NCBI GenBank assembly: GCA_026003755.1
Contig: BPHV01000001.1
Span: forward strand, 904,393 to 968,392
Length of the DNA: 64,000 nucleotides
Direction: 5' to 3'
Source of the DNA: Candidatus Roseilinea sp.
GTDB lineage: Bacteria; Chloroflexota; Anaerolineae; J036; Brachytrichaceae
Shown here: positions 1 to 64,000 of the stretch, one piece after another
How the letters are laid out: each line of letters starts with the position of its first letter
How positions within the stretch are numbered: position 1 is the first letter of the stretch
Notes under the pieces: generated by a model
The model's database searches: none
Seen by the model: the letters and a program-made list of their open reading frames with translations, nothing else
What the model was told of the DNA's origin: nothing
Made by a program: the position numbers and the translations under genes

Positions 1-771
1 GAGAACAGGCGCTACAGCCACGCGCACCGGCGCGTGCATGCGTATATCCAAGATGTGATCGCGCAGCGTCGCGCCATGCCGGTCGAACGCTGGCCGAACG
101 ACTTGCTGAGCAAGCTGATGCTAGCGCGCGACGAGGAAACCGGCGAAGCGGTATCCGATGCGTTGCTGCGCGACGAGACGATCACCCTGTTCTTTGCCGG
201 CCACGAAACAACCGCGCGCACGTTGACCTTTGCTTGGTATGCGTTAGCCAAGCAGCCAGAAGTCGCCCGCCGACTGCGCGACGAAATTGACACGGTGCTG
301 GGCGATCGCGAGCCGACGGTCGAGGATCTCAAGCGCATGCCTTACACCTTGCAGGTCATCAAGGAAACGATGCGGTTGTATCCAGCCGCACCGCTCTATG
401 CGCGTGACGCGACCCAGGACGACGTGATTGACGGGAAGCGCATCCCCGCCGGCTCCACCGTCATCCTCGCCCCTTTTCTCACACATCGCCATCCTCGGTT
501 CTGGGATGAGCCGGAGCGATTCGATCCAGAGCGCTGGACGCCGGAGCGCGAAGCGTCGCAACACCCCTACGCCTATCATCCTTTCGCAGCCGGACAACGC
601 ATCTGCCTGGGGAACAACTTCTCGCTATTCGAGTCGCATATCCTGCTGGCGATGCTGGCGCGGCAATTTACGCCCGAATTGGCCAACCCGCGACACGACC
701 CACAGCTCGACATGGCCGGCACGCTGATCTCTCGCAATGGCATGCCGATGCGCATCGCACAACGGCGGTGA
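1..771 (+). CDS. Cytochrome P450 (5' end outside the window)
   Basis: This is the C-terminal part of a heme-thiolate monooxygenase. The frame is open to base 1, so the GTG at 34 is probably not the true start. Numbering from that GTG, residues 55-60 (AGHETT) are the I-helix oxygen-activation motif. They are followed by the ExxR motif (ETMRLYP), a PERF-type segment (PERFDPERW) and the heme-ligand loop FAAGQRICLG with its cysteine. All landmarks are intact, so the visible part looks functional. The family hydroxylates hydrophobic substrates with electrons from a partner reductase or ferredoxin, and no such partner is visible here. The substrate cannot be told from sequence. Confidence 0.93.
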   Translation, partial: ENRRYSHAHRRVHAYIQDVIAQRRAMPVERWPNDLLSKLMLARDEETGEAVSDALLRDETITLFFAGHETTARTLTFAWYALAKQPEVARRLRDEIDTVLGDREPTVEDLKRMPYTLQVIKETMRLYPAAPLYARDATQDDVIDGKRIPAGSTVILAPFLTHRHPRFWDEPERFDPERWTPEREASQHPYAYHPFAAGQRICLGNNFSLFESHILLAMLARQFTPELANPRHDPQLDMAGTLISRNGMPMRIAQRR

Positions 772-827
772 GCTTGCCCCAAAGCCCCCAACGGCATCGC
801 GGCGGCTTACCTCGCGCAAGGCTGCGC

Positions 828-1634
828 TTACCGAGTCGCCGGCAGCGCAGCCATCTCTAAAGTGACGCATAAGCCCACGTGATCCGACGGATACAGGGTT
901 GGATCGGAGGGCGAGGGCTTGTTTAACACCACCTCGCACGAGCGCACGTGGAAGTTATCGTCCACAAAGATGTAGTCAAGCGTGCCGCGCCAAGGCTCGG
1001 GCTGGCGATGAGCGATCAGATTGCCGACCAGGCTCAACCCTTTGCGCGCGGCATGAAACCGATACACCAGCGGCGTCGGACAGGTGTAATCCGGCTCCCG
1101 TCCATGCGCGACTTCATACGCCGACGAAAACGATTCCTTCATCATGCGGATCGTGCGCATCTCGGGAGTGGCGTTGAAGTCGCCGCAGACGACCACCGGA
1201 TAGCTCGCTGCAGCCAACCGCAACCAATTGAGCACCCGCTGCACCTGGTGCGTGCGCTTGATGTGGTCGTAGACGTGAAACATGAAATGGCCGTTGACTA
1301 TCACAATCGGCCGATCCCCTACGCGCAAGCGCACGGCTTGCGCAACGCGCGACTGCGCAACCAGGCTGAGTGTATGGCACCCCTCGACCGGCAGTCGGCT
1401 GAGCGTGGCAATGGCTTCGCGCTTGGCCAACGCGCCGGTCTTGGGCGAGGTATGCACGGTGTATCCGCCGAGCTGCTCCGCCAGCCACTCCGCGTTGTTG
1501 TGCGGCAGGCTCACCTCCTGCAGCGCGATCACATCCGGCTGTAGCTCGGCCAACTCACGGACGATCAACTTGCGCCGATCGGGCCAACGCGACGGTTTGT
1601 TGAGCAAGTTGAAGGTGACCAGCTTAAACATCAC
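828..1634 (-). CDS. Endonuclease/exonuclease/phosphatase family protein
   Basis: This 268-residue protein has the motif order of the DNase I/AP endonuclease/inositol phosphatase superfamily. FNLLN comes first, then LQEV with the metal-binding Glu, NGHF in mid-protein, GDFNATPE with catalytic Asp and Asn, and SDHVGL near the C-terminus with the catalytic His. The family hydrolyses phosphodiester or phosphomonoester bonds with Mg2+. There is no signal peptide, so it is probably cytoplasmic. A GTG and an ATG lie side by side at the start, and the ATG at 1631 is an equally good initiator. The substrate is unknown. It ends convergently with the P450 gene. Confidence 0.85.
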   Translation of the reverse strand: MMFKLVTFNLLNKPSRWPDRRKLIVRELAELQPDVIALQEVSLPHNNAEWLAEQLGGYTVHTSPKTGALAKREAIATLSRLPVEGCHTLSLVAQSRVAQAVRLRVGDRPIVIVNGHFMFHVYDHIKRTHQVQRVLNWLRLAAASYPVVVCGDFNATPEMRTIRMMKESFSSAYEVAHGREPDYTCPTPLVYRFHAARKGLSLVGNLIAHRQPEPWRGTLDYIFVDDNFHVRSCEVVLNKPSPSDPTLYPSDHVGLCVTLEMAALPATR

Positions 1635-1652
1635 TCTCGCCTAACGGGATCC

Positions 1653-3476
1653 TCAGGCGCCGCCGGCCTGTGTCACTTTTGCTGCCAAATCGCGATCGAA
1701 CGGCGGGGCGCGCACAATCAGCTTGCCATCCGACACAGCGACATCCGCCGCCGACAGCAGCGCGCCGGAGAATGTGTCGAACCACTGCACGCGATGCCGG
1801 CCAGCGCCCAGCGCTTCCAGTTCCAACGTGACGGCATCCAGGCGGCGCGGCATGAACCGAAAGGTGTGTTCTTCAGCCTGGCCGGTCGCGATCTGAACAC
1901 CGTATTGATACGCGCCCTCGTCCATGTTGTAGGCGCGGTTGCGCAGCCAGACCAGAACGCGATCCGGCGCGCGCAATCCCAGCGCGATGGCGTCTTGCTC
2001 CGGCGTAACGACGATCGCCGTCGGCGCGTAGCGTGCCAGGTCCTCGCCGCGCAGGAAGGCCGAGAGGCCCCGGTAATGCGACCATAGGCCGGCCGGCTCC
2101 ACCAGCGTATCCCACCACCAATACAGGGCCGTACTGGCAAAGCCGTTGAAGGGCGCCGCCCACAGGCCATTGTGGAACTGGATGCCCTCGCGCGTCAACG
2201 CATTTGGCTGCTCCAAGGTGAAGGTGGCGGCAAATTCGCCGATCACAACCGGCTTATGGGCCACATCCTTCATGTGCTGGAAGAAGGCGCGCCCGCCCTC
2301 AACTGGTCTGAACCAGCGCGCATCCTCGCCGATATATTCGTGGCGTTGCACCACGTCAATCTCCGGCATGTTCCAGATGTGAGGATCGCCTGGAACCGAG
2401 TAACTCGTGGTGACCAGGTGACGATAAGGGTCATGCGCGCGCAACTCGGCCGTCATTTCCTCGATCCACCGTCGGAGCAGTTCGGTCTCCACCATCTCGG
2501 TGAAATCCACCTCGTTCCACCACTCCCACGCCAGCAGATGCGTGGCATAGGCCCAGCGAGCAGCGATATAACGCAGCCGTCGCTTGAACAACGCGCGCGC
2601 CGCCGGATCGGTCGCAAAGTCACGCGGCCGAGCGCACGGCCCGCCGTTCGCAGCGTTGTAAGGATTCTCGCGCCACAGCGGATACACGTTCAGGCTAAAC
2701 TGACTGTAGTCCAGCAGGGTGAGCTGGATATAGATGCCGCGCGCCTCGGCCATCTCAAAAACCTGATCCAGGTAGTGGGCGCGATCCATACGCGCGGTGT
2801 AATCGCCCAGCGGCGTGTCGCGCCACTCCAGGCTGAACGACTGCGGCGCCATCCAGATGCGCGCCGTGTTTGCGCCGTTCGCCCGCAACGCATCGAACCA
2901 GCGCCGGTAGTCGCCGATTGGGTCATCCTTCCACCACGCCAAGTTGAGGCCGATGGCGAAGAATGGCGTGCCGTCATCGAAGGCCAAATAGCGCGGGTTG
3001 CGCCGATCTACGCGCAGGAAGCCATGGGAACCAGGCAACGGCGGGGATACCTGAAAGGCTACCGGCTCACCGGCGAAGGCGAACGGCTTGCGGAGCAACG
3101 GCTGCGCGCGCCACTCGCCTTCTGCCGTCGGCGAGAAGCGCGCCCGCCATCCTTGCTGCCGCTCATGGCTGTAAAAGTAGGCAGGCACTTCCACCACATC
3201 GCCCTGCGGCGACGTGAAGCGCACATCGATCTCAATTTGATTCGGATCAAAGGGATTATCGGCCCGAATGGGGGTGACGAGGTCGAACTCGAGTTTGCGC
3301 CACTTGGGAATGCGGCGACTGGACACGCGCCGGATGCACAGCGTAGCGCAGTCAGCGTCTGTCTCGAAGGGTTCGAGGGTGAACGCCGGCGCCGGCGTCG
3401 GCGGCGCCGGCGGCAGCGCGGTCGCACAACCGGTCAACCACACGGCGCACGCCAGCGCCGCAGCCCGATAATTCAT
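1653..3476 (-). CDS. Secreted lipoprotein glycoside hydrolase, clan GH-A-like with N-terminal DUF5060-like domain
   Basis: This 607-residue protein begins with a lipoprotein signal (lipobox LTGC, Cys17) and a Pro/Ala linker. Residues about 45-145 form a beta-rich domain resembling DUF5060. A TIM-barrel follows, opening with the motif FFAIGLNLAWW. The barrel carries the two glutamates expected of a retaining clan GH-A hydrolase: Glu322 in WEWWNEVD (acid/base) and Glu414 in VIGEFAA (nucleophile). The C-terminal 150 residues look like a beta-sandwich. I infer an outward-facing polysaccharide hydrolase; the substrate is not readable. A plus-strand open frame covering most of this gene is a shadow. 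Confidence 0.85.
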   Translation of the reverse strand: MNYRAAALACAVWLTGCATALPPAPPTPAPAFTLEPFETDADCATLCIRRVSSRRIPKWRKLEFDLVTPIRADNPFDPNQIEIDVRFTSPQGDVVEVPAYFYSHERQQGWRARFSPTAEGEWRAQPLLRKPFAFAGEPVAFQVSPPLPGSHGFLRVDRRNPRYLAFDDGTPFFAIGLNLAWWKDDPIGDYRRWFDALRANGANTARIWMAPQSFSLEWRDTPLGDYTARMDRAHYLDQVFEMAEARGIYIQLTLLDYSQFSLNVYPLWRENPYNAANGGPCARPRDFATDPAARALFKRRLRYIAARWAYATHLLAWEWWNEVDFTEMVETELLRRWIEEMTAELRAHDPYRHLVTTSYSVPGDPHIWNMPEIDVVQRHEYIGEDARWFRPVEGGRAFFQHMKDVAHKPVVIGEFAATFTLEQPNALTREGIQFHNGLWAAPFNGFASTALYWWWDTLVEPAGLWSHYRGLSAFLRGEDLARYAPTAIVVTPEQDAIALGLRAPDRVLVWLRNRAYNMDEGAYQYGVQIATGQAEEHTFRFMPRRLDAVTLELEALGAGRHRVQWFDTFSGALLSAADVAVSDGKLIVRAPPFDRDLAAKVTQAGGA

Positions 3477-3559
3477 GCAACTGCCATTTTAGCCAGTCGT
3501 ACGGGCGCATCCGTGAAGGGATGGCAACCGCCGAATCCGCTGCTATCCGAAGTGCGCGC

Positions 3560-4390
3560 TCACCGCATTCGCCGATAGATGAACTCTTCAGACGGATAAG
3601 CCGGCCCAGCGGCGACTTGTGATGCAGCCGCCGCATCCACCATCCAGAATAACTTGCCGCGGGTCGGCGCGATAAGCTGCGCAGGCAGCGCTTGCGGCTG
3701 GTATTCGCCCAGCAGCACGCGCCGCAGCGTCCCTGCCTTGCTCGCCCCGCTCACCATGAAGCACACCACATCCGCAGCATTGATCAACGGCGGCGTGAAC
3801 GTGATGCGCGCTGGGACGTTCGCCTGGGGCACGACCTGCGACGCGACGAGCCGCGACCGTTCCGCCAGCGCCGGCGTGTGGGGGAAGAGCGAGGCAGTAT
3901 GACCGTCATCGCCCATGCCTAGCAGGATCAGGTCAAAGGTTGGCCGCGCAGGATCGGCAACGGCAGCGACCCTCGACCGGATCTCGGCCTCGTATTGCTC
4001 AGCCGCGCCTGCCAAGCCAAGTTCGGTCTGCACGCGATGCACGTTCTCCGGCGGAATAGGCACATGAGCGATCAGCGCATCGTATGCCAGATTGTAGTTG
4101 CTGTCTGGGTGATCATGCGGCACCGCGCGCTCGTCGCTCCACCACAGATGCACGCGCTGCCAATCGAGCTGGTCTGCGTAGGGTGGGCCGGATAGGCGAC
4201 GATACAGCGCCTTTGGCGTGCTGCCGCCGCTCAGGGCGAGATGGCAGGCGCTGCGTCGCTCAATCGCTTTGCGCCCCCAGAAGACCACCGCCTTAGCCGC
4301 TAGTTCGGCCATCGCCTCCGGCGTCGGCTCGACCTGCAGATAGTAGGTGCCATCGTCGTTCATGACGATGACGAAGGGCGCGCCGGACAT
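3560..4390 (-). CDS. pgl: 6-phosphogluconolactonase
   Basis: This 276-residue protein hydrolyses 6-phosphoglucono-delta-lactone, the second step of the oxidative pentose phosphate pathway. It belongs to the NagB/DevB family. Landmarks are SGGSTP (54-59), WSDER (84-88) and GMGDDGHTASLFP (158-170), the last holding the catalytic His. The chosen ATG at 4390 shares one base with the zwf stop codon (TGATG), the usual form of translational coupling. An in-frame GTG 15 bases upstream lies inside zwf and is less likely. Length is normal for the family. Confidence 0.95.
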   Translation of the reverse strand: MSGAPFVIVMNDDGTYYLQVEPTPEAMAELAAKAVVFWGRKAIERRSACHLALSGGSTPKALYRRLSGPPYADQLDWQRVHLWWSDERAVPHDHPDSNYNLAYDALIAHVPIPPENVHRVQTELGLAGAAEQYEAEIRSRVAAVADPARPTFDLILLGMGDDGHTASLFPHTPALAERSRLVASQVVPQANVPARITFTPPLINAADVVCFMVSGASKAGTLRRVLLGEYQPQALPAQLIAPTRGKLFWMVDAAAASQVAAGPAYPSEEFIYRRMR

Positions 4391-5892
4391 CACAGCACAT
4401 GCCACTTGCGCCCGTCGGCGGCGAGGAAATCGTCAGCTTCCTTTGGCCCCCACGATCCCGAGCGATATAGCTCGATGAACGAGCCGCCGCCTGCCTCCCA
4501 GCGCTCAATCACCGGCGTGATGAGCGCCCACGACGCCTCAACCTCATCGCTGCGGGTGAACAAGGTCGAATCGCCCAGCATCGCATCGAGGATCAAGCGC
4601 TCGTAGGCCTCTGGCGCCGCAGTCTTGAATGTGCTGCCGTAGTTGAAGTCCATCACCACCGTCTGGATGTTGTCGCCGCTGCCGGGCACCTTCGCGCCAA
4701 ACCGGAGCGAAATGCCCTCATGCGGTTGGATGTTCATGACCAGCAGGTTAGGCTCGATGGCGCGGGCGATGGTCTCTTTGAAGAGCAGCAGGGGCGGCAT
4801 CTTGAATTGGATGACGATCTCGGTCAGGCGCTTGGCCATGCGCTTGCCGCTGCGGATGTAGAAGGGGACGCCGGCCCAGCGCCAGTTGTCCACAAACAGC
4901 TTCATCGCCAGATAGGTCTCGGTGGTGGAATCGGGCGCCACACCCTCTTCTTGTGTGTAGCCAGGCACGAGCTGACCGTCTATCTTGCCGGGGCCATACT
5001 GTCCGCGCACCGTGCCATCGCCGCGCGATGTATCCACGCGCAGCGCCTTGAGCACTTTCACCTTTTCGTTGCGCACGGCGTCGGCGCTGAACTCCGCCGG
5101 CGGCTCCATCGCCGTCAACGCCAGCAGTTGCAGCAGATGATTCTGAACAATATCGCGGATGACCCCGGCTTTTTCGTAATACGAGCCGCGATTGCCGATG
5201 CCGATGCTTTCGGCTACGGTGATCTGCACGTTATCAACGTAGCGCCGATCCCAGATCGGCTCGAAGATGCCGTTGGCGAAGCGGAAGACGAAGATATTCT
5301 GAACCGTCTCCTTGCCCAGGTAGTGGTCAATGCGATAAACCTGCTCCTCGCGAAAGAAACGATGCACGTGCGCGTTTAACTCGCGCGCCGATTGCAGGTC
5401 GTGGCCGAACGGCTTCTCGATGATGATGCGCGACCAGTGGTGATCGCTGCCGGCGGCGCCGGTGCACAGCACACTACCGACGTTCTGGATAATGATGGGA
5501 TACACCTCCGGCGGCGTCGCGAGGTAGAACAAGCGATTCGCGCCGCTGCCGTGCGCTCGCTCAATCGCTTCCAGCCGCTTACACAGCACCTCGTAATCGG
5601 CCGCTGCGCCGTAGTCGCCCTGCTGATAGTGCAGACTCCGGGCAAATTTCTCCCAAATCGTCTCGTTGATCGGCTTTGAGCGGGCAAACTCCTCACACGC
5701 GGCGCGCATCTCCTCGCGGAATGATTCGTTGGTCTTCGCCTTGCGCGCGAAGCCGATCATAGCGAATTCATCAGGCAGCAACCCATCGCACATCAGGCTG
5801 TAGAGCGCCGGGATGAGCTTGCGCTGCGTCAAGTCCCCCGAGGCGCCAAAGATAACCAGGATGCACGGTTCGGGTCTCTTGGAAGGGTTCAT
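4390..5892 (-). CDS. zwf: Glucose-6-phosphate 1-dehydrogenase
   Basis: This 500-residue enzyme oxidises glucose-6-phosphate with NAD(P)+, the entry step of the oxidative pentose phosphate pathway. The N-terminal GASGDLTQRK (16-25) is the nucleotide-binding signature. EKPFG (159-163) and RIDHYLGKE (187-195) are the substrate-binding and catalytic segments, including the active-site His and Lys. The ATG at 5892 gives the normal family length. The reading frame continues 25 codons upstream, but that part runs through an intergenic heptamer array and is not conserved. It is coupled to pgl and follows gnd on the same strand. Confidence 0.96.
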   Translation of the reverse strand: MNPSKRPEPCILVIFGASGDLTQRKLIPALYSLMCDGLLPDEFAMIGFARKAKTNESFREEMRAACEEFARSKPINETIWEKFARSLHYQQGDYGAAADYEVLCKRLEAIERAHGSGANRLFYLATPPEVYPIIIQNVGSVLCTGAAGSDHHWSRIIIEKPFGHDLQSARELNAHVHRFFREEQVYRIDHYLGKETVQNIFVFRFANGIFEPIWDRRYVDNVQITVAESIGIGNRGSYYEKAGVIRDIVQNHLLQLLALTAMEPPAEFSADAVRNEKVKVLKALRVDTSRGDGTVRGQYGPGKIDGQLVPGYTQEEGVAPDSTTETYLAMKLFVDNWRWAGVPFYIRSGKRMAKRLTEIVIQFKMPPLLLFKETIARAIEPNLLVMNIQPHEGISLRFGAKVPGSGDNIQTVVMDFNYGSTFKTAAPEAYERLILDAMLGDSTLFTRSDEVEASWALITPVIERWEAGGGSFIELYRSGSWGPKEADDFLAADGRKWHVL

Positions 5893-5900
5893 AGCAAGCA

Positions 5901-5921
5901 GTCGGCGGTCAGAGGTTAGGG
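5901..5921 (+). repeat. Tandem heptamer repeat, 3 units (GTcGGcG type)
   Basis: Three consecutive 7-base units (GTCGGCG, GTCAGAG, GTTAGGG) lie just upstream of zwf, between it and gnd. They share GTnnGnG in register with no offset. It is one of a dispersed set of period-7 arrays in this window. Confidence 0.6.
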
Positions 5922-6000
5922 CGATTCCGGCAGCCGGAGTCGAGAGCGATAAGACGCAAGCGCGCAACCGGCCGCCGAATCAACCCCCTCAGGATTCCGT

Positions 6001-6900
<900 letters not shown>

Positions 6901-6946
6901 GATGTCTTTGTCTCCCTTTGGTCAAGCGTCTATGTGAAGTTGGATG

Positions 6947-9919
6947 TCATACGAGGCGCCTGGCCGATCCGACTTCGCGTTTCTCCGCCGAGGAGCGTCC
7001 CGCGACGGCGTGCGCCTCGTCAGGTTTCACCTTCGCAGTTCGCTTCGTTCGGGCGCGTCGCGGTGCTGCCTCGGACGCCTTAGTGGACGCGACCGACCGG
7101 CGCGAACCGCCACTCACCACCTTGATCACTTTCCCCAACGCGGCTTCCCAATCGGCGCCCAAATGCAGCCGCAAGACGCGCCGCTGATGAGCCTTGAGCG
7201 ATTCGAAGTCGCCCAGCGCCTGCGCGCGAATCAACGTGCCGAACGAGAACGGCTCTCCCGCAATCAGCACATCCTCCTTTGGATCGTAGGTCAGTTGCAG
7301 CGCCACAATGTTGTTCGCGCCACCTTTATGCAACTGCCCGGTGCTGTGCAAGAAGCGCGGCCCATAGCCCACGGTGACCGGCACGCCGGTTTTTTCGCGG
7401 ATCAGGTGGCGCAGCCACGTGAGTTGCTGGCCCGCCGAGTCGGAATACGGCAAATAGGCGTGGATGGCGATATAGTCGCCAGGCTTGGCTTGGCGTAGGA
7501 ATTTGTTGAGCTGCCCATTGGCGGAGCGGCTGGTCCACTCATTGCTGAATGCGCCGCTTTGCTCAAACTCGTCGAGCAGGCGCTTGGTGTTGACTTTGCT
7601 CTCAGTGACGTTTGGTTCGTCGAAGGGGTTTACGCCGATCACCACGCCGGCGATGGCCGTGGCAAATTCCCAGCGGAAGAACTCGGCGCCCAGGTCGTAG
7701 GCGTCGCTTAGCGTCAGGGTGAGCACCGGCAAGCCGGCCTTCACCAGGTTGGCGACGAAGCGATCATAGGTCTCATCGCCGGACAGCCGGATATGCACGA
7801 AGAAGCGATCAGGGCTGAGCGCGGCGACGCCCGATTTGTCGTGCGCCGCATCGCGCAGCGCCACCGGCGCGCCATCCGCACTCAGGTCACCCACCACCGG
7901 CACAATGCCGCGCTCCTGCTTGCCCAGGCTTTCGGCAATCAGTTGCTCGACCCAGTAGCCGAACGCTTCGATCTGCGGGGAGAGGATGAAAGTGACCTTG
8001 TCGCGTCCGTTCAAGGCCAACCCACCCATGAGGGCGCCGAGATACAGGCCGGGATTCGTTGCGCTATCCGGCTTGCACCAATGCGCCATCTGCGCCGCGC
8101 GCGCAAGCAGTTTGGCGATGTCCAACCCCTGCAAAGCCGCCGGCACCAATCCAAAATAGGAGAGCGCCGAGTAACGCCCACCGATGTCCGGCGGATTGAT
8201 GAACACCCTGCCGAACCCTTCCTCGATAGCGAGGCGCTGCAGCGACGTGCCTTCGTCGGTGATGGCGACGAAGTGCTGGCCGGCCGTTTCGCCCACCGTC
8301 TCGTCCACCTTCGCGCGGAAGTACTTATAAAACGCGTTGACTTCCAATGTGCTGCCCGACTTGCTGGACACGATGAACAGCGTCTTCCTGAGATCGAGCC
8401 GGCGTTCCAGGCTCAGCACCGTCGTAGGGTCGGTGGTATCCAGCACGTGCATCCGCAGGCCGGTCACACCTTCGGCAGGGGTGAAAGTCGCGCGCATGAC
8501 ATCGGGCGCCAGCGAACTGCCACCCATGCCCAGCACCACGGCGTCGGTCATGCCCATGCTGCGCACCTGCTCGCGGAAGGCATGCAGTTCGTCCACGCGC
8601 GGCTTCATCGTCTCGATCACCGAAAGCCAGCCCAGGCGGTTGCTGATGACCTTGATATGCTCCGGCGCCGTCGTCCACAGTGACGCATCGCGTTGCCACA
8701 CGCGTGAGGCGGCCTTTATCTTCACCAGTTCCTCGACATAGACCGGCGCCGACGACGCGCCGGACGCTTCGCCGCGCGCCGCGACGGCCGCGCGTTTGTC
8801 CTCGATGCCTTTGAGCAGCGACTCAAAGGCATCGGCGAACAGCCTGACGCCATCGTCCTGTAGCTTTTGCCACACGTGCTGCATCGAGATACCGACCGCC
8901 TCGAGTTCTTCGAGCGTGCGCCGGGCATCGGCCATCCCATCACGCAAGGTCGGCGCGACTACGCCGTGGTCGCGGAAGGCCTTCAGCGTCGCCGGCGGCA
9001 GCGTGTTCACCGTGTGCTCGCCGATGAGCGCCTCAACGTAGTAGGTGTCCTTGTAGGCCGGGTTCTTCGTGCTGGTGCTCGCCCACAGGATGCGCTGCAC
9101 ACGTGCCCCGCGGTCGGCCAGCGCTTTGAACTCCGGCTCGGAGAAGATGCGCTCGAAGATCTCATAGGCCAGCTTGGCGTTGGCGATGGCCGCCTTGCCC
9201 TTCAGAGCTCGTAGCCGTTCGCGCTGCGCCGCATCGTGCTCCGGCAGCGCAGCGATCTTCTCATCGAGCAGCTTGTCCACCAGCGTATCCACTCGGCTGA
9301 CGAAGAAGGAAGCGACTGAGGCAACGTTGAGCGACTGGCCCTTCATCGCGCGCTCTTGCAAGCCGGCCAAGTAGGCGCGCGCGACGGCCGCGTAGCCGTC
9401 GAGCGAGAAGATCAGCGTCACGTTGATGTTGATGCCGTCGGCGATCAGCGTCTGGATGGCCGGGATGCCCTCCGGCGTGGCCGGCACCTTGACCATCAGG
9501 TTTTTGCGGCCTACGAGCTTGAACAGCCGCCGCGCCTCGCTCACCGTGCCCTCGTAGTCATGCGCCAGCAGCGGCGACACTTCCAGGCTGACGTAACCGT
9601 CCAGGCCGTTGGTCTGCTCATAGATCGGCTCGAGCAAGTCCGCCGCCGCCTGGATGTCGGCGATGGCGAGCGCCTCGTAGATCATGTTGGCGTCGGCGCC
9701 GCGTTGCACCAGGGCGATGATGTCATCGTCGTAGTCGGTGCTGCCGGTGATGGCCTTCTCGAAGATGGCCGGGTTCGAGGTCAGGCCAAGGACGCCGTAG
9801 TCGTCAATGAGCGACTGCATTTCACCAGAGGTGATAATGCTGCGCTGAATGTTATCGTACCAAAAGCTCTGGCCATACGTTCGCACATCGAAGTTGGGAT
9901 TCCCATTATGACTGGTCAT
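6947..9919 (-). CDS. tal-pgi: Bifunctional transaldolase / glucose-6-phosphate isomerase
   Basis: This 990-residue fusion has a transaldolase at residues 1 to about 375: GLTSNPAIFEKAI at 45-57 and the Schiff-base lysine Lys144 in LMVKVPATPEG. A phosphoglucose isomerase domain follows at about 395-930. Its landmarks are VLGMGGSSLAPDV, FIVSSKSGSTLE, the GGRYSALS loop and an EAFGYWVEQLIAESLGK segment. The last 55 residues are a basic Ser/Ala/Arg/Lys-rich tail with no visible fold. The fusion links the non-oxidative pentose phosphate pathway to glycolysis in one chain and is known from several bacterial phyla. It is the longest gene of the pgl-zwf-gnd-tal/pgi block, 46 bases upstream of gnd. Confidence 0.95.
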   Translation of the reverse strand: MTSHNGNPNFDVRTYGQSFWYDNIQRSIITSGEMQSLIDDYGVLGLTSNPAIFEKAITGSTDYDDDIIALVQRGADANMIYEALAIADIQAAADLLEPIYEQTNGLDGYVSLEVSPLLAHDYEGTVSEARRLFKLVGRKNLMVKVPATPEGIPAIQTLIADGININVTLIFSLDGYAAVARAYLAGLQERAMKGQSLNVASVASFFVSRVDTLVDKLLDEKIAALPEHDAAQRERLRALKGKAAIANAKLAYEIFERIFSEPEFKALADRGARVQRILWASTSTKNPAYKDTYYVEALIGEHTVNTLPPATLKAFRDHGVVAPTLRDGMADARRTLEELEAVGISMQHVWQKLQDDGVRLFADAFESLLKGIEDKRAAVAARGEASGASSAPVYVEELVKIKAASRVWQRDASLWTTAPEHIKVISNRLGWLSVIETMKPRVDELHAFREQVRSMGMTDAVVLGMGGSSLAPDVMRATFTPAEGVTGLRMHVLDTTDPTTVLSLERRLDLRKTLFIVSSKSGSTLEVNAFYKYFRAKVDETVGETAGQHFVAITDEGTSLQRLAIEEGFGRVFINPPDIGGRYSALSYFGLVPAALQGLDIAKLLARAAQMAHWCKPDSATNPGLYLGALMGGLALNGRDKVTFILSPQIEAFGYWVEQLIAESLGKQERGIVPVVGDLSADGAPVALRDAAHDKSGVAALSPDRFFVHIRLSGDETYDRFVANLVKAGLPVLTLTLSDAYDLGAEFFRWEFATAIAGVVIGVNPFDEPNVTESKVNTKRLLDEFEQSGAFSNEWTSRSANGQLNKFLRQAKPGDYIAIHAYLPYSDSAGQQLTWLRHLIREKTGVPVTVGYGPRFLHSTGQLHKGGANNIVALQLTYDPKEDVLIAGEPFSFGTLIRAQALGDFESLKAHQRRVLRLHLGADWEAALGKVIKVVSGGSRRSVASTKASEAAPRRARTKRTAKVKPDEAHAVAGRSSAEKREVGSARRLV

Positions 9920-9970
9920 GGCTCATCAGAGAAGCTCTAAGCGCGCCGTGCGAGCGCGCGCCCGCGCACG

Positions 9971-10423
9971 TCACGCGCAAGCCTCGCGCTCCATTTGCTC
10001 GACTTTCTCCAGACGCGCAACGTAGCGCTCGACGCCGTTGAAGCGCGCGCCTAAAAAGGCGCGTATCACTTCCGCCGCCAGCTCGACGCCGATGACGCGC
10101 GCGCCGAGCACAATCACGTTCATGTCGTCGTGTTCCACACCCTGGCGCGCGGAGTAGGTGTCGTGGCATACACAGGCGCGAATCCCGCGCATCTTGTTCG
10201 CAGCGATGCACATGCCAACGCCACTGCCGCAGATGAGCACCCCGCGTTCGGCCAGACCGCGTTGGAGCGCCTCGCCCACGGCGCGCGCAAAGTCTGGATA
10301 ATCCGATCGGTCTGCATTGAATGCGCCCAGGTCCAGCACCTCGTGGCCGTCTTGTTTGAGGAGTTCGACAAGCGAGGTTTTGAGCAGAAAGCCGACGTGA
10401 TCGGCTGCTATAGCAACTCGCAT
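9971..10423 (-). CDS. rpiB: Ribose-5-phosphate isomerase B family protein
   Basis: This 150-residue protein is of the RpiB/LacAB family and interconverts ribose-5-phosphate and ribulose-5-phosphate. AADHVGF (6-12) is the N-terminal phosphate-site motif. Cys65 in ICGSGVGM is the catalytic base position, and HDTYSARQGVEHDDMNV (87-103) carries the active-site His. The loop reads GSGVGM where GTGxGM is usual. I chose the ATG at 10423 because the other in-frame ATG, at 10432, overlaps a perfect TATAAT box. This start leaves almost no leader, so the mRNA may be leaderless. The gene completes the pentose phosphate set in front of tal-pgi. Confidence 0.92.
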   Translation of the reverse strand: MRVAIAADHVGFLLKTSLVELLKQDGHEVLDLGAFNADRSDYPDFARAVGEALQRGLAERGVLICGSGVGMCIAANKMRGIRACVCHDTYSARQGVEHDDMNVIVLGARVIGVELAAEVIRAFLGARFNGVERYVARLEKVEQMEREACA

Positions 10424-10430
10424 CTGCCTC

Positions 10431-10459
10431 ATTATATGCGTTGAGCCGATCTTTATCCA
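10431..10459 (-). promoter_or_regulatory. Predicted sigma-70 type promoter of rpiB
   Basis: On the minus strand, TGGATA (10459-10454) and a perfect TATAAT (10436-10431) are 17 bases apart. Transcription should begin near 10424, directly at the rpiB ATG at 10423, so the transcript would be leaderless or nearly so. An AT-rich box this good is rare in this GC-rich DNA. Confidence 0.55.
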
Positions 10460-10492
10460 GGTTCGCTTTCACTGCCTCATGCAGCCTAGCGC

Positions 10493-10521
10493 TTCACATG
10501 TTGCCGGCCACATACTATAAT
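10493..10521 (+). promoter_or_regulatory. Predicted sigma-70 type promoter of glgP
   Basis: TTCACA (10493-10498) and a perfect TATAAT (10516-10521) are separated by 17 bases. This is one mismatch from the full consensus and the best promoter match I saw in the window. It faces away from the rpiB promoter, and the two -35 boxes lie about 33 bases apart. The predicted leader to the glgP start is about 135 bases. Confidence 0.65.
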
Positions 10522-10527
10522 GGCCGG
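10504..10527. promoter_or_regulatory. Inverted repeat flanking the glgP -10 box (candidate operator)
   Basis: The arms CCGGCCA (10504-10510) and TGGCCGG (10521-10527) are exact inverted repeats around a 10-base centre that contains most of the TATAAT box. A protein bound here would block RNA polymerase at the glgP promoter. No regulator gene is adjacent. Confidence 0.4.
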
Positions 10528-10663
10528 TAGTTTTACCAGTTTACTTTCCGCAAATCGCCGATGGCTATAGCACGAGCGCCCCAGGCGACGTACGCTGCGG
10601 TGAAACAGGCGCGTGCGGGCCGACATCCGCGGATTGCGGTGAAATATCGAAATGGAGGAATCC

Positions 10664-12853
10664 GTGTCAGAGCTCGTCGTCGAATCCCTCTGTAGCCTGT
10701 TGCCGAAACGCATTCAGAAGCTGGGAGAGATCGCCTACAACCTGTGGTGGACTTGGCATCCCGAAGCGCAACGCGTCTTCCAGCGCATCGAGCCGGTGCT
10801 GTGGGAGGAGGTGTATCACAACCCGGTCAAGTTCCTGCGTCGCGTGCCGCGCGAGGCGCTTTCGGACGCGATCAAGGATCGGCGCCTGCTCGACGCTTAC
10901 GACCGTGTCGTCGCCGAGTTCACCCTCTACATGAGCGGTCGTGACAACGACGATGGCAACCCCTGGTTCCAGCATTACGCCAACGCATGGCCGACGCACA
11001 AGGGCCCGGTGGCTTACTTCTCTTTCGAGTTCGGCCTGACCGAGGTGCTGCCCATGTATGCCGGCGGACTCGGCGTCTTGGCCGCCGACCACCTCAAGGA
11101 AGCCAGCGACCTAAACGTGCCGATGGTTGGGGTGGGCTTCCTATATCTACAGGGTTACTTCCGACAGCGAATCACCGAGGACGGTTGGCAAGAAGCCGAC
11201 TACGAGCATCTCGACTTTGAGCAGTTGCCGATCATCCAGGTGCACGACGACGTCGGAGCCCCCCTGGTGCTGTGCGTGGAGTTGCCGGGGCGCTGCGTGC
11301 ACTTCAACTTATGGCAAGCCCAGGTCGGTCGGGTGCCGCTCTACCTGATAGACACCGATCTGCCGGAGAACACGCCGCAAGATCGCGTGCTCACCCAGCG
11401 CCTATACAGCCCCGATCCGGATACGCGCATCAACCAGGAGATGGTGCTGGGCATCGGCGGCGTGCGCGCGCTGCGCGCATTGAAGATCAATCCGGCCGTC
11501 TGGCACATGAACGAGGGACACGCTGCGTTCAGCACGCTCGAACGCACCCGCGAGCTGGTCAAACAGGGCATGAGCTTTGAGCAAGCCAGGGAGGTCGTGC
11601 GCCAGAGCACCGTGTTCACCACGCACACGCCTGTGCCCGCCGGCAACGATCGCTTCCCGAAGTGGCTCATCGATCAACATCTGAACGGCCTATGGAACGA
11701 GCTGGGGCTCACCCGCGAGGAATTCATGGCGCTTGCGGAGGATGAAGGGGCTTTCGGCATGACGCCGCTGGCGCTGCGTATGTCGGCCAAGGCCAACGGC
11801 GTAAGTGAGCTGCACGGCCAGGTTTCACGCGCGATGTGGCAGTGGATGTATCCCAACCAGCCTGTGCCGATCTCACACATCACCAACGGCGTGCACACGA
11901 CCACCTGGTTGGCGCGACGGATGCGCCGGTTGCTCGACGAGTACCTCGGCGCCGGCTGGTATGCCCGCCTGGACGACCCGGCCACCTGGCAGCTCGTTTA
12001 CGAGATCCCCGACGATGAGCTATGGGCGGTGCGCAAGCACCTCAAGCGCAAGCTCGCCCAGTTCATGCGCGAGCGCGCCCGCGCCAAGTGGGTCACGCAC
12101 AGCCAACACCCGGTGCAGACTATCGCCAGCGGCGTGATGATTGACCCCAACGCGCTGACCATCGGCTTCGCGCGCCGGTTCGCCACCTACAAGCGCGCCT
12201 CGCTCATCCTGCGCGATGTTCCGCGCTTGCTGCGCATCCTCAACAACCCGGCGCGGCCTGTGCAAATCATCTATGCCGGCAAAGCGCACCCCAACGACGA
12301 GCCCGGCAAGCGACTGATCCAGGAACTATACCGGGTGATCAAGAACGCCGACACTGCGGGGCGTATGGTGTTCATCGAGGACTACGACATCAACGTGGCG
12401 CGTCATCTGGTGCAGGGCGTGGACGTGTGGATGAACACGCCGCGCCGGCCCTACGAGGCCAGCGGCACAAGCGGCATGAAAGCCGCGCTCAACGGCGCGA
12501 TCAACTTCAGCGTCCTCGATGGCTGGTGGCGCGAAGCCTACGACGGCACGAACGGCTGGGCCATCGGCGAAGACCGCGCCTATGACAGCCCGGAAGAGCA
12601 AGATCGGATAGACTGCGAATCGCTGTTCAACACCCTAGAGCGCGAAATCATCCCGCTTTACTACGACGCGGACGAAGACGGCATTCCGCATCGCTGGCTG
12701 CAGCGCGCGAAAGCATCCATCGCTACGATTGCGCCGCGCTTCAGCACCCGTCGCATGCTGAAACAGTATGTGGAGGAGATGTACGCGCCGCTGGTCAGCC
12801 GCCCAGCCGCGCCCTCGACCGAGCGCCCGGTCAACGAGCCGGTGCAGGTCTGA
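10664..12853 (+). CDS. glgP: Alpha-glucan (glycogen/maltodextrin) phosphorylase
   Basis: This protein of about 729 residues is a GT35 phosphorylase, which releases glucose-1-phosphate from alpha-1,4-glucans using pyridoxal phosphate. The N-terminal YNLWWTWHPEA segment is typical of the bacterial subfamily with a DUF3417-like leader. The cofactor motif EASGTSGMKAALN, with the PLP lysine near residue 606, is intact. I chose the GTG at 10664 because GGAGGA ends 5-6 bases upstream of it. An in-frame ATG at 10652 contains that Shine-Dalgarno sequence and has none of its own. The gene feeds hexose phosphate to the divergent pentose phosphate block. Confidence 0.93.
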   Translation: MSELVVESLCSLLPKRIQKLGEIAYNLWWTWHPEAQRVFQRIEPVLWEEVYHNPVKFLRRVPREALSDAIKDRRLLDAYDRVVAEFTLYMSGRDNDDGNPWFQHYANAWPTHKGPVAYFSFEFGLTEVLPMYAGGLGVLAADHLKEASDLNVPMVGVGFLYLQGYFRQRITEDGWQEADYEHLDFEQLPIIQVHDDVGAPLVLCVELPGRCVHFNLWQAQVGRVPLYLIDTDLPENTPQDRVLTQRLYSPDPDTRINQEMVLGIGGVRALRALKINPAVWHMNEGHAAFSTLERTRELVKQGMSFEQAREVVRQSTVFTTHTPVPAGNDRFPKWLIDQHLNGLWNELGLTREEFMALAEDEGAFGMTPLALRMSAKANGVSELHGQVSRAMWQWMYPNQPVPISHITNGVHTTTWLARRMRRLLDEYLGAGWYARLDDPATWQLVYEIPDDELWAVRKHLKRKLAQFMRERARAKWVTHSQHPVQTIASGVMIDPNALTIGFARRFATYKRASLILRDVPRLLRILNNPARPVQIIYAGKAHPNDEPGKRLIQELYRVIKNADTAGRMVFIEDYDINVARHLVQGVDVWMNTPRRPYEASGTSGMKAALNGAINFSVLDGWWREAYDGTNGWAIGEDRAYDSPEEQDRIDCESLFNTLEREIIPLYYDADEDGIPHRWLQRAKASIATIAPRFSTRRMLKQYVEEMYAPLVSRPAAPSTERPVNEPVQV

Positions 12854-12892
12854 ACGGCCACCGGCCCCATCCCAACGCACCGCGCCGGGCGT

Positions 12893-13915
12893 CTACTTGG
12901 CTGCAAAATGCGCGTCTAACAGCGCGATGACAGCGCGCGGCTCATCCCAGTGAGCCAGCGCGCCGGCGCTCGGCAGGCATTCAATGCGCCAGTTCGGCTT
13001 GTCGCAAAACTCGCCCACCCGCTCGTAGCCGGCAAAGGGGTCCCGGCCGAAGATCGCCAAACACGGCTGCGGCAATGCGCGATATACCTCCAGGATGTTC
13101 GAGGTAAAGAGCTGAAAGGCGATGAAGTAATACGGCGCATTTTCGGCAAGCGGCTGGTGGCTGGTGGCGTAGGCGTAATCCACCAGCGCGCGATTGAGCC
13201 GAGTGCGGCGGCTGGATTGTAGGAAGAAACGCAGGCCTGGGCGCGAAGTGAGCACGTCGTAGATCGGCCGGCGCCAGATCGGCACGCGTAGCGCGCCGAG
13301 GAGCAGATCGCTGGAGCGCAGCGACTGACTGCGCCAACTGAAGCCCGTCGGGGAGAGGAAGGCCAACGAGCGAAATAGCAACGGGCGCACCTGCGCTGCC
13401 AGGGCGAGAAACTCGCTCCCCAGCGACAACGCCACCGCATCTACACTCGCGCCATTCAGCTCTTGCTCGATGAGATCGAGGATAGCATCGCGAAACAGCG
13501 CCGGCCTATAGACGCGGTCGCTTCGATCCGAGAAGCCGTAGCCCGGAAAGTCGAGGGCGATCACCCGCCGCGACTGCGCATAATGATCATAAAGCGGCTT
13601 CATCTCAAACGATGAAGCCGCGGCATTAATCGAGTGAAGCAAAACCAGCGGCGGCACGCCTCTGCGGAGCGGTCCGGCGACATAGTATGCTAACTGCCCG
13701 GCGCGTCGTCCACGAAAGCGAACTAACTCGCCATCGAGTGCCGCCGTCAGCGGCACATTGTGATTGACATAGTTGCGCGACCAGGCAATCAACGCCAGGA
13801 AGAGCCCCAAGAAGGCACCGGTGGCGGCGGCTAATGCGACGGGCAGCCGGGCTGGCCGACCCGGTGATCTGCGGTCAGGCGTAGGTGTGATGGTCTGTCT
13901 AGGCGTCTGCGGCAT
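12893..13915 (-). CDS. Membrane-anchored alpha/beta hydrolase
   Basis: This 340-residue protein has one N-terminal membrane segment (about 24-46) followed by an alpha/beta hydrolase fold. Visible elements are the oxyanion-side motif LLHSIN (92-97), the DFPGYGFSD loop, the nucleophile Ser164 in ALSLGS, a late Asp in FGRDPF and a catalytic His in LAHWDEP. It resembles esterase, epoxide hydrolase or haloperoxidase-like members, so the substrate is open. The ATG at 13915 has a GGGA-type ribosome site. The frame extends 72 codons further upstream without conserved character. It is convergent with glgP. Confidence 0.82.
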   Translation of the reverse strand: MPQTPRQTITPTPDRRSPGRPARLPVALAAATGAFLGLFLALIAWSRNYVNHNVPLTAALDGELVRFRGRRAGQLAYYVAGPLRRGVPPLVLLHSINAAASSFEMKPLYDHYAQSRRVIALDFPGYGFSDRSDRVYRPALFRDAILDLIEQELNGASVDAVALSLGSEFLALAAQVRPLLFRSLAFLSPTGFSWRSQSLRSSDLLLGALRVPIWRRPIYDVLTSRPGLRFFLQSSRRTRLNRALVDYAYATSHQPLAENAPYYFIAFQLFTSNILEVYRALPQPCLAIFGRDPFAGYERVGEFCDKPNWRIECLPSAGALAHWDEPRAVIALLDAHFAAK

Positions 13916-14146
13916 AGAGCAATTCCCTTTGTATTCGTCGCGGGCAGGCCGCGCATTCATATCAGCCCAGCACGGCAGATAAGAATCGGCGCAGGCTGCC
14001 GTTGCACCATTGCGCGTCTGTCTGATGATAGCGCAAGCGCGGCAAAGGATGTCCAAGCTGCCGATCCTCCCTTGAAATGCGCGCCGAACACAACGTGCCC
14101 AAAGCGTTAGCGACTCATAGCCAGCCCGCATCAGGCCGCTGCGCGC

Positions 14147-15280
14147 CTAAACGACGCGCACCCGGTCGCGGAGGAACGCTGCGCGGCGATTGACATCGTG
14201 CGCCGCATCTCGCGCCACGCGGAGGATGAACAGAGGGCCGTAATCCTGTATAGCCAGCGAAGCCGCCACGGCGCCGGCAATTGCTGCGCGCACGGGGTCG
14301 CCATGCGTGATGAAGTCGGCCATGAAGCCGCCGCAAAATGCGTCACCGGCGCCGGTCACATCCACGACGCGCACCGGCAGGGCCGGCACATGCCAAAATC
14401 GCCCACTGTTGCGCTCGTGCACCAGCGCGCCATCCGCACCGAGTTTGAGCACCACCACGCGCGGCCCGCGATCGGCGAACCACTTGGCGCATGGTCGGGC
14501 ATCCACGCGCGTCGGTTCTTCGTGAAACAGGCTCGCCGCTTCCTGGACGCTGGGCAGGAAGATGTCCACTTGCGCCAGCATCTCTTCCACATACGGCATC
14601 AGCCTCGGTTGCATCGCGCGCTCGCCCGGGTCGGCGCTGACGACGCTCACGCCATGGCGTCGCGCCACCTCGGGCAGATAGCGCTGCGCGCGAATGCTGC
14701 TGGGGGCGATGTGCAGGCCGAGCACCAACTCCCCACTTTCGACTCCTAACATTCGGGATTCCAAAGAGGAAGTGGGGAGTAGGGAGTCGGAGGTGCGACG
14801 GCGCGCCGCGAAGTACAGCTCAAGGTCTTCGGGAGTAAAAGCAAGTGGCTCATAGTTACGCGGATCGTCCTGTCCCGGCGTGGAGTGCACGTAGTCGTCC
14901 AGCGCAGGCGGCAAGGCCAATCCCCAGCGGGCAAAATGCTTTGCGGGTTCGGTATCTACGCGCGTGTTCTCGTCGAGATAGGCATAGAACGTGCGATGAT
15001 CCTGCCAGCCAGGCACCCGGCGGATGCCGCGCACGTCAAAGCCATGGTCGCGCAAGTCATCCAACCAACCGGTCGGGTAATTCTCGCCTACGCGGGCAAG
15101 GATGGCGACGCGCTCCAGCCACACTCGCGCGCCGGCGGCGGCGTAGAGTGCGTTGCCGCCCATCTCCATCAGCCGCGCTTCACCCCGGGCCGTGATGATG
15201 TAATCGGTGCGCAGCCCCCCACAACACAGCAGCACGCGCGAATTCGGAATCGAATGGCGAAGGGCAAGCGCGCCGGCCAT
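14147..15280 (-). CDS. PfkB family carbohydrate kinase
   Basis: This 377-residue ribokinase-like sugar or nucleoside kinase has GGNALYAAAGARVW near residue 41 (substrate-side Gly motif). The C-terminal DVTGAGDAFCGGF (307-319) contains the anion hole and the catalytic Asp313. Residues about 161-185 (RRRTSDSLL to GVESGEL) look like an in-frame insertion. The DNA there (14728-14797) is a period-7 array with 11-base inverted arms, unlike the rest of the gene. The substrate is unknown. It lies 57 bases downstream of the BtpA-like gene on the same strand. Confidence 0.87.
   Translation of the reverse strand: MAGALALRHSIPNSRVLLCCGGLRTDYIITARGEARLMEMGGNALYAAAGARVWLERVAILARVGENYPTGWLDDLRDHGFDVRGIRRVPGWQDHRTFYAYLDENTRVDTEPAKHFARWGLALPPALDDYVHSTPGQDDPRNYEPLAFTPEDLELYFAARRRTSDSLLPTSSLESRMLGVESGELVLGLHIAPSSIRAQRYLPEVARRHGVSVVSADPGERAMQPRLMPYVEEMLAQVDIFLPSVQEAASLFHEEPTRVDARPCAKWFADRGPRVVVLKLGADGALVHERNSGRFWHVPALPVRVVDVTGAGDAFCGGFMADFITHGDPVRAAIAGAVAASLAIQDYGPLFILRVARDAAHDVNRRAAFLRDRVRVV
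14728..14797. repeat. Heptamer array with 11-bp inverted arms inside the PfkB gene
   Basis: The arms ACTCCCCACTT (14728-14738) and AAGTGGGGAGT (14770-14780) are exact inverted repeats separated by 31 bases. Both arms belong to runs of degenerate 7-base units (ACTCCCC, ACTTTCG, ACTCCTA on one side; GGGGAGT, AGGGAGT, CGGAGGT on the other). The array keeps the reading frame open. Confidence 0.6.
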
Positions 15281-15337
15281 CTCGCGATTCTTGTGCCGCG
15301 ACGCCCCATCTCAGGCTCATGCGCCCGGGCGCCCAGC

Positions 15338-16138
15338 TCACTTCGCCAAGGCGACTAATTCGCGCACCTTCTCAACATCCCACTCAACCGGCATTCCATT
15401 GCGGGGTGGCAGGCCGCGGCGAATGAACGCGGCGTGCACGATGAAATGGTCGGCGCGGTTGACGAAAAACTTCATCGCTTGCGGTGAAACGCCGCCGCCT
15501 AGGATGAGCGGCACAGGCAGTTTGAGAGGTCTCACCTCGTCAAACATGCGAATGGACTGTTCGGGCGTCCGGCCGGTCAGAATCAGGCCGTCGGCGCGAC
15601 CAAACTCGACGGCTTGACGGCACATCTCCGGCAGCGGAATGGGGGCCAGCGGCTCGCCCAGCCGGTCGTACACATCGGCCAGGATCTTAATGTGCTGGGC
15701 GTTGAGATGATGGCGCGTCTTGATCGCTTCGTAGGCCACGCCCTGCACGATCCCCTCGGCCTTCAGCATCGCGCCGACGTAAACTTTGATGCGCACGAAC
15801 TGCGCGCCGATGGCATGCGCGATCTCGATGGATTCTTTGCCGCTGTTCTGCATTAAACACACGCCCAACGCCACATCGGGGAAGGCGCGACGGAGTTCCT
15901 GACCGATCGTCGTCATGTGCGACACGGTGTGTTCGGCCACGTGCGGACCGACCGGCGTGTCGTTGACGTCCTGGAAATAGAACGCGCGCACCCCGCCTTC
16001 ATAGGCAATCTGCGCGTGGATCAGCGCGTGGTCAATGATCTTGTGCAAGGGCTGAAAGTCGGGGCGAAAGGATTCCCGGGATGGCAACAGATGAATCGCA
16101 GCGATGATGCGCGGGAGCTTTACGGAGTCGGTAGTCAT
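15338..16138 (-). CDS. BtpA/SgcQ family protein
   Basis: This 266-residue predicted TIM-barrel protein resembles the BtpA/SgcQ family. Recognisable parts are the N-terminal AAIHLLP strand, YEGGVRAFYFQDVND, the VRIKVYVGAMLKAEGIVQG stretch and a phosphate-binding-like GRADGLILTG followed by LILGGGVSPQ. BtpA is reported to affect photosystem I accumulation in cyanobacteria, and SgcQ sits in an uncharacterised sugar operon of E. coli. The true activity is unsettled. The ATG at 16138 is preferred to an upstream in-frame TTG. Its PfkB kinase neighbour suggests a sugar- or nucleoside-linked pathway here. Confidence 0.75.
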   Translation of the reverse strand: MTTDSVKLPRIIAAIHLLPSRESFRPDFQPLHKIIDHALIHAQIAYEGGVRAFYFQDVNDTPVGPHVAEHTVSHMTTIGQELRRAFPDVALGVCLMQNSGKESIEIAHAIGAQFVRIKVYVGAMLKAEGIVQGVAYEAIKTRHHLNAQHIKILADVYDRLGEPLAPIPLPEMCRQAVEFGRADGLILTGRTPEQSIRMFDEVRPLKLPVPLILGGGVSPQAMKFFVNRADHFIVHAAFIRRGLPPRNGMPVEWDVEKVRELVALAK

Positions 16139-16245
16139 AGGCCTGTGCAATTACCGGTACCCAGCTTGGGTGTGAAGCCAAATTGTAACGGAAGATGAAA
16201 GGCCAGCGCATCCGCAACTGCACCGGTGCGATCCAGCATCCCCAC

Positions 16246-17475
16246 CTACGGCAAATAGACGAGCGGATTTTGCGGCACGCCGCCGTAGCGAATCTCGAAG
16301 TGCAGGTGTGGGCCGGTCGAATTGCCGGTGCTGCCCATCGCGCCGATGATTTGCCCGCGCGAGACTGCCTGGCCGGGGTCCACATACCACTGGCTCAGGT
16401 GCGCGTAGAGTGTGGCGAAGCCGTTGCCGTGGTCTATCTGCACCATGTAACCATAGCCGACGTTGCTCCAGCCGGCGTAGGTCACATAGCCGCCGTCGGA
16501 TGCGTAGATCGGTATGCCGATGGCGTTGGCGATATCAATCCCGCGGTGGTAATAGCGGAAGCCCTGAGAAATATAGCCGCGCGTGGGCCAGGCGAACGCG
16601 CCTCCAGCCGTAAAGCGAGGCGCCGGTCCGGCATAGGCGGAACCGCTGGCCGGCGCGCGCCTGGCATCAGCCTGGACGACGCGCGGGACAAATGGCTTGA
16701 CGCCGCCGGGCACGACGATCCGCATGCCGGGCAGCAGATTCGCGCCATTGGTCAAACCGTTTAACGGCGAATTCAGGATATCGTCCACCTTGGCCTTGAA
16801 TCGCTCCGCGATGCTCGAGAGGGTATCGTTGGCCTCGACGGTGTACAAAATGCCGTCCACCGGCAAGATGTTGAGCACCTGGCCAACTCGCAACATGTCC
16901 GGGTTATCCTCGATCTCCCGGTTCGACCACACAATCGTGGTAGGCAATAGGCCAAAGCGCTGAGCGATGGTCTCGACGTTGTCACCCGGCTTGACCGTGT
17001 AGGTGATGATGCCGGTCCGCGACTCGGCCGGCTTAGCGGCTACGAACACCAGGTTACGCACGATGAGCGACGAATCCTGATTCGCCGCGCCGACGGCCGG
17101 GAGTGGGCTGAACGGTGCAGCAAGAATGCCGCCCCCGGTGAGGATGGTTGGCGAACGGACACTGCCCTGAGCCGCGCCGGACGGCGTGGGCACGGCGATC
17201 GCCGCTGCGCCGCTCCTGCCGGCGGCTCCTGCACCTAGGCCAGCCAGCATCACAGCCAAGACCAGCACGAAGACGATCGCGCTGTGCGCCGTGAAACGCC
17301 CAACGACGATGAGGGCGCGCCAGCGCGCTTCTTCCGAGCGCAACAGCGCCCGCGAGGTCGCCACCGTCCTGGTCGCGCGCTGGCGCGCCAGCCGCACTAA
17401 GCGCTGCGTCTGCGCGATGAACCGCCGGCGCCCAACAACTTTGTTATTCCGTTCCGAGTCCATATCACGAGGCAC
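16246..17475 (-). CDS. LysM domain M23 family metallopeptidase
   Basis: This 409-residue cell-wall hydrolase has a cytoplasmic basic N-terminus and one membrane segment (about 64-85). Two LysM domains follow (about 158-204 and 210-255), then a C-terminal lysostaphin-like M23 domain. Zinc ligands are visible: His310 and Asp314 in HRGIDIA, and the HLH of GPHLHFEIR (390-392). It should act outside the membrane, cutting peptidoglycan cross-links or, if inactive, binding glycan. An ATG four codons in is an alternative start. The next gene upstream is a close paralogue, indicating a tandem duplication. Confidence 0.92.
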   Translation of the reverse strand: MPRDMDSERNNKVVGRRRFIAQTQRLVRLARQRATRTVATSRALLRSEEARWRALIVVGRFTAHSAIVFVLVLAVMLAGLGAGAAGRSGAAAIAVPTPSGAAQGSVRSPTILTGGGILAAPFSPLPAVGAANQDSSLIVRNLVFVAAKPAESRTGIITYTVKPGDNVETIAQRFGLLPTTIVWSNREIEDNPDMLRVGQVLNILPVDGILYTVEANDTLSSIAERFKAKVDDILNSPLNGLTNGANLLPGMRIVVPGGVKPFVPRVVQADARRAPASGSAYAGPAPRFTAGGAFAWPTRGYISQGFRYYHRGIDIANAIGIPIYASDGGYVTYAGWSNVGYGYMVQIDHGNGFATLYAHLSQWYVDPGQAVSRGQIIGAMGSTGNSTGPHLHFEIRYGGVPQNPLVYLP

Positions 17476-17557
17476 GGATCACCCTCTGAAACGCCGGCGC
17501 CGAGTCATCGGCGCACCCGCTACCCGAAGGGTGACGCGACAAGCTTTCATTCTACCG

Positions 17558-18754
17558 TCACGGCAACAGAGACCACGGGTTGACTGCACGGCCACCGTAG
17601 CGAATCTCGTAGTGCAGATGCGGGCCGGTCGAGCGGCCAACCGATCCGATCGCCGCGATGACGGCGCCGCGTTGCACCTGCTGGCCGCACCGCACATAGA
17701 GCTGGCTGGCGTGGGCGTAGAGGGTTTGATAGCCATTGCCGTGATCGAGCACGACGTACTGGCCATAGCCCACCGGCCGGCCGGCCGCGTTCAACGAGTA
17801 GCCGGCGTAGATCACCGTGCCGGCATCCGAAGCATAGATCGGTTCACCCAGGCGGCCGGCGATGTCCAGGCCCGGATGTACGTTGCTGAAGTTATAGCCC
17901 GACAGATAGCGCCGGTTGGCCGGCCACACGAACGCCCCTGTGCCCAACGGCGGGATGGCGACTTCGCCGCACACGCCCACGCGATAGACGCGCACGCCGG
18001 CCGTCGTACGCCTCACCTCGACCGGTTTCGGCACTTGCCAAATCACCATCTCGCGCTCGCCCCCCGGCACATAGATGATCTGGCCGATGCGCAGTGGCTG
18101 GTTGATGTCGCGCAGGCCGTTGATCGGCTCGTTCACAATACGCTCCGGCGGCACGCGAAAGCGACGCGCTAAACCGTCAATCGTGTCGCCTTCCTCGACG
18201 TCCACGATCAACCCGTTCTCCGGTGGGATGATGAGCTGCTGGCCGATGCTGAGCAAGTCCGGGTTGTCCTTCAGCGTCTTGTAGTTCGACCACAAAATGG
18301 TCTCCGGCGTCAGGCCGAACTTGAGCGCGATGCCGAAGAGGGTATCGCCCGCCACCACGGAATAGGTGTTGAGTTGGCGGGGCCGTTTGCTCGCCGACCC
18401 GGCGAACGCGCTCGAATCGCTGCCGGGCAGCACGAAGTCGCGCCGGATCAGGTCAGGATTGGCCTCCGGCAGTCCGCCGATGACGACCGGTTCTATGGTC
18501 GCGCGAATGCTCCGGTTGATTTCTCGCACGCCGGGCAAGGAGAAAGGTGAACGGGAACCCTCCGGCTCCGAATCGGCGGGGACGCTCAGCCGCGCGCCGG
18601 CCAACAGACCGGCGCCCACTAGGATGGTGAGGACGAAGAAATGAGCCAGATAACGCGACCAGCCAAGGGCAGCATGCTGAGGCCTACGAGGTTGCAACTT
18701 CGGCAGTGAGCGATGAGCCTGGGATGGCAGTTCATAACGACTGCGCCGTTTCAT
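17558..18754 (-). CDS. LysM domain M23 family metallopeptidase (paralogue)
   Basis: This 398-residue protein has the same architecture as its downstream neighbour. It has an N-terminal membrane segment (about 36-55), two LysM domains (about 129-176 and 182-230) and an M23 peptidase domain. The ligands are His293 and Asp297 in HPGLDIA and His379/His381 in GPHLHYEIR. It differs by an 18-residue insert before the peptidase domain that contains a Cys. A TATAAT box on the minus strand ends nine bases before the ATG, so the leader is likely very short. Confidence 0.92.
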   Translation of the reverse strand: MKRRSRYELPSQAHRSLPKLQPRRPQHAALGWSRYLAHFFVLTILVGAGLLAGARLSVPADSEPEGSRSPFSLPGVREINRSIRATIEPVVIGGLPEANPDLIRRDFVLPGSDSSAFAGSASKRPRQLNTYSVVAGDTLFGIALKFGLTPETILWSNYKTLKDNPDLLSIGQQLIIPPENGLIVDVEEGDTIDGLARRFRVPPERIVNEPINGLRDINQPLRIGQIIYVPGGEREMVIWQVPKPVEVRRTTAGVRVYRVGVCGEVAIPPLGTGAFVWPANRRYLSGYNFSNVHPGLDIAGRLGEPIYASDAGTVIYAGYSLNAAGRPVGYGQYVVLDHGNGYQTLYAHASQLYVRCGQQVQRGAVIAAIGSVGRSTGPHLHYEIRYGGRAVNPWSLLP

Positions 18755-18762
18755 CCATCGGC

Positions 18763-18768
18763 ATTATA
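18763..18768 (-). promoter_or_regulatory. Predicted -10 box upstream of the LysM-M23 gene
   Basis: A perfect TATAAT lies on the minus strand only nine bases before the ATG at 18754. No convincing -35 box is present at 16-18 bases. If used, it would start transcription at or next to the initiation codon. Confidence 0.35.
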
Positions 18769-18949
18769 GCGATGGGCGCACAAAACGGTCTAAACAATAC
18801 GGTTTGCTCGGCGGACGGGAGCTACGCCTTCGCCTGCCCGACAAGCGCTTTCGGATACGCGCTGAGCGCGACTTAAGCCCAACACGACGGCCTAAAGTCG
18901 TCAGGACGGCCAGGATCGAGCCGCTGCTTGCGTGAGCCGCCGGGCCAAA

Positions 18950-19738
18950 TCAGGGGTAAAGATAGGGTTGCGCGGGCTGCTGTGTGGGCTCCACACGCTC
19001 GGCGACGATGACCGGGATGCGCTCGCCGGCAAATTCACCCATCGTAAACTTGCCGATCACGCGCACCCAGCTATCCACCTGCAGCATCTCAGCCTTGGGG
19101 GTTCGCACCAGCAATCCCAGTGCCGTCGCATCGGCCACGCAACAACTGACGGCGAAGCGCGAAACCCAAAACTCGTCTTGCTTGGCGCGCGGATCCTTGT
19201 AGACGAAGCCGATCACATCCGCTTCTTTGCCCTCAAAAGCGCTCAGATCGGCAGTGCGCGAGAATTCGCGCAACCAGTCCAGGATGTTCTTCGGACCGGT
19301 TGCGGCGCGTTGCGCCTGTGTGACGATCCCGACGCGGTCGGGTGCGGTCAGACCCATTCCTCGGCTTTGGATCGCGCTCGCGCCGAGCGGCCGCGCCGGC
19401 GTGAAGAAGCCGAGCAAAGCCGGCAAGACGAGCAACCCCAACGCCAGCCACGACGCGCGATGGGTATTTAGCCGGCGCCGGTTGTGCGCCTGCAGCGGAA
19501 TCACATCGAACTCGGTCAGTTCGCCCAGCGGCCGATCGAAGCGGCGATGCAGGCCGGCCTTGTAGACCATCGTCATCGCCAATGCCAGGTAGATGATAAT
19601 GGCCACGAGCGACAACCACGCGAAGCGCTGGTTGATGTAGAAAGCGAGCGTGCCATCGCTGATCTTGGCGTAGAACATCAGCCCAGATGCTGCCAGCACG
19701 ATCGCCCGGAGAAGATACTCGACCCTCGGATTCATCAT
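18950..19738 (-). CDS. TIGR03943-type membrane protein
   Basis: This 262-residue protein has two N-terminal membrane segments (about 10-27 and 36-57) and another near 95-115. A soluble C-terminal domain follows, with the signature VIGFVYKDPRAKQDEFWVSR, FAVSCCVADATALGLLV and VIVAERVEP. This is the layout of the TIGR03943 (DUF1980, YcgQ-like) family. That family is usually encoded beside a DUF318 permease and is proposed to take part in metal handling or export. No such permease is visible next to it. Its start overlaps the stop of the upstream esterase gene (ATGA), implying co-translation. Confidence 0.75.
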   Translation of the reverse strand: MMNPRVEYLLRAIVLAASGLMFYAKISDGTLAFYINQRFAWLSLVAIIIYLALAMTMVYKAGLHRRFDRPLGELTEFDVIPLQAHNRRRLNTHRASWLALGLLVLPALLGFFTPARPLGASAIQSRGMGLTAPDRVGIVTQAQRAATGPKNILDWLREFSRTADLSAFEGKEADVIGFVYKDPRAKQDEFWVSRFAVSCCVADATALGLLVRTPKAEMLQVDSWVRVIGKFTMGEFAGERIPVIVAERVEPTQQPAQPYLYP

Positions 19739-20616
19739 CGCTCGGCGCTGTGTTCGGAGATGAACGCAGCGATCGTCTCAAACATCTCCGGCGCATCGGG
19801 TTCCAGCGGCAGCGCGTGCCCGCTCTTTTCGCACCACACCACACGCTTGTCCTTCGAGCCGACGCGCGACGCAATGACCTCGGCGCTCGCCGGCGCGATG
19901 ACGTGGTCTTTGCGCCCCTGAATAAAGAGCGCCGGCGTGGTCACGCGCGGCAATTCGCGCATCACCAGCCGGTTGAGTTCGAGCAGCTCATGAATCGCGC
20001 CAACGGGGATGCGCACGCTCTGGACGATCTGCTTTTGCACACGCGGATCATCGAGGTTCAGTTCGTCGCTGTTCAGCCCCAAACGCCGGTGAAGATTGGC
20101 CCGGAAGTTCGGATCGTTGAAATTCGCACCCTTCAGCGGGTAGTAATAGGGCACGAAGTAGCGCGCGAAGCGGACGAGGCGGGTGCGCGGGTCGTTCAGC
20201 ATCATCGGCGCAGCCATGACGATGATGCCGCGCAGGGGCGAGGGGTGGCCGTTACAGGTTGTGCGGTAGCACTCGCTGGCTGCGAGGTGCAATGCGATGA
20301 GTCCACCCATCGAAAGGCCGGCGATGAAGATGTGCGGACAACGATCCGCGAGCGCGTTCAACGCATCGCGTGCGCAGGCCACCCAACTCCGCCAGGTTGC
20401 GCCTTTGAGTTCATGCGGCATACCCCCATGCTTCGGCAACAACGGTCCTTCAACCGTATAGCCCCGTTCGGCCAGGTACTCACCCAGCGGGCGCATCTCC
20501 GCCGGCGAGCCAGTGAATCCGTGCAGACACAAGACGCCCACATCGGAATGCTGACCGCCCACAAACGAGAAGGCGCGCTGTGACTGGCGTACTTCGTCAG
20601 GAATTTTCAAATTCAT
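19735..20616 (-). CDS. Alpha/beta hydrolase, carboxylesterase/monoacylglycerol lipase-like
   Basis: This 293-residue serine hydrolase is cytoplasmic (no signal). LHGFTGS (31-37) supplies the oxyanion hole and Ser102 in GLSMGG is the nucleophile. The Asp in IQGRKDHVI and the His in CEKSGHALPLE complete the triad. The set matches the Est30/monoacylglycerol lipase group, which cleaves short-chain or acylglycerol esters. It is first in a two-gene unit with the TIGR03943-type gene and divergent from the GT39 gene. Confidence 0.85.
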   Translation of the reverse strand: MNLKIPDEVRQSQRAFSFVGGQHSDVGVLCLHGFTGSPAEMRPLGEYLAERGYTVEGPLLPKHGGMPHELKGATWRSWVACARDALNALADRCPHIFIAGLSMGGLIALHLAASECYRTTCNGHPSPLRGIIVMAAPMMLNDPRTRLVRFARYFVPYYYPLKGANFNDPNFRANLHRRLGLNSDELNLDDPRVQKQIVQSVRIPVGAIHELLELNRLVMRELPRVTTPALFIQGRKDHVIAPASAEVIASRVGSKDKRVVWCEKSGHALPLEPDAPEMFETIAAFISEHSAER

Positions 20617-20723
20617 AACGCTTCATCCCCGCACATCCAACAAGGCAGAAATATACATCCTGCGCTGGCCAGAAGGTTAGGGCGCTCTCAGATTACAATC
20701 GCGCGCGTTTGCGCCTCCTATCC

Positions 20724-22823
20724 ATGCGTCGCCGTTGGCTAGCCGGCCTGTTGCCGCTCATCCTGATCGTCGTCATCGGGGCGGCGCTGCGCTTCTATCG
20801 CGTCGGCGCACTGCCGCCCGGCCTGTATCGTGACGAGGGCTATTACGGCCTGGACGCGCTGCGCGTGCTGAAGGGCGACTTCTCGCTCTACTTCGCTGCA
20901 AACAACGGGCGCGAAGGCCTGTTCATGTATGTGCTGGCTGCTGGCATCGCGCACTTCGGGCGCACGCCCGAAGCGCTGCGCGCCGCCTCGGCGTGCGTCG
21001 GGACGCTCACCATCGTTGCGATCTACTTCGCCGCGCGCAACATGTTCTCGCCGCGCATCGGCGCGCTGAGCGCTGCAATCCTCGCCTTGACCTTCTGGCA
21101 TCTGACCATCAGCCGAGTGGCCTTCCGCGCCGTGACCCTACCGCTGGTGTTGTGCGCGATGATGGCGTTTATCTTCGCAGGCCTGCGCACAAATGCCCCG
21201 CGCCTGCGCATCCTGTATGCGACGCTGGCCGGCGCAACCTTCGGGCTGACCTTCTACACTTACACCTCAGCGCAGCTCGTACTGCCGCTGGTCGCGCTGT
21301 ATGGCCTCAGCTTGTGGATGGGCTTTAGGCGCAAGTTGCTCACACATCATGACGAGGCCGCCAGACGGCGCCGACTGGCATCGGCGATCGCCTTCATCGC
21401 TGCCGGGTTGGTCGTCGTCGCACCGTTGCTGTTCTGGCTCACCCATCACGCCGACCTGTACTTCGGCCGCGCCGGCCAGGTTGCCATCCTCAATCCCGAC
21501 ATCAACGGCGGCAATCTCGTCGGCGCGCTCATCGCCAACATCGGCAAAACCGCCGGCATGTTCACCTTTCAAGGCGATCGCATCTGGCGACACAACCTCT
21601 CGCTGCGACCGGTGTTCGATGGTTGGCTGGCGCCCGCCTTTGTGCTCGGCCTGGCCGTGTGCGGCTGGCGCTGGCGGCAAAGCCGGCAGGCGCGCTTCGG
21701 CGCGGATATTTCGGACTCGGCGACCCGCATCGCGCCGCAATTCGTCCTGCTGTGGCTGGCGGTGATGCTCATCCCGACCATCCTGGCCGAAGACGCCCCG
21801 CACTTCCTGCGCGCCATCGGCGCGCTGCCGGCGGCGTGTATCATCGCTGCAATCGGGATGGAAGCCGCGCTGGCGTGGCTATCCCGGCGCGGCATATTGG
21901 CCGGCCTCACTGCCCTCCTCAGGCGCTCGATCAGCCCGCCCGCGTTCGTCGCGACCTTGCTGCTCGCCGTGAGCGCCCTTGACACAGTGAACGACTATTT
22001 CAACGACTACGTCCACCGCGAACTCACGCGCTATTGGCTGGAGGATCACAACGTGCAGCTCGCGCGGCTCATCAACGCCCACGCCACAGGCGATCCCCTG
22101 GCCCTACCGCCTACGAACATCTGGCTTGAAGATCGTCTGGCCAACGATAATCCATCGCTGGAATTCCTCGCCGGAGGCCGCTGGAGGACGGTATCGGCTG
22201 ACGGCAACGGCGAGTGGCTTGCCGAACGCAACCCGCAGTTGCCCGTGTTGCTTTTTGTGGATCCCAACCACAACTGGCGCACGCTGCGGACGACTCTGCC
22301 GGCGCCGGCGACGCTCCGCGTGATCGAGGGGCCGCTGGCGCAAGGCGACCGGGACCCGTCGCCACGCCGCGCATTCATCGGCGTGCGCGCCGACCCCGCG
22401 CCGGCCGGCGCGGCTCAGAGAAACGAGGCAACAGCGCGTTTTGAGGAAGGCATCACGCTGGAGTCCGCGGCAATTCGAGGCGGGGCGCAGCCCACCCACT
22501 TGTATACGGTGACGTTGACCTGGAGCGCAGCAATCCCCATTAGCGAAGACTACGCGATCTTCGTGCACTGGCTACGCGATGGCCGGCCGCAGCCGCTGGT
22601 GCAGGCCGATAGCAGCCCGGCGCAGGGCTATTTGCCCATGCCGGTTTGGCGCATCGAGGATCGCATCGTGGACGAACACGCGCTCAGCGTGCCCGGCGGC
22701 GCGCAGCCGGGCGATGCGGTCCGCATCGGCATCTACCGCCGCGCAGACAATCGCCGACTCGCCGTGCTTGATGCGCAAGGCAAACCAATCGCAGATTCGA
22801 TTATCATTCCCGCTCCGCGATAA
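20724..22823 (+). CDS. GT39-family-like membrane glycosyltransferase
   Basis: This protein of about 699 residues is of the dolichyl-phosphate mannosyltransferase/ArnT type. The first membrane segment is followed by ALRFYRVGALPPGLYRDEGYYGLDA. Its Asp-Glu pair is the catalytic-loop acidic motif of this GT-C group. About ten membrane segments extend to residue 435, then a soluble C-terminal domain of some 260 residues. These enzymes move sugars from polyprenyl phosphate to an acceptor on the outer face. An upstream in-frame TTG (20709) is possible; I prefer the ATG. It heads a four-gene operon with 6-11 base gaps. Confidence 0.8.
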   Translation: MRRRWLAGLLPLILIVVIGAALRFYRVGALPPGLYRDEGYYGLDALRVLKGDFSLYFAANNGREGLFMYVLAAGIAHFGRTPEALRAASACVGTLTIVAIYFAARNMFSPRIGALSAAILALTFWHLTISRVAFRAVTLPLVLCAMMAFIFAGLRTNAPRLRILYATLAGATFGLTFYTYTSAQLVLPLVALYGLSLWMGFRRKLLTHHDEAARRRRLASAIAFIAAGLVVVAPLLFWLTHHADLYFGRAGQVAILNPDINGGNLVGALIANIGKTAGMFTFQGDRIWRHNLSLRPVFDGWLAPAFVLGLAVCGWRWRQSRQARFGADISDSATRIAPQFVLLWLAVMLIPTILAEDAPHFLRAIGALPAACIIAAIGMEAALAWLSRRGILAGLTALLRRSISPPAFVATLLLAVSALDTVNDYFNDYVHRELTRYWLEDHNVQLARLINAHATGDPLALPPTNIWLEDRLANDNPSLEFLAGGRWRTVSADGNGEWLAERNPQLPVLLFVDPNHNWRTLRTTLPAPATLRVIEGPLAQGDRDPSPRRAFIGVRADPAPAGAAQRNEATARFEEGITLESAAIRGGAQPTHLYTVTLTWSAAIPISEDYAIFVHWLRDGRPQPLVQADSSPAQGYLPMPVWRIEDRIVDEHALSVPGGAQPGDAVRIGIYRRADNRRLAVLDAQGKPIADSIIIPAPR

Positions 22824-22829
22824 ACGCAT

Positions 22830-24329
22830 ATGAGCATCCGAAATGCTGCAGCGCGCGCATCCGTCGCGCTGGCGATGTGTTTCCTCGGCGCCACATCGGC
22901 CCATAGCCAAACCGGCCAACTCGCGCTCGCCGAGGGATTTGAGGGAGACTTTCAAAGCGACCCGAGCTGCAAGCAGGGCGTATGCAACGTGCCGGTCGGC
23001 TGGGGTGTGTGGTTCATCCCGCGCAGCGAAAACGATCCGCCCGGCGTAAACTTCCAACCGCAGGCCGATCGCGCGACGACGCGCACGCGCGGCGGCGCGG
23101 CGGCACAACGCCTGTGGGTAAACAATGCGACCTTCACCGGCGGCATCTATCGCGTCGTCAACGGCGTACAGGTGGGCGCGCGGCTGCGCTTCACCATCTG
23201 GGGCCAGGTCTGGTCCACCAACGATGAAAGCCCAATCTCGGCGCGCCCATCGCGGGAGATTCGCGTGAAGGTGGGCGTGGATCCGCTAGGCGGCGACAAC
23301 GGCCGGCCTAGCCCTCTCAACGGCCAGGTGATCTGGTCGCCCGAGCAAGAAGCCAAGGATGAATTCGTCGCATTCACCGTCGAAGTCGAGGCGCGGTCGC
23401 CCACCCTCATCCTCTACACCTACACGACGATGCGCGACAACGTGCGGCACAACGAAGTGTTCTGGGACGATGCAGTGCTCGAATACATCGCCCCACCGCC
23501 AACGGCGACGCCCGACGCGGCTGCCGCAACGGCTGCGCTTGCTGCCGCCGCGCCCGATGCCACGGCGACGCCGATGGCTACCGCCCAGCCCGCTGCGCCG
23601 GTCACCAACCCGCCCATCACCTATACCGTCAAAGCCGGCGATACGCTGCTCGGCATTGCGCTCGACCAAAATGTGCCGCTGGCCGAATTGCTGAAGAACA
23701 ACCCCGGCGTCAGACCCGAGGCGCTGCAGATCGGCCAAGTGCTCATCATCAAGCCGGGGACGCCGGCCGAAGCGGCGGCCGGCGCGACGGCGTCACCGCC
23801 CGAGATGGCTGCCGACCAAGCGTCCGGCGAGGCGAGCGCATCGTCGCCGGCGGTATTGGCGACCCCGACGGTGGGTCAAGCCTGCGTCCAGGCATTCTTC
23901 GACGACGACGGCGACGGCAAGCGCGACGACCTCGAAGACCTGGTGCCCAACATTCAGTTCGTCCTCACCGTCGGCGGCAACGTCATCGGCGCCTACACCA
24001 CCAACGGCGTGGACGAGCCGTACTGCTTCGAGAACTTGCCCAACCAGGCCTACACGGTCGCCGGCACGCCGCCGGACATCTACGTGCCGACGACGCCGCT
24101 CAACGATACGCTGCGGGTCAATGGCGCGCGATCCTATTTCTCACTCGGCCTACGCCGCATCAGCGACGGCTTCGAGGACATCAGCCCCACCCCGACGCCG
24201 CGGCCGTCGCCGGTCGCTCTGAACAGCAACCTCACCGTGGGCTTGCTTTCGCTAGGCGGCGGGGCGCTTCTACTGATCGGCGCGGTCGGCTTCATCGCCT
24301 CAACCATCCTGAGGCGCCGCCGGCTGTAA
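22830..24329 (+). CDS. Secreted LysM protein with C-terminal membrane anchor
   Basis: This 499-residue protein has a signal peptide (about 1-26) and a beta-rich N-terminal domain (about 30-220, possibly a lectin-like sandwich). Ala/Thr/Pro linkers flank one LysM domain (about 265-311: ITYTVKAGDTLLGIALDQN to IGQVLIIKPG). A region near residue 350 reads CVQAFFDDDGDGKRDDLED, like an SdrD-type Ca-binding B domain. A membrane segment (about 470-490) and an arginine-rich tail end the protein. It looks like a surface protein held in the membrane and touching the cell wall. The function of the N-terminal domain is unknown. Confidence 0.75.
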   Translation: MSIRNAAARASVALAMCFLGATSAHSQTGQLALAEGFEGDFQSDPSCKQGVCNVPVGWGVWFIPRSENDPPGVNFQPQADRATTRTRGGAAAQRLWVNNATFTGGIYRVVNGVQVGARLRFTIWGQVWSTNDESPISARPSREIRVKVGVDPLGGDNGRPSPLNGQVIWSPEQEAKDEFVAFTVEVEARSPTLILYTYTTMRDNVRHNEVFWDDAVLEYIAPPPTATPDAAAATAALAAAAPDATATPMATAQPAAPVTNPPITYTVKAGDTLLGIALDQNVPLAELLKNNPGVRPEALQIGQVLIIKPGTPAEAAAGATASPPEMAADQASGEASASSPAVLATPTVGQACVQAFFDDDGDGKRDDLEDLVPNIQFVLTVGGNVIGAYTTNGVDEPYCFENLPNQAYTVAGTPPDIYVPTTPLNDTLRVNGARSYFSLGLRRISDGFEDISPTPTPRPSPVALNSNLTVGLLSLGGGALLLIGAVGFIASTILRRRRL

Positions 24330-24339
24330 ACGATCACGG

Positions 24340-27165
24340 ATGCCACGCTTGCTTCCGCTCACCGCGCTGGCGCTGATCTGCGCCCTGGCATCGGCGAACC
24401 TGTGGCTCGGCCCGGGCATCATCAACACCCGCGCAGGCGGCGATAGCCCCTTCCTGCTCATCCGCACCTACGAACTGGCGGAGAACCTGCGCGCCGGCGT
24501 GTTGCCGGCGCGTTGGATGAGCCACTCCGCCTTCGGCCTGGGTTATCCCTTCTTCAACTTCTATGCCGCCCTGCCCTACTACCTCGCCGCCGGATTGAAC
24601 GTGCTCGGCCTGGACCTGCTCTCGGCGATCAAACTGACGCAGACCCTGGGCATGTTCGCCGCCGCCGGCGCGATCGCGCTGCTCGCCAATGACCTGCAAC
24701 ACGGGAGCACGCAGCAAAAGTCGGCGGCTCGCATCCAGATGCAAGGCGCAGCTTACAACGCGCGTCATAGGCAAAGCCTCCCAATTGCCCCCTGGGGCGC
24801 GATGCTGACCGGCGCCGCCTACACCCTGACCCCCTTTCACCTGGCCAACGTCTACGTGCGCGGCGATTCACTCTCCGAGTTCTGGGCGTTCGTGTGGTAT
24901 CCGCTGATCTTGTGGAGCGCCGGTCGGTTGATCCACCACACCTGTCACCATGCTGCCGGCAGCGCGGCGCTGCCGGCCTTCATCGGCCTCTCCCTGGCGT
25001 CGGCGGCGCTTATCGTCACACACAACGTATCGGCGTTGATCTTCGCGCCCTTCGCCGTTCTCTACGCGCTGGCGATGGCGACGCACTGCGCACGAGGGAC
25101 GCCGAACGCCCTGGGCACATTCCTGCGAAGCACGGCATGGTTGACCGGCGCCGCTGTGTTCGCGCTGGCGATGAGCGCCTGGTTCTGGCTACCAGCGCTC
25201 GGAGAGGCAGCGAACGTGCAACTGGGCAACCAAACGACGGGCTACTTCTACTTTGCCAACCACTTCCGCGCCGAGAACCTGGTTCAACCGTCGCTCGCCT
25301 TCGATTACACCGTGGGAGAGAACCTGAATGTGTTCGCAATGGGGGCGATGCAGACCATCCAGATCGCCGCTGGCGGCCTCGTCTGGTGGTGGCATCACCG
25401 GCGCGCCGGCCGGCCACACTTCGCGCTCGCGCTCACCGGCGCGCTCTTTGCGCTCGCCACGTTCATGATCACACCTTTCTCGGCCTTCATCTGGGAGCGC
25501 GCCCCGCTGCTGCCGTTGGCGCAATTTCCCTGGCGGTTCCTATCCGTACAGGCCGCCTTCGGGGCGTTGCTCATCGGCGGCTGCGGTTTGCCGGCGATCG
25601 GGCGTCGGACAGCCCTCATCGCGTCGGTGTTGGCCGTCGCTGCCCTCGCTTGGGCATCCCTGGCCCACTTGCCCGGGGCACGCCTGAACGTGCGCGCCGA
25701 GGACGTGACCCCCCACACGATTCAGCTCTACGAGTGGTACACCGGCAACATCGGCACGACCATCCGCCATGAGTATCTGCCGGCGACGGCGCAACCCACC
25801 CCGCGCACCGGTCCGGGCATATTAGGCCTGCCGCGGGCAGCGCTGCTTGCCCAGGACGACGCCGCGCCGGATGCCGTGTCCTCGACGCCGGTGTTCACTT
25901 CGCCGGCGCGACAAGTCTGGCAGATCGCGGCGCGACAAGCGCTGACGATTGCCCTGCCCATCCTGCATTGGCCCGGCTGGCGCGCTTGGCTGGATGGTGC
26001 GCCGACGAACGCCTGGCCACACCCGGGTTCGGGCTGGCTGACCCTCGCCGTGCCGACCGGTGCGCATCGCGTCGAACTGCGCTGGGAAGGCACGGCGCTC
26101 ACGCGCGCCGGTGAATGGGCGTCGCTGGGCGCAGTGATCGTCCTCATCGTTCTGCTTGGCGCGATCCTCGCGCGCGCTTCGCCTGTCACCCGACGCGCGG
26201 TGATGCGCATCGGGCTGGCGCTCGTGAGCAGCCTGATCGCGATTGCGGCGATCGCGCGGTCAGCCCCTGCGCCGGCCGAGCCACCGCCGATGCAAACGCT
26301 CGACTTCGACCACCGCCCGTTTCCTCACCGCGACCCGGTGCGATTCGTCGGCGGCGGCGAAACCTACGAATTGGTCGCCGCATCCATCGAGCCGCAGACG
26401 CTGCGCGCCGGCGATCCTTTTACCCTGACACTGCGCTGGCGCGACGACCGCGCGCCCGCGCAGATCACGGTCACGCAGGAGTTGCCGATGGGCGGCGAAT
26501 TCGCCCGGCTCTTTCGGCACGCGCGCTTGCAGACGCCCGGCGACCCGCGCATCAGCCGACATATCGTCCTGACCGACGCGCTGCCCGGCCCGCTGTTGCT
26601 CAAGCTCTCGACAGCCAACTCCACCCACGCACCGCTCACGCCGCTGACCACGGAAGGGACGCCGCTACAAACCATGATTGCCGGCAAACCGGCGCCGTCC
26701 ATCACGTTGCTCGGGCCGCGCATCGCGCATGCGGCGCGCCCTGGCGCCGCGCCCGCGCGGCTCAGCGTGAATTTCGACAACGGCATCGCACTGCGTGATG
26801 TGGATTGGTTCTTCGCCTCAGCGCAAGAGGTATGCTTCAGGCCGGTATGGCAGTGGGCGCGCTCGAATGTCAACCGGGCCGACGCGCTACAAGTCTCGCT
26901 GCGCGCCTTTGGCAGCGACGGCCGCTTGCTGGCCCAGGCCGACCATCAGCCGCAGGCCGGCCTCGCGCCGACGTGGTCGTGGCCCGATGACGCGCTCATC
27001 TACGACAGCCAGTGTGTGGCCGCCAACCATCGGCTGCAACCCCACGAGCCGTATACCCTACAGATCGTGTGGTACCGACTGGCCGATTTGCAAACCACCG
27101 GCGAAGCCACGTTGCGCGGCGTTGGCGGCCCCCGACTGGAAGATTTGAACATCCCGCATCCCTGA
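24340..27165 (+). CDS. Large polytopic membrane protein, PTPS-related/GT-C-like
   Basis: This 941-residue protein has about 12 membrane segments in the first 640 residues and a long extracytoplasmic C-terminal part. The start of the mature protein resembles the 6-pyruvoyl-tetrahydropterin synthase-related membrane family, which despite its name looks like a GT-C or YfhO-type glycosyltransferase: GGDSPFLLIRTYELAENLRAGVLPARW, then FGLGYPFFNFYAALPYYL. Residues about 125-150 are hydrophilic and poorly matched to the fold (see the repeat discussion). It lies between the LysM protein and the binding lipoprotein. I infer a role in envelope glycan or glycolipid synthesis, with moderate confidence. 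Confidence 0.65.
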   Translation: MPRLLPLTALALICALASANLWLGPGIINTRAGGDSPFLLIRTYELAENLRAGVLPARWMSHSAFGLGYPFFNFYAALPYYLAAGLNVLGLDLLSAIKLTQTLGMFAAAGAIALLANDLQHGSTQQKSAARIQMQGAAYNARHRQSLPIAPWGAMLTGAAYTLTPFHLANVYVRGDSLSEFWAFVWYPLILWSAGRLIHHTCHHAAGSAALPAFIGLSLASAALIVTHNVSALIFAPFAVLYALAMATHCARGTPNALGTFLRSTAWLTGAAVFALAMSAWFWLPALGEAANVQLGNQTTGYFYFANHFRAENLVQPSLAFDYTVGENLNVFAMGAMQTIQIAAGGLVWWWHHRRAGRPHFALALTGALFALATFMITPFSAFIWERAPLLPLAQFPWRFLSVQAAFGALLIGGCGLPAIGRRTALIASVLAVAALAWASLAHLPGARLNVRAEDVTPHTIQLYEWYTGNIGTTIRHEYLPATAQPTPRTGPGILGLPRAALLAQDDAAPDAVSSTPVFTSPARQVWQIAARQALTIALPILHWPGWRAWLDGAPTNAWPHPGSGWLTLAVPTGAHRVELRWEGTALTRAGEWASLGAVIVLIVLLGAILARASPVTRRAVMRIGLALVSSLIAIAAIARSAPAPAEPPPMQTLDFDHRPFPHRDPVRFVGGGETYELVAASIEPQTLRAGDPFTLTLRWRDDRAPAQITVTQELPMGGEFARLFRHARLQTPGDPRISRHIVLTDALPGPLLLKLSTANSTHAPLTPLTTEGTPLQTMIAGKPAPSITLLGPRIAHAARPGAAPARLSVNFDNGIALRDVDWFFASAQEVCFRPVWQWARSNVNRADALQVSLRAFGSDGRLLAQADHQPQAGLAPTWSWPDDALIYDSQCVAANHRLQPHEPYTLQIVWYRLADLQTTGEATLRGVGGPRLEDLNIPHP

Positions 27166-27171
27166 GGACGA

Positions 27172-28023
27172 ATGATCCGCTTGCTGCTTATCTGGTGCGT
27201 CCTGCTGGCCGCGTGCGCGCCGCCGCCGGTGGTGAAGATCGCGCTGGTCGCACCGTTCGAGGGTCGCCTGCGCCGGGTGGGCTACGAGGCTTTCCCGGCG
27301 ATGCGGCTAGCCATCCGCGAGCGCATCGCAGCGGGCAGCGCCGTTAGCGCGCGCGTCGCGTTCATCGCCTACAACGACGACGGCGACCCGGCCAACGCGG
27401 CGCGCGTCGCCCACAACGTGGCGCTCGATCCGGAGGTGGTGGGCGTGATCGGGCATCTCGTCCCTTCGACGACGCTGGCAGCGCTGCCGGTCTACACCCA
27501 GGCCGGCCTGCCGGTGCTCGCGCCGTCCGTGCCGGCGGACATGCTGCCGCGCGACCCGCTCGTTTTTCGGATGGGGCCGGCTGCGCCGAGCCGCGACCGC
27601 AAGATGACCCATACGCCATGCGCAGCTCTCGATCCGTCGTGGGCAGCCGCCGGCTGGCCGTTTGGCGAATGCGTGGTTGATGCGCCGCCGGTATCCGAGT
27701 GGCCCGGCGCGCAGCAGGCGCTCGCGGCGTTCACCGAGCTGTCGCTGGGGCCGCTGCCAGGGCCGCGTTCCATCGTCGCCTACGATGCGACGAACGTGCT
27801 GCTCGACGCCATCGCGTTGGACGCACAAGTGCGTGGCATGCCGACGCGCGCCGGCGTAGCCGACGCCCTGCGGCGCATCCGCCACAACGGTTTGCTCGGC
27901 CAGATCACCTTCGATCGCGACAACACCTGGGCCGACGCGCCGACGTGGGCGTATGGGCGGTCGCTTGGACACGGACGGCCACCCGCACGGGTAGGCGCAG
28001 ACAACGCCAACGTCCACCCTTGA
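27172..28023 (+). CDS. Shortened periplasmic-binding lipoprotein (branched-chain amino acid/type 1 PBP-like)
   Basis: This 283-residue protein has a lipobox LAAC (Cys15) and a type 1 periplasmic-binding fold. VVKIALVAPFEG, then VARVAFIAYNDDGDPANAARVAHN, GVIGHLVPSTTLAALPVYTQAGLPVLAPS and a late SIVAYDATNVLLDAIALDA match the Leu/Ile/Val-binding family. Family members are usually 370-420 residues. Here the chain passes from the N-lobe end (FRMGPA, about 135) almost directly to the last part of the C-lobe, so roughly 100 residues of the second lobe are missing. Ligand binding of the usual kind is therefore doubtful. No permease is adjacent. It ends the GT39/LysM operon. Confidence 0.7.
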   Translation: MIRLLLIWCVLLAACAPPPVVKIALVAPFEGRLRRVGYEAFPAMRLAIRERIAAGSAVSARVAFIAYNDDGDPANAARVAHNVALDPEVVGVIGHLVPSTTLAALPVYTQAGLPVLAPSVPADMLPRDPLVFRMGPAAPSRDRKMTHTPCAALDPSWAAAGWPFGECVVDAPPVSEWPGAQQALAAFTELSLGPLPGPRSIVAYDATNVLLDAIALDAQVRGMPTRAGVADALRRIRHNGLLGQITFDRDNTWADAPTWAYGRSLGHGRPPARVGADNANVHP

Positions 28024-28072
28024 AGCCTCGCCCCGATACGCTTCATAGCGCGTCCGCACCCTGCGCAGTCTG

Positions 28073-28198
28073 TAGAATTAGCAGCCGTGTAGCGCCGAAG
28101 GCGCTTTTATCATGCGTGAAGTAGGCGAAGGCAAAACCGCCGCCTCACCGGCGAGTCTTTCGCAGGCGGCTGTGGGCAATTGCAACGATCCAGCCGCC
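28073..28198 (+). promoter_or_regulatory. Structured leader of the E2-E1 operon with competing hairpins
   Basis: A possible -10 box (TAGAAT, 28073-28078) has no good -35. It is followed by a small hairpin, AGCGCC-GAA-GGCGCT with a T-run, at 28091-28108. Next, GCCGCCT (28139-28145) pairs exactly with AGGCGGC (28164-28170). The overlapping GGCGGCTG (28165-28172) pairs exactly with CAGCCGCC (28191-28198). The last two pairings are mutually exclusive. I recognise no known riboswitch class. Confidence 0.35.
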
Positions 28199-28229
28199 CG
28201 AGCAGGCCGGTCGCCTATGGCAAAAGGAC

Positions 28230-29498
28230 ATGACGACGCAAGTAGTGTTGCCTAAACTCGGCAATTCGGTTGAGAGTTCGATCATCGTCGCGTGGCTGAA
28301 ACAGCCCGGCGACCGCGTGGAAGCCGGCGAACCGATCTGCACCGTCGAGACGGACAAGAGCACGCTGGACGTGCCGAGCACGGCCAGCGGCGTGCTGCTG
28401 CAACATTTGGTGAACGTGGGCGACGATGTGCCGGTGCAAACACCGATCGCGCTCATCGGCGAAGCAGCGACGCCCACAGCGGAAGCCCGCGCCGACGCGC
28501 CGCCCACCACTCCGGCAATCTCCCCTCGCGCGCTGAAGCTGGCGCAGGAACACAACCTAGACCCTTCGCAGATCGTCGGCAGCGGCCCCGGCGGGCGCAT
28601 CATCGAGCGTGACGTGCGCGCACAGATCGAAGGACGGCGCGAGGTCAGGCGCATGACGCCGGTGGCGCGCGCGATGGTCGAGCGCGGCGGCTATGTCGCG
28701 CCTGAGCAAGGCAGCGGCCCCGGCGGGCGCATCACCAAACACGACCTGATCCCCATCGGCGATCCCGCCCCGCCGCGTGAACCCGATGCGCCCTCCGGCG
28801 ATTACGAAGTCATCCCCCTCTCCGGCGTGCGCCGCACCATTGCGGAGCGGATGCGCGCCTCGCTGCAATCCACCGCCCAGTTGACGCTGCACGCCAGCGC
28901 CGACGCGCGGGCGCTCCTGGCCTATCGCCAGAAATTGAAGGCCAGCGACGAATCGCTTGGCTTGCGCAACGTCACCATCAACGACCTGGTGATGTTTGCC
29001 GTGACGCGCACACTGCGCCGGTTCCCTGCGCTCAACGCCACGTTCGAAGGCGGCGAACTGCGCCAGCACGCCCGCGTGCACCTCGGCTTCGCGGTGGACA
29101 CACCGCGCGGGCTGTTAGCGCCGGTGATCCGCGACGCACACGCGCTGAGCCTGAGACAACTCGCCGAAGCCGCAAAGGCGCTTACCGCCGACGCGGCCGC
29201 CGGCAAGCTGAGCCCCGACGCCCTCGCCGGCGGCACATTTACGGTCACCAACCTCGGCAGCCTGGGCGTGGAGAGCTTCACGCCGATTCTGAACCCACCT
29301 CAGGTCGCCATCCTCGGCGTGGGCAGCGTCAACCTAAAGCCGATCCTGCCGGAAGGCGCGCGCGACGTCGTTTTTGCGCCCCACCTCGGCCTATCCTTGA
29401 CAGTTGACCACCAATTCGTGGACGGCGCGCCGGCAGCCAGGTTCCTGCAAGCGCTCGCCCACAACATCGAACACATTGAATTGTTGCTGGCAACCTAG
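28230..29498 (+). CDS. Dihydrolipoamide acyltransferase (E2) of a 2-oxoacid dehydrogenase complex
   Basis: This 422-residue E2 has a lipoyl domain with the lipoylated Lys43 in [10 protein letters not shown]. It has two peripheral-subunit-binding-like segments (about 92-127 and 142-173), the second short. The C-terminal catalytic domain carries His394 and Asp398 in HQFVDG. It transfers acyl groups from E1 to CoA. Two bases separate its stop from the fused E1 gene, so the two are co-translated. No E3 is nearby. The substrate (pyruvate, branched-chain or acetoin-type) is not settled. It is one of three E2 genes in this window. Confidence 0.93.
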
Positions 29499-29500
29499 AT

Positions 29501-31960
29501 ATGCCCAAGTCCATCTTGATCGATCCGGCGGAGGCGCGCGCGTCAGGCGTGTTGACCGCGCCGCCGATTCCGCTCAACGCCTACGTCTCCGATCCGGCTG
29601 CCGAAGCGGCGCAGTACGGCTCGGCCAACCTGGTGCGCATCTATCGCGACATGGTCATCATCCGCGAGTTCGAGACCATGTTGGACAAGATCAAAAAAGA
29701 AGGGAACTACGCCGGCATACGCTACGACCATCGCGGTCCAGCGCATCTGTCCATCGGCCAGGAAGCGGCCGCCGTCGGCCAGTGCTATCACCTCACCGCC
29801 GACGATTTCATCTTCGGCTCGCACCGCAGCCATGGCGAGATCATCGCCAAGTGCCTGAGCGCCATCGCCAAGATGAGCCAAGCGGACGTACAGCGCACGA
29901 TGGAAGGCTACCTCGACGGCGCCCCCCTGCGCGTCGTCGAACGAATCGCCGGCGCCGATTTTGTCGAGCTGGCGATCACCTACGTGCTATACGGCACATT
30001 GGCCGAGATCTTCGGACGAGCGACCGGCTTCAACCGAGGGATGGGCGGCAGCATGCACGCGTTCTTCCCGCCCTTCGGCGTGATGCCGAACAACGCCATC
30101 GTCGGCGGCTCGGCCGATATTGCGCTCGGCGCAGCGCTCTACAAGCGCGTGAATCGCAAGCCGGGCATCGTCATCGCCAACATCGGCGACGCCAGCATCG
30201 GCTGCGGGCCGGTGTGGGAAGCGATGAACTTCGCCGCGATGGATCAGTTCCATACGCTGTGGGATAAAGCAGTCGGCGGCCATCCACCCATCCTGTTCAG
30301 CTTCATCAACAACTTCTACGGCATGGGCGGACAGCCGAAGGGCGAGACAATGGGCTTCGACGTGCTGGCGCGGGTCGGGCTGGGCGTGAACCCCCAGGCC
30401 ATGCATGCCGAGCGCGTGGACGGCTACAACCCGTTGGCCGTGGCCGACGCCATCGCGCGCAAACGCAGCGTGCTCGAGGCCGGCCAGGGCCCGGTGTTGC
30501 TCGACGTGGTGACCTATCGCTACTCCGGACACTCCCCGTCCGATGCGTCCTCATACCGCGACGCCGAAGAGATCAAACGCTGGCAGCAACACGATGCGCT
30601 GCTCGGCTTCCGCCGCTATCTGCTGACCAACGGCCATGCCGACGAAAGCGCGCTCGACGCGGTCGTTGAAGCGGCGCAGCAGCGCACACGGCGCGTGCTA
30701 GAAGCCGCCGTCTCGCTCGACCTTTCGCCGCGCTTAACGGTGCGCGGTGACGAGATCGGCGCGCTGATGTTCTCCAACGCGCCCGGCGCTGCACGAAACG
30801 CCGCCGGCCGCCCCGAGGTGCGCCTGCCCCGCGAGCAGAGCCGGCTCAAGCAACTGGCCGAGAAGCATCGCTTCGCCTTCGATCCCGATGGCAAGCCTTA
30901 CCCCAAGCTGAAGACGCTGACCTACGCCGAGGCGCTCACCGAGGCCATACTGCACCACTTCTACGAAGACCCCACGTTGATCGCCTTCGGCGAGGAGAAC
31001 CGCGATTGGGGAGGCGCATTCGGCGTATATCGCGGGCTGACCGAGGCGCTGCCCTACCATCGCCTGTTCAACACGCCGATCAGCGAAGCGGCCATCGTGG
31101 GGGCCGGCGTGGGCTATGCGCTGTGCGGCGGGCGCGCGGTGGTCGAGCTCATGTACGCCGACTTCATGGGCCGCGCCGGCGACGAGATCTTCAACCAGAT
31201 GGCCAAGTGGCAGGCCATGAGCGGCGGCGTGTTGCAAATGCCCCTGGTGCTGCGCGTGTCCGTAGGCAACAAATACGGCGCACAACACTCCCAGGACTGG
31301 AGCGCGCTGGTCGCCCATATTCCTGGGCTGCAGGTGTTCTTTCCAGCTACCCCCTACGACGCAAAAGGGATGATGAACCTGGCGCTGCGCGGAAGCAACC
31401 CCGTCGTGTTCTTCGAGTCGCAGCGCTTGTATCCCGAGCCGGAGAAGCTGACGCCCGGCGGTGTGCCCGTCGAGTACTACGAGGTGCCGCTGGGCCAGCC
31501 CGCAGTACGTCGCACAGGCGATGACGTCACGGTCATCACCATCGGCGCAACGCTCTACGTCGCGCTTGAAGCCGCGCGCGAACTGGAGCGCTACGGCCTC
31601 AGCGCCGAGGTGATTGACCTGCGCTTCCTCAACCCGCTTGACTACGCGCCGCTCATCGCCTCGGTGCGCAAGACCGGCCGCGCCATCGTCGCCTCGGACG
31701 CCTGCGAACGCGGCTCGTTCGCCCACACGGTTGCCTCGAACCTATCGCAGCTCGCCTTCGACGCGCTCGATGGCCCGATTGCGGTGTTAGGCGCACGCAA
31801 CTGGATTGTGCCGCCGGCGGAGATGGAGGACATCTTCTTCCCACAGCCAGCCTGGATCGTAGACGTGTTACACGAACGCATCCTGCCCATCCCTGGCTAC
31901 ACGCCTCGGACCGTGCAATCCGGCGACGAAATCATACGCCGCAATCGCTTAGGAGTGTAA
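29501..31960 (+). CDS. Thiamine-dependent 2-oxoacid dehydrogenase E1, alpha and beta subunits fused
   Basis: This 819-residue protein has an E1-alpha part (about 40-400) and an E1-beta part (about 470-815). The alpha part shows GGSMHAFFP, a thiamine diphosphate motif with GDA at 229-231 (GDG is usual) and Asn-Asn at 270-271. The beta part shows [41 protein letters not shown] and [11 protein letters not shown]. The spacing between the GD and NN parts is about ten residues longer than usual. These enzymes decarboxylate a 2-oxoacid and pass the acyl group to E2, encoded directly upstream. The fusion resembles bacterial branched-chain or acetoin-like E1 proteins; specificity is uncertain. Confidence 0.9.
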
Positions 31961-32020
31961 AAGCGATATACTCACTAACCGGCCGAGCGTGGCCTGCCTG
32001 CTGCCAATCTTGCGTTCGCG

Positions 32021-32929
32021 ATGAATGTCTTCGATGTAGATTCTCGGCTGGCGTTCACCAGCGGTGTAATTGCGGCTGTCGTCGTCGTGTTCGGCGCGAT
32101 CGCATGCGCCATCGCTGCCCTGCTGATTCCCCTATCTGGATTCACCTTCCTGTTCGCCTTGAGCGCGATGGCGCTGTTGGCGCTTGCGATCTGGCTAGGC
32201 TACCAGACTTATCAGTTGACCCACATCAACTATACACTCGACCGCAACGCTTTCATAATCCGCTGGGGGACGCTGCGCGAGATTGTGCCGATGAGCGACG
32301 TGAAGCGGGTGATCCCGGCCGATGAAATAACCGACGATTTGCGCCTGTCGCGCCTACCACTACCGGGATGGTGGTTTGGCACCGGCAGCCATCCGACGCT
32401 AGGCAAGATTCGCTTCTACGCGACGGAACCACTGAATCAGCAACTTATCGTCATCACTTCGGAATGCAGCTATGCCATTGCACCTTATGACGAAGAAGCC
32501 TTCCTCGATGCGTTCCGAATGCGGTTGGACATGCGCCCCACACAGCATGTGACGCACACCAGATTGTTGCCCAGCTTCGCAACCTGGCGCATCTGGCGCG
32601 ACAGAACGGCGCTCATCTTGTTATTTTTAGCAATTGGGCTAAACTTGGCCTTGTTCGGCGTGAGTGCGACGCGCTTTCCAGCAGCGCCGACGCAAATTGC
32701 GCTGCACTTCGACGCCAGGGGCTCGGTGGATCGGCTGGGTGACAAGTCGCAACTGTTCGTGCCCCCGATCTTGGGGCTGTTTACGCTTGTCATCAGCCTG
32801 ATCTTTGGGCTAGTGTTGTATCGGAAAGGTGAGACATTGGCCGCGCTCATGCTATGGGGCGGCAGCGCTGCAATGCAGCTCTTGTTCTTCGTTGCGGCGC
32901 TCACCCTAGGGTTTAGCTTGCCGTCATGA
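32021..32929 (+). CDS. Membrane protein with PH-like and DUF1648-like regions
   Basis: This 302-residue protein has two N-terminal membrane segments (about 13-35 and 41-63). A soluble segment (about 70-165) follows, with the bacterial PH-domain pattern: TLDRNAFIIRWGTLREIVPMSDVKRVI, later IVITSECSYAIAPYDEEAFLDAF. A membrane segment near 198 precedes IALHFDARGSVDRLGDKSQLFVPP, which matches the DUF1648 pattern, and then two more membrane segments. The function is unknown. Its last codons overlap the next gene (ATGA), so the two are probably made together. Confidence 0.7.
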   Translation: MNVFDVDSRLAFTSGVIAAVVVVFGAIACAIAALLIPLSGFTFLFALSAMALLALAIWLGYQTYQLTHINYTLDRNAFIIRWGTLREIVPMSDVKRVIPADEITDDLRLSRLPLPGWWFGTGSHPTLGKIRFYATEPLNQQLIVITSECSYAIAPYDEEAFLDAFRMRLDMRPTQHVTHTRLLPSFATWRIWRDRTALILLFLAIGLNLALFGVSATRFPAAPTQIALHFDARGSVDRLGDKSQLFVPPILGLFTLVISLIFGLVLYRKGETLAALMLWGGSAAMQLLFFVAALTLGFSLPS

Positions 32930-33855
32930 TTCTCGTCACAGGATCAACGGGCTGCATCGGTCGAGCCGTCGTCGAACGCCTGGTCTCCTCGGGGCACCAG
33001 GTCAAGTGTTTGTTTCACTGGGGTAACGAACACCCCTGCCCCCGTCGCGTGGTCATCACCGGCGGCGACGTGCGCAACGAAGACTCGATCTATGAGGCGA
33101 TCACCGACGGCGGCGCATGCGACACCGTTGTGCATCTGGCGTACTTGCGCCGCGAGACTCCGGAGGATACGTTCGAGGATGTCAATATCACCGGCACCCA
33201 CAACGTGATCGCGGCGATGAAGCGGGCGAACATCAAGCGCCTGATCGTCGTCGGCTGCCTAGGCGCCGAGCCGCGCTCGCCCTATCCGCTGCAGCGCAGC
33301 CTGGGCAAGGCGGAGGAGATTGTGCGCGCGAGCGGGTTGAACTTCACCGTGCTCAAGTCGGCCGTGGTGTATGGCGAGGGCGACTGGCTCACATCGTGGC
33401 TGGCCGGCGTGGCAACCGACTTCCCATTTGTCATGCCGCTGCCGCACAGCGGCATGACAAAGTTGCAACCCATCTGGGTGGGCGACGTCGCCGCTTGTGT
33501 CGAGCGCTGCCTCAACACGCGCTCCACCTTCCGACAGGTGGTGCCGATCGGCGGTCCGCAAGCCCTCACGTTGGCCGACATCGCGCAGCTCACCATGAAG
33601 GCCACACAACGCCCGCGTCGCATCGTGCGCGTGCCGAGCGCGTTCACCCGCCACTTGGCCGCCTTTCTCGCGCGCTGTCGCCACGCGTTGACCGAGATGG
33701 AGATCGACGCGCTATCGTACAACCGCACCACCGAGATCGGCGGCGTGCACCGCGTGTTCGGTTTTGCGCCGGCCAAGATGCCGACCAAACTTGACTATCT
33801 CGATCCTCATCGCCCTCCTCCCCCCCTGCCGGTGCGCTTCAGATACCGCAGCTAG
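32926..33855 (+). CDS. NAD(P)-dependent epimerase/NDUFA9-like SDR
   Basis: This 309-residue atypical short-chain dehydrogenase starts with the Rossmann motif VTGSTGCIG (4-12). DVRNEDSIYEAI and VVHLAYLRRE follow, and then SPYPLQRSLGKAEEIVRASGLNFTVLKSAVVYGEGD. This pattern is typical of the NmrA/NDUFA9-like atypical SDR group, where the usual YxxxK is replaced by YxxxxSxxK-like spacing. Such proteins bind NADP and act as reductases, regulators or accessory factors. The substrate is unknown. Confidence 0.78.
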   Translation: MILVTGSTGCIGRAVVERLVSSGHQVKCLFHWGNEHPCPRRVVITGGDVRNEDSIYEAITDGGACDTVVHLAYLRRETPEDTFEDVNITGTHNVIAAMKRANIKRLIVVGCLGAEPRSPYPLQRSLGKAEEIVRASGLNFTVLKSAVVYGEGDWLTSWLAGVATDFPFVMPLPHSGMTKLQPIWVGDVAACVERCLNTRSTFRQVVPIGGPQALTLADIAQLTMKATQRPRRIVRVPSAFTRHLAAFLARCRHALTEMEIDALSYNRTTEIGGVHRVFGFAPAKMPTKLDYLDPHRPPPPLPVRFRYRS

Positions 33856-33909
33856 CGCGGGTCAGCACCTCCATTGTTCGATCCCGCCCTCGCGTTTTAG
33901 GCCGAACCC

Positions 33910-34575
33910 ATGCCGCGTGACAATCACACGAACGAATTCGCCGTCATCGGCCTGGGCCGGTTTGGCTCCAGCTTAGCGCGCACGCTGGTCAACCGCGGCG
34001 CGGCCGTGCTGGGCATAGATCGCTCGCCGGAGCTGGTACAGCAAATCGCCGACGAAATCACTCAGGCCGCTGTGCTCGACTCGACCAACGAGGCAGCGCT
34101 GCGCGAGGTGGACATCACCGCATTCCAAACCGTAATCGTCGCCATCGGCTCGAACTTTGAAGCGAACCTGTTGACGACGGTAGCCCTGCGCGAGATGGGC
34201 ATCCCCAACATCATCTGCAAGGCGCTGAACCTGCGGCAGCGCGATATCCTGCTCAAAGTCGGCGCGAATCGCGTGGTGTTGCCGGAATACGAGGCCGGCC
34301 ATCGCCTGGCGCTTGAACTGACCATCCCCGGGATGCTCGGGCAGATCGAACTGGGCCCCGGCTACGTCATCAGCGAGATCAAAGCGCCGGAGCGCGCGAT
34401 CGGCGTACCACTTGGTCGTTCGGGGCTGCGCCGGTTGAACGTGAACGTGCTGGCCGTGAAGCGCGGCGACCGGCTGATCGTCTCTCCAGCGCAGGAATTC
34501 GTGCCACAACCCGAAGACGTGCTGGTCGTCATCGGCCAGCCCACGGACATCGAGCGCTGCACCACAGGCGCATGA
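33910..34575 (+). CDS. trkA: TrkA-type potassium channel regulatory subunit
   Basis: This 221-residue cytoplasmic protein has an RCK_N domain starting with FAVIGLGRFGSSLA (10-23). An acidic residue sits at the end of the second strand (Asp37, NAD-type). A C-terminal RCK_C/TrkA_C domain (about 140-218) follows. One RCK module makes it KtrA/single-domain TrkA-like rather than the two-module E. coli TrkA. It gates the TrkH channel in response to nucleotide. The next gene overlaps it by four bases and encodes that channel. Confidence 0.92.
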   Translation: MPRDNHTNEFAVIGLGRFGSSLARTLVNRGAAVLGIDRSPELVQQIADEITQAAVLDSTNEAALREVDITAFQTVIVAIGSNFEANLLTTVALREMGIPNIICKALNLRQRDILLKVGANRVVLPEYEAGHRLALELTIPGMLGQIELGPGYVISEIKAPERAIGVPLGRSGLRRLNVNVLAVKRGDRLIVSPAQEFVPQPEDVLVVIGQPTDIERCTTGA

Positions 34576-35942
34576 GCTTCGCCAACCGTGTCCGGAACCG
34601 GCGCGACGGCATACGCATGCCGCCGCCGGCCAGGCTCGTCATCGGCCTGGCGCTGTTGACGTTAACCGGCTCGCTGCTGCTGATGCTGCCCGGCATTAGT
34701 GCAGCGCGCCCACTTCGGATCAACGAAGCCGTGTTCACGGCTGTATCGGCGCTCACAGTCACCGGGCTGACCGTGATCGCGCCGGGCCGCGACTTGACCG
34801 TGTTCGGGCAGATCGTGCTGCTGATGCTGATTCAGGTGGGCGGTGTAGGCTTGATGGTGCTGGTCGTGTTAGTGTACCGGCTGATCGGTCGGCAAATGTC
34901 GCTGGAGGATCGGTTAGCGTTGCGCGACTCGCTGGGCCTGCTGAGCTTGACCGAGATCGTCGTCCTCACCCGCCGCGTGCTCCAGTTCGTCTTGTTGACC
35001 GAGCTCATCGGCGCGGCATTGCTCTGGCTTCATTGGCGCGCCGTCCTGCCGCTGAGCGAGTGGGACGCAGCGCGGTATGCCCTTTTTCATGCGGTCTCGG
35101 CTTTCTGCAACGCCGGTTTCGACTTGTTCACCGGCCTGCCGCAATTCCCTCACGGCCTGCCGAACGATGGCATCACACTGACCATCTTCGCCTTGCTCAT
35201 CGTCATTGGCGGGCTGGGCATCCCCGTGGTGGCCGATCTGATTCGCTGGCCGCGTTCGCGCACACTGTCGTTGCACACGCGGCTCACGCTGTTCATCGTG
35301 CTCTGGCTGAACGTGACCGGCGCGCTCGCGATGTTCGCCGCCGAAACATGGACGGCCGGAACACTGCGTGATGCGCCCATCGGTCAACGCCTCGGCCTAT
35401 CGCTGTTCCAAGTCATCTCGGCGCGCACGGCCGGTTTCGCCGGCATCTCGGACCTCGCAGCGCTTTCGCCCGGCGCACACCTCACCTTAATCGGTTTGAT
35501 GTTCGTCGGCTCAGCGCCGGCTTCGATGGGTGGCGGCATCACCACCGGCACATTCCTGGCCATGCTGATCTCGACGTGGGGCTATGTGCGCGGCTTCCCG
35601 GAAGCGCGCGCGCTCGGTCGGACCATAGGACAAGAGACCATTCGGCGCGCCGGCGCCGTGCTGACCATCTCGCTCGTCGTCGTCATCACCGCAACCTATC
35701 TGATCGTCGTGGCCCACTCTGATATGACCTTTCTGGAGGCGTTGTTCGAAGTCGTCTCGGCTTTCGCCACCTGCGGGCTGTCGTTAGGGATCACCGGCCA
35801 CCTGACCCTGCCCGGCCAGGTCGTCATCATGCTGGTGATGTTCTGGGGACGGCTGGGCGCGCTCACCGTCGTCGCCGCGCTGGCCATGCCGCGTCGCCAG
35901 ACGCGGGTGGCTTACCCGGACGCCCAAATCCTTATCGGCTGA
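34572..35942 (+). CDS. trkH: TrkH/KtrB-type potassium uptake channel
   Basis: This 456-residue polytopic membrane protein has repeated helix-pore-helix units. Selectivity-filter segments are visible as TAVSALTVTGLTVI, AVSAFCNAGFDLF, SARTAGFAGI and SAFATCGLSLGI, each with the conserved glycine of the Trk/Ktr superfamily. It conducts K+ (with Na+ or H+) into the cell when gated by the TrkA protein made from the overlapping upstream gene. Length and segment number fit KtrB. It is convergent with the oxidoreductase gene downstream. Confidence 0.93.
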   Translation: MSFANRVRNRRDGIRMPPPARLVIGLALLTLTGSLLLMLPGISAARPLRINEAVFTAVSALTVTGLTVIAPGRDLTVFGQIVLLMLIQVGGVGLMVLVVLVYRLIGRQMSLEDRLALRDSLGLLSLTEIVVLTRRVLQFVLLTELIGAALLWLHWRAVLPLSEWDAARYALFHAVSAFCNAGFDLFTGLPQFPHGLPNDGITLTIFALLIVIGGLGIPVVADLIRWPRSRTLSLHTRLTLFIVLWLNVTGALAMFAAETWTAGTLRDAPIGQRLGLSLFQVISARTAGFAGISDLAALSPGAHLTLIGLMFVGSAPASMGGGITTGTFLAMLISTWGYVRGFPEARALGRTIGQETIRRAGAVLTISLVVVITATYLIVVAHSDMTFLEALFEVVSAFATCGLSLGITGHLTLPGQVVIMLVMFWGRLGALTVVAALAMPRRQTRVAYPDAQILIG

Positions 35943-35956
35943 GCGCAACTGAGATA

Positions 35957-35973
35957 CCCGCAGTCGAGGCGGG
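35957..35973. terminator. Possible hairpin between convergent genes
   Basis: CCCGC (35957-35961) and GCGGG (35969-35973) form a short stem with a 7-base loop between the trkH stop and the oxidoreductase stop. There is no T-run, so intrinsic termination is uncertain. Confidence 0.2.
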
Positions 35974-35989
35974 CATATCCCCAAGCGGG

Positions 35990-37519
35990 CTACTTCGCGG
36001 CGACCGAATACGCGCGTCCGGAGGCCAGCGGATAGGCGCGTAGCACTTCATCGGCCACGCGCATTGCGCCCATCGTCACACCGGCCGTGCTCTGGCCGGG
36101 GAAAATCGAATCGCCCACCAGCCAGACATTACGCAGTCCGGTTCGCGGCCCGCGCGCGGCGAACAAGCTGGTGAACGGGAAGCCGCCCACCCCGCCGCGA
36201 TGCCGGCGGGTGTAGAACTTGAACGTCACCGGCGTGCCGTGCAGTTGCAGACGGATGCGCCGGCGCAGGCCGGGCACAGCGCGCTCCGCGAGATCGAGCA
36301 TGCGCTCCGCATACTGCGCGACGCGCTCATCGTAGGCCGCCTTCGCGCCGGGCGTTTCACGCAAGCGCCACCATTCGGCGGTGCGGGTATGCGTGCTGAT
36401 CGTCAGCGCGCGGTGGCCCGCCGGCGCACGCCGCAGGTCGCCCCGCTCCGAAAACGACATGAAGATCGAGTTGCCTTCCCCCAGCGGCCGGTCGTATGAG
36501 CCGATCACCTGATAGTGGGCGACAGCGTGCGCATCCGAATTCGCCTCGTCTTCGATGCCGAGGTAGAGGGTGAAGGCGCCCCATTGTTCGGCGCGCGTGC
36601 GCGCCTCGCATTGCAAGGACGGCGGCGCGGCATCTCCCAGCAAGCGCGCCAGATCCCACGGCGTGAGGTTAGCGACGCACACGTCGCACTCAAAACGCGC
36701 GCCCTTGTTTGTGTGCGCAGCGACGACGCGGCCGTCGCGAACTTCCAGGCGCGTGACCTCTTGCCGGAACAGCACCTGCCCGCCCCAGCGACGAACCGCC
36801 TCGACGAGCTGCTCGCTGATGCCGCCGATGCCGCCTTCGGGATGCGTCACGCCCTTGCGCGGCAAATCGGAGGCAGCAGCGCCGAACAGCGCGCTGGCAT
36901 GGCCGCTCGTGGTCTGCGCGCTGATGAGCAACTGGGCGTCGAGGAAGGTCAGCGCGGCGCGGTCGCTGAGGCCGGCGCGGCGCGCCCAGCGACCCATCGT
37001 CTCGAACAGATGCGGCAAAGCGATCAACGTCTGTGGGCGCAGCGCGCCGGCGGTGCGCAGCAGGTCGCCCAGGGTAGATGGCGGCCAGGCCGGTTTGCGC
37101 GAAGCGAAGTCCCACACGGCATCGCTCACGCGCTCGACCGCGCGGAAGAAGCGCACAATGCGACTGCGCTCCGGCCGGTCCGCGAAGGCGCGCGCGACTT
37201 CGGCGCGCCACCGTTCGCGGTCGCCGAACTGCGTCACGCTGCGGTCGGGCAACAGCACATGCCAGGCCGGATCAACCGGCTGCACACGCCACGCGATGCC
37301 GAGCAGCTTGCCGACGACGTCGTGTGGGCCGCCGGGGTGGAAGCCGCCGGCCAACGTCGCGCCGACATCGAAACGATACTTCTGATGATAGAACGTGCCG
37401 GCGCAGCCGCCGGGATAAACGTGCGCTTCGAGCACCGTCACATCATGTCCGGCTTTGGCCAGCAGCGCAGCCGCCGTCGCGCCACCCACACCTGCGCCGA
37501 TCACCACCACCTTTGCCAT
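35990..37519 (-). CDS. NAD(P)/FAD-dependent oxidoreductase, phytoene desaturase/CRTISO-like
   Basis: This 509-residue flavoprotein starts with MAKVVVIGAGVGGATAAALLAKAGHDVTVLEA, the dinucleotide-binding motif (GAGVGG at 8-13) with its acidic end. YPGGCAGTFYHQKYRFDVGATLAGGF follows. The C-terminal NVWLVGDSIFPGQSTAGVTMGAMRVADEVL is the FAD-side signature of CrtI/CRTISO-type enzymes. These oxidise or isomerise carotenoid or other isoprenoid chains; some relatives act on retinoids or lipids. No other carotenoid gene is in the window. The ATG at 37519 gives the expected N-terminus; 17 in-frame codons upstream are not conserved. Confidence 0.83.
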   Translation of the reverse strand: MAKVVVIGAGVGGATAAALLAKAGHDVTVLEAHVYPGGCAGTFYHQKYRFDVGATLAGGFHPGGPHDVVGKLLGIAWRVQPVDPAWHVLLPDRSVTQFGDRERWRAEVARAFADRPERSRIVRFFRAVERVSDAVWDFASRKPAWPPSTLGDLLRTAGALRPQTLIALPHLFETMGRWARRAGLSDRAALTFLDAQLLISAQTTSGHASALFGAAASDLPRKGVTHPEGGIGGISEQLVEAVRRWGGQVLFRQEVTRLEVRDGRVVAAHTNKGARFECDVCVANLTPWDLARLLGDAAPPSLQCEARTRAEQWGAFTLYLGIEDEANSDAHAVAHYQVIGSYDRPLGEGNSIFMSFSERGDLRRAPAGHRALTISTHTRTAEWWRLRETPGAKAAYDERVAQYAERMLDLAERAVPGLRRRIRLQLHGTPVTFKFYTRRHRGGVGGFPFTSLFAARGPRTGLRNVWLVGDSIFPGQSTAGVTMGAMRVADEVLRAYPLASGRAYSVAAK

Positions 37520-37612
37520 CCCGCACCTCAACAGTAATGCATCCATCGGCGTCCGCCGATGCCTTTGCAATATAGCCTATCGCGTCCAGGTGTGTGATCG
37601 CTGAGAAAGCGG

Positions 37613-38971
37613 TCAGACCATCAGCGCGAACGGTCGCTCGATCAACTGCTTGATGCGCTGCAGGAAGCGGGCGGCTGGCGCGCCGTCCACCACGCGGTGG
37701 TCAAAGGACAGGCTGAGCGTCATCACCGGCCGGGCGACAACGGCACCGTCGTCGGTCACGATGGCTTTCTTTGCGATCCGTCCTACGCCCAGGATGGCTG
37801 CCTGAGGCAAGTTGAGAATCGGCGTGAAGCCGTCCACCTCGAACATGCCCAGGTTGGTAATGGTGAACGTGCCGTCGCGCAGCTCATCGGGCGACACCTG
37901 GCCTTCCAGCGTCCGCGCGATCAGTTGATTCAGCTCGCGGTGAATTTGTGCCAACGGCTTTGCGCCGGCATCGCGCAGCACGGGCACCAGCAGGCCGCGC
38001 GACGTGTCCACAGCGAGGCCAATGTGGATGCCGGAATGCCGCGCGACGCCCGGCTGTCCGGGATTGTCGGGCAGTGAATCCACCCAGCTCGCGTTCATGT
38101 ACGGATGCTCCCGCAAAGCGCGGGCGCAAATGGCGACGAGCAAAGTGTTGTAGCTGATCTTCTCCCCCAACTCGGCGCCGATCTGCTCGCGGGCGACGAC
38201 GAAGTGCGCGGCATCGGCCTCGGTGAACAAGGTGACATGCGGCGCGATCTGTGCGTTAGCCGCCAGGCGCTGCGCCGTGATGCGCCGCGCCGGCGACAGC
38301 GGCTGGTAATCGGCAGATGGCAATTGGGATGGCGCTGCCGGCGATCCATCCCCTTTCCCCTGCGCCGCACCCGCAAACCGCTGCCCTTGCGCTGCGCGCT
38401 CGACGTCCTCGCGGGTGATGCGACCCTCGGGGCCGCTGCCAGACACGCGCGAGAGATCCACGCCGAGTTCGGCGGCCATGCGCTGCGCGACCGGCGTCGC
38501 GCGCGGCGTTTTGGGCTGTCGGCTCTGGGCAAACGACAGGACATCGCGCTCGCGCACGGCGCCGTCTGGGCCGCTGCCGGCGACCTGCGCTAAGTCAACC
38601 CCCAGCTCACCGGCGCGCCACCGTGCGCGCGGCGAAATTGGCCGGCGCTGCCGGTCAAGCGACGATGAGGGCGCGCCATCATGCTTCACGCCGGCCAACC
38701 GAGCGTCCGGGGGCGCGGTCGGAGCATCGGCAATCGCGCGCTGTGCTTCAATCTGCGCAACTGGCATCAAACACGGCACGGTGTGGCCTTCCGACGCGAG
38801 GATTTTGACCAGCACCCCCGACTCCGGCGCTTCGTAGTCAAGCGTGGATTTCTCGGTCTCGAACGTGAACAGCAGCTCACCTTTGCGCACGCAGTCGCCT
38901 TCGCGCTTGTGCCATTGCACGATGACGCCCTCGGTCATCGTTAGGCCGACCTTCGGCATTACGATATCCAT
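37613..38971 (-). CDS. Dihydrolipoamide acyltransferase (E2), second copy
   Basis: This 452-residue E2 has the lipoyl Lys41 in FETEKSTLDYE and two E3/E1-binding segments (about 112-148 and 164-196). The catalytic domain has His425 and Asp429 in HRVVDG. It is not next to any E1 or E3 gene, unlike the copy at 28.2 kb. The linker before the catalytic domain (about residues 213-222) is encoded by a period-7 array. I infer a complex with a different substrate or one assembled from components encoded elsewhere. Confidence 0.92.
   Translation of the reverse strand: MDIVMPKVGLTMTEGVIVQWHKREGDCVRKGELLFTFETEKSTLDYEAPESGVLVKILASEGHTVPCLMPVAQIEAQRAIADAPTAPPDARLAGVKHDGAPSSSLDRQRRPISPRARWRAGELGVDLAQVAGSGPDGAVRERDVLSFAQSRQPKTPRATPVAQRMAAELGVDLSRVSGSGPEGRITREDVERAAQGQRFAGAAQGKGDGSPAAPSQLPSADYQPLSPARRITAQRLAANAQIAPHVTLFTEADAAHFVVAREQIGAELGEKISYNTLLVAICARALREHPYMNASWVDSLPDNPGQPGVARHSGIHIGLAVDTSRGLLVPVLRDAGAKPLAQIHRELNQLIARTLEGQVSPDELRDGTFTITNLGMFEVDGFTPILNLPQAAILGVGRIAKKAIVTDDGAVVARPVMTLSLSFDHRVVDGAPAARFLQRIKQLIERPFALMV
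38305..38332 (+). repeat. Tandem heptamer repeat in the E2 linker, 4 units
   Basis: GGTAATC, GGCAGAT, GGCAATT and GGGATGG follow one another exactly in 7-base register inside the second E2 gene. They encode part of the linker between the second binding segment and the catalytic domain. Confidence 0.55.
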
Positions 38972-39037
38972 ACGCTTTCGGGATCACACCAGGGCGGGGG
39001 AGTCGCGCCGAGGCACTTCGACGCGATGACGAGACAT

Positions 39038-40036
39038 TTAATCTTCATCGAAGCCCACAACGCTGTTGTCGCCAACGTTAAAGCGGCGCGGGCGACCGTG
39101 CAGCACGGCATCGCGGCCGATCAGGGAATTGGCCAGCACATGATCCACCACCTCGGCGCCGGCTTCGACGATGCTCTCGCGCACCACGCTGCTCTCGATG
39201 TAGCAGCCCTCGCCGATAGTCACGTGTGGCCCGATCACGCTGTTGATGATCTTTGCGGTGGGATGGATGTTGACGGGCGGCACAATGACGCACGCGCCGT
39301 TGCGCCACGCTTCGCTGTTGTCGTGGCCGTGCTGAAGCAGGTAGCGATTGGTCTCCAGAACCGTCTGCGATGTGCCGCAATCCAGCCAGACGCTCACGGC
39401 ATGCGCGCGCAGCTTCGCCCCGCCCTCGATCATGATGTTGAAGGCGTCGGCAAGGAAGTACTCGTTCTTGGTCTTGATGCCGCGCCGTATGAGTTCCTCA
39501 CAGGCCGCCATCAAGCGCTCCGCATCTTTCACGTAGTACATGCCGATCACCGCCAGCCGGTTCTCCATGGTGGCCGGCTTCTCGACGAAGCGCCTGATGT
39601 AGCCATCCGCGCCGACTTGCACCACGCCGAAGCGCCGCGGATCTTCGACCTCCTTGACGTAGATCACGCCATCGCACGGTTCATCGGCCAACCGAGACAG
39701 GTCAGCATCGGCCAGCGTATCCACGAACACGATGAGCGTCGGCCCGCTCACCCGATCGCGGGCAAGCAAGATAGCCGGCGCTTGGCCGTTCAGCTCCTCC
39801 TGCTCCACATACTCGCCCCGCAGCGACGGGTAAGCCGTCTTCACGTAATGCTCGATCTGTTCGCCCAGGTAGCCGACTACGAACACGACCTTGCCCACTT
39901 GGGATTCATTGATTAACTTGTCCAGAATATGGCCGAGCACCGGCTTGCCGGCCACGCTGACCAGCGGCTTAGGTTTGGAGTATGTGTGCGGCCTCAGCCG
40001 CGTGCCGAATCCGGCGAGGGGGATGATGACGTCCAT
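39038..40036 (-). CDS. Sugar-1-phosphate nucleotidyltransferase
   Basis: This 332-residue NDP-sugar pyrophosphorylase begins with the signature PLAGFGTRLRPHT and KPKP (21-24), which bind the nucleotide and metal. A central ADLSRLADEPCDGVIYVKEVEDPRRFGVV catalytic region follows. The C-terminal left-handed beta-helix (about 250-320) shows hexapeptide turns such as IINSVIGPHVTIGEGCYIESSVVRES. It makes an NDP-sugar from a sugar-1-phosphate and NTP. RmlA-, GlmU- and ManC-like relatives cannot be told apart here. It lies downstream of gatA across a heptamer array. Confidence 0.88.
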   Translation of the reverse strand: MDVIIPLAGFGTRLRPHTYSKPKPLVSVAGKPVLGHILDKLINESQVGKVVFVVGYLGEQIEHYVKTAYPSLRGEYVEQEELNGQAPAILLARDRVSGPTLIVFVDTLADADLSRLADEPCDGVIYVKEVEDPRRFGVVQVGADGYIRRFVEKPATMENRLAVIGMYYVKDAERLMAACEELIRRGIKTKNEYFLADAFNIMIEGGAKLRAHAVSVWLDCGTSQTVLETNRYLLQHGHDNSEAWRNGACVIVPPVNIHPTAKIINSVIGPHVTIGEGCYIESSVVRESIVEAGAEVVDHVLANSLIGRDAVLHGRPRRFNVGDNSVVGFDED

Positions 40037-40048
40037 CGTTTGTTTTGC

Positions 40049-40069
40049 GTTAGCGGTTAGCAGTCAGCA
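40049..40069 (+). repeat. Tandem heptamer repeat, 3 units (GTTAGCG type)
   Basis: GTTAGCG, GTTAGCA and GTCAGCA stand in perfect 7-base register between gatA and the nucleotidyltransferase gene. Together they cover about half of the 44-base gap. Confidence 0.6.
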
Positions 40070-40080
40070 CGTACGGCTTG

Positions 40081-41551
<1,471 letters not shown>

Positions 41552-41628
41552 GGAATGCAGGTTGAAGCGCAGACGCCGAGGATCGGTCGCGCGGCATGTC
41601 TAACCGGATGCCTGGCGTAGCTGGGCCG

Positions 41629-41922
41629 TCATTCGTCGTCGAGGGTGGCTTGCACAACGAAGCTGACGCCGTCGGTGTCGGGCGCGTTGCGCAACGCATC
41701 GGCGCGTGACAAGCCCGCGACCGCCTCATCACCTTCGCGCATCACGTTGTGCGTCGGCAATACGGTGGCCGTGGGCGGGATATCGTCAACATCCAGCGCG
41801 GCCAGTTGCCCGGCGTAGTCGAGTATGGCGGAGAGCTGGCTCGCATAGCGAGCTTTCTCGCTCTCGCTGAGCGCCAACCGCGCGAGCCAGGCGATGCGCT
41901 CGATCTCGGCGATCGTCAGCAT
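41629..41922 (-). CDS. gatC: Asp/Glu-tRNA amidotransferase subunit C
   Basis: This 97-residue protein matches GatC: EIERIAWLARLALSESEKARYASQLSAILDYAGQLAALDVDDIPPT, then a C-terminal LRNAPDTDGVSFVVQATLDDE. It wraps around GatA to stabilise the GatCAB complex. The ATG at 41922 shares one base with the bactofilin stop (TGATG); an in-frame TTG lies one codon upstream. GatB is not in the window. Confidence 0.93.
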   Translation of the reverse strand: MLTIAEIERIAWLARLALSESEKARYASQLSAILDYAGQLAALDVDDIPPTATVLPTHNVMREGDEAVAGLSRADALRNAPDTDGVSFVVQATLDDE

Positions 41923-42434
41923 CAAGACGCGTCCACTTCGCCCTCGATAGCTGCCACAGGGCGCGGCGGCGCAATGCGTGGCGGCTCGAAGGCTGGCGGC
42001 TCCACATCGCCGGCCATGTTGGTGTTGCCGCGAAGATAGGCACCCTCGTGCAGCAGCATGCTGTTCACGTTCAGGTCACCCCACACCTTGCCGGTCTCGG
42101 TGATCTCGACCTTGTTGGCGGTGATGTTGCCTTTGACCTGGCCGGAAACGATGACGTTGAAGGCCTGGATCTCGGCAATCACGCGCGCCGATTCTGCGAC
42201 GACGAGATTGCCGGTCGCCTGCAAGTTGCCCTCAAAGATGCCCTCGATGCGGATGCCCCCGTCGCTCTGCAACGTGCCGGTCATCCGGCAGTTCGGGCCG
42301 ATGACGGTTTCGATCTTCGACGTCGTGTTCGCCACAATGGGGATAGTCTGAGCGGTCGCGTTCACCTGACTGCTTTGATAAGACGGTTGCGGTTGTTGCG
42401 GCTGTTGTGTTGCACTCTTGTCCCTTCCAAACAT
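41922..42434 (-). CDS. Bactofilin family cytoskeletal protein
   Basis: This 170-residue protein has a Gln/Ser-rich N-terminus (about 1-35). A right-handed beta-helix core (about 44-140) follows: KIETVIGPNCRMTGTLQSDGGIRIEGIFEGNL, GNLVVAESARVIAEIQAFNVIVSGQVKGNITA and KVEITETGKVWGDLN. A Pro-rich acidic tail ends it. Bactofilins polymerise without nucleotide and position envelope enzymes. An AGGAGG ribosome site lies about ten bases before the ATG. Its coupling to gatC is odd functionally but clear from the TGATG junction. The upstream neighbour is also a division-type protein. Confidence 0.9.
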   Translation of the reverse strand: MFGRDKSATQQPQQPQPSYQSSQVNATAQTIPIVANTTSKIETVIGPNCRMTGTLQSDGGIRIEGIFEGNLQATGNLVVAESARVIAEIQAFNVIVSGQVKGNITANKVEITETGKVWGDLNVNSMLLHEGAYLRGNTNMAGDVEPPAFEPPRIAPPRPVAAIEGEVDAS

Positions 42435-42507
42435 GATGTTTTGCTGATCCTCCTGGCATCTGACAAACGAAACGATGCGTTGACGCAGGTATCCAGGTGT
42501 GTATGCG

Positions 42508-42873
42508 TCACTTGAGAAAGCGTTCCCACCACAAATGGGAAGGCTCGCGCATCATGGGCGGCACGACGATGACCTCGCCTTCTTTGCTCCAACGTGCGCG
42601 AACGCGCGCCCACTCCTCGACGAACGCCTCGCTGCTGGCGTAGTCGAGTGCGGCACGCAAGCCGACCAGTTTGGCCTCCGCCATGCTCACCTCGCGCGTC
42701 ATGCGCTCGACTTCGGCCCGCATGCGCGCTTCGGCTTGCAGGCGCGCTGCGATGTTGAACGCCAACGGCAACGCCAGCAGCAGCGCGCCGACCGAAAACC
42801 AGACCAGCAGGCGATTCACGGCAGGGGGCAAAGAGATCCGATCGAACCGGTGAGGCGCACGTGATTGAGCCAT
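42508..42873 (-). CDS. Septum formation initiator (DivIC/FtsB-like)
   Basis: This 121-residue bitopic membrane protein has one membrane segment (about 22-43). A coiled coil (about 45-80, with AEARMRAEVERMTREVSMAEAKL) comes next. The C-terminal YASSEAFVEEWARVRARWSKEGEVIVV matches the ending of FtsB/DivIC proteins. It would take part in the divisome outside the membrane, linking FtsL and FtsQ. It is 17 bases downstream of a tRNA gene on the same strand and 73 bases before bactofilin. Confidence 0.8.
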   Translation of the reverse strand: MAQSRAPHRFDRISLPPAVNRLLVWFSVGALLLALPLAFNIAARLQAEARMRAEVERMTREVSMAEAKLVGLRAALDYASSEAFVEEWARVRARWSKEGEVIVVPPMMREPSHLWWERFLK

Positions 42874-42896
42874 GTCTGCTGATCCAGAATTGAAGA

Positions 42897-42980
<84 letters not shown>

Positions 42981-42992
42981 TTAACATTCCAA

Positions 42993-42998
42993 ATTATA
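42993..42998 (-). promoter_or_regulatory. Predicted -10 box of the tRNA-Leu gene
   Basis: A perfect TATAAT lies on the minus strand 12 bases before the tRNA 5' end. No good -35 box is visible at normal spacing. The position suits a stable-RNA promoter. Confidence 0.45.
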
Positions 42999-43053
42999 CA
43001 CACATCCGCGCGAGTCCGGCCGGGCGGCGCGATTGCAGTACGATTGCGCCGGT

Positions 43054-43566
43054 ATGGAACTCCCCCCCACCGAGTCGCGCAAGGCGCGCTGCCAGACCTT
43101 CCCCTCCACCGGCGAACACGCCGCATTGTGGTACTTCCCCCAACTGACTGGCGGCACGCTGCGCGTGCTGCGCAACGCGCTGTGCATCTACGCTGCACGG
43201 TTTGCCCCCAGCTTTGGCATCAAGCGCGCGCTGCTCCGGCTGACCGGTGCGCAGATCGCCCTGCACGCAGCCATCGGCCTAGGCGTGACGCTGGACATCT
43301 TCTTCCCACAGGACATCATCATTGAGGACGACGCGACGGTGGGCTACAACACCACGATCCTGGCCCATGAGTTCATGCGCTACGAATGGCGGCGCGGGCC
43401 GGTGCGCATCTGCCGGGGCGCGACGATCGGCGCAAATTGCACCGTGTTGCCCGGCGTGATCGTCGGGGAGGGCGCGACGGTAAGCGCGATGAGCCTGGTC
43501 AACCGCGACGTGCCGCCCGGCGCCTTCGTCGGCGGCGTGCCGATCCGCCTGTTGCGCGAAGGCTGA
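43054..43566 (+). CDS. Hexapeptide-repeat acyltransferase
   Basis: This 170-residue protein has a left-handed beta-helix of the LacA/WbbJ/maltose acetyltransferase type. GAQIALHAAIGLGVTLDIFFPQDIIIEDDATVGYNTTILAHEF contains the usual catalytic His. RICRGATIGANCTVLPGVIVGEGATVSAMSLVNRDVPPGAFVGGVPIRLL is the typical C-terminal repeat and ending. It probably acetylates a sugar or similar acceptor. The ATG at 43054 is preferred to an in-frame TTG 21 bases upstream. It is divergent from the tRNA. Confidence 0.85.
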   Translation: MELPPTESRKARCQTFPSTGEHAALWYFPQLTGGTLRVLRNALCIYAARFAPSFGIKRALLRLTGAQIALHAAIGLGVTLDIFFPQDIIIEDDATVGYNTTILAHEFMRYEWRRGPVRICRGATIGANCTVLPGVIVGEGATVSAMSLVNRDVPPGAFVGGVPIRLLREG

Positions 43567-43584
43567 ATGCGTCGGACCGTCATC

Positions 43585-43614
43585 TTGGCATCTCCCGCGT
43601 AGGGCGGTTAAACT
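43585..43614 (+). promoter_or_regulatory. Candidate promoter of the rhamnose cluster
   Basis: TTGGCA (43585-43590) and TAAACT (43609-43614) are 18 bases apart and 33 bases before the rhaM ATG. A GGAGG ribosome site follows. The -35 has one mismatch and the -10 has two. Confidence 0.45.
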
Positions 43615-43647
43615 CTACGTCAGAAACTTCAACACCGGAGGCTCATC

Positions 43648-43968
43648 ATGCAACGCGTCGGCTTCATGCTCAAGGTCAAGCCGGATATGATCGAGGAATA
43701 CAAGCGCCGCCACAGAGCGGTTTGGCCGGAGATGCTGGACGCCCTGCGCGAGACCGGCTGGCACAACTATTCGATCTTCATGCGCGACGACGGCACGCTG
43801 TTCTTCTACGTCGAGACGCCCGACTTTCAAGCTGCGCTGGACGGCATGGCGCGGAAGGAAGTGAACGCACGCTGGCAGGAATACATGAAGGACTTCTTCG
43901 AGGACACGGGCGGCAAGCACGCCGATCAGAGCTTCGTCATGTTGGAAGAAGTATTTCATCTGGACTGA
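43648..43968 (+). CDS. rhaM: L-rhamnose mutarotase
   Basis: This 106-residue member of the YiiL family interconverts the alpha and beta anomers of L-rhamnose. Tyr18 and His22 (EEYKRRHRAVWPEM) sit at the positions of the catalytic pair of E. coli RhaM, and Trp75 is near its third active-site residue. NYSIF and ARWQEYMKDFFE are also typical. It lies 34 bases before the rhamnose isomerase gene, which needs a specific anomer. It appears to be the first gene of the catabolic cluster. Confidence 0.95.
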   Translation: MQRVGFMLKVKPDMIEEYKRRHRAVWPEMLDALRETGWHNYSIFMRDDGTLFFYVETPDFQAALDGMARKEVNARWQEYMKDFFEDTGGKHADQSFVMLEEVFHLD

Positions 43969-44002
43969 TGCCCGATGACCCAGTCCGCGACATAGAGAAA
44001 CG

Positions 44003-45214
44003 ATGTCACACTACCAATATCTCGCCGACCAACTCGCATCCAAAGGCATTGACGTCGAGGCCGTGAAGGCGCAACTGAAGGCGCAGCGGATCGAGCTGCC
44101 ATCATGGGGCTTCGCCAACACCGGCACGCGCTTCAAAACGTACGCCTGGCCCGGTGCAGCGCGCAACATCTACGAGAAGCTGGCCGACGCCGGCTTCGTC
44201 CACCGGCTGACCGGCGTGTGCCCCACCGTCGCCATTCACATCCCCTGGGACAAGGTGAAAGACTGGGACGACCTGGTCGGGTATGCCAAAGCGCAGGGGA
44301 TCGCCATCGGCGCGGTCAACACCAACACCTTCCAAGCCGACCGCTACAAATGGGGCAGCATCACCCATGCCGATCCGGCCATTCGGCGCATCGCGCTCGA
44401 ACATCACCTGGAATGCATCGAGATCGCCAAACGCGTCGGCGGTTATGCGATTAGCCTGTGGTATGGCGACGGCACCAACTACGCCGGCCAGGAATCGTTC
44501 GTCGAGCGCCGGCACCGCATGATCGCTTTCTTCAGGGAAGTGTATGCCGCTTTGCCCGACGACATGCGGATGCTGATCGAATACAAACTCTACGAGCCGG
44601 CTTTCTACCACACCGACCTAGCCGACTGGGGACAGGCTTATGCGATATGCGCCAAGCTCGGCCCTCGGGCGCAGGTGCTTGTAGACCTGGGGCATCACGC
44701 GCACGGGGTGAACATCGAGCACATCGTCGCCACCCTGCTCGACGAGGGCAAGCTGGGCGGCTTTCACTTCAACAATCGCAAATACGGCGACGACGATCTG
44801 ATCGTCGGCACGATCAACCCGCTGGAGTTGTTCCTGATCTTCAACGAGCTGGTCGCCGCCGGCGAAGCAGCAAAAGACGTGGCCTACATGATTGACCAGA
44901 GCCACGTGATCGAGCCGAAGATCGAGGCCATGGTGCATTCGGTGATCAACATCCAGATCGCCTACGCCAAAGCGTTGATCGTGGATCGCGCCGCTTTGCG
45001 CGAGCGGCAAGCGGCGCACGACGTGCTGGGCGCGCATCGCGCGCTGATGGACGCCTTCGAGACCGATGTGCGGCCGCTCCTGGCCCAGGTGCGCATGGAG
45101 ATGGGACTGCCCCCCGACCCAATCGCTGCGCTGCGCCAGAGCGGCTACGAGTCGAAGATCGCGGCCGAGCGCGGCACAAGCGCTGCCGCCGGCGGATACC
45201 CCGAAGGCGATTGA
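44003..45214 (+). CDS. rhaI: L-rhamnose isomerase (RhaI type)
   Basis: This 403-residue xylose-isomerase-like TIM barrel is of the Pseudomonas/Rhizobium RhaI class, distinct from E. coli RhaA. It converts L-rhamnose to L-rhamnulose. [33 protein letters not shown] opens the protein. Metal ligands are expected in LIEYKLYEP (Glu near 193), [10 protein letters not shown] (Asp near 227) and [14 protein letters not shown] (His and Asp near 253-264). All are present. Its stop overlaps the next start (TTGA), so the downstream gene may be coupled. Confidence 0.94.
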
Positions 45215-45993
45215 GCGCCTTTTCGCGCTTCATCGGCATAGACTACTCCGGCGCGCGCACGCCCGACGCCGGCTTGCCCGGCTTGCGCGTGTACCTGGCC
45301 GAAGGCGACGCGCCGCCGGTCGAGGCGCGCCCTCAGCCTAACCTGCGGCGCCACTGGTCGCGGCGCAGCGTTGCCGAGTGGCTGGCCGAACGGCTGCGCG
45401 ATGGCCCACCGGCGCTGGTTGGGATTGACCACGGCTTCTCTTTCCCGTTGCGTTACTTTCAGCAATACAAGCTGCCGCCGGACTGGCCGACCTTCCTCGA
45501 CGACTTCCACCGCCACTGGCCGACCGATAAGGACGGCGTCACCGTGGACGGCGTGCGCGCCGGGGCACGCGGCAACGACGCGGCGCGCACGGGCAACCCG
45601 CGTTGGCGACGGCTGTGCGAAACCCGCGCCGGCTCAGCGAAATCCGTCTTTCACTTCGACGTGCCAGGCAGCGTCGCCAAATCTACCCACGCCGGCCTGC
45701 CGTGGCTGCGCTATCTGCGCCGGCAGCTCGGCGCGCGCGTCCACTTCTGGCCGTTCGACGGCTGGGACGCGCCGCTTGGCCGCTCGCTCATCGCCGAGGT
45801 GTACCCCAGCCTATGGCGCGCAACGGCGCCGAGCGACGGCCGCACGGCCGACCAGCACGACGCCTACGTCGTGGCAATGTGGCTGCAGCAGGCTTCGCGC
45901 AACGGCACGCTCGACTTTTACCTGCATCCGGCGCTCACGCCGAAGGAACGCGCCATCGCCGAGATCGAGGGATGGATCCTAGGAGTCATGTGA
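45211..45993 (+). CDS. DUF429-like RNase H-fold protein
   Basis: This protein of about 260 residues has FIGIDYSGA at the N-terminus, [15 protein letters not shown] in the middle, [10 protein letters not shown] later and [12 protein letters not shown] near the end. This is the strand-plus-acid pattern of DUF429-like RNase H-fold proteins. The biochemical role of that family is unknown. No ATG is available early, and the best start is a TTG inside the rhaI stop (TTGA overlap). It interrupts the rhamnose genes and is tightly coupled to the next gene, a uracil-DNA glycosylase-like protein. Confidence 0.7.
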
Positions 45994-46658
45994 GTCGAAC
46001 CCGCCTACGTGCATTGCTTGCGGCACTTACCCGTCCCCCCAGGCTCGCACACGCGGTCAACCCATACACCGAGCGTCGCCCGAAGCTGGACGTGCCGGAC
46101 GCGCCGCGAATTCGACTGGCCAACCTCGCGTGCTACCTGCACAATCACCGGGACGCGCGCATCGCGCTGATCGGCGAGGCCGCCGGCTATCGCGGCTGCC
46201 GCTTCACCGGCATCCCCTTCACCAGCGAGGCGCAACTGCGCGAATGGCGCGATCCGCGCTACCGCACGAGCAGCTTGCACGGCGATCACGACGAGCGATC
46301 CGCGCGGTGCGTCTGGCGCGCGATCGGCGCGCGCAACGACGTGATCCTCTGGAACGCCTTCCCTTGGCATCCGCACCAACCCGGCCGGCCATGGACGAAT
46401 CGCCAACCTTCGGCAGCGGAACTGCGCATGGGCTGTTTCGTGCTTCAGCGCTTTCTGGAGTGGAAGCAGCCGGAGCGCATCATCGCCGTCGGCCGGGCTG
46501 CCGAGCGCGCCCTGCGCGCGCTGGGTGCGCCGGCGATCTACGTGCGCCATCCATCGCACGGTGGCCAACGCCACTTCGAAAGCGCGATACACTCGCTGTG
46601 GGGAGCTGTGAGCTATGAGAGGATGGAAGACGCCAGACGCACAAGCTGCAACCCGTAA
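45990..46658 (+). CDS. Uracil-DNA glycosylase superfamily protein
   Basis: This 222-residue protein begins at a GTG that overlaps the previous stop (GTGA), with AGGAG six bases upstream. It shows the superfamily motif 1 as IGEAAGYRGCRFTGIPFTSE (about 61-80), NAFPWHPH near 127 and the late VRHPSHGG near 192. These correspond to the water-activating, base-pocket and leucine-loop regions. Motif 1 has no Asp, like families where Glu or Asn does the work, so the substrate range is unclear. The last 20 residues are encoded partly by a heptamer repeat and are probably not conserved. Confidence 0.75.
   Translation: MSRTRLRALLAALTRPPRLAHAVNPYTERRPKLDVPDAPRIRLANLACYLHNHRDARIALIGEAAGYRGCRFTGIPFTSEAQLREWRDPRYRTSSLHGDHDERSARCVWRAIGARNDVILWNAFPWHPHQPGRPWTNRQPSAAELRMGCFVLQRFLEWKQPERIIAVGRAAERALRALGAPAIYVRHPSHGGQRHFESAIHSLWGAVSYERMEDARRTSCNP
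46603..46623 (+). repeat. Heptamer repeat at the 3' end of the glycosylase gene
   Basis: GAGCTGT, GAGCTAT and GAGAGGA are in 7-base register. The first two units are of the same kind as the long array at 63.2 kb. Confidence 0.45.
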
Positions 46659-46684
46659 CGCAACAGGAAACTCAACACGCAAAT

Positions 46685-48766
46685 ATGCCCAAGAACCTGT
46701 GGAACGATCATGACGCAGCAGGGTTGAGCCCGCTCGACCTGCTGGCCTACCGCTCGCGGTTGCTGGCCGCCGACCGCAGCGTGGTCAACATCTTCGGCGG
46801 CAACACCTCAGCCAAGTCTGTCGAGCGCGACCACCTGGGGCGCGAAGTGAATGTGCTTTGGGTGAAAGGGAGCGGCGCCGACATGGCCACCTGCACCGGC
46901 AAGGACTTCGCCGGCCTCAAGCTGGATGAAGTGCTGCCCCTGATGGAGCGCGAAGCGATGAGCGACGAAGAGATGGTCGCCTATCTCACGCGCTGCCAAT
47001 TCGAGCCGAACCGCCCGCGCCAGTCCATCGAGACGCTGCTCCATGCCTTCACACCGCACCCCCACGTGGATCACACCCACCCCGACGCGATCATCGCCTT
47101 GGCCTGCGCGAAGCGCGGCGAAGCGGCGGCGCGTGAAGTCTTCGGCGACACGATGGTTTGGGTGCCTTACATCCGACCTGGTTTTGCCCTGAGCAAGCAA
47201 ATCGGCCGGCTGCTGCGCGAGCATTCCGAGGCCACCTGCGTCATCATGGGCAAGCACGGCCTGATCACCTGGGGCAACGACGCCAAGAGCAGCTACCACA
47301 GCGCCATCGCGCACATCCAGCGCGCCGAGGACGCCCTGCGCGAAGCCGAGAAGCGCGTCTTCGGCTTATCGAAGGTGAACGAGGCGCTGGAGACGCTCAC
47401 CTTGAGCGCCAGCAAGCGCAGGCGCGAGACGATCGTCGCTGCCGTCATGCCGACGCTGCGCGGCGCGGTGACGGCACAGCGCAAAGCCGTCCTCGCCTTC
47501 GACGACAGCGAGGACGTGCTGCGCTTCCTCGCCCGGCATGATGCGAAAGCACTTTCGCAAGTCGGCGCAGCGTGTCCCGATCACCTGATACACACCAAGC
47601 GTGCGCCGCTGTTCGTCGAATGGGATGGCCAAGACGTCGAGCAGCTTAAAACTGCGCTGAAAGACGGCGTTACGCAATACGCCGCGCGCTACACGGAATA
47701 CTTCAATCGCCTCAACCAAGATCCGAACGTGAAGATGACCGACCCTGCGCCGCGCGTGATCCTGGTGCCCGGCCTCGGCATGTTCACCACCGGACGCGAC
47801 GCCGCCCAGGCCGACGTCGCGCGTCAGCTCTACCATCGGGCCATCGCGGTGATGGAACTGTGCACGCGCGTGGATCAGTTCACCTCGCTCGACGAGAAGG
47901 AAACGTTCGACATCGAGTACTGGCCGCTGGAGCGGTATAAGCTCACCCTGCGTCCGCCGGAGCGCGAACTGGCCGGGCGCGTCGCCTTCATCACCGGCGC
48001 AGCCGGCGGCATCGGCCGCGCCACGGCCAAGCGGCTGGCGCAAGAAGGCGCGCATGTGGTGATCGCCGACATCAACCTGGCCGGCGCGCAGGCAGTCGCG
48101 AACGACATCGTCGAGGCGCATGGCCTGAAGCGCGCCATCGCCGTCTCGTGCAACGTTACCCATGAGTCGGAAGTGGCCGCGGCCTTCGCAACGGCCTGCC
48201 GCGAATATGGCGGCGTGGACATCGTGGTGAACAACGCCGGCATCGCCACCAGCGCGCCGATCGAGGAGACCACGTTGGCCGACTGGAACCGCAACATGGA
48301 TATTCTGGCCACAGGCTACTTCCTCGTGGCACGCGAAGCCTTCCGCGTGATGAAGCAGCAGGGGCGAGGCGGTTCGATCATCTTCATCTGCAGCAAGAAC
48401 AGCGTATACGCCGGCAAGAACGCGGCCGCCTACAGCGCCGCCAAGGCCGCCGAGCTGCACCTGGCGCGTTGCCTGGCCGAAGAGGGCGGCGCGAGCGGCA
48501 TCCGCGTGAACAGCGTGCTGCCCGATGCCGTCTTACAGGGCAGCGGCATCTGGAACAGCCGCTGGCGCGAGGAGCGCGCCAAGACCTACGGCATCAAGCC
48601 CGAAGAGCTGGAAGCCTACTACGCCGCCCGCACCACGCTTAAAGTGAACGTCTTCCCAGAAGACGTCGCCGAAGCAGTGTTGTTCTTCGCCTCCGACCGC
48701 GCGCTCAAGACCACGGGCGCGATGCTGACCGTGGACGGCGGCGTGGCAGCAGCTTACGGGAGATAA
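46685..48766 (+). CDS. rhaEW: Bifunctional rhamnulose-1-phosphate aldolase / lactaldehyde dehydrogenase
   Basis: This 693-residue fusion has an N-terminal class II aldolase (about 20-380). It shows NIFGGNTSAK, zinc ligands in VDHTHPDA and IMGKHGLITWG. A short-chain dehydrogenase follows (about 430-690), with FITGAAGGIGRA, NNAGIA and a catalytic YSAAK. It splits L-rhamnulose-1-phosphate into dihydroxyacetone phosphate and L-lactaldehyde, and the second domain oxidises lactaldehyde to lactate. This is the RhaEW arrangement described for Chloroflexi and Bacillus rhamnose pathways. The matching kinase (RhaB) is not in this cluster. A second fusion of this type lies at 52.7-54.7 kb. Confidence 0.92.
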   Translation: MPKNLWNDHDAAGLSPLDLLAYRSRLLAADRSVVNIFGGNTSAKSVERDHLGREVNVLWVKGSGADMATCTGKDFAGLKLDEVLPLMEREAMSDEEMVAYLTRCQFEPNRPRQSIETLLHAFTPHPHVDHTHPDAIIALACAKRGEAAAREVFGDTMVWVPYIRPGFALSKQIGRLLREHSEATCVIMGKHGLITWGNDAKSSYHSAIAHIQRAEDALREAEKRVFGLSKVNEALETLTLSASKRRRETIVAAVMPTLRGAVTAQRKAVLAFDDSEDVLRFLARHDAKALSQVGAACPDHLIHTKRAPLFVEWDGQDVEQLKTALKDGVTQYAARYTEYFNRLNQDPNVKMTDPAPRVILVPGLGMFTTGRDAAQADVARQLYHRAIAVMELCTRVDQFTSLDEKETFDIEYWPLERYKLTLRPPERELAGRVAFITGAAGGIGRATAKRLAQEGAHVVIADINLAGAQAVANDIVEAHGLKRAIAVSCNVTHESEVAAAFATACREYGGVDIVVNNAGIATSAPIEETTLADWNRNMDILATGYFLVAREAFRVMKQQGRGGSIIFICSKNSVYAGKNAAAYSAAKAAELHLARCLAEEGGASGIRVNSVLPDAVLQGSGIWNSRWREERAKTYGIKPEELEAYYAARTTLKVNVFPEDVAEAVLFFASDRALKTTGAMLTVDGGVAAAYGR

Positions 48767-48780
48767 TCCTCCTCACCCCC

Positions 48781-49635
48781 ATGACCCCCAACTACCGTCA
48801 CGAGATCGTCGGCGTGTTCGGCGACCCGGTGGACGAGAATCCCACCATCCTGATGTTCGAGGCTGCCTTCCAAGCCAAGGGGCTGCGTTGGCGTTACCAG
48901 AACTTCCACGTGCGCGCAGAAGACCTGGGCGCAGCCATGGCCGGTCTGCGCGCGATGCGCTTTCGCGGTGTCAATCTGGCCATCCCGCACAAGATCGAGG
49001 GGATGCGCTACCTCGACCGCATCACGCCGGAAGCGGCGCTCATCGGCGCGGTGAACATCGTCGTGCGCGACGGCGATGCGCTGATCGGCGCGAACACAGA
49101 AGGCAAGGGCTTCCTCATGGCGCTCAAGCTCAACGCCAACCTCGACCTTGCCGGCAAGCACGTCGTGGTGCTTGGCGCGGGCAGCGCAGCGCGCGCGATC
49201 GCCGTCGAGCTGGCGCTGGCCGGCGCGCGCCGCATCACCATCGTCAATCGCACTGCGCAGCGCGGCGCGGCGCTCGCCCAACTCATCAACGATAAGACGT
49301 CCGCGCAAGCCGAGTTTGCCTGTTGGCGGGGTGATTACACGTCGCCGGAAGACGCTGACATCATCGTCAACGCCACTTACATTGGCCGATATCCACACAT
49401 GGACGACAAACCTAGCGTGAACATGGACTCGATCAAGCCCGGGATGCTGGTGTGCGACGTCGTGCCCAATCCTCCCCGCACGCGCTTCCTGATCGAAGCG
49501 ACGGCCAAAGGCGCTAAGACGCTCGATGGGCTGAGCATGTTGGTGTATGAGGGCGCAATCGCATTCACCATCTGGACCGGCCAGGACGCGCCGGTGGAGG
49601 TCATGCGCCAAGCGCTCTCAGAGAGCGTCGCGTGA
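48781..49635 (+). CDS. Shikimate dehydrogenase-like protein with altered active site
   Basis: This 284-residue protein has the AroE fold order: GVFGDPVDENPTI at the N-terminus, FRGVNLAIPHK (Lys71 present), GAVNIV (Asn92), GANTEGKGF and the NAD(P) motif GAGSAARAI. Two key features of true AroE are missing. The N-terminal shikimate-binding Ser pair is replaced by ENP (19-21), and the catalytic Asp of NTD is Glu107. I therefore infer a different substrate, perhaps a sugar acid or quinate-like compound. It lies 14 bases after rhaEW and before a Gfo/Idh/MocA gene, in a sugar catabolic setting rather than an aromatic one. Confidence 0.8.
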   Translation: MTPNYRHEIVGVFGDPVDENPTILMFEAAFQAKGLRWRYQNFHVRAEDLGAAMAGLRAMRFRGVNLAIPHKIEGMRYLDRITPEAALIGAVNIVVRDGDALIGANTEGKGFLMALKLNANLDLAGKHVVVLGAGSAARAIAVELALAGARRITIVNRTAQRGAALAQLINDKTSAQAEFACWRGDYTSPEDADIIVNATYIGRYPHMDDKPSVNMDSIKPGMLVCDVVPNPPRTRFLIEATAKGAKTLDGLSMLVYEGAIAFTIWTGQDAPVEVMRQALSESVA

Positions 49636-49644
49636 GGCTGAAAG

Positions 49645-50673
49645 ATGGACACCCTACACGCGGTACTCGTCGGCTGCGGCAATATGAGCCGTGGCTGGTT
49701 GCGGACGCTCGCCACGATTGAAGGGCTCGTCGTTGCTGGGCTAGTGGACGTCGTCGCGGAAGCCGCACAGGCGCGCAAGGATGAATTTGGACTGGCGCAT
49801 GCGCGCACCGGTGACGACCTCGAAGCGATGCTGTCATCGGTCAAGCCCGACATCGTGTTCGACACGACCGTGCCCGAAGCGCATGCCCAAACCACGCTGA
49901 CCGCGCTGCGACATGGCTGCCACGTGTTGGGCGAAAAGCCTATGGCGACCTCGATGGATGACGCACGGCGAATGGTCGAAGCCGCACAGCGCGCCGGCAA
50001 GCTCTACGCCATCGTGCAAAACCGGCGCTTCACTGCGCCGATCCGTCGCATCCGGGAATTCCTGCGCTCCGGCGCCATCGGCGACCTCACCACAGTCAAC
50101 TGCGACTTCTACATCGGCGCCCACTTCGGCGGCTTTCGCGATCACATGCCTCATGTCCTTCTGTTGGACATGGCCATCCACACCTTCGATCAGGCGCGCT
50201 TTTTGACCGGCCAAGACGCTGTGCGCGTCGCCTTCTGCCAAGAGTGGAACCCGCGAGGTTCATGGTATGACCGCGATGCTTCGGCGATCGCCGTGTTCGA
50301 GATGAACGACGGCGTGATCTTCACCTATCGCGGCAGTTGGTGCGCCGAAGGGATGAACACGAGCTGGGAGGGCGACTGGCGCTTCATCGGCGCGAACGGC
50401 AGCGCAAAGTGGGATGGCGGCAACGGTTTCTGCGCCCAGACGCCGGAGGAGCGCAGCGGCTTGATCTACAAACAGCGCGACCTCACGCTACCCGAACTGG
50501 ACACCACCGGCCTGAGCGAGGGGCACGCAAGTGTGATCCGGCAATTTGTGGACTGCGTGCGCAAAGGCGGCACGCCGGAAACTGTCTGCACCGACAACAT
50601 CAAGAGCTTGGCCATGGTGTTCGGGGCCATCGAAGCCGCAACCCGCGGGCGACCGATCACCATACAGATTTAA
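49645..50673 (+). CDS. Gfo/Idh/MocA family oxidoreductase
   Basis: This 342-residue protein has an N-terminal Rossmann domain (LVGCGNMSRGW, 8-18) and the family motif GEKPMA (about 93-98). The C-terminal beta-sheet domain includes HFGGFRDHMPHVLLLDMAIHTFDQARFLTG, with the usual catalytic Asp/His pair. It oxidises or reduces sugars, inositols or their derivatives with NAD(P). It lies nine bases after the AroE-like gene in the rhamnose cluster, so a deoxysugar-related substrate is likely. It appears to be the last gene of that operon. Confidence 0.88.
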   Translation: MDTLHAVLVGCGNMSRGWLRTLATIEGLVVAGLVDVVAEAAQARKDEFGLAHARTGDDLEAMLSSVKPDIVFDTTVPEAHAQTTLTALRHGCHVLGEKPMATSMDDARRMVEAAQRAGKLYAIVQNRRFTAPIRRIREFLRSGAIGDLTTVNCDFYIGAHFGGFRDHMPHVLLLDMAIHTFDQARFLTGQDAVRVAFCQEWNPRGSWYDRDASAIAVFEMNDGVIFTYRGSWCAEGMNTSWEGDWRFIGANGSAKWDGGNGFCAQTPEERSGLIYKQRDLTLPELDTTGLSEGHASVIRQFVDCVRKGGTPETVCTDNIKSLAMVFGAIEAATRGRPITIQI

Positions 50674-50815
50674 CACAACCCATGCACAATAGCAGGGTGC
50701 GACGAGCTGGCATGTCAACCCGGCACGCTATCGCGCTGATGTTGATAACAACACCTTACTCCAGCTAAACCAAGTCAGCCGCACCAAGCGCGCGGGGGTG
50801 TCTTGCCGGAGTCGC

Positions 50816-50840
50816 TTGACAAGCGATTTGCACAAATCGC
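50816..50840. promoter_or_regulatory. TTGACA box next to an 8+8 inverted repeat
   Basis: A consensus TTGACA (50816-50821) is followed directly by GCGATTTG-CA-CAAATCGC (50823-50840), an exact inverted repeat. AT-rich DNA with TAAAAC follows at 50851. This looks like a promoter with an overlapping operator for the lipoprotein gene about 90 bases downstream, though no -10 at standard spacing from TTGACA is visible. Confidence 0.4.
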
Positions 50841-50927
50841 AGAGCGTGTGTAAAACTATGGTCCAGAACCGCGACGCTCAAAGCGGCGATGGGCCATAAA
50901 ACAGTTCAATTCTGGAGGGAACAGCTC

Positions 50928-51923
50928 ATGAAATTCGCAAAGCGTATCTCGTTATTGATCCCTGCGTTGGCAATTGCGCTTTCCGCATGCGGCGCTCCTG
51001 CGGCCGAGGTGGACAGGAATAGCGACTTCTTCCTGGCCCTGCCCCGTATAGAAGTCGCACTCGACGACAACGGCACACCTTCGATTGCAGGCCTGAGCCC
51101 CGAACTCCTTAACACGCTCACCTTCGGGCAACTTGACCTCAATCAATTCGCCATCGGCAAGGACTGGGTGGACTATCTGAAGAGCACCGGCGTCCAGCAC
51201 ATCGAATTAGCCTTCCATGGCAAGGGCGCATTCATCTACGCGAACGGCAAACAACTGCCGTCCATTCGGCTGAGCGAGGAGTCGGTGTCGAACATCGGTG
51301 ACGTGGCCGAGAGCGTGACGCCCATCTTCGCCCCAGGATTCGAAGGCTACGCTGCGCTGGCGAAGCGCTTCCTGCCTTTGGCCCGCAGCCTGGGCCTGGG
51401 CTTGGTGATCCGCGTGCCGAGCACCGGCGCGCCGGAGATCCCGCTGCGCGATCCGAAGGCGCCTGCGCCGGCTGCGCCTGCGACGCCGGGCGAAGATTCG
51501 GTGCTGGTTCGCGTCGTGATTGATTACGATCAAAACGGCGTGCCGTCGGTCGCCGGCGTCTCCGCCACGGAGCTCGAGCAGATGTTCGGCTTGGATCTGA
51601 CCACGGTCAAGCTCGATCCGAACTTCGTCCGCGCGTTAATCGATCGCGGCGTGCAACACGTCTCGATGCGCAGCGAAGGTGACGGCTTGGCGCTGGCTTT
51701 CAATGACAAGCCACTGCCCAACCTTGTGTGCGATGAGAACTGCCTGAAGAACACCTCCGAAGTGATCGTTGCGCTCAACACTTATCCGGAGTTCAGCCAG
51801 ATCAACACGCTGGTTGAGAAGTTCGGACCGACGCTGGCGAGCGTGAATGCCGAAATCGCGCTGCGCTTCCCGCCCGCGCCCGGCGCGCAGCGGATTCCGC
51901 TGCCCTTTGCCTCAGGGAATTAG
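50928..51923 (+). CDS. Lipoprotein with two copies of an unknown domain
   Basis: This 331-residue protein begins at an ATG with GGAGGG ahead of it. The lipobox LSAC (Cys21) directs it to the outer face of the membrane. The mature part holds two homologous halves, about 35-165 and 180-325. Each starts with a strand of the type RIEVALDDNGTPSIAGLS or RVVIDYDQNGVPSVAGVS. Each continues with a WVDYLKSTGVQHIEL or FVRALIDRGVQHVSM helix-strand and a segment like KQLPSIRLSEESV or KPLPNLVCDENCL. I recognise no known family. A Pro/Ala linker joins the halves. The next gene is 29 bases downstream. Confidence 0.72.
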   Translation: MKFAKRISLLIPALAIALSACGAPAAEVDRNSDFFLALPRIEVALDDNGTPSIAGLSPELLNTLTFGQLDLNQFAIGKDWVDYLKSTGVQHIELAFHGKGAFIYANGKQLPSIRLSEESVSNIGDVAESVTPIFAPGFEGYAALAKRFLPLARSLGLGLVIRVPSTGAPEIPLRDPKAPAPAAPATPGEDSVLVRVVIDYDQNGVPSVAGVSATELEQMFGLDLTTVKLDPNFVRALIDRGVQHVSMRSEGDGLALAFNDKPLPNLVCDENCLKNTSEVIVALNTYPEFSQINTLVEKFGPTLASVNAEIALRFPPAPGAQRIPLPFASGN

Positions 51924-51952
51924 TCACACGCAAGGCGAAAGAGGTTACACCT

Positions 51953-52414
51953 ATGAACGTACCGCGAAGATACGGCGGGCTCAGAGTCTTGGGGACGATC
52001 CTCATCGTCGCAGGCATCGTTGTGCTCGTCTTCGGGTTGATTGGCGGCTTGGTGTTGCTGACCGGCAACTTCTGGCCTGGTTACAACCAAGGCTTTAACA
52101 TGATCGGCTGGGGCCCGGTTCTCTTGGGCCTGGTGAACGGCATTCCGCTGATCGCGTTCGGCGCTTTGCTGCGCCTACTCACCGATGTCGAGTACAACTC
52201 ACGCGCTGCCCTGCAAGTGGCCGAGCAGAGCCGTAAGTCGGCTGAGGCGGCAGTGAAGAACAGCGAGACGCTCATGAAGAACACCGAGACCCTGATGCGC
52301 AACACTGAGGCAGCCGTTCGCAATATGGAAACGGCGCTGAAGAGCGTCGGGGGTGCCCCAGCGCCTGCAGTCGCCACAGCATCTGGCGCGACAGGCGCTC
52401 CGAAGACGGAATGA
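51953..52414 (+). CDS. Small membrane protein with a heptad-repeat coiled coil
   Basis: This 153-residue protein has two membrane segments (about 15-38 and 49-73). A basic turn follows, then a run of 7-residue repeats (about 93-130): KNSETLM, KNTETLM, RNTEAAV, RNMETAL. This predicts a coiled coil in the cytoplasm. The last 20 residues are Ala/Pro-rich. No family is recognised. It is transcribed with the duplicated-domain lipoprotein and ends at a strong terminator, so the pair may act together at the membrane. Confidence 0.7.
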   Translation: MNVPRRYGGLRVLGTILIVAGIVVLVFGLIGGLVLLTGNFWPGYNQGFNMIGWGPVLLGLVNGIPLIAFGALLRLLTDVEYNSRAALQVAEQSRKSAEAAVKNSETLMKNTETLMRNTEAAVRNMETALKSVGGAPAPAVATASGATGAPKTE

Positions 52415-52530
52415 GCAGGGAGAGCAGGTTCGTCAAGGGTCGTCTCTGGGTGCACCGAGACGCTCTGAACGCCGTCTCATCGCTGAACACAGGAAGCTAG
52501 GCAACGGTTGATTCATAAGCCTTTGGCACC

Positions 52531-52566
52531 AAAAGCGGGCGTTCTTTAGAGGACGCCCGCTTTTTT
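52531..52566. terminator. Strong intrinsic terminator, usable in both directions
   Basis: AAAAGCGGGCGT (52531-52542) and ACGCCCGCTTTT (52553-52564) form a 12-pair stem with a 10-base loop, followed by a T-run. A-run and T-run flank the GC core symmetrically. It can therefore serve both the plus-strand lipoprotein/coiled-coil genes and the minus-strand operon ending at 52705. Confidence 0.9.
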
Positions 52567-52704
52567 CTCGGCATTGGCGAACGCGTCGCAGTCAAAGCGC
52601 AGCTTATCACCCAAGCCGCTAAAACCCGGACTCCCTTCAACGCTTCGTCTTTATCATCCGCGCCGATGGTCACTTTGGTCGTTACCTCCCAGATTACGCG
52701 CGGG

Positions 52705-54681
52705 TTAAATTACCCGCTCGTTGCCGCCATCAATCGGGATCTGCGCGCCGGTGGTTTTGGCGAAGACCGGGCCACACAGCTCAGCGACCAGCTCCGCAAC
52801 GTCGCGGCTGGTCACCTCCACTCCCAGCACGTTGTTGCGCTTGTACTGCTCGACGGTCATCCCATAACTCTGCGCGCGCGCGGACAGCACCGCATCCGTC
52901 CAGATGCCGGTGTCGAACACCGCGTTCGGGTGGACGACGTTCACGCGGATGCCGTCGCTGCCCCACTCCAGCGCAGCCACGCGCGCAAGCTGCGTCAGCG
53001 CAGCCTTCGATGCCGAGTAAGCGGCTGCGCCCGGCCCCGGCGCCGGCACGTTCTTCGAGCCGACCACCACCACGCGGCCGCCGCGCGGCGCCTGCTTGAG
53101 CAGCGGATGCGCTTCGCGCATCAGCATTGCGTTGGCGTCCAGGTTAATGCGGAATGCGCGCGACCAGGTCTGCGTCTCCAGCGCGGCGATGCGCTGGCTG
53201 GCCGGGAAGATGCCGGCGTTGAGCACTAGCATATCCAGCCCACCATAGCGCCGCGCTGCGCGTTCCAGCGCATCGCGCAACGCCGCTTCGTCGCTCACGT
53301 CGGCGAGGATTCCCAAAAACTCCGGTTGTGGAAAGAGGCTTTCGATGGCCGGAGCGATGTCGAGGCCAACCACGGCGGCGCCGCGCTTCAGCAACGCCTG
53401 GGCACACGCCCTGCCGATGCCGGAAGCCGCGCCGGTTACCAGCGCCACTTCGCCGGTGAACATCTGCGGCGCCGGCATGCGTTTAAGCTTGGCCTGCTCC
53501 AGATCCCAATACTCCACGCGAAACAGCTCCGCCTCCGGCAGCGCACGCCATCCACCCAGCGACTCTGCGCGCAGGATGACGTCAATCGTCTGGGCATAGA
53601 TCTCAGCGGCGATGGTCGCGTCTTTCACGCTGCGACCAGCGGTCACCATCCCCAGCTCCGGGTCGAGGATCACGCGCGGCGCCGGGTCAAGCATGTCGAG
53701 CGGCTGCGACGATGCCGCGCGGTGACGGGCGAAGTAAGCCTCGTATTCGGCGCGGTAGGCTTCCACATCGCGGCCGATCAGCGGCAGGCGCTTGGTGCGG
53801 ATGATGTGATCTGGCGTGGCTGGCCCACGCCGCGCGATGGATGCAACGTCGGCTCGGCGAGCAAAGCCCAGCGATTTGTCGTCGTCGTGCATGGTCAAGA
53901 TCATCGGCGCGCCGGCCGCTTCGGACACAGCCCGGCGCAGCGTGGCCAGCTCAACCCGCACCGGCCGGTCGCCTCGCCGGGCCGGCGGGAAGGTAATCTG
54001 CCACGCGCCATGCTGCGCAATGTATTCCTCCGCCCGCGTCACCAGATCAATCATCCGCGTGTAAGCCTGTCGCGCCGTATCACCGAAGGTGACCAGCCCA
54101 TGCTGCATCAGCACAATGCCGATGAGGTCATCTTTGCGAGCGTGCGCAGCGAACCGCTCGGCGCACAGCTTGGCCAGTGTGAAGCCCGGCATGACGTAGG
54201 GCACAATCAGCACGGCGTCGCCGTACAGCTCGCGCACGCGGCGTTCGCCGTCGGGAGTGTTGGTGATGGCGAGCAGCGCATCGGCGTGCGTGTGATCAAC
54301 GAACTTGTAGGGCAAGATCGCGTGCAAGACGGCTTCGACGGAAGGCGCAGGCGCGCCGGGTTCGATGGCGTAGCTGCGCAACAGGCGCATCATCTCGGCA
54401 TCGGCGAGCTGGGGCAACGCGGCCAGCCGCGCCGTCGGCTGCAGGCGCAGCGGCGTGAAGCCCGCCGCTTCAATCGTCGCCAGGTCCCAGCCGCTGCCCT
54501 TGACGTAGAGGATATCTTCCTCTTCGCCGAAGACATCCCGCGCGCGCGTCTTCACCGAGGTGTTGCCGCCCCCGTGTAACACCAGCGACGGCTCGCGCCC
54601 CAGCAGGCGCGACGTATAGACGCGCTGGGCCAGGTCGCCAACGAAAGTTGCCGCTTCCGCATCGTTCCAGAGATTTTGCAT
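52705..54681 (-). CDS. Bifunctional aldolase / short-chain dehydrogenase (second RhaEW-like fusion)
   Basis: This 658-residue protein has the layout of the enzyme at 46.7 kb. A class II aldolase (about 1-370) shows LHGGGNTSVK, VDHTHADA and LMQHGLVTFG metal-site motifs. An SDR (about 415-655) shows LVTGAASGIGRA, LNAGIF and YSASK. Sequence is clearly diverged from the first copy, so the substrate may differ; a sugar-1-phosphate or keto-deoxy sugar is likely. It is the last gene of an operon with a FGGY kinase and an ABC sugar transporter. The product of the kinase is the natural candidate for its substrate. Confidence 0.85.
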   Translation of the reverse strand: MQNLWNDAEAATFVGDLAQRVYTSRLLGREPSLVLHGGGNTSVKTRARDVFGEEEDILYVKGSGWDLATIEAAGFTPLRLQPTARLAALPQLADAEMMRLLRSYAIEPGAPAPSVEAVLHAILPYKFVDHTHADALLAITNTPDGERRVRELYGDAVLIVPYVMPGFTLAKLCAERFAAHARKDDLIGIVLMQHGLVTFGDTARQAYTRMIDLVTRAEEYIAQHGAWQITFPPARRGDRPVRVELATLRRAVSEAAGAPMILTMHDDDKSLGFARRADVASIARRGPATPDHIIRTKRLPLIGRDVEAYRAEYEAYFARHRAASSQPLDMLDPAPRVILDPELGMVTAGRSVKDATIAAEIYAQTIDVILRAESLGGWRALPEAELFRVEYWDLEQAKLKRMPAPQMFTGEVALVTGAASGIGRACAQALLKRGAAVVGLDIAPAIESLFPQPEFLGILADVSDEAALRDALERAARRYGGLDMLVLNAGIFPASQRIAALETQTWSRAFRINLDANAMLMREAHPLLKQAPRGGRVVVVGSKNVPAPGPGAAAYSASKAALTQLARVAALEWGSDGIRVNVVHPNAVFDTGIWTDAVLSARAQSYGMTVEQYKRNNVLGVEVTSRDVAELVAELCGPVFAKTTGAQIPIDGGNERVI

Positions 54682-54790
54682 TGCTTCAATCCAGCACGAA
54701 CTCCCGCGTTGGCTGCGGCGTTTGGTGCATCTTCAAGTTCACGCCGAAGAGAAACACCGCGTAGGATGCTCGGTCCGCACGAGCGCAGTC

Positions 54791-55105
54791 TCAACGTTCT
54801 GCCGCCTCGCCACTGTGTGACTGAGGCGCCGGCTCTGGCCAGACGTGGCTCCACAAGATAAACGCCAGCGTCGAGATGAGCAGCAACAGGAAGCCTGGCT
54901 CCATAAGGGCCAAGGTGAGGGGCTGGAACATCATCACGATGCCGAGCACCATGCCGGTGATGATGACGCCCATCACCCAACTGTAGCGTCGGTTAGGCAG
55001 CTTGCCTCCCAGCCGCTTCTCGGCAATCTGGATCAGCCGGATGAACACGCCGAGGATGATGAAGAATCCAACAATGAAGATGAGGAATTGCAGCGTGGGG
55101 TTCAT
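54791..55105 (-). CDS. Small three-span membrane protein
   Basis: This 104-residue protein has hydrophobic segments at about 5-24, 44-62 and 69-88 and a hydrophilic tail. It lies nine bases after the ABC ATPase gene and before the aldolase/dehydrogenase gene. In some two-ATPase ABC transporters (for example GlpSTPQUV for glycerol) a small membrane protein is part of the operon. This may be an analogue, but I do not recognise the sequence. Confidence 0.6.
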   Translation of the reverse strand: MNPTLQFLIFIVGFFIILGVFIRLIQIAEKRLGGKLPNRRYSWVMGVIITGMVLGIVMMFQPLTLALMEPGFLLLLISTLAFILWSHVWPEPAPQSHSGEAAER

Positions 55106-55114
55106 CAGAACGCC

Positions 55115-56182
55115 TCAATTGAGCGACAGACGGCGGCCGGTCTTGCGGTCGAAGAAGTGCAACCGTTCGCACACGATGCGATAGCGCACCTCGCTACCGA
55201 TGCTGAAGTCGGCGATGCCGCTCACGGTGCTGAGCAGGCTCTGCCGGCCCGACCGGATATGCACAATGGTCTCGACGCCGAGTGGTTCGAGCAGAGCGAT
55301 CTGCCCGCTCAGGTCGCCGTCGGGGGTGATCTGCACGTCCTCCGGCCGGAAGCCGAGCGTGAAGGATTCCGGCAGCCCGACATGCGCCGGCGCGGGCAGT
55401 TGAATCGTGCTGTCGGACACGCGAATCATCCCGTCGGCGCGCGCCGCATCATACAGGTTAATGCGCGGCACGCCAACCAGCTTGGCCACGAACGTCGTGG
55501 CGGGGAAGTCATAGATCTCGCGCGGTGTGCCCACTTGCACCAACACACCTTCGCGCAACACGCCGACGCGGTCGGCCAGGGTCATCGCCTCGATCTGGTC
55601 GTGGGTGACGAACAGGGTGGTGCTGTGCGCCTCGCGCTGCAGCCGGTTCAGCTCGATGCGCAGCGCCTCGCGCAGCTTGGCGTCCAGGTTGGACAGCGGC
55701 TCGTCCATCAGAAAGATCTTGGGCCGGCGCACCAGGGCGCGCCCCAGCGCCACGCGCTGCATCTCGCCACCCGATAGGTTGCGTGTGGAGCGCTGAAGCA
55801 GATGAGTGATGCGCACGCGCTCGGCAGCCTCGTGCACGCGCTGTTTGATCTCGGCCTCGCTCAAGTTGCGGCCCGGCGCGCGCAGGGGGAAAGCCAGATT
55901 GTCGTACACCGACATCGTCGGATAGAGCGAGTAGTACTGAAAGACGAAGGCGGTATCGCGCTCGGCCGGCGTCATGTCATTGACCGGCACACCGTCGAAA
56001 AGCACCTCGCCCGCGTCTTGATTTTCGAGGCCGGCGATCACGCGCAGCGTGGTCGTCTTGCCTGCGCCGGTCTGACCCAGCAGCACGAAGAACTCGCCGT
56101 CCTTCACGGTGAAGCTCACGTCGTTCAGCGCGATGACGGAGCCGAATTTCTTGGTAATATGACTTAGCTCGACTGTTGCCAC
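55115..56182 (-). CDS. ABC transporter ATPase, sugar type (MalK/UgpC-like), first copy
   Basis: This 355-residue ATPase has Walker A GQTGAGKTTT, the signature LSGGEMQRVALGRAL, Walker B IFLMDEP and the switch His in FVTHDQIEAM. A C-terminal TOBE-type domain (about 245-350) includes LGFRPEDVQI, which places it in the MalK/UgpC group. It powers import by the two permeases of this operon. A second ATPase gene lies upstream, so the transporter probably uses a heterodimer, as in the glycerol GlpST system. The ATG is 32 bases after the previous stop, just past a 30-bp palindrome. Confidence 0.93.
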   Translation of the reverse strand: MATVELSHITKKFGSVIALNDVSFTVKDGEFFVLLGQTGAGKTTTLRVIAGLENQDAGEVLFDGVPVNDMTPAERDTAFVFQYYSLYPTMSVYDNLAFPLRAPGRNLSEAEIKQRVHEAAERVRITHLLQRSTRNLSGGEMQRVALGRALVRRPKIFLMDEPLSNLDAKLREALRIELNRLQREAHSTTLFVTHDQIEAMTLADRVGVLREGVLVQVGTPREIYDFPATTFVAKLVGVPRINLYDAARADGMIRVSDSTIQLPAPAHVGLPESFTLGFRPEDVQITPDGDLSGQIALLEPLGVETIVHIRSGRQSLLSTVSGIADFSIGSEVRYRIVCERLHFFDRKTGRRLSLN

Positions 56183-56204
56183 GGCTGATCTTTCAACTAA
56201 TCAT

Positions 56205-56234
56205 CACCCATCCATCATGCATGATGGATGGGTG
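56205..56234. repeat. 30-bp perfect palindrome at the stop codon of an ABC ATPase gene
   Basis: CACCCATCCATCATG is followed directly by its exact reverse complement. The stop codon of the upstream ATPase gene lies inside it. RNA would form a long perfect hairpin with almost no loop between the two ATPase cistrons. Confidence 0.75.
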
Positions 56235-57309
56235 GTGGAACGGCCCGCTCGTCTCTCGGGTCGAAGAAGCGCGCCATAGATGGATTGAGATCGAAGCGCA
56301 CTGTCTCGCCGACGGTAAAGCGAGCGTCGCGGCTTACGCGCGCATGGATGGAATGATCGTCGCCCATCTCCAGCACCAGCATCGTATACGCGCCGTGCAA
56401 ATCCACCGAATATACGGTGGCAGCCAGTTGTCCGTTCGGGTGGATGTGCACCGCTTCCGGCCGAAAGCCGACGATGACGCCGCTGCCGGACAACCCACGG
56501 TTGAGCGCCTCCGACCAGTCGGGCGGCGGCGTATAGCGATTGCCGCCGGGCAACGTCGCGACGCCGTCGGCCCAATGGCCTTTCACCAAGTTCATCCCTG
56601 GGCTGCCGATGAACTGGGCCACGAACAGGTTGCTGGGCGTGTGATACACCTCGGCCGGTGTGCCGACTTGTTGCACCACGCCTTGGCTCATCACCACGAT
56701 GCGGTCAGCCATCGCCATCGCCTCGATCTGATCGTGCGTGACATAGACGGTGGTCGCGTTTTGCAGAATGTGCAGGCGCTTGATCTCCGAGCGCATCGTC
56801 TCGCGGAAGTCGGCGTCGAGCGCGCCAAGCGGCTCATCCATCAGGAAGCACGACGGCCGGCGCACCAAGGCGCGCGCCAGTGCGATGCGCTGTTGGTCAC
56901 CGCTGCTGAGCGCGCCGGGGCGCGATTTGAGCAGCGGCTCGATCTGCAACAGCTCGGCCACTTCCTTCACGCGCCGCTGGATATTCTCCCGGCGCTCACC
57001 TTCGGCTTGTAGGGGGAAGGCGATGTTCTCCCAGGCCGTCAAGTGCGGGTAGAGCGCAAAGAACTGGAAGACCATGGCCACGTCGCGCTGGCTCGGCTTT
57101 CGCCAGGTGACGTCTTGACCGTTGAGGATGATCCTGCCGCCACTTACGGTCTCCAGGCCGGCGATCATGCGCAGCGTCGTCGTTTTGCCACAGCCCGATG
57201 GGCCGAGCAGCGCCACGAATTCGCCGTTCTTGATGGACAGATCAAGCGGACGCACGGCATACTGCTCCCCGAATCGCTTCTCGACTTGCTGGAGTTCGAT
57301 GTCTGCCAT
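56215..57309 (-). CDS. ABC transporter ATPase, sugar type, second copy
   Basis: This 364-residue ATPase has Walker A GPSGCGKTTTL, Walker B CFLMDEPLGALDADF and the switch His in YVTHDQIEAM. The signature is LSSGDQQRIALARAL, where Ser replaces the usual second Gly. The C-terminal TOBE domain ends in VGFRPEAVHIHPNG and beyond. It probably pairs with the other ATPase. The last 10 residues are encoded within a palindrome and look like run-on coding. It lies downstream of the two permease genes across a heptamer array. Confidence 0.92.
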   Translation of the reverse strand: MADIELQQVEKRFGEQYAVRPLDLSIKNGEFVALLGPSGCGKTTTLRMIAGLETVSGGRIILNGQDVTWRKPSQRDVAMVFQFFALYPHLTAWENIAFPLQAEGERRENIQRRVKEVAELLQIEPLLKSRPGALSSGDQQRIALARALVRRPSCFLMDEPLGALDADFRETMRSEIKRLHILQNATTVYVTHDQIEAMAMADRIVVMSQGVVQQVGTPAEVYHTPSNLFVAQFIGSPGMNLVKGHWADGVATLPGGNRYTPPPDWSEALNRGLSGSGVIVGFRPEAVHIHPNGQLAATVYSVDLHGAYTMLVLEMGDDHSIHARVSRDARFTVGETVRFDLNPSMARFFDPRDERAVPPPIHHA

Positions 57310-57315
57310 GAGCTC

Positions 57316-57364
57316 ACTCCCTACTTCCGACTTCCCACCACCGAGCGGGCAGTCGAGAGTCGGT
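57316..57364. repeat. Tandem heptamer repeat, 7 units in exact register
   Basis: Seven consecutive 7-base units fill the gap between permease and ATPase genes: ACTCCCT, ACTTCCG, ACTTCCC, ACCACCG, AGCGGGC, AGTCGAG and AGTCGGT. The first four have the ACT/ACC form and the last three the complementary AGT/AGC form, as in the array inside the PfkB gene. Confidence 0.7.
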
Positions 57365-57367
57365 CAT

Positions 57368-58354
57368 TCACTTCCTCAGCGCACCGAACGTCACGCCGCG
57401 CAGCAAGTAGTCGCGCAAGGCAAACGTCACAATGATGACCGGAAACAAGAAGCCAAGCGTACCGGCTGCGATGGCCGACCACTCGATACCGCCGGTCCCC
57501 AGCACAGTCGGGATGCTGGGTGGGGCTGTGCGCGCGCGCTCGCTCGTCAGCATCAGCGCGAAGGCGTACTCGTTCCACGCGAAGATCAGGCAGAACACGA
57601 AGGTGGCGGCAATGCCGGTGATCGCCTGCGGCAACACCACCTTGCGGAAGGCTTGCAGCCGGCTGTAGCCGTCCACCAGCGCCGCCTCCTCATATTCGCG
57701 CGGGATCTCGTCAATGAAGCCCTTGAGCAACCACACCGCGAACGACAGGTTGAACACGGTGTAAAGCAGGATCAGTCCCAGATGGGTATCGTAGAGCCTG
57801 AGCTGCTGATACATCAGGAAGATGGGAATGGTGACGACCACCGGCGGCAGCATGCGCGTGCTGAGGATGAAGAAGAGCAAATCACCCTTGCCCGGCACAT
57901 GAAAGCGGCTGAAGGCGTAGGCCGCCAGCACGCCCAGCAACACCGAAAGCACGGTTGAGGCGCTGGCCACGATGACCGAGTTGATCAGCCGCTGACCATA
58001 CTGACTGGGCCCAGTGATGCGCTGGCCGCGCTCGGCCATGATGCGCTCGGCGAAGTTGAGGTCGGGGCGTTGCTTGTATTCCTCCATCATGCCCGGCGGC
58101 AACAGCACGCGCTTGGTGAGTAGGCTGATGAAGCCCTCGATCGTCGGCTCGAAGAATACCTTCGGCGGGATGGCGACGACATCGGGGCGCGACTTGAACG
58201 CGGCGGTCACCATCCAGAACACCGGGATCAGGCTGATCACGGCGTAGAGCACGACGACGGCGATGCGCAAGGCGCGTGTGAACTGATAACGCGCGCCCAC
58301 CTTGTCCACGCGCGTGGCATAGGTGATTGGAGCACTGGTTGTTGAAATGGCCAT
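57368..58354 (-). CDS. Sugar ABC transporter permease (UgpE/MalG-like)
   Basis: This 328-residue permease has about six membrane segments. The EAA loop EAALVDGYSRLQAFRKVVLPQAITGI (about 229-254) contacts the ATPase. A long N-terminal external loop (about 75-135) is larger than in MalG. With the upstream permease it forms the transmembrane channel of a CUT1-type sugar importer. Its stop is next to a period-7 array; the ribosome site and start look normal. Confidence 0.92.
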   Translation of the reverse strand: MAISTTSAPITYATRVDKVGARYQFTRALRIAVVVLYAVISLIPVFWMVTAAFKSRPDVVAIPPKVFFEPTIEGFISLLTKRVLLPPGMMEEYKQRPDLNFAERIMAERGQRITGPSQYGQRLINSVIVASASTVLSVLLGVLAAYAFSRFHVPGKGDLLFFILSTRMLPPVVVTIPIFLMYQQLRLYDTHLGLILLYTVFNLSFAVWLLKGFIDEIPREYEEAALVDGYSRLQAFRKVVLPQAITGIAATFVFCLIFAWNEYAFALMLTSERARTAPPSIPTVLGTGGIEWSAIAAGTLGFLFPVIIVTFALRDYLLRGVTFGALRK

Positions 58355-58399
58355 AGCGTTGAACCATCCATCGTCAATCCCGACACAGACGCATCATGG

Positions 58400-58420
58400 T
58401 TGACGATTGACCATTAAATC
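58400..58420 (+). repeat. Tandem heptamer repeat, TTGACGA type
   Basis: TTGACGA, TTGACCA and TTAAATC follow in 7-base register between the two permease genes. A partial inverted copy (ATCGTCAA near 58370) lies about 30 bases upstream, so RNA could fold into a stem. Confidence 0.4.
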
Positions 58421-59345
58421 AATGATTCTCTCCACGGATGCGGTTCAGCGAGCGGACATACAGGTTGCTGACGGCGATGACGATGACCAAGATGATGTAG
58501 GCCAGCGCGCTGGACTCGCCGGTGGTGAAGCGCGTGAAGGCGGCGCGATATAGGTGCACGGCGATCAACTCGGTCGCATCGCCCGGCCCGCCGCCGGTCA
58601 GGCCCATCACCAGGTCAAAAGTCTTGAACGCCTCGATGGTGCGGAACAAGATTGCGATCAGCAACAGCGGCGCCACTTGTGGCAGCGTGATGCGCCAGAA
58701 CTGGAACCATGGGCTGGCGCGATCTATCGCCGCCGCTTCGTACAGGTAATCGGGAATCGCTTTCAGCCCGGATAGGCACAAGAGCATGACAAACGGGCTC
58801 CACATCCACACGTCCACAATGATGATGGCCCACAATGCACGGCTGGCCTCACCCAGCCAATCCGGGCCGGAATTCGGCACGCTGTAGCCGATCAGGTAGT
58901 TGAAGATGCCGAAGGCCGGGTTGTAGATCAGCTTCCAGAACAGGCCGATGACGACCGGCGACATCATGATCGGGATCAGGATGAGCGTGGTAATCAGGCC
59001 GCTGCCCTTGAAGCGCTCGCGCAGGAACAGCGCCAAGCCAAAGCCGACGATCGCCTGCAGCGCCACCGTGGTCACGACGTAGCGGCCGGTCAGCGTGAAA
59101 TACTGCCAGATGCGCGGGTCGCTGAGGAGTTTGTTGTAATTTTGCAGCCCAACCCAGGCCGGCGGGACGTCGGGCTTGATCACCGAGAACTCGGTGAAGC
59201 TCAGGTACAAGCTATAGAACAGCGGAAAGATGTTCCACAGCACCAGCAGGATGATGGTCGGCGCAATGAACAGCACCTGAATCTGCACATCGGTGAGTGA
59301 GCGCCGGCTGTGGACATGCGCGGGTTGAGTTCGAGTCAGTTGCAT
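58419..59345 (-). CDS. Sugar ABC transporter permease (UgpA/MalF-like)
   Basis: This 308-residue permease has six membrane segments and the EAA motif EAAAIDRASPWFQFWRITLPQVAPLL (about 211-236). The N-terminus begins VQIQVLFIAPTIILLVLWNIFPLFYSLYLSFTEF, typical of the CUT1 permease pair. It is the first permease gene after the binding-protein gene, separated from it by a palindromic repeat. It works with the downstream permease and two ATPases. Confidence 0.92.
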   Translation of the reverse strand: MQLTRTQPAHVHSRRSLTDVQIQVLFIAPTIILLVLWNIFPLFYSLYLSFTEFSVIKPDVPPAWVGLQNYNKLLSDPRIWQYFTLTGRYVVTTVALQAIVGFGLALFLRERFKGSGLITTLILIPIMMSPVVIGLFWKLIYNPAFGIFNYLIGYSVPNSGPDWLGEASRALWAIIIVDVWMWSPFVMLLCLSGLKAIPDYLYEAAAIDRASPWFQFWRITLPQVAPLLLIAILFRTIEAFKTFDLVMGLTGGGPGDATELIAVHLYRAAFTRFTTGESSALAYIILVIVIAVSNLYVRSLNRIRGENH

Positions 59346-59354
59346 CTCGTGGCG

Positions 59355-59390
59355 AAGAAACCAGGTTTCTTTGCAGAAACCTGGTTTCTT
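59355..59390. repeat. Palindromic REP-like element with two inverted GAAACC/GGTTTC units
   Basis: Two 16-17 base units, AGAAACCAGGTTTCTTT and AGAAACCTGGTTTCTTT, stand next to each other. Each is itself a palindrome around one central base, and each is the reverse complement of the other. It lies between the binding-protein gene and the first permease gene. Repeats of this kind are known from cyanobacterial genomes. Confidence 0.75.
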
Positions 59391-59419
59391 TCATCAGTCG
59401 TGCGTTTCGCAAGCACCGG

Positions 59420-60790
59420 TTACTTCAGATAGCCGGCCTTCTTGAGGATCTCAGTGTGCTCGCGCGCGATGTTGTCGAGCGCTTCTTTGGCCGTGCCTTG
59501 GCCCTCGACGATGTACTTGCTCAGCTCGCGCTGCGAGACGACCAGCAGATCGCCGAACTCGGGGATGTTCCAGAAGTCCTTGACGAAGTTCATCGTCTCG
59601 GCGAACGCCGGGTTGTAGGGCGTGGCCTGCTTGAACGTGTCGGAGTTCAACACTTCGATGTTGCAGGTGTAGCCGCCGAGCGCCGCCCACTTCTCCTGCA
59701 CCGGCTTGCTGGCGAACCACTCGATGAAGTCCTTCGCTGCCTGTTGGCGCTCCGGGCTGATGTAGGCGTTCACGCTGATGCCCTGACCACCAAGCGAGGC
59801 ATACTGCGCGCCGCCGGGACCGGGCGGCGTGGAGAAGAAGCCGACTTTGTCGTGGTAGTTCGGATTGGTCTGCGGGTTCACCAACGCCGGGAAGAAGGCG
59901 AAGTAGTTCGTGATCATCGCGACCTGGCCGCTGATGAAGGCATCGTTCATCTCCTGGAAGAAGGCGTTGCTCAAACCCGGCGGCATGAACTTGGTGTATA
60001 GCTCGCGATACAACTCGAGGGCCTTTGCAGCGTTCTCGGTGTTCAACACGCCTTCGACCTCGAACTTGTCGTTCTTCCAGTCGGCGCCGAAGTTGAAGAT
60101 GAAATTCTGCGCGCCCATCGTGATCGCGTCGTAGTCCTTCTGCGTGTAGACCGCGATGCCGTATAGGTTCTTTTCGGGCCGGGTGAAGAACTCGGCGATG
60201 TCGCGCAACTGCAACAAGTCCTTCGGCACGTCGAGGTCATAGCCATACTTGGCTTTGAACGCTTCCTTCTCCGCCGGATCCTCGAACAGGTCCTTGCGAT
60301 AGGCCCAACCCAGCGCGTCGCCCTCGGTCGGGAAGGCCCAATACTTGCCGTTATAGGTGCCATAGTAGAGCAGCGTGGCCGGCGTGACCGTCTTGTCCAG
60401 GCCCTTCTCCTTCATGAAGTCGGTCAGGTCAAGGTAGTGCCCCTGCGTCGCCGCCTGGCCGAGCCATTGGCTGTCGCCGACGACCATGTCGTAGCCGGTG
60501 CCCTTGGCCGCCCACTCCGCCGTGACCTTGTTGTAGTAGGTGCCCCAAGGCTCCTGTACGACGTTGACTTTGATGCCCTTTTCCTTCTGGTAGTCATTGG
60601 CCAATTCCTGCAGATAGTTCGCCGGATCCCATTCCGCCCACCAGATGGTGAGTTCTGTGACCCCGCCGGCCGGAGCCTGCTCGGCGGGCGCCGCGGGTGC
60701 TGCGGGAGCCGACGGCGCAGCCGGCGCTGCGCAGCCAGCGATCAAAGCCGCTGTAAGTCCAAGGGCGAGTAATCCTGACTTCGTGGTCAT
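59420..60790 (-). CDS. Sugar ABC transporter substrate-binding lipoprotein
   Basis: This 456-residue lipoprotein begins at an ATG with AAGGAG ten bases upstream. The lipobox is LIAGC (Cys20), followed by an Ala/Pro-rich linker. The mature part is a CUT1 (UgpB/MalE-like, COG1653) binding protein. It opens with TELTIWWAEWDPANYLQELANDYQKEKGIKVNVVQ, with WAFPTEGDALGWAYRKDLFEDPAE and YISPERQQAAKDFIEWFASKPVQ further on. Aromatic residues suit a mono- or oligosaccharide pocket. It is the first transporter gene, 76 bases after the kinase gene, and faces the permeases across a REP-like repeat. Confidence 0.92.
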   Translation of the reverse strand: MTTKSGLLALGLTAALIAGCAAPAAPSAPAAPAAPAEQAPAGGVTELTIWWAEWDPANYLQELANDYQKEKGIKVNVVQEPWGTYYNKVTAEWAAKGTGYDMVVGDSQWLGQAATQGHYLDLTDFMKEKGLDKTVTPATLLYYGTYNGKYWAFPTEGDALGWAYRKDLFEDPAEKEAFKAKYGYDLDVPKDLLQLRDIAEFFTRPEKNLYGIAVYTQKDYDAITMGAQNFIFNFGADWKNDKFEVEGVLNTENAAKALELYRELYTKFMPPGLSNAFFQEMNDAFISGQVAMITNYFAFFPALVNPQTNPNYHDKVGFFSTPPGPGGAQYASLGGQGISVNAYISPERQQAAKDFIEWFASKPVQEKWAALGGYTCNIEVLNSDTFKQATPYNPAFAETMNFVKDFWNIPEFGDLLVVSQRELSKYIVEGQGTAKEALDNIAREHTEILKKAGYLK

Positions 60791-60866
60791 ACTTTCTTTT
60801 CTCCTTTTGGGTGACATGAGATGAGCAGGTCCAGACGTTTTAGCACATCGAGCGGAATTGGCAAGT

Positions 60867-62399
60867 TCACTGCTCAAGCTGTGCGAAGATCGGTTTGAGC
60901 GCCGGATAGAGTTCGCGGAAGCGCGCATAGGCTTCGTCGTAACGACGCAATACGGTTGAGTCTTCGCTAGGCGACGTGCGCGACGTCACGCGGATCACGG
61001 CATCGCAAGCCTCGCGCGTATTGCGCCATAGGCCAATGCCCACACCGGCCAACAATGCTACGCCGAACGCCCCACCCTCCGTCGAGTTGACCAGGGTGAT
61101 GTCAGCCTGAAAGATGTCAGCCAGCATTTGCCGCCAGATTGCGCTGCGCGCTCCGCCGCCGGCTGCGCGCACCTCGTCCACGTGCAGCCCCAGCTCGCGC
61201 ATGAGCTCGATGGAGTCGCGCAGGCCGAAGCTGATGCCCTCGACCACTGCCCGCGCCAGATGCGCCTGGGTGTGACGCAGCGTCAGGCCGACGAACGCCC
61301 CGCGCGCCAGCGGGTCGCGGTGGGGGGTGCGTTCACCTGTGAGATAGGGCAAAAACATCAACCCTTCTGCGCCGATCGGGACCTCGGCAGCGCTCTGCAT
61401 CAACAGGTCATAGGGGTCGGCTGGGCTGGGTGGTCGTGTGACCAATTGCGGATGGCCGAGTGCGATCACGTCGCGCTGCCAGCGCAGGCTGCCGCCGGCG
61501 GAGAGCATCACGCCCATGAAGAACCAGGTCTCTGGCACGGCGTGGCAAAACACCTCCACCGCGGTGTCGCGGACAGGAGGATACCGCTCGACCGAAGCAA
61601 ACACCACGCCCGAGGTGCCCAGCGTGACGTTAACGATGCCCTCACGCACTGAACCCAGCCCGACGGCGGCGGCCGGTTGGTCGCCGCTGCCGCCGACGAT
61701 GGGCGTGCCGGCAGCCAAGCCGGTCTCACGCGCCGCCGTCTCGCTCACCTGTGCCGTCGGCTCGTGCGACTCAACGCACAACGGCAGCCACTCGCGGGGA
61801 ATGTCCAACAAAGCCAACATCTCATCCGACCAGCGGCGATGCCGCACGTCGAGCAGGCCCATACCGGTAGCGTCGCCAACCTCGGTGGCGAATTCGCCGC
61901 TCAGCTTGTAGCGGATGTAGTCTTTGGGCAACAGCACGTGCGCCACGTGCGCGTAGACATCCGGCTCGTGCTCGCGCACCCAGAGCAGCTTCGGCGCAGT
62001 GTAACTGGTCGCGGGGAGATTGGCGACGAGTTCGCGGGTGCGCATCGGGCCGCCGGCGCGTCGCACGATCTCGTCGCACTGCGCCGCGGTGCGCTGATCG
62101 TTCCACAAGATGGCCGGCCGCAGCACGTTGCCCGCGCGGTCAAGCAGGGTCAGCCCGTGCATCTGGCCGCTCAGGCCGATGCTGCGCACATCATGCCCCG
62201 AAGCGCCGGCCTTCGCCAGCACCTGGCGAATTGCCTCGCTCGTTCCGCGCCACCAGTCAGCGGGGTCTTGTTCACTCCACAGCGGTCGGGGGGTGTAAAG
62301 CGGATATTCCACCGTCGCGCTGGCCAGCGTCTCGCCGTTTTCGTTGATGAGCAATGCTTTGACGGCAGTGGTGCCGAGGTCAATGCCAAGCAGTGTCAT
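60867..62399 (-). CDS. xylB: FGGY carbohydrate kinase, xylulokinase type
   Basis: This 510-residue kinase begins GIDLGTTAVKALLINENGE (phosphate-1 motif). GLSGQMHGLTLLD and AILWNDQRT are typical of xylulokinase. LLPKDYIRYKLSGEFATEVGDATGMGLLDV and the C-terminal AAGGGARSAIWRQMLADIF motif follow. The ATG at 62399 has GGGAG upstream and replaces a non-conserved 44-codon extension. The expected reaction is D-xylulose to xylulose-5-phosphate. No xylose isomerase is in the window, and the downstream aldolase/dehydrogenase suggests a different ketose is possible. It heads the transporter operon. Confidence 0.88.
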   Translation of the reverse strand: MTLLGIDLGTTAVKALLINENGETLASATVEYPLYTPRPLWSEQDPADWWRGTSEAIRQVLAKAGASGHDVRSIGLSGQMHGLTLLDRAGNVLRPAILWNDQRTAAQCDEIVRRAGGPMRTRELVANLPATSYTAPKLLWVREHEPDVYAHVAHVLLPKDYIRYKLSGEFATEVGDATGMGLLDVRHRRWSDEMLALLDIPREWLPLCVESHEPTAQVSETAARETGLAAGTPIVGGSGDQPAAAVGLGSVREGIVNVTLGTSGVVFASVERYPPVRDTAVEVFCHAVPETWFFMGVMLSAGGSLRWQRDVIALGHPQLVTRPPSPADPYDLLMQSAAEVPIGAEGLMFLPYLTGERTPHRDPLARGAFVGLTLRHTQAHLARAVVEGISFGLRDSIELMRELGLHVDEVRAAGGGARSAIWRQMLADIFQADITLVNSTEGGAFGVALLAGVGIGLWRNTREACDAVIRVTSRTSPSEDSTVLRRYDEAYARFRELYPALKPIFAQLEQ

Positions 62400-62521
62400 G
62401 GTATGTCGCTCCCTGAGCGGGGATTCTAGCCCCGCTTTAACCTGGGCGAGACGCCAAAGCGAGAGCGCGCCAGGTCGCAGCGGGCAGGCGTGGTGTGCGC
62501 CCCCTTGGGAGGTGCAACCGT

Positions 62522-62533
62522 GATTGCGCAATC
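62522..62533. promoter_or_regulatory. LacI-type palindrome upstream of the kinase/transporter operon
   Basis: GATTGCGCAATC is a perfect 12-bp palindrome with a central CG, as in operators of the LacI family. It lies 123 bases upstream of the kinase start. A second half-site, ATTGCGC, follows at 62541-62547. No regulator gene of that family is in the window. Confidence 0.4.
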
Positions 62534-62547
62534 GCCGGTTATTGCGC

Positions 62548-63930
62548 TCACAATAGCAAGCCGGGCCGCTCCAGCCCGCGCTGCAAGTCGCTCAGAAAGC
62601 GACCGACCTGCGCGCCGTCCACGATGCGATGATCGGCGCTCACGGTCAGCGTGGCGACCGGCGCAACCCGCGGCTGATCATGTTCATCCACGATCATGCG
62701 CTTGCCGGCGCGCCCCACGGCCAGGATGGCCGCCTGCGGCGGATTGACGATGGCCGTGAAGCGGTCCACGGCGAACATGCCCAGGTTGGACAGCGTGAAC
62801 GTGCCGCCCTGCACATCGGCCAGTTGCAGTTGGCCGGCGCGCCCACGCGCCGTCAGCTCATTCAGTCGGGCGGCGATCTCGATCAGGCGCAGTCGGTCGG
62901 CGTGATGGATCACCGGCACGATCAGCCCCTCGTCGAGCGCGACTGCGACGCCGATGTTCACATCGCCCCACTCGACGATGGACTCGTTCTCGAAGCCGGC
63001 GTTCAAGGCCGGGTTGCGCTGCAACGCCCAGGCGCACACCTTCACCAGCAGCGCGGTGAGGGTGAGCTTGGGTTGCCCCTCAGCTTGCGTCGCGCGCCAA
63101 TCCTCCACGACGGCCAGCGCGCGCGCCATGTTCACGTCGGCGCTCAAGTTGAATTGCGGCGCTTCGCGCGTGCTCTGGCTCATGCGCTGCGCGATCGTGC
63201 GACGCATCCCGGTCAGCGGTAGCACGCGGCGCACGGCCGGGCTGTGAGTTGCAGGTTGCGAGCTATGAGCTGTGAGCCGTACGTCATGAGCTACGAACTG
63301 CGCATCCGCACTGGCGCGTTGCATGCCTGATTCGCGTTGTGCCGCGGCAGCACGTTCCACATCAGACGACTGGATGCGACCGCTCGGCCCGCTTCCACTC
63401 ACCTGGCGCAGGTCCACGTTCAGTTCGCGCGCCAGCCGGCGCGCAGCAGGCACGGCAGCCGGCTTCGCCTCATCCACACCACGGCGCTCACGCTGGGCCA
63501 GAAACGTCTCCACGTCCTGCCGCGTGATTTGCCCATCGCGCCCTGTGCCGACGACTTGGCTGAGATCAATCCCGTGTTCCTCGGCCAACTTTTGCGCAAT
63601 CGGCGTCGCGCGGCGTTCACTTGGCGTTTTGCGCCCTATATCTTGCGTAGGATCGTGCACCACCGGCGTTGCAGACGAAGGCACGGCCTCTCCTTGGACG
63701 GCAATGTAGGCGATGGGCCGACCGATCGGCACGCTGGCACCGGCCTCAGCCAGGATAGAGTCAAGGATGCCATCGGCCGGCGACTCGACTTCCATCGTAA
63801 TCTTGTCGGTCTCCACTTCCAGCACAGCCTCGCCCTTAGCCACCGGCTCGCCGACGCGCTTCAGCCAGCGAGCGATGGTCCCGCTTTCCTGGGCCATCTC
63901 GAACTTGGGCATGATGATCGGCGTGGGCAT
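62548..63930 (-). CDS. Dihydrolipoamide acyltransferase (E2), third copy
   Basis: This 460-residue E2 has the lipoyl Lys43 in VETDKITMEVE, two binding segments (about 110-145 and 160-195) and a catalytic domain with His434 and Asp438 in HRIVDG. The linker at about 210-231, rich in His, Ala, Thr and Ser, is encoded by a long period-7 array and is unlike normal Ala/Pro linkers. A GGAGG ribosome site lies before the ATG. The tail of another gene ends 18 bases upstream, so it is probably in an operon with an E1 component outside the window. Confidence 0.93.
   Translation of the reverse strand: MPTPIIMPKFEMAQESGTIARWLKRVGEPVAKGEAVLEVETDKITMEVESPADGILDSILAEAGASVPIGRPIAYIAVQGEAVPSSATPVVHDPTQDIGRKTPSERRATPIAQKLAEEHGIDLSQVVGTGRDGQITRQDVETFLAQRERRGVDEAKPAAVPAARRLARELNVDLRQVSGSGPSGRIQSSDVERAAAAQRESGMQRASADAQFVAHDVRLTAHSSQPATHSPAVRRVLPLTGMRRTIAQRMSQSTREAPQFNLSADVNMARALAVVEDWRATQAEGQPKLTLTALLVKVCAWALQRNPALNAGFENESIVEWGDVNIGVAVALDEGLIVPVIHHADRLRLIEIAARLNELTARGRAGQLQLADVQGGTFTLSNLGMFAVDRFTAIVNPPQAAILAVGRAGKRMIVDEHDQPRVAPVATLTVSADHRIVDGAQVGRFLSDLQRGLERPGLLL
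63239..63301 (+). repeat. Long tandem heptamer array in the third E2 gene, about 9 units
   Basis: The units GAGTTGC, AGGTTGC, GAGCTAT, GAGCTGT, GAGCCGT, ACGTCAT, GAGCTAC and GAACTGC run in exact 7-base register from 63246 to 63301; a less perfect unit precedes them. They lie between the second binding segment and the catalytic domain and keep the reading frame open. Confidence 0.75.
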
Positions 63931-63948
63931 GCGGATCCTCCGGCGGGG

Positions 63949-64000
63949 TCAGACTTGGAGGCGCGCCAGCTTGCGGGCGTGCGCGACGATGTGCTCCGTC
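63949..64000 (-). CDS. 3' end of a gene upstream of the third E2
   Basis: An open frame enters the window at 64000 and ends with TGA at 63949; its last residues read TEHIVAHARKLARLQV. It stops 18 bases before the E2 start on the same strand. The ending would suit an E1-beta or transketolase-like protein (helix with HIV/ARKL), but 16 residues cannot prove it. Confidence 0.4.
   Translation of the reverse strand, partial: TEHIVAHARKLARLQV

Follow-up and report, generated by a model that had tools for sequence, protein, structure and literature searches.

A dispersed double-palindrome hairpin between solute-binding protein and permease genes of Candidatus Roseilinea, a candidate incomplete terminator and 3'-end protector

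Introduction

In E. coli, a REP, itself a dispersed palindrome, separates the binding-protein gene malE from the permease gene malF in a sugar ABC operon; it protects the end of the malE transcript and helps to make more binding protein than permease. The REPs tagged by GTAG or CGTC are palindromes of 20–40 bp, mostly intergenic and located between tandem or convergent genes; cyanobacteria and Chloroflexi are among the groups in which GTAG families have been reported (Di Nocera et al. 2013, PMC3733652, available text). In Ruminiclostridium, stem-loops after solute-binding protein (SBP) genes terminate 20.7–96.1% of transcripts and influence how stable the SBP mRNA is, as described in the available text of a 2022 report (PMC9045158). 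According to the same text, paired U tracts matter for stem-loop termination, a stem-loop stripped of its U tract gave no termination, and in E. coli at least 15 SBP genes are followed by a stem-loop (PMC9045158).

The hairpin described here lies in a 64,000-nucleotide stretch of the genome of Candidatus Roseilinea sp. (the window). Like the malE-malF REP, it is a dispersed palindrome at the same type of junction; it differs in having another sequence, no GTAG tag and no regular RAYT partner. It shares size and intergenic placement with the GTAG/CGTC REPs, as far as the available text describes them (PMC3733652), but is untagged, and its arms are themselves palindromes. The likeness to the Ruminiclostridium stem-loops, as presented in the accessible part of that report (PMC9045158), lies in a long stable stem-loop between the SBP and translocator genes and in a putative weak U tract paired with the 5' side. 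Those stem-loops are not described there as a dispersed repeat, whereas here a single repeat family occupies several SBP slots, and orthologous slots often hold hairpins of unrelated sequence; termination was measured there, and here we infer it from sequence. The regulatory mechanism is already known, and the use of a double-palindrome repeat for it appears to be new.

The hairpin and its operon

The first-pass annotation had proposed a 36-base element of two inverted units between a binding-protein gene and a permease gene, and both points held. The element is a perfect 16-bp inverted repeat at an SBP_bac_1/BPD_transp_1 junction, with the SBP stop codon 29 nt before it and the permease ATG 9 nt after it. 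As in SBP-downstream internal terminators, a stable stem-loop stands between the SBP stop and the translocator genes. The features are as follows:

59355-59390, minus strand: double-palindrome hairpin (arms 59355-59370 and 59375-59390; loop 59371-59374), 53.8 bits with covariance model R1
59357-59369: inner palindrome 1, GAAACCAGGTTTC, 13 nt, inside the first arm
59376-59388: inner palindrome 2, GAAACCTGGTTTC, 13 nt, inside the second arm
59355-59360, minus strand: 3' foot of the hairpin, UUUCUU in the mRNA, pairing with AAGAAA of the 5' arm; a putative paired U-rich tract of a weak terminator, judged from the sequence and from comparison with the available text of PMC9045158
59420-60790, minus strand: solute-binding lipoprotein gene (SBP_bac_1); the ORF call extends to 60928, and the start at 60790 is preferred from the lipobox
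58419-59345, minus strand: first permease gene (BPD_transp_1, domain match)
57368-58354, minus strand: second permease gene (BPD_transp_1, domain match)
56215-57309, minus strand: MalK-type ATPase gene (ABC_tran, TOBE_2 and OB_MalK, domain match)
60867-62531, minus strand: FGGY-family sugar kinase gene, upstream of the SBP gene

This gene set is probably a sugar ABC-importer operon. The element reads AAGAAACCAGGTTTCT-TTGC-AGAAACCTGGTTTCTT, with two 16-nt arms that are 100% complementary and a 4-nt loop, which on the mRNA strand is GCAA, a GNRA-type tetraloop. RNA folding gives one 16-bp hairpin (z = −4.4 and −4.6 for the two strands), and none of 200 shuffles folded as well. A search of the window for GAAACCNGGTTTC with up to two mismatches returned the two inner palindromes as its only matches. 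Two such loose matches alone are not rare (34 of 100 shuffles); the pair in the element is exact, adjacent and mutually complementary. The element had also been called the only AT-rich island of its kind. A and T do account for 22 of its 36 bases, in a window of 64% GC, but it is not the only such spot, as 0.25% of the 36-nt stretches of the window are equally AT-rich. The heptamer repeats claimed for this DNA were not recovered as tandem arrays in the window, a search for which gave no period-7 row. A scan of the window at Rfam gathering scores gave no matches.

A dispersed double palindrome

The element belongs to a dispersed 33–36-bp double palindrome, AGAAACCnGGTTTCT-TNA-AGAAACCnGGTTTCT, in which two mutually complementary AGAAACCnGGTTTCT arms stand 3–4 nt apart; the window copy is exact in both arms. 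The repeat is present in 8 of the 9 genomes of the host genus and also occurs in other members of the Anaerolineae and in numerous filamentous cyanobacteria, and a match to the arm pattern was found in 22 of the 41 genomes searched, own genome included. In the latter (3.34 Mb, 5 contigs), AGAAACCNGGTTTCT occurs in 7 places with at most one mismatch (control 0) and in 17 with at most two (control 5). Covariance model R1, built from 49 copies, gave 18 both-strand matches there, or approximately 9 elements, which excludes a single-copy sequence. The congeners gave 0 to 67 matches, approximately 0 to 33 elements per genome. Genome G021 carries many near-identical copies.

The description of the palindrome as a cyanobacterial type was borne out. 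The exact 33-bp pattern was found in at least 119 stretches in a scan of species genomes; among the 80 loci listed, 70 bear cyanobacterial titles, 6 Chloroflexota or Anaerolineae titles, 1 Pirellulaceae and 3 only 'bacterium', and as counts among the matches listed these do not rank the phyla by repeat number. The 33-bp double palindrome of filamentous cyanobacteria matches the window family in sequence and architecture (exact pattern). The host genus is placed within the Anaerolineae by its EttA-like protein, which in a congener is 97% identical to an Anaerolineae-titled record and 96% identical to that of the own genome. Because the host is itself in the Anaerolineae, the repeat is common to two phyla, Chloroflexota and cyanobacteria. 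None of these sequences shows a cyanobacterial origin for it. Three copies with 4-nt loops were also seen on a planctomycete contig (L134, a Pirellulaceae record, 3876-5382). Plasmid records gave one weak match, in Paenisporosarcina. A literature search with four exact 14-base arm strings, which left most subscription papers outside its reach, did not find the repeat, and it may be described elsewhere; the literature on REPs in Chloroflexi and on cyanobacterial repeats gave no recognised match and no name for it.

The loop is 3 nt long in 174 and 4 nt in 18 of 201 distinct copies. The free central bases of arms 1 and 2 are complementary in 124 of the 136 exact-pattern copies, with 71 expected from base frequencies. 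Across 49 aligned copies, 47 cells were changed on both sides of the long hairpin, a number reached in none of 500 shuffles; because some of these copies came from a search in which most arm bases are fixed, the counts depend on the remaining ones. Two small hairpins per element were considered as the alternative fold and rejected, with 2 both-sides-changed cells. As covariation is far stronger for the long hairpin than for the two small ones, the long hairpin, with its arm-to-arm pairing, is the conserved structure of the repeat.

The inner pairing of each arm also holds, in 94.9% of cells, which would suit a DNA-level site, that is, an operator or nucleoid-protein site read as two 13-bp palindromes. 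We consider this very improbable. The base at the centre of arm 1 varies with the one at the centre of arm 2, a dependence that a pair of dimer sites would not need, and the copies avoid the divergent, promoter-bearing gaps (12 of 148 copies, compared with 131 of 627 random places).

The suggested membership among the REPs did not hold. GTAG lies within 8 nt of 7 of the 201 copies and CGTC within 8 nt of 12, the median for a tetramer being 12, and the repeat was accordingly rejected as a GTAG/CGTC REP. A REPIN/RAYT system was likewise rejected as a general link. Of 24 Y1_Tnp loci in relatives, 2 have copies nearby, both of them in genome G021; none of the 30 loci read in 14 other genomes has any, and two genomes with many copies (G003 and G009) have no Y1_Tnp match. 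In the broad sense the repeat is a REP-like extragenic palindrome, being dispersed, intergenic and scarce in divergent gaps. At one Y1_Tnp locus of G021, three copies were found within 0.8 kb around the gene. The ORF at this locus (L062, 1405-2190) is RAYT-like. Two copies lie downstream of it and one upstream, the latter followed by a T run, and the final portion of the gene is duplicated together with a repeat copy. This transposase is a possible source of the burst of copies in G021.

Genomic placement and retention

The copies lie mainly outside called ORFs (166 of 201, compared with 761 of 4020 random places), the ORFs being those of a simple caller and not an annotation. In the host genus, 60 loci with 67 elements, the best-scoring of approximately 145 elements, were analysed: 42 elements are in tandem gaps, 15 in convergent and 2 in divergent gaps, and the remaining 8 lie within called ORFs (6) or at the edge of a contig (2). 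The other junctions of the same loci comprise 132 tandem, 35 convergent and 42 divergent. A stop codon lies no more than 60 nt before the element in 48 of the 67. Further members are located 9 nt 3' of a tRNA-Ser gene (L251, 3054-3085) or of tRNA-Glu genes (L254, 3013-3045; L260, L286 and L295). This placement is the pattern of something that acts at transcript 3' ends. No empty sites of the repeat were found.

Beyond the tRNA-adjoining members the sequence is T-rich, as it would be for terminators. In three genomes a copy is located approximately 10 nt before the start of an ABC-F gene that we take from its sequence to be EttA-like (L247, 3061-3093; L252; L269), and the changes between these copies keep the pairing.

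At the window site the hairpin has been retained. At E of 1e-60 or better, 7 of the 14 genomes searched had a match to the permease; these 7 belong to the same genus, and each has the hairpin in the same place. Between two of these loci (L040 and L045), none of the 30 stem bases is changed, compared with 43 of 145 fourfold sites in the permease gene. A third (L044) has one stem change, which opens one pair. In the most distant copy (L046), 4 of the 30 stem bases are changed and a 15-bp stem is kept, one pair having gone from T-A to C-G. The bases flanking the hairpin, judged by eye, differ much more than the stem. The retention could partly reflect homogenisation among copies and not selection.

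Hairpins after SBP genes

When orthologous sites were merged by hand, the 67 genus elements represented approximately 36 sites, with cluster J, which turned out not to be one site, counted as separate sites. At 8 of them an SBP gene is directly upstream in the same direction:

The window, L256 and L265: SBP_bac_1
Site A: SBP_bac_6/8; site K: SBP_bac_8
Sites B and C: SBP_bac_5; site D: Bmp

The next gene encodes a permease or an ABC ATPase at 7 of the 8 (the L265 permease being a frame read by eye) and a beta-lactamase-family protein at site B. The 28 other sites have as neighbours aminotransferase, glutamine synthetase, peptidase and dehydrogenase genes, and some genes without a family; given these 28, the spread of the repeat is not driven by SBP use alone.

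Among 68 listed elements of five genomes, 19 follow a listed SBP_bac_1 or SBP_bac_5 domain at no more than 700 nt and none precedes one at that distance; orthologous sites and pairs of elements sharing a site are counted among the 19. Approximately 0.66 would be expected for each side, under a null that treats all genome places alike and is too low several-fold for an intergenic element.

The SBP loci of the genus were then compared irrespective of the repeat, using the best matches, up to 30 per search (59 of 60 analysed, 55 with a tandem next gene). In these 55, the 75 nt that follow the stop codon have a mean folding energy of −31.2 kcal/mol, compared with −18.1 kcal/mol at 56 other tandem junctions of the same loci. 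Near-perfect stems of at least 12 bp are present at 22 of 55 SBP-to-next-gene junctions and at none of 44 previous-gene-to-SBP junctions; with one locus per ortholog group, the counts are 9 of 23 after and 0 of 18 before the SBP gene. A z of −3 or lower was obtained at 32 of 55 junctions after and 2 of 44 before. The contrast was weaker in the two wider sets, at 14 of 20 versus 2 of 16 in the family set, which includes some loci of the window's own genus, and 11 of 28 versus 1 of 19 in the phylum set. Some SBP junctions have no strong hairpin, for example in the L342 group, where the genes overlap.

The SBP-to-next-gene junctions of the phylum thus often carry strong hairpins, many of unrelated sequence. 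In 43 pairs of orthologous junctions with hairpins of at least 11 bp, 20 pairs were alignable (p < 0.01) and 23 were not; examples of the latter are L304/L309, with SBPs 96.7% identical, and L329/L336 (90.9%). Because the hairpins at SBP junctions are of many unrelated sequences, the repeat is one occupant of a general hairpin slot. At three loci (L311, L315 and L319), the hairpin after an orthologous SBP gene is made of inverted GAATTGA heptamer repeats, and two orthologs of these loci (L317 and L323) have a different, GC-rich hairpin.

It could be that a selfish or neutral palindromic repeat has drifted into a short junction, and that its place between SBP and permease genes is meaningless. 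Its dispersal at 0 to approximately 33 copies per genome within one genus, the near-identical copies of G021 and the 28 sites away from SBP genes all fit this. It is contradicted by the 19 listed elements downstream and none upstream of SBP domains against the 0.66 expected, by a stem that is unchanged while fourfold sites diverge by 30%, and by the hairpins of other sequences that also occupy SBP junctions. We regard drift of this kind as quite unlikely.

The 36 SBP-junction hairpins of at least 11 bp have a median stem of 16 bp and lie a median of 18 nt from the stop codon and 11 nt from the next called start. These distances, and the 9 nt between the window hairpin and the ATG, would allow the hairpin to block or uncouple ribosome entry at the permease, and an effect on the start of permease translation is possible. 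As the explanation of the element, translational control is nonetheless unlikely, since there is no downstream start to be controlled where copies stand at convergent junctions or after tRNA genes.

Proposed function

The position and retention of the hairpin, together with the slot rule, suggest that it controls SBP relative to permease. Our preferred reading, to which we assign a probability of approximately 0.6, is that the element acts both as an incomplete terminator and as a 3'-end protector, raising SBP over permease. A copy of the dispersed double palindrome would have become fixed in the slot that separates the SBP stop from the permease start, and transcription would yield a 16-bp RNA hairpin at the junction. 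This hairpin would work as an incomplete intrinsic terminator, with its U-rich foot UUUCUU paired into the stem, and would also keep 3'-5' exonucleases from attacking the SBP message at its 3' end, the two effects acting together. The expected outcome is more SBP than permease from one promoter. The malE-malF-like tuning suggested by the first-pass annotation is in agreement with the position, the conservation and the genus-wide enrichment.

The repeat was rejected as a canonical terminator, since the pooled copies show no T run after the repeat and a terminator scan did not list the window copy. The window hairpin is followed by CGCC, without a free U tail. The loss of termination in a stem-loop stripped of its U tract, reported in the available text of PMC9045158, counts against it as a terminator. 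Because the U-rich foot is paired and there is no free U tail, partial termination and 3' protection are inseparable by sequence.

A hairpin that only protects, in the manner of the malE-malF REP and without termination, is possible, although we hold it to be doubtful. The operon mRNA would then be cut, or degraded from the permease end, the exonuclease would be stopped at the hairpin, and a stable SBP mRNA would be left. The perfect 16-bp stem, the GNRA-type loop and the missing U tail are in keeping with this, as are the SBP-junction hairpins of the genus, mostly without U tails (at least 5 T in the 8 nt after the stem in 3 of 36). Pure protection is less easily reconciled with the paired, U-rich foot of the repeat, a configuration that brings about termination in Clostridia (PMC9045158, available text), or with the family members 9 nt after tRNA genes with T-rich sequence beyond, where a termination role is plausible. 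By comparison with the accessible text of that report (PMC9045158), partial termination would be at least as likely as transcript protection alone.

More broadly, and tentatively, the ABC-importer operons of Chloroflexota may have a fixed post-SBP hairpin slot with exchangeable occupants, given unrelated hairpins after SBP orthologs that are 83–97% identical, and dispersed palindromes, the cyanobacteria-type repeat among them, may have been recruited repeatedly as ready-made, orientation-free terminator or stabiliser cassettes. The rule of a hairpin after the SBP gene, measured in Clostridia according to the available text of PMC9045158, is extended here to Chloroflexota, and our literature search returned no earlier report for the phylum. 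The orthologous slots of the genus, which hold the same, a changed or a quite different hairpin, offer a test bed, with many parallel cases in one genus, for a mobile-looking palindrome becoming a working part of gene regulation.

Other inverted repeats in the window

Three further inverted repeats were observed in the window. One, at 56202-56237, has two 18-nt arms, 94% complementary and without a loop, and spans the stop codon of the ATPase gene, where the operon ends. A perfect 15-bp inverted repeat with a 5-nt loop, TTTGTCATGCCGCTG, lies at 33427-33461 within an ORF from the simple caller. The third is a AAAAGCGGGCGTTCT/AGGACGCCCGCTTTT hairpin at 52531-52564, between convergent called ORFs, and looks like a bidirectional terminator.

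Follow-up and report, generated by a model that had tools for sequence, protein, structure and literature searches.

The third linker of a 2-oxoacid dehydrogenase acyltransferase (E2) from a Candidatus Roseilinea bacterium is very probably (a probability of roughly 0.82) a coding copy of a dispersed and degenerate heptamer microsatellite family, carried by the protein as a neutral passenger. The gene lies in a 64,000-nucleotide stretch of DNA, here called the window, whose source was placed in this genus of the Chloroflexota (Anaerolineae) by its E2 matches. A tandem array of 7-base units supplies the linker codons, and related words recur across the genome. A different heptamer makes up the linkers of the same enzyme in a second genus of the family.

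Heptamers in the E2 gene and in other genes

The features of the E2 gene considered here are the following.
62548-63930, minus strand: E2 (2-oxoacid dehydrogenase acyltransferase), 460 aa, identified by Pfam domains and an AlphaFold model.
63239-63301, plus strand: clear heptamer array of nine GAGYTRY units (coding-strand word ACAGCTC) over residues 210-231, identified by lag-7 score and unit alignment.
63302-63322, plus strand: eroded continuation of three more in-phase units (GCATCCG, CACTGGC, GCGTTGC), identified by a phase and a right border common to relatives G007, G003 and G001.
63624-63651, plus strand: second heptamer word, eroded (GCGTTTT, GCGCCCT, ATATCTT, GCGTAGG), in the first linker, between lipoyl domain and PSBD, found at the same site in G007 and G001.

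The protein comprises a lipoyl domain (PF00364), two peripheral-subunit/E3-binding domains (PSBD; PF02817, two stretches) and a catalytic domain (PF00198), the composition that defines the E2 of 2-oxoacid dehydrogenase complexes. One other E2 was seen in the window (37622-38968, minus strand) and is 41% identical to it. The AlphaFold model predicts the two heptamer-bearing linkers to be disordered, with pLDDT values under 50 for residues 84-104 and for residues 204-226.

A sequence-only reading of the window had proposed that about nine 7-base units at 63239-63301 encode residues of about 210-231, a linker segment, in what it called the third E2, and these coordinates proved exact. The nine units (GGGCTGT, GAGTTGC, AGGTTGC, GAGCTAT, GAGCTGT, GAGCCGT, ACGTCAT, GAGCTAC and GAACTGC) retain the purine/pyrimidine pattern RRRYYRY at 62 of 63 bases, and 17 of their 18 departures from GAGCTGT are transitions. 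The top lag-7 segment of the entire window is 63239-63302, with a score of 26.8. None of 100 sequences simulated for the window with a third-order Markov model scored as high (maximum 21.4, mean 12.0, sd 2.0), nor did any of 500 codon shuffles of the linker. Window peaks for the other periods from 4 to 25 lie between 9 and 19, with the exception of period 21 (25.4), which reflects an unrelated coding repeat at 52244. The E2 units are too degenerate for TRF, which at a minimum score of 30 did not report the array. Including the eroded continuation, the whole third-linker tract measures 84 nt, or 12 units, and is bounded by conserved codons for AVRR and ESGM.

Residues 210-231, read from the minus strand, are AQFVAHDVRLTAHSSQPATHSP. 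A perfect (ACAGCTC)n translates to TAHSSQL, three units yielding seven residues as had been proposed, and the linker peptide is therefore a readout of the heptamer. In the first linker, the heptamers of the window by themselves give a weak signal (P 0.05 by codon shuffling), whereas those at the corresponding position in G007 and G001 give a strong one (0 of 1000 shuffles).

In-frame heptamers are also present in other proteins. The variable loop of MurE contains the peptide LNSQFSIL, which matches the translation of a perfect AATTCTC array, and heptamers occur in this loop in G001 and G005 as well, with traces in G007. A loop of phosphoenolpyruvate carboxylase (PEPC; L080:13898-13939) contains an in-frame inverted pair of heptamer arrays that is kept in G002 and G007, and two membrane glycosyltransferase-like proteins carry in-frame heptamers. 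All of these in-gene heptamers, including those of E2, are in the stop-free orientation; this is a requirement of an open gene and provides no evidence of function.

The E2 linker within and beyond the genus

The third-linker tract contains 12 units in G000 and G007, 15 in G003 and 18 in G001 (84, 84, 105 and 126 nt), these being differences between species with one genome compared for each, and all counts are multiples of three because the reading frame must stay open. By alignment, the linkers with heptamers are 28, 28, 35 (G003) and 42 (G001) residues long and those of orthologues without heptamers 16-29 residues. A simple insertion of about 20 residues, which the sequence-only reading had expected, is not supported by these lengths. 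The 28-residue linker of the window is of normal length and was therefore rewritten, with lengthening in G003 and G001 only. The expectation that the heptamer linker would be limited to a lineage fared better, as the linker is present in only part of the Roseilinea genus, and array length does vary between species. Ordinary linkers with no period of 7 are found in the congeners G002, G005 and G008 and in three genomes of genus g3.

G002 (NK_OTU-006) is the sister species of the window source (MurE 95%, PEPC 94% and a neighbouring kinase gene about 94% identical), and was considered as a possible empty site. This was rejected on account of a divergent central E2 segment: codons 101-240, which cover both PSBDs and the linkers, have about 43-75% DNA identity to the window, compared with 82-100% in the catalytic part. 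A codon-window comparison shows that over codons 101-240 the window E2 resembles those of G001, G003 and G007. G002 probably owes its lack of heptamers to replacement of the central segment and does not represent an ancestral empty site; the segment has the appearance of a gene-segment replacement by recombination. With the central segment of G002 divergent throughout, the close relatives offer no clean empty site in E2, which counts against the passenger reading.

In G011, a member of another genus of the same family, all three E2 linkers are built from a different heptamer, GGTCGGY. Near-perfect triplets of GGTSGGY number 15 in the G011 genome and 0 in G000, G001, G002, G003, G007 and G017, and GAGYTRT occurs 64 times in G007, 48 in G001, 7 in G000, 5 in G003 and 3 in G002, with 0 in G011 and G017. 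The linker word is therefore the word of the host genome. The E2 linkers of G011 were colonised independently by its own genomic repeat. The linkers are recurrent landing sites, in agreement with the suggestion that they are a natural place to observe the spread of the repeat. Among 43 distinct E2 open reading frames, segments scoring at least 14 were found at period 7 only (none at 5, 8, 10, 11 or 13) and in five of the frames, and all of these segments lie in linkers except for a further array of G001 (SKYG71, L020), which occupies the open stretch immediately upstream of the E2 start codon.

Dispersed arrays and their change in length

Two further heptamer sites are located in the window.
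46603-46616, plus strand: two perfect units of the E2-array word, GAGCTGTGAGCTAT, immediately before the next gene begins.
57316-57343, plus strand: short array of a sister word (ACTTCCG type; ACTCCCT, ACTTCCG, ACTTCCC, ACCACCG) in a spacer by the end of a sugar ABC transporter permease gene (57368-58354).

Beyond these, the genome was sampled over 464 kb, consisting of the window and 20 stretches, some of them picked around known array matches, and was also covered by pattern searches. The sample contains 18 lag-7 segments above a score of 16, compared with 0-4 for other periods and 12 for the harmonic period 14. Most of the strong arrays are intergenic, although a crude ORF estimate puts the non-coding share of the sample at only about 10%. 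Their vocabulary is small and related (GAGYTRT, GCGYYTT, ACTTCYG, AATCTCY and ATTCTCA), and several arrays shift from word to word with the phase held constant. An exact-word scan allowing one mismatch (GAGYTRYGAGYTRY) was uninformative genome-wide, with 71 matches against 72 in the reversed control.

Three unlinked intergenic arrays (L001:1495-1672, L007:1501-1645 and, on the minus strand, L004:1417-1521) have the same word order and polarity, namely GAGYTGT, GAGCTTT and GCGYTTT followed by GCGTCYT/ACTTCYG and/or AATCTCY. At L122:578-716, an array of CAAGACG units is followed by its inverted counterpart (GCGTCTT units), and the two could form a long hairpin. In G121, which belongs to the same class and another family, exact triple GAGYTRY matches number 37 in the forward and 3 in the reverse direction, far more than in the other Chloroflexota sampled, and many of them stem from contig C8, which carries one long array of perfect GAGTTAT units.

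The spacer after pyrR (phosphoribosyltransferase) measures 177 nt in G000, 184 nt in G002 and 212 nt in G007, with gaps equal to 1, 4 and 5 heptamers, again between species represented by one genome each. It is shorter in other relatives (67 nt in G005, 26 nt in G003 and G006, 6 nt in G008), and the prs spacer likewise varies in heptamer number. Within the intergenic arrays, adjacent units are more similar than distant ones (for example, 6.1 declining to 3.9 of 7), a signature of local duplication. Whole-unit length differences combined with a similarity that falls with distance suggest that arrays gain and lose complete units where they stand, and point to slippage as the way in which the heptamer arrays change. 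Unit similarity in the E2 array shows no such drop with distance, and slippage growth at that site is therefore argued from the intergenic arrays.

Origin of the linker and relation to known repeats

We propose that the linker codons received a small number of units in the common ancestor of G000, G007, G003 and G001. Slipped-strand mispairing or unequal recombination would then have lengthened and shortened the array 7 bases at a time. Selection for an open E2 would have kept only the stop-free orientation ACAGCTC (GAGCTGT carries TGA) and retained only net gains or losses in steps of three units (21 bp, 7 aa). The heptamer peptide could have taken over from an Ala/Pro sequence with no evident cost because the linker is disordered, and the array would since have been eroding, chiefly through transitions. 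Slippage leaves unaccounted for the recurrence of a few related words at many sites and their same order in three arrays.

The common order and polarity at three unlinked spacers would be expected if the arrays were copies of a composite mobile cassette (ordered GAGYTGT, GCGYTTT, GCGTCYT, ACTTCYG, AATCTCY) that inserted whole, with the E2 linker receiving a fragment. We consider this unlikely: no gene travels along with the arrays, each E2 linker contains a single word that differs between linkers 1 and 3, and the relatives with short pyrR spacers of 2 to about 6 units (G003, G006 and G005) fit growth in place. No terminal inverted repeats or flanking target-site duplications, the marks of MITE/REP transposable repeats, were seen by eye in the E2, pyrR and prs alignments, which include no near-identical empty site.

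It is considerably less probable that the linker peptide is selected at the protein level as a functional His/Ser/Thr linker with a 7-residue period, making the DNA period a by-product. The linker is kept in four species and a 7-residue period is visible in G001, which would suit such selection, but non-coding spacers hold the same DNA words, the G011 peptide is unrelated and made by that genome's own word, erosion is under way in the array of the window, and the linkers of other congeners are of the ordinary Ala/Pro type. Equally improbable in our estimation is an active template-directed process, with units of 7 bases copied by a polymerase or reverse transcriptase from a few related templates in a preferred order. 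If true, it would explain why so few words are shared, why they follow one order at sites that are not linked and why the E2 array has almost no transversions, and the E2 linkers would be recording sites of that activity. Chance periodicity of a GC-rich linker under low constraint has a negligible probability, since, although the linker is of low complexity in all orthologues, the Markov simulations and codon shuffles contradict it, the words are shared genome-wide and linkers without such words show no period of 7.

The passenger reading shows a route by which a non-coding microsatellite family turns into protein sequence, and it presents protein linkers as traps for spreading DNA repeats, traps that we infer to be neutral. 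Stop-free heptamers that change in three-unit steps generate predictable peptides (TAHSSQL, KTQDARR, NSQFSIL and ADRRPPT), so that database searches for such peptides can reveal linkers of repeat origin, and linkers can serve as a natural assay of the particular repeat that was spreading in a given lineage.

Heptanucleotide SSRs are established in bacteria, with GGGAATC in Xanthomonas and GGGGAYT in Nostoc (PMC4692102). The Roseilinea arrays are of the same kind: tandem 7-base units beyond chance, related and degenerate words dispersed genome-wide and mostly intergenic, whole-unit length variation between species and occasional inverted pairs. They are unlike these SSRs in that one array may morph through several words and that copies inside genes make up the linkers and loops of conserved enzymes. 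Beggiatoaceae and Cyanobacteria have TAACTGA repeats (PMC4679880), which are also heptamer arrays, some of them within ORFs outside functional regions and stop-free in one orientation only; they use one fixed word, and the available part of that source describes neither in-frame use as an inter-domain linker nor an enzyme colonised repeatedly by different words. In the Chloroflexota, Chloroflexus aurantiacus has (GATAGRA)n satellites scattered through its genome (PMC6749651), with another word in another organism and no linker case described in the available part of that source. Rickettsia palindromic elements (PMC3767692) resemble the heptamers of E2, MurE and PEPC as dispersed repeats that lie in frame inside conserved housekeeping genes and occupy matching loci in the orthologues. 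These elements are palindromes of 100-150 bp, whereas the units of the E2 array repeat directly in tandem, with no single long hairpin, and only some other arrays (PEPC and L122) are inverted pairs. E2 linkers are typically Ala/Pro-rich, flexible inter-domain segments of 25-30 residues (PMC6270654); the present linker is likewise a flexible inter-domain segment, with a composition set by a genomic repeat. Heptamer repeats, including some within ORFs, were thus already known, and what is new is the recurrent colonisation of one enzyme's linkers with host-specific words.
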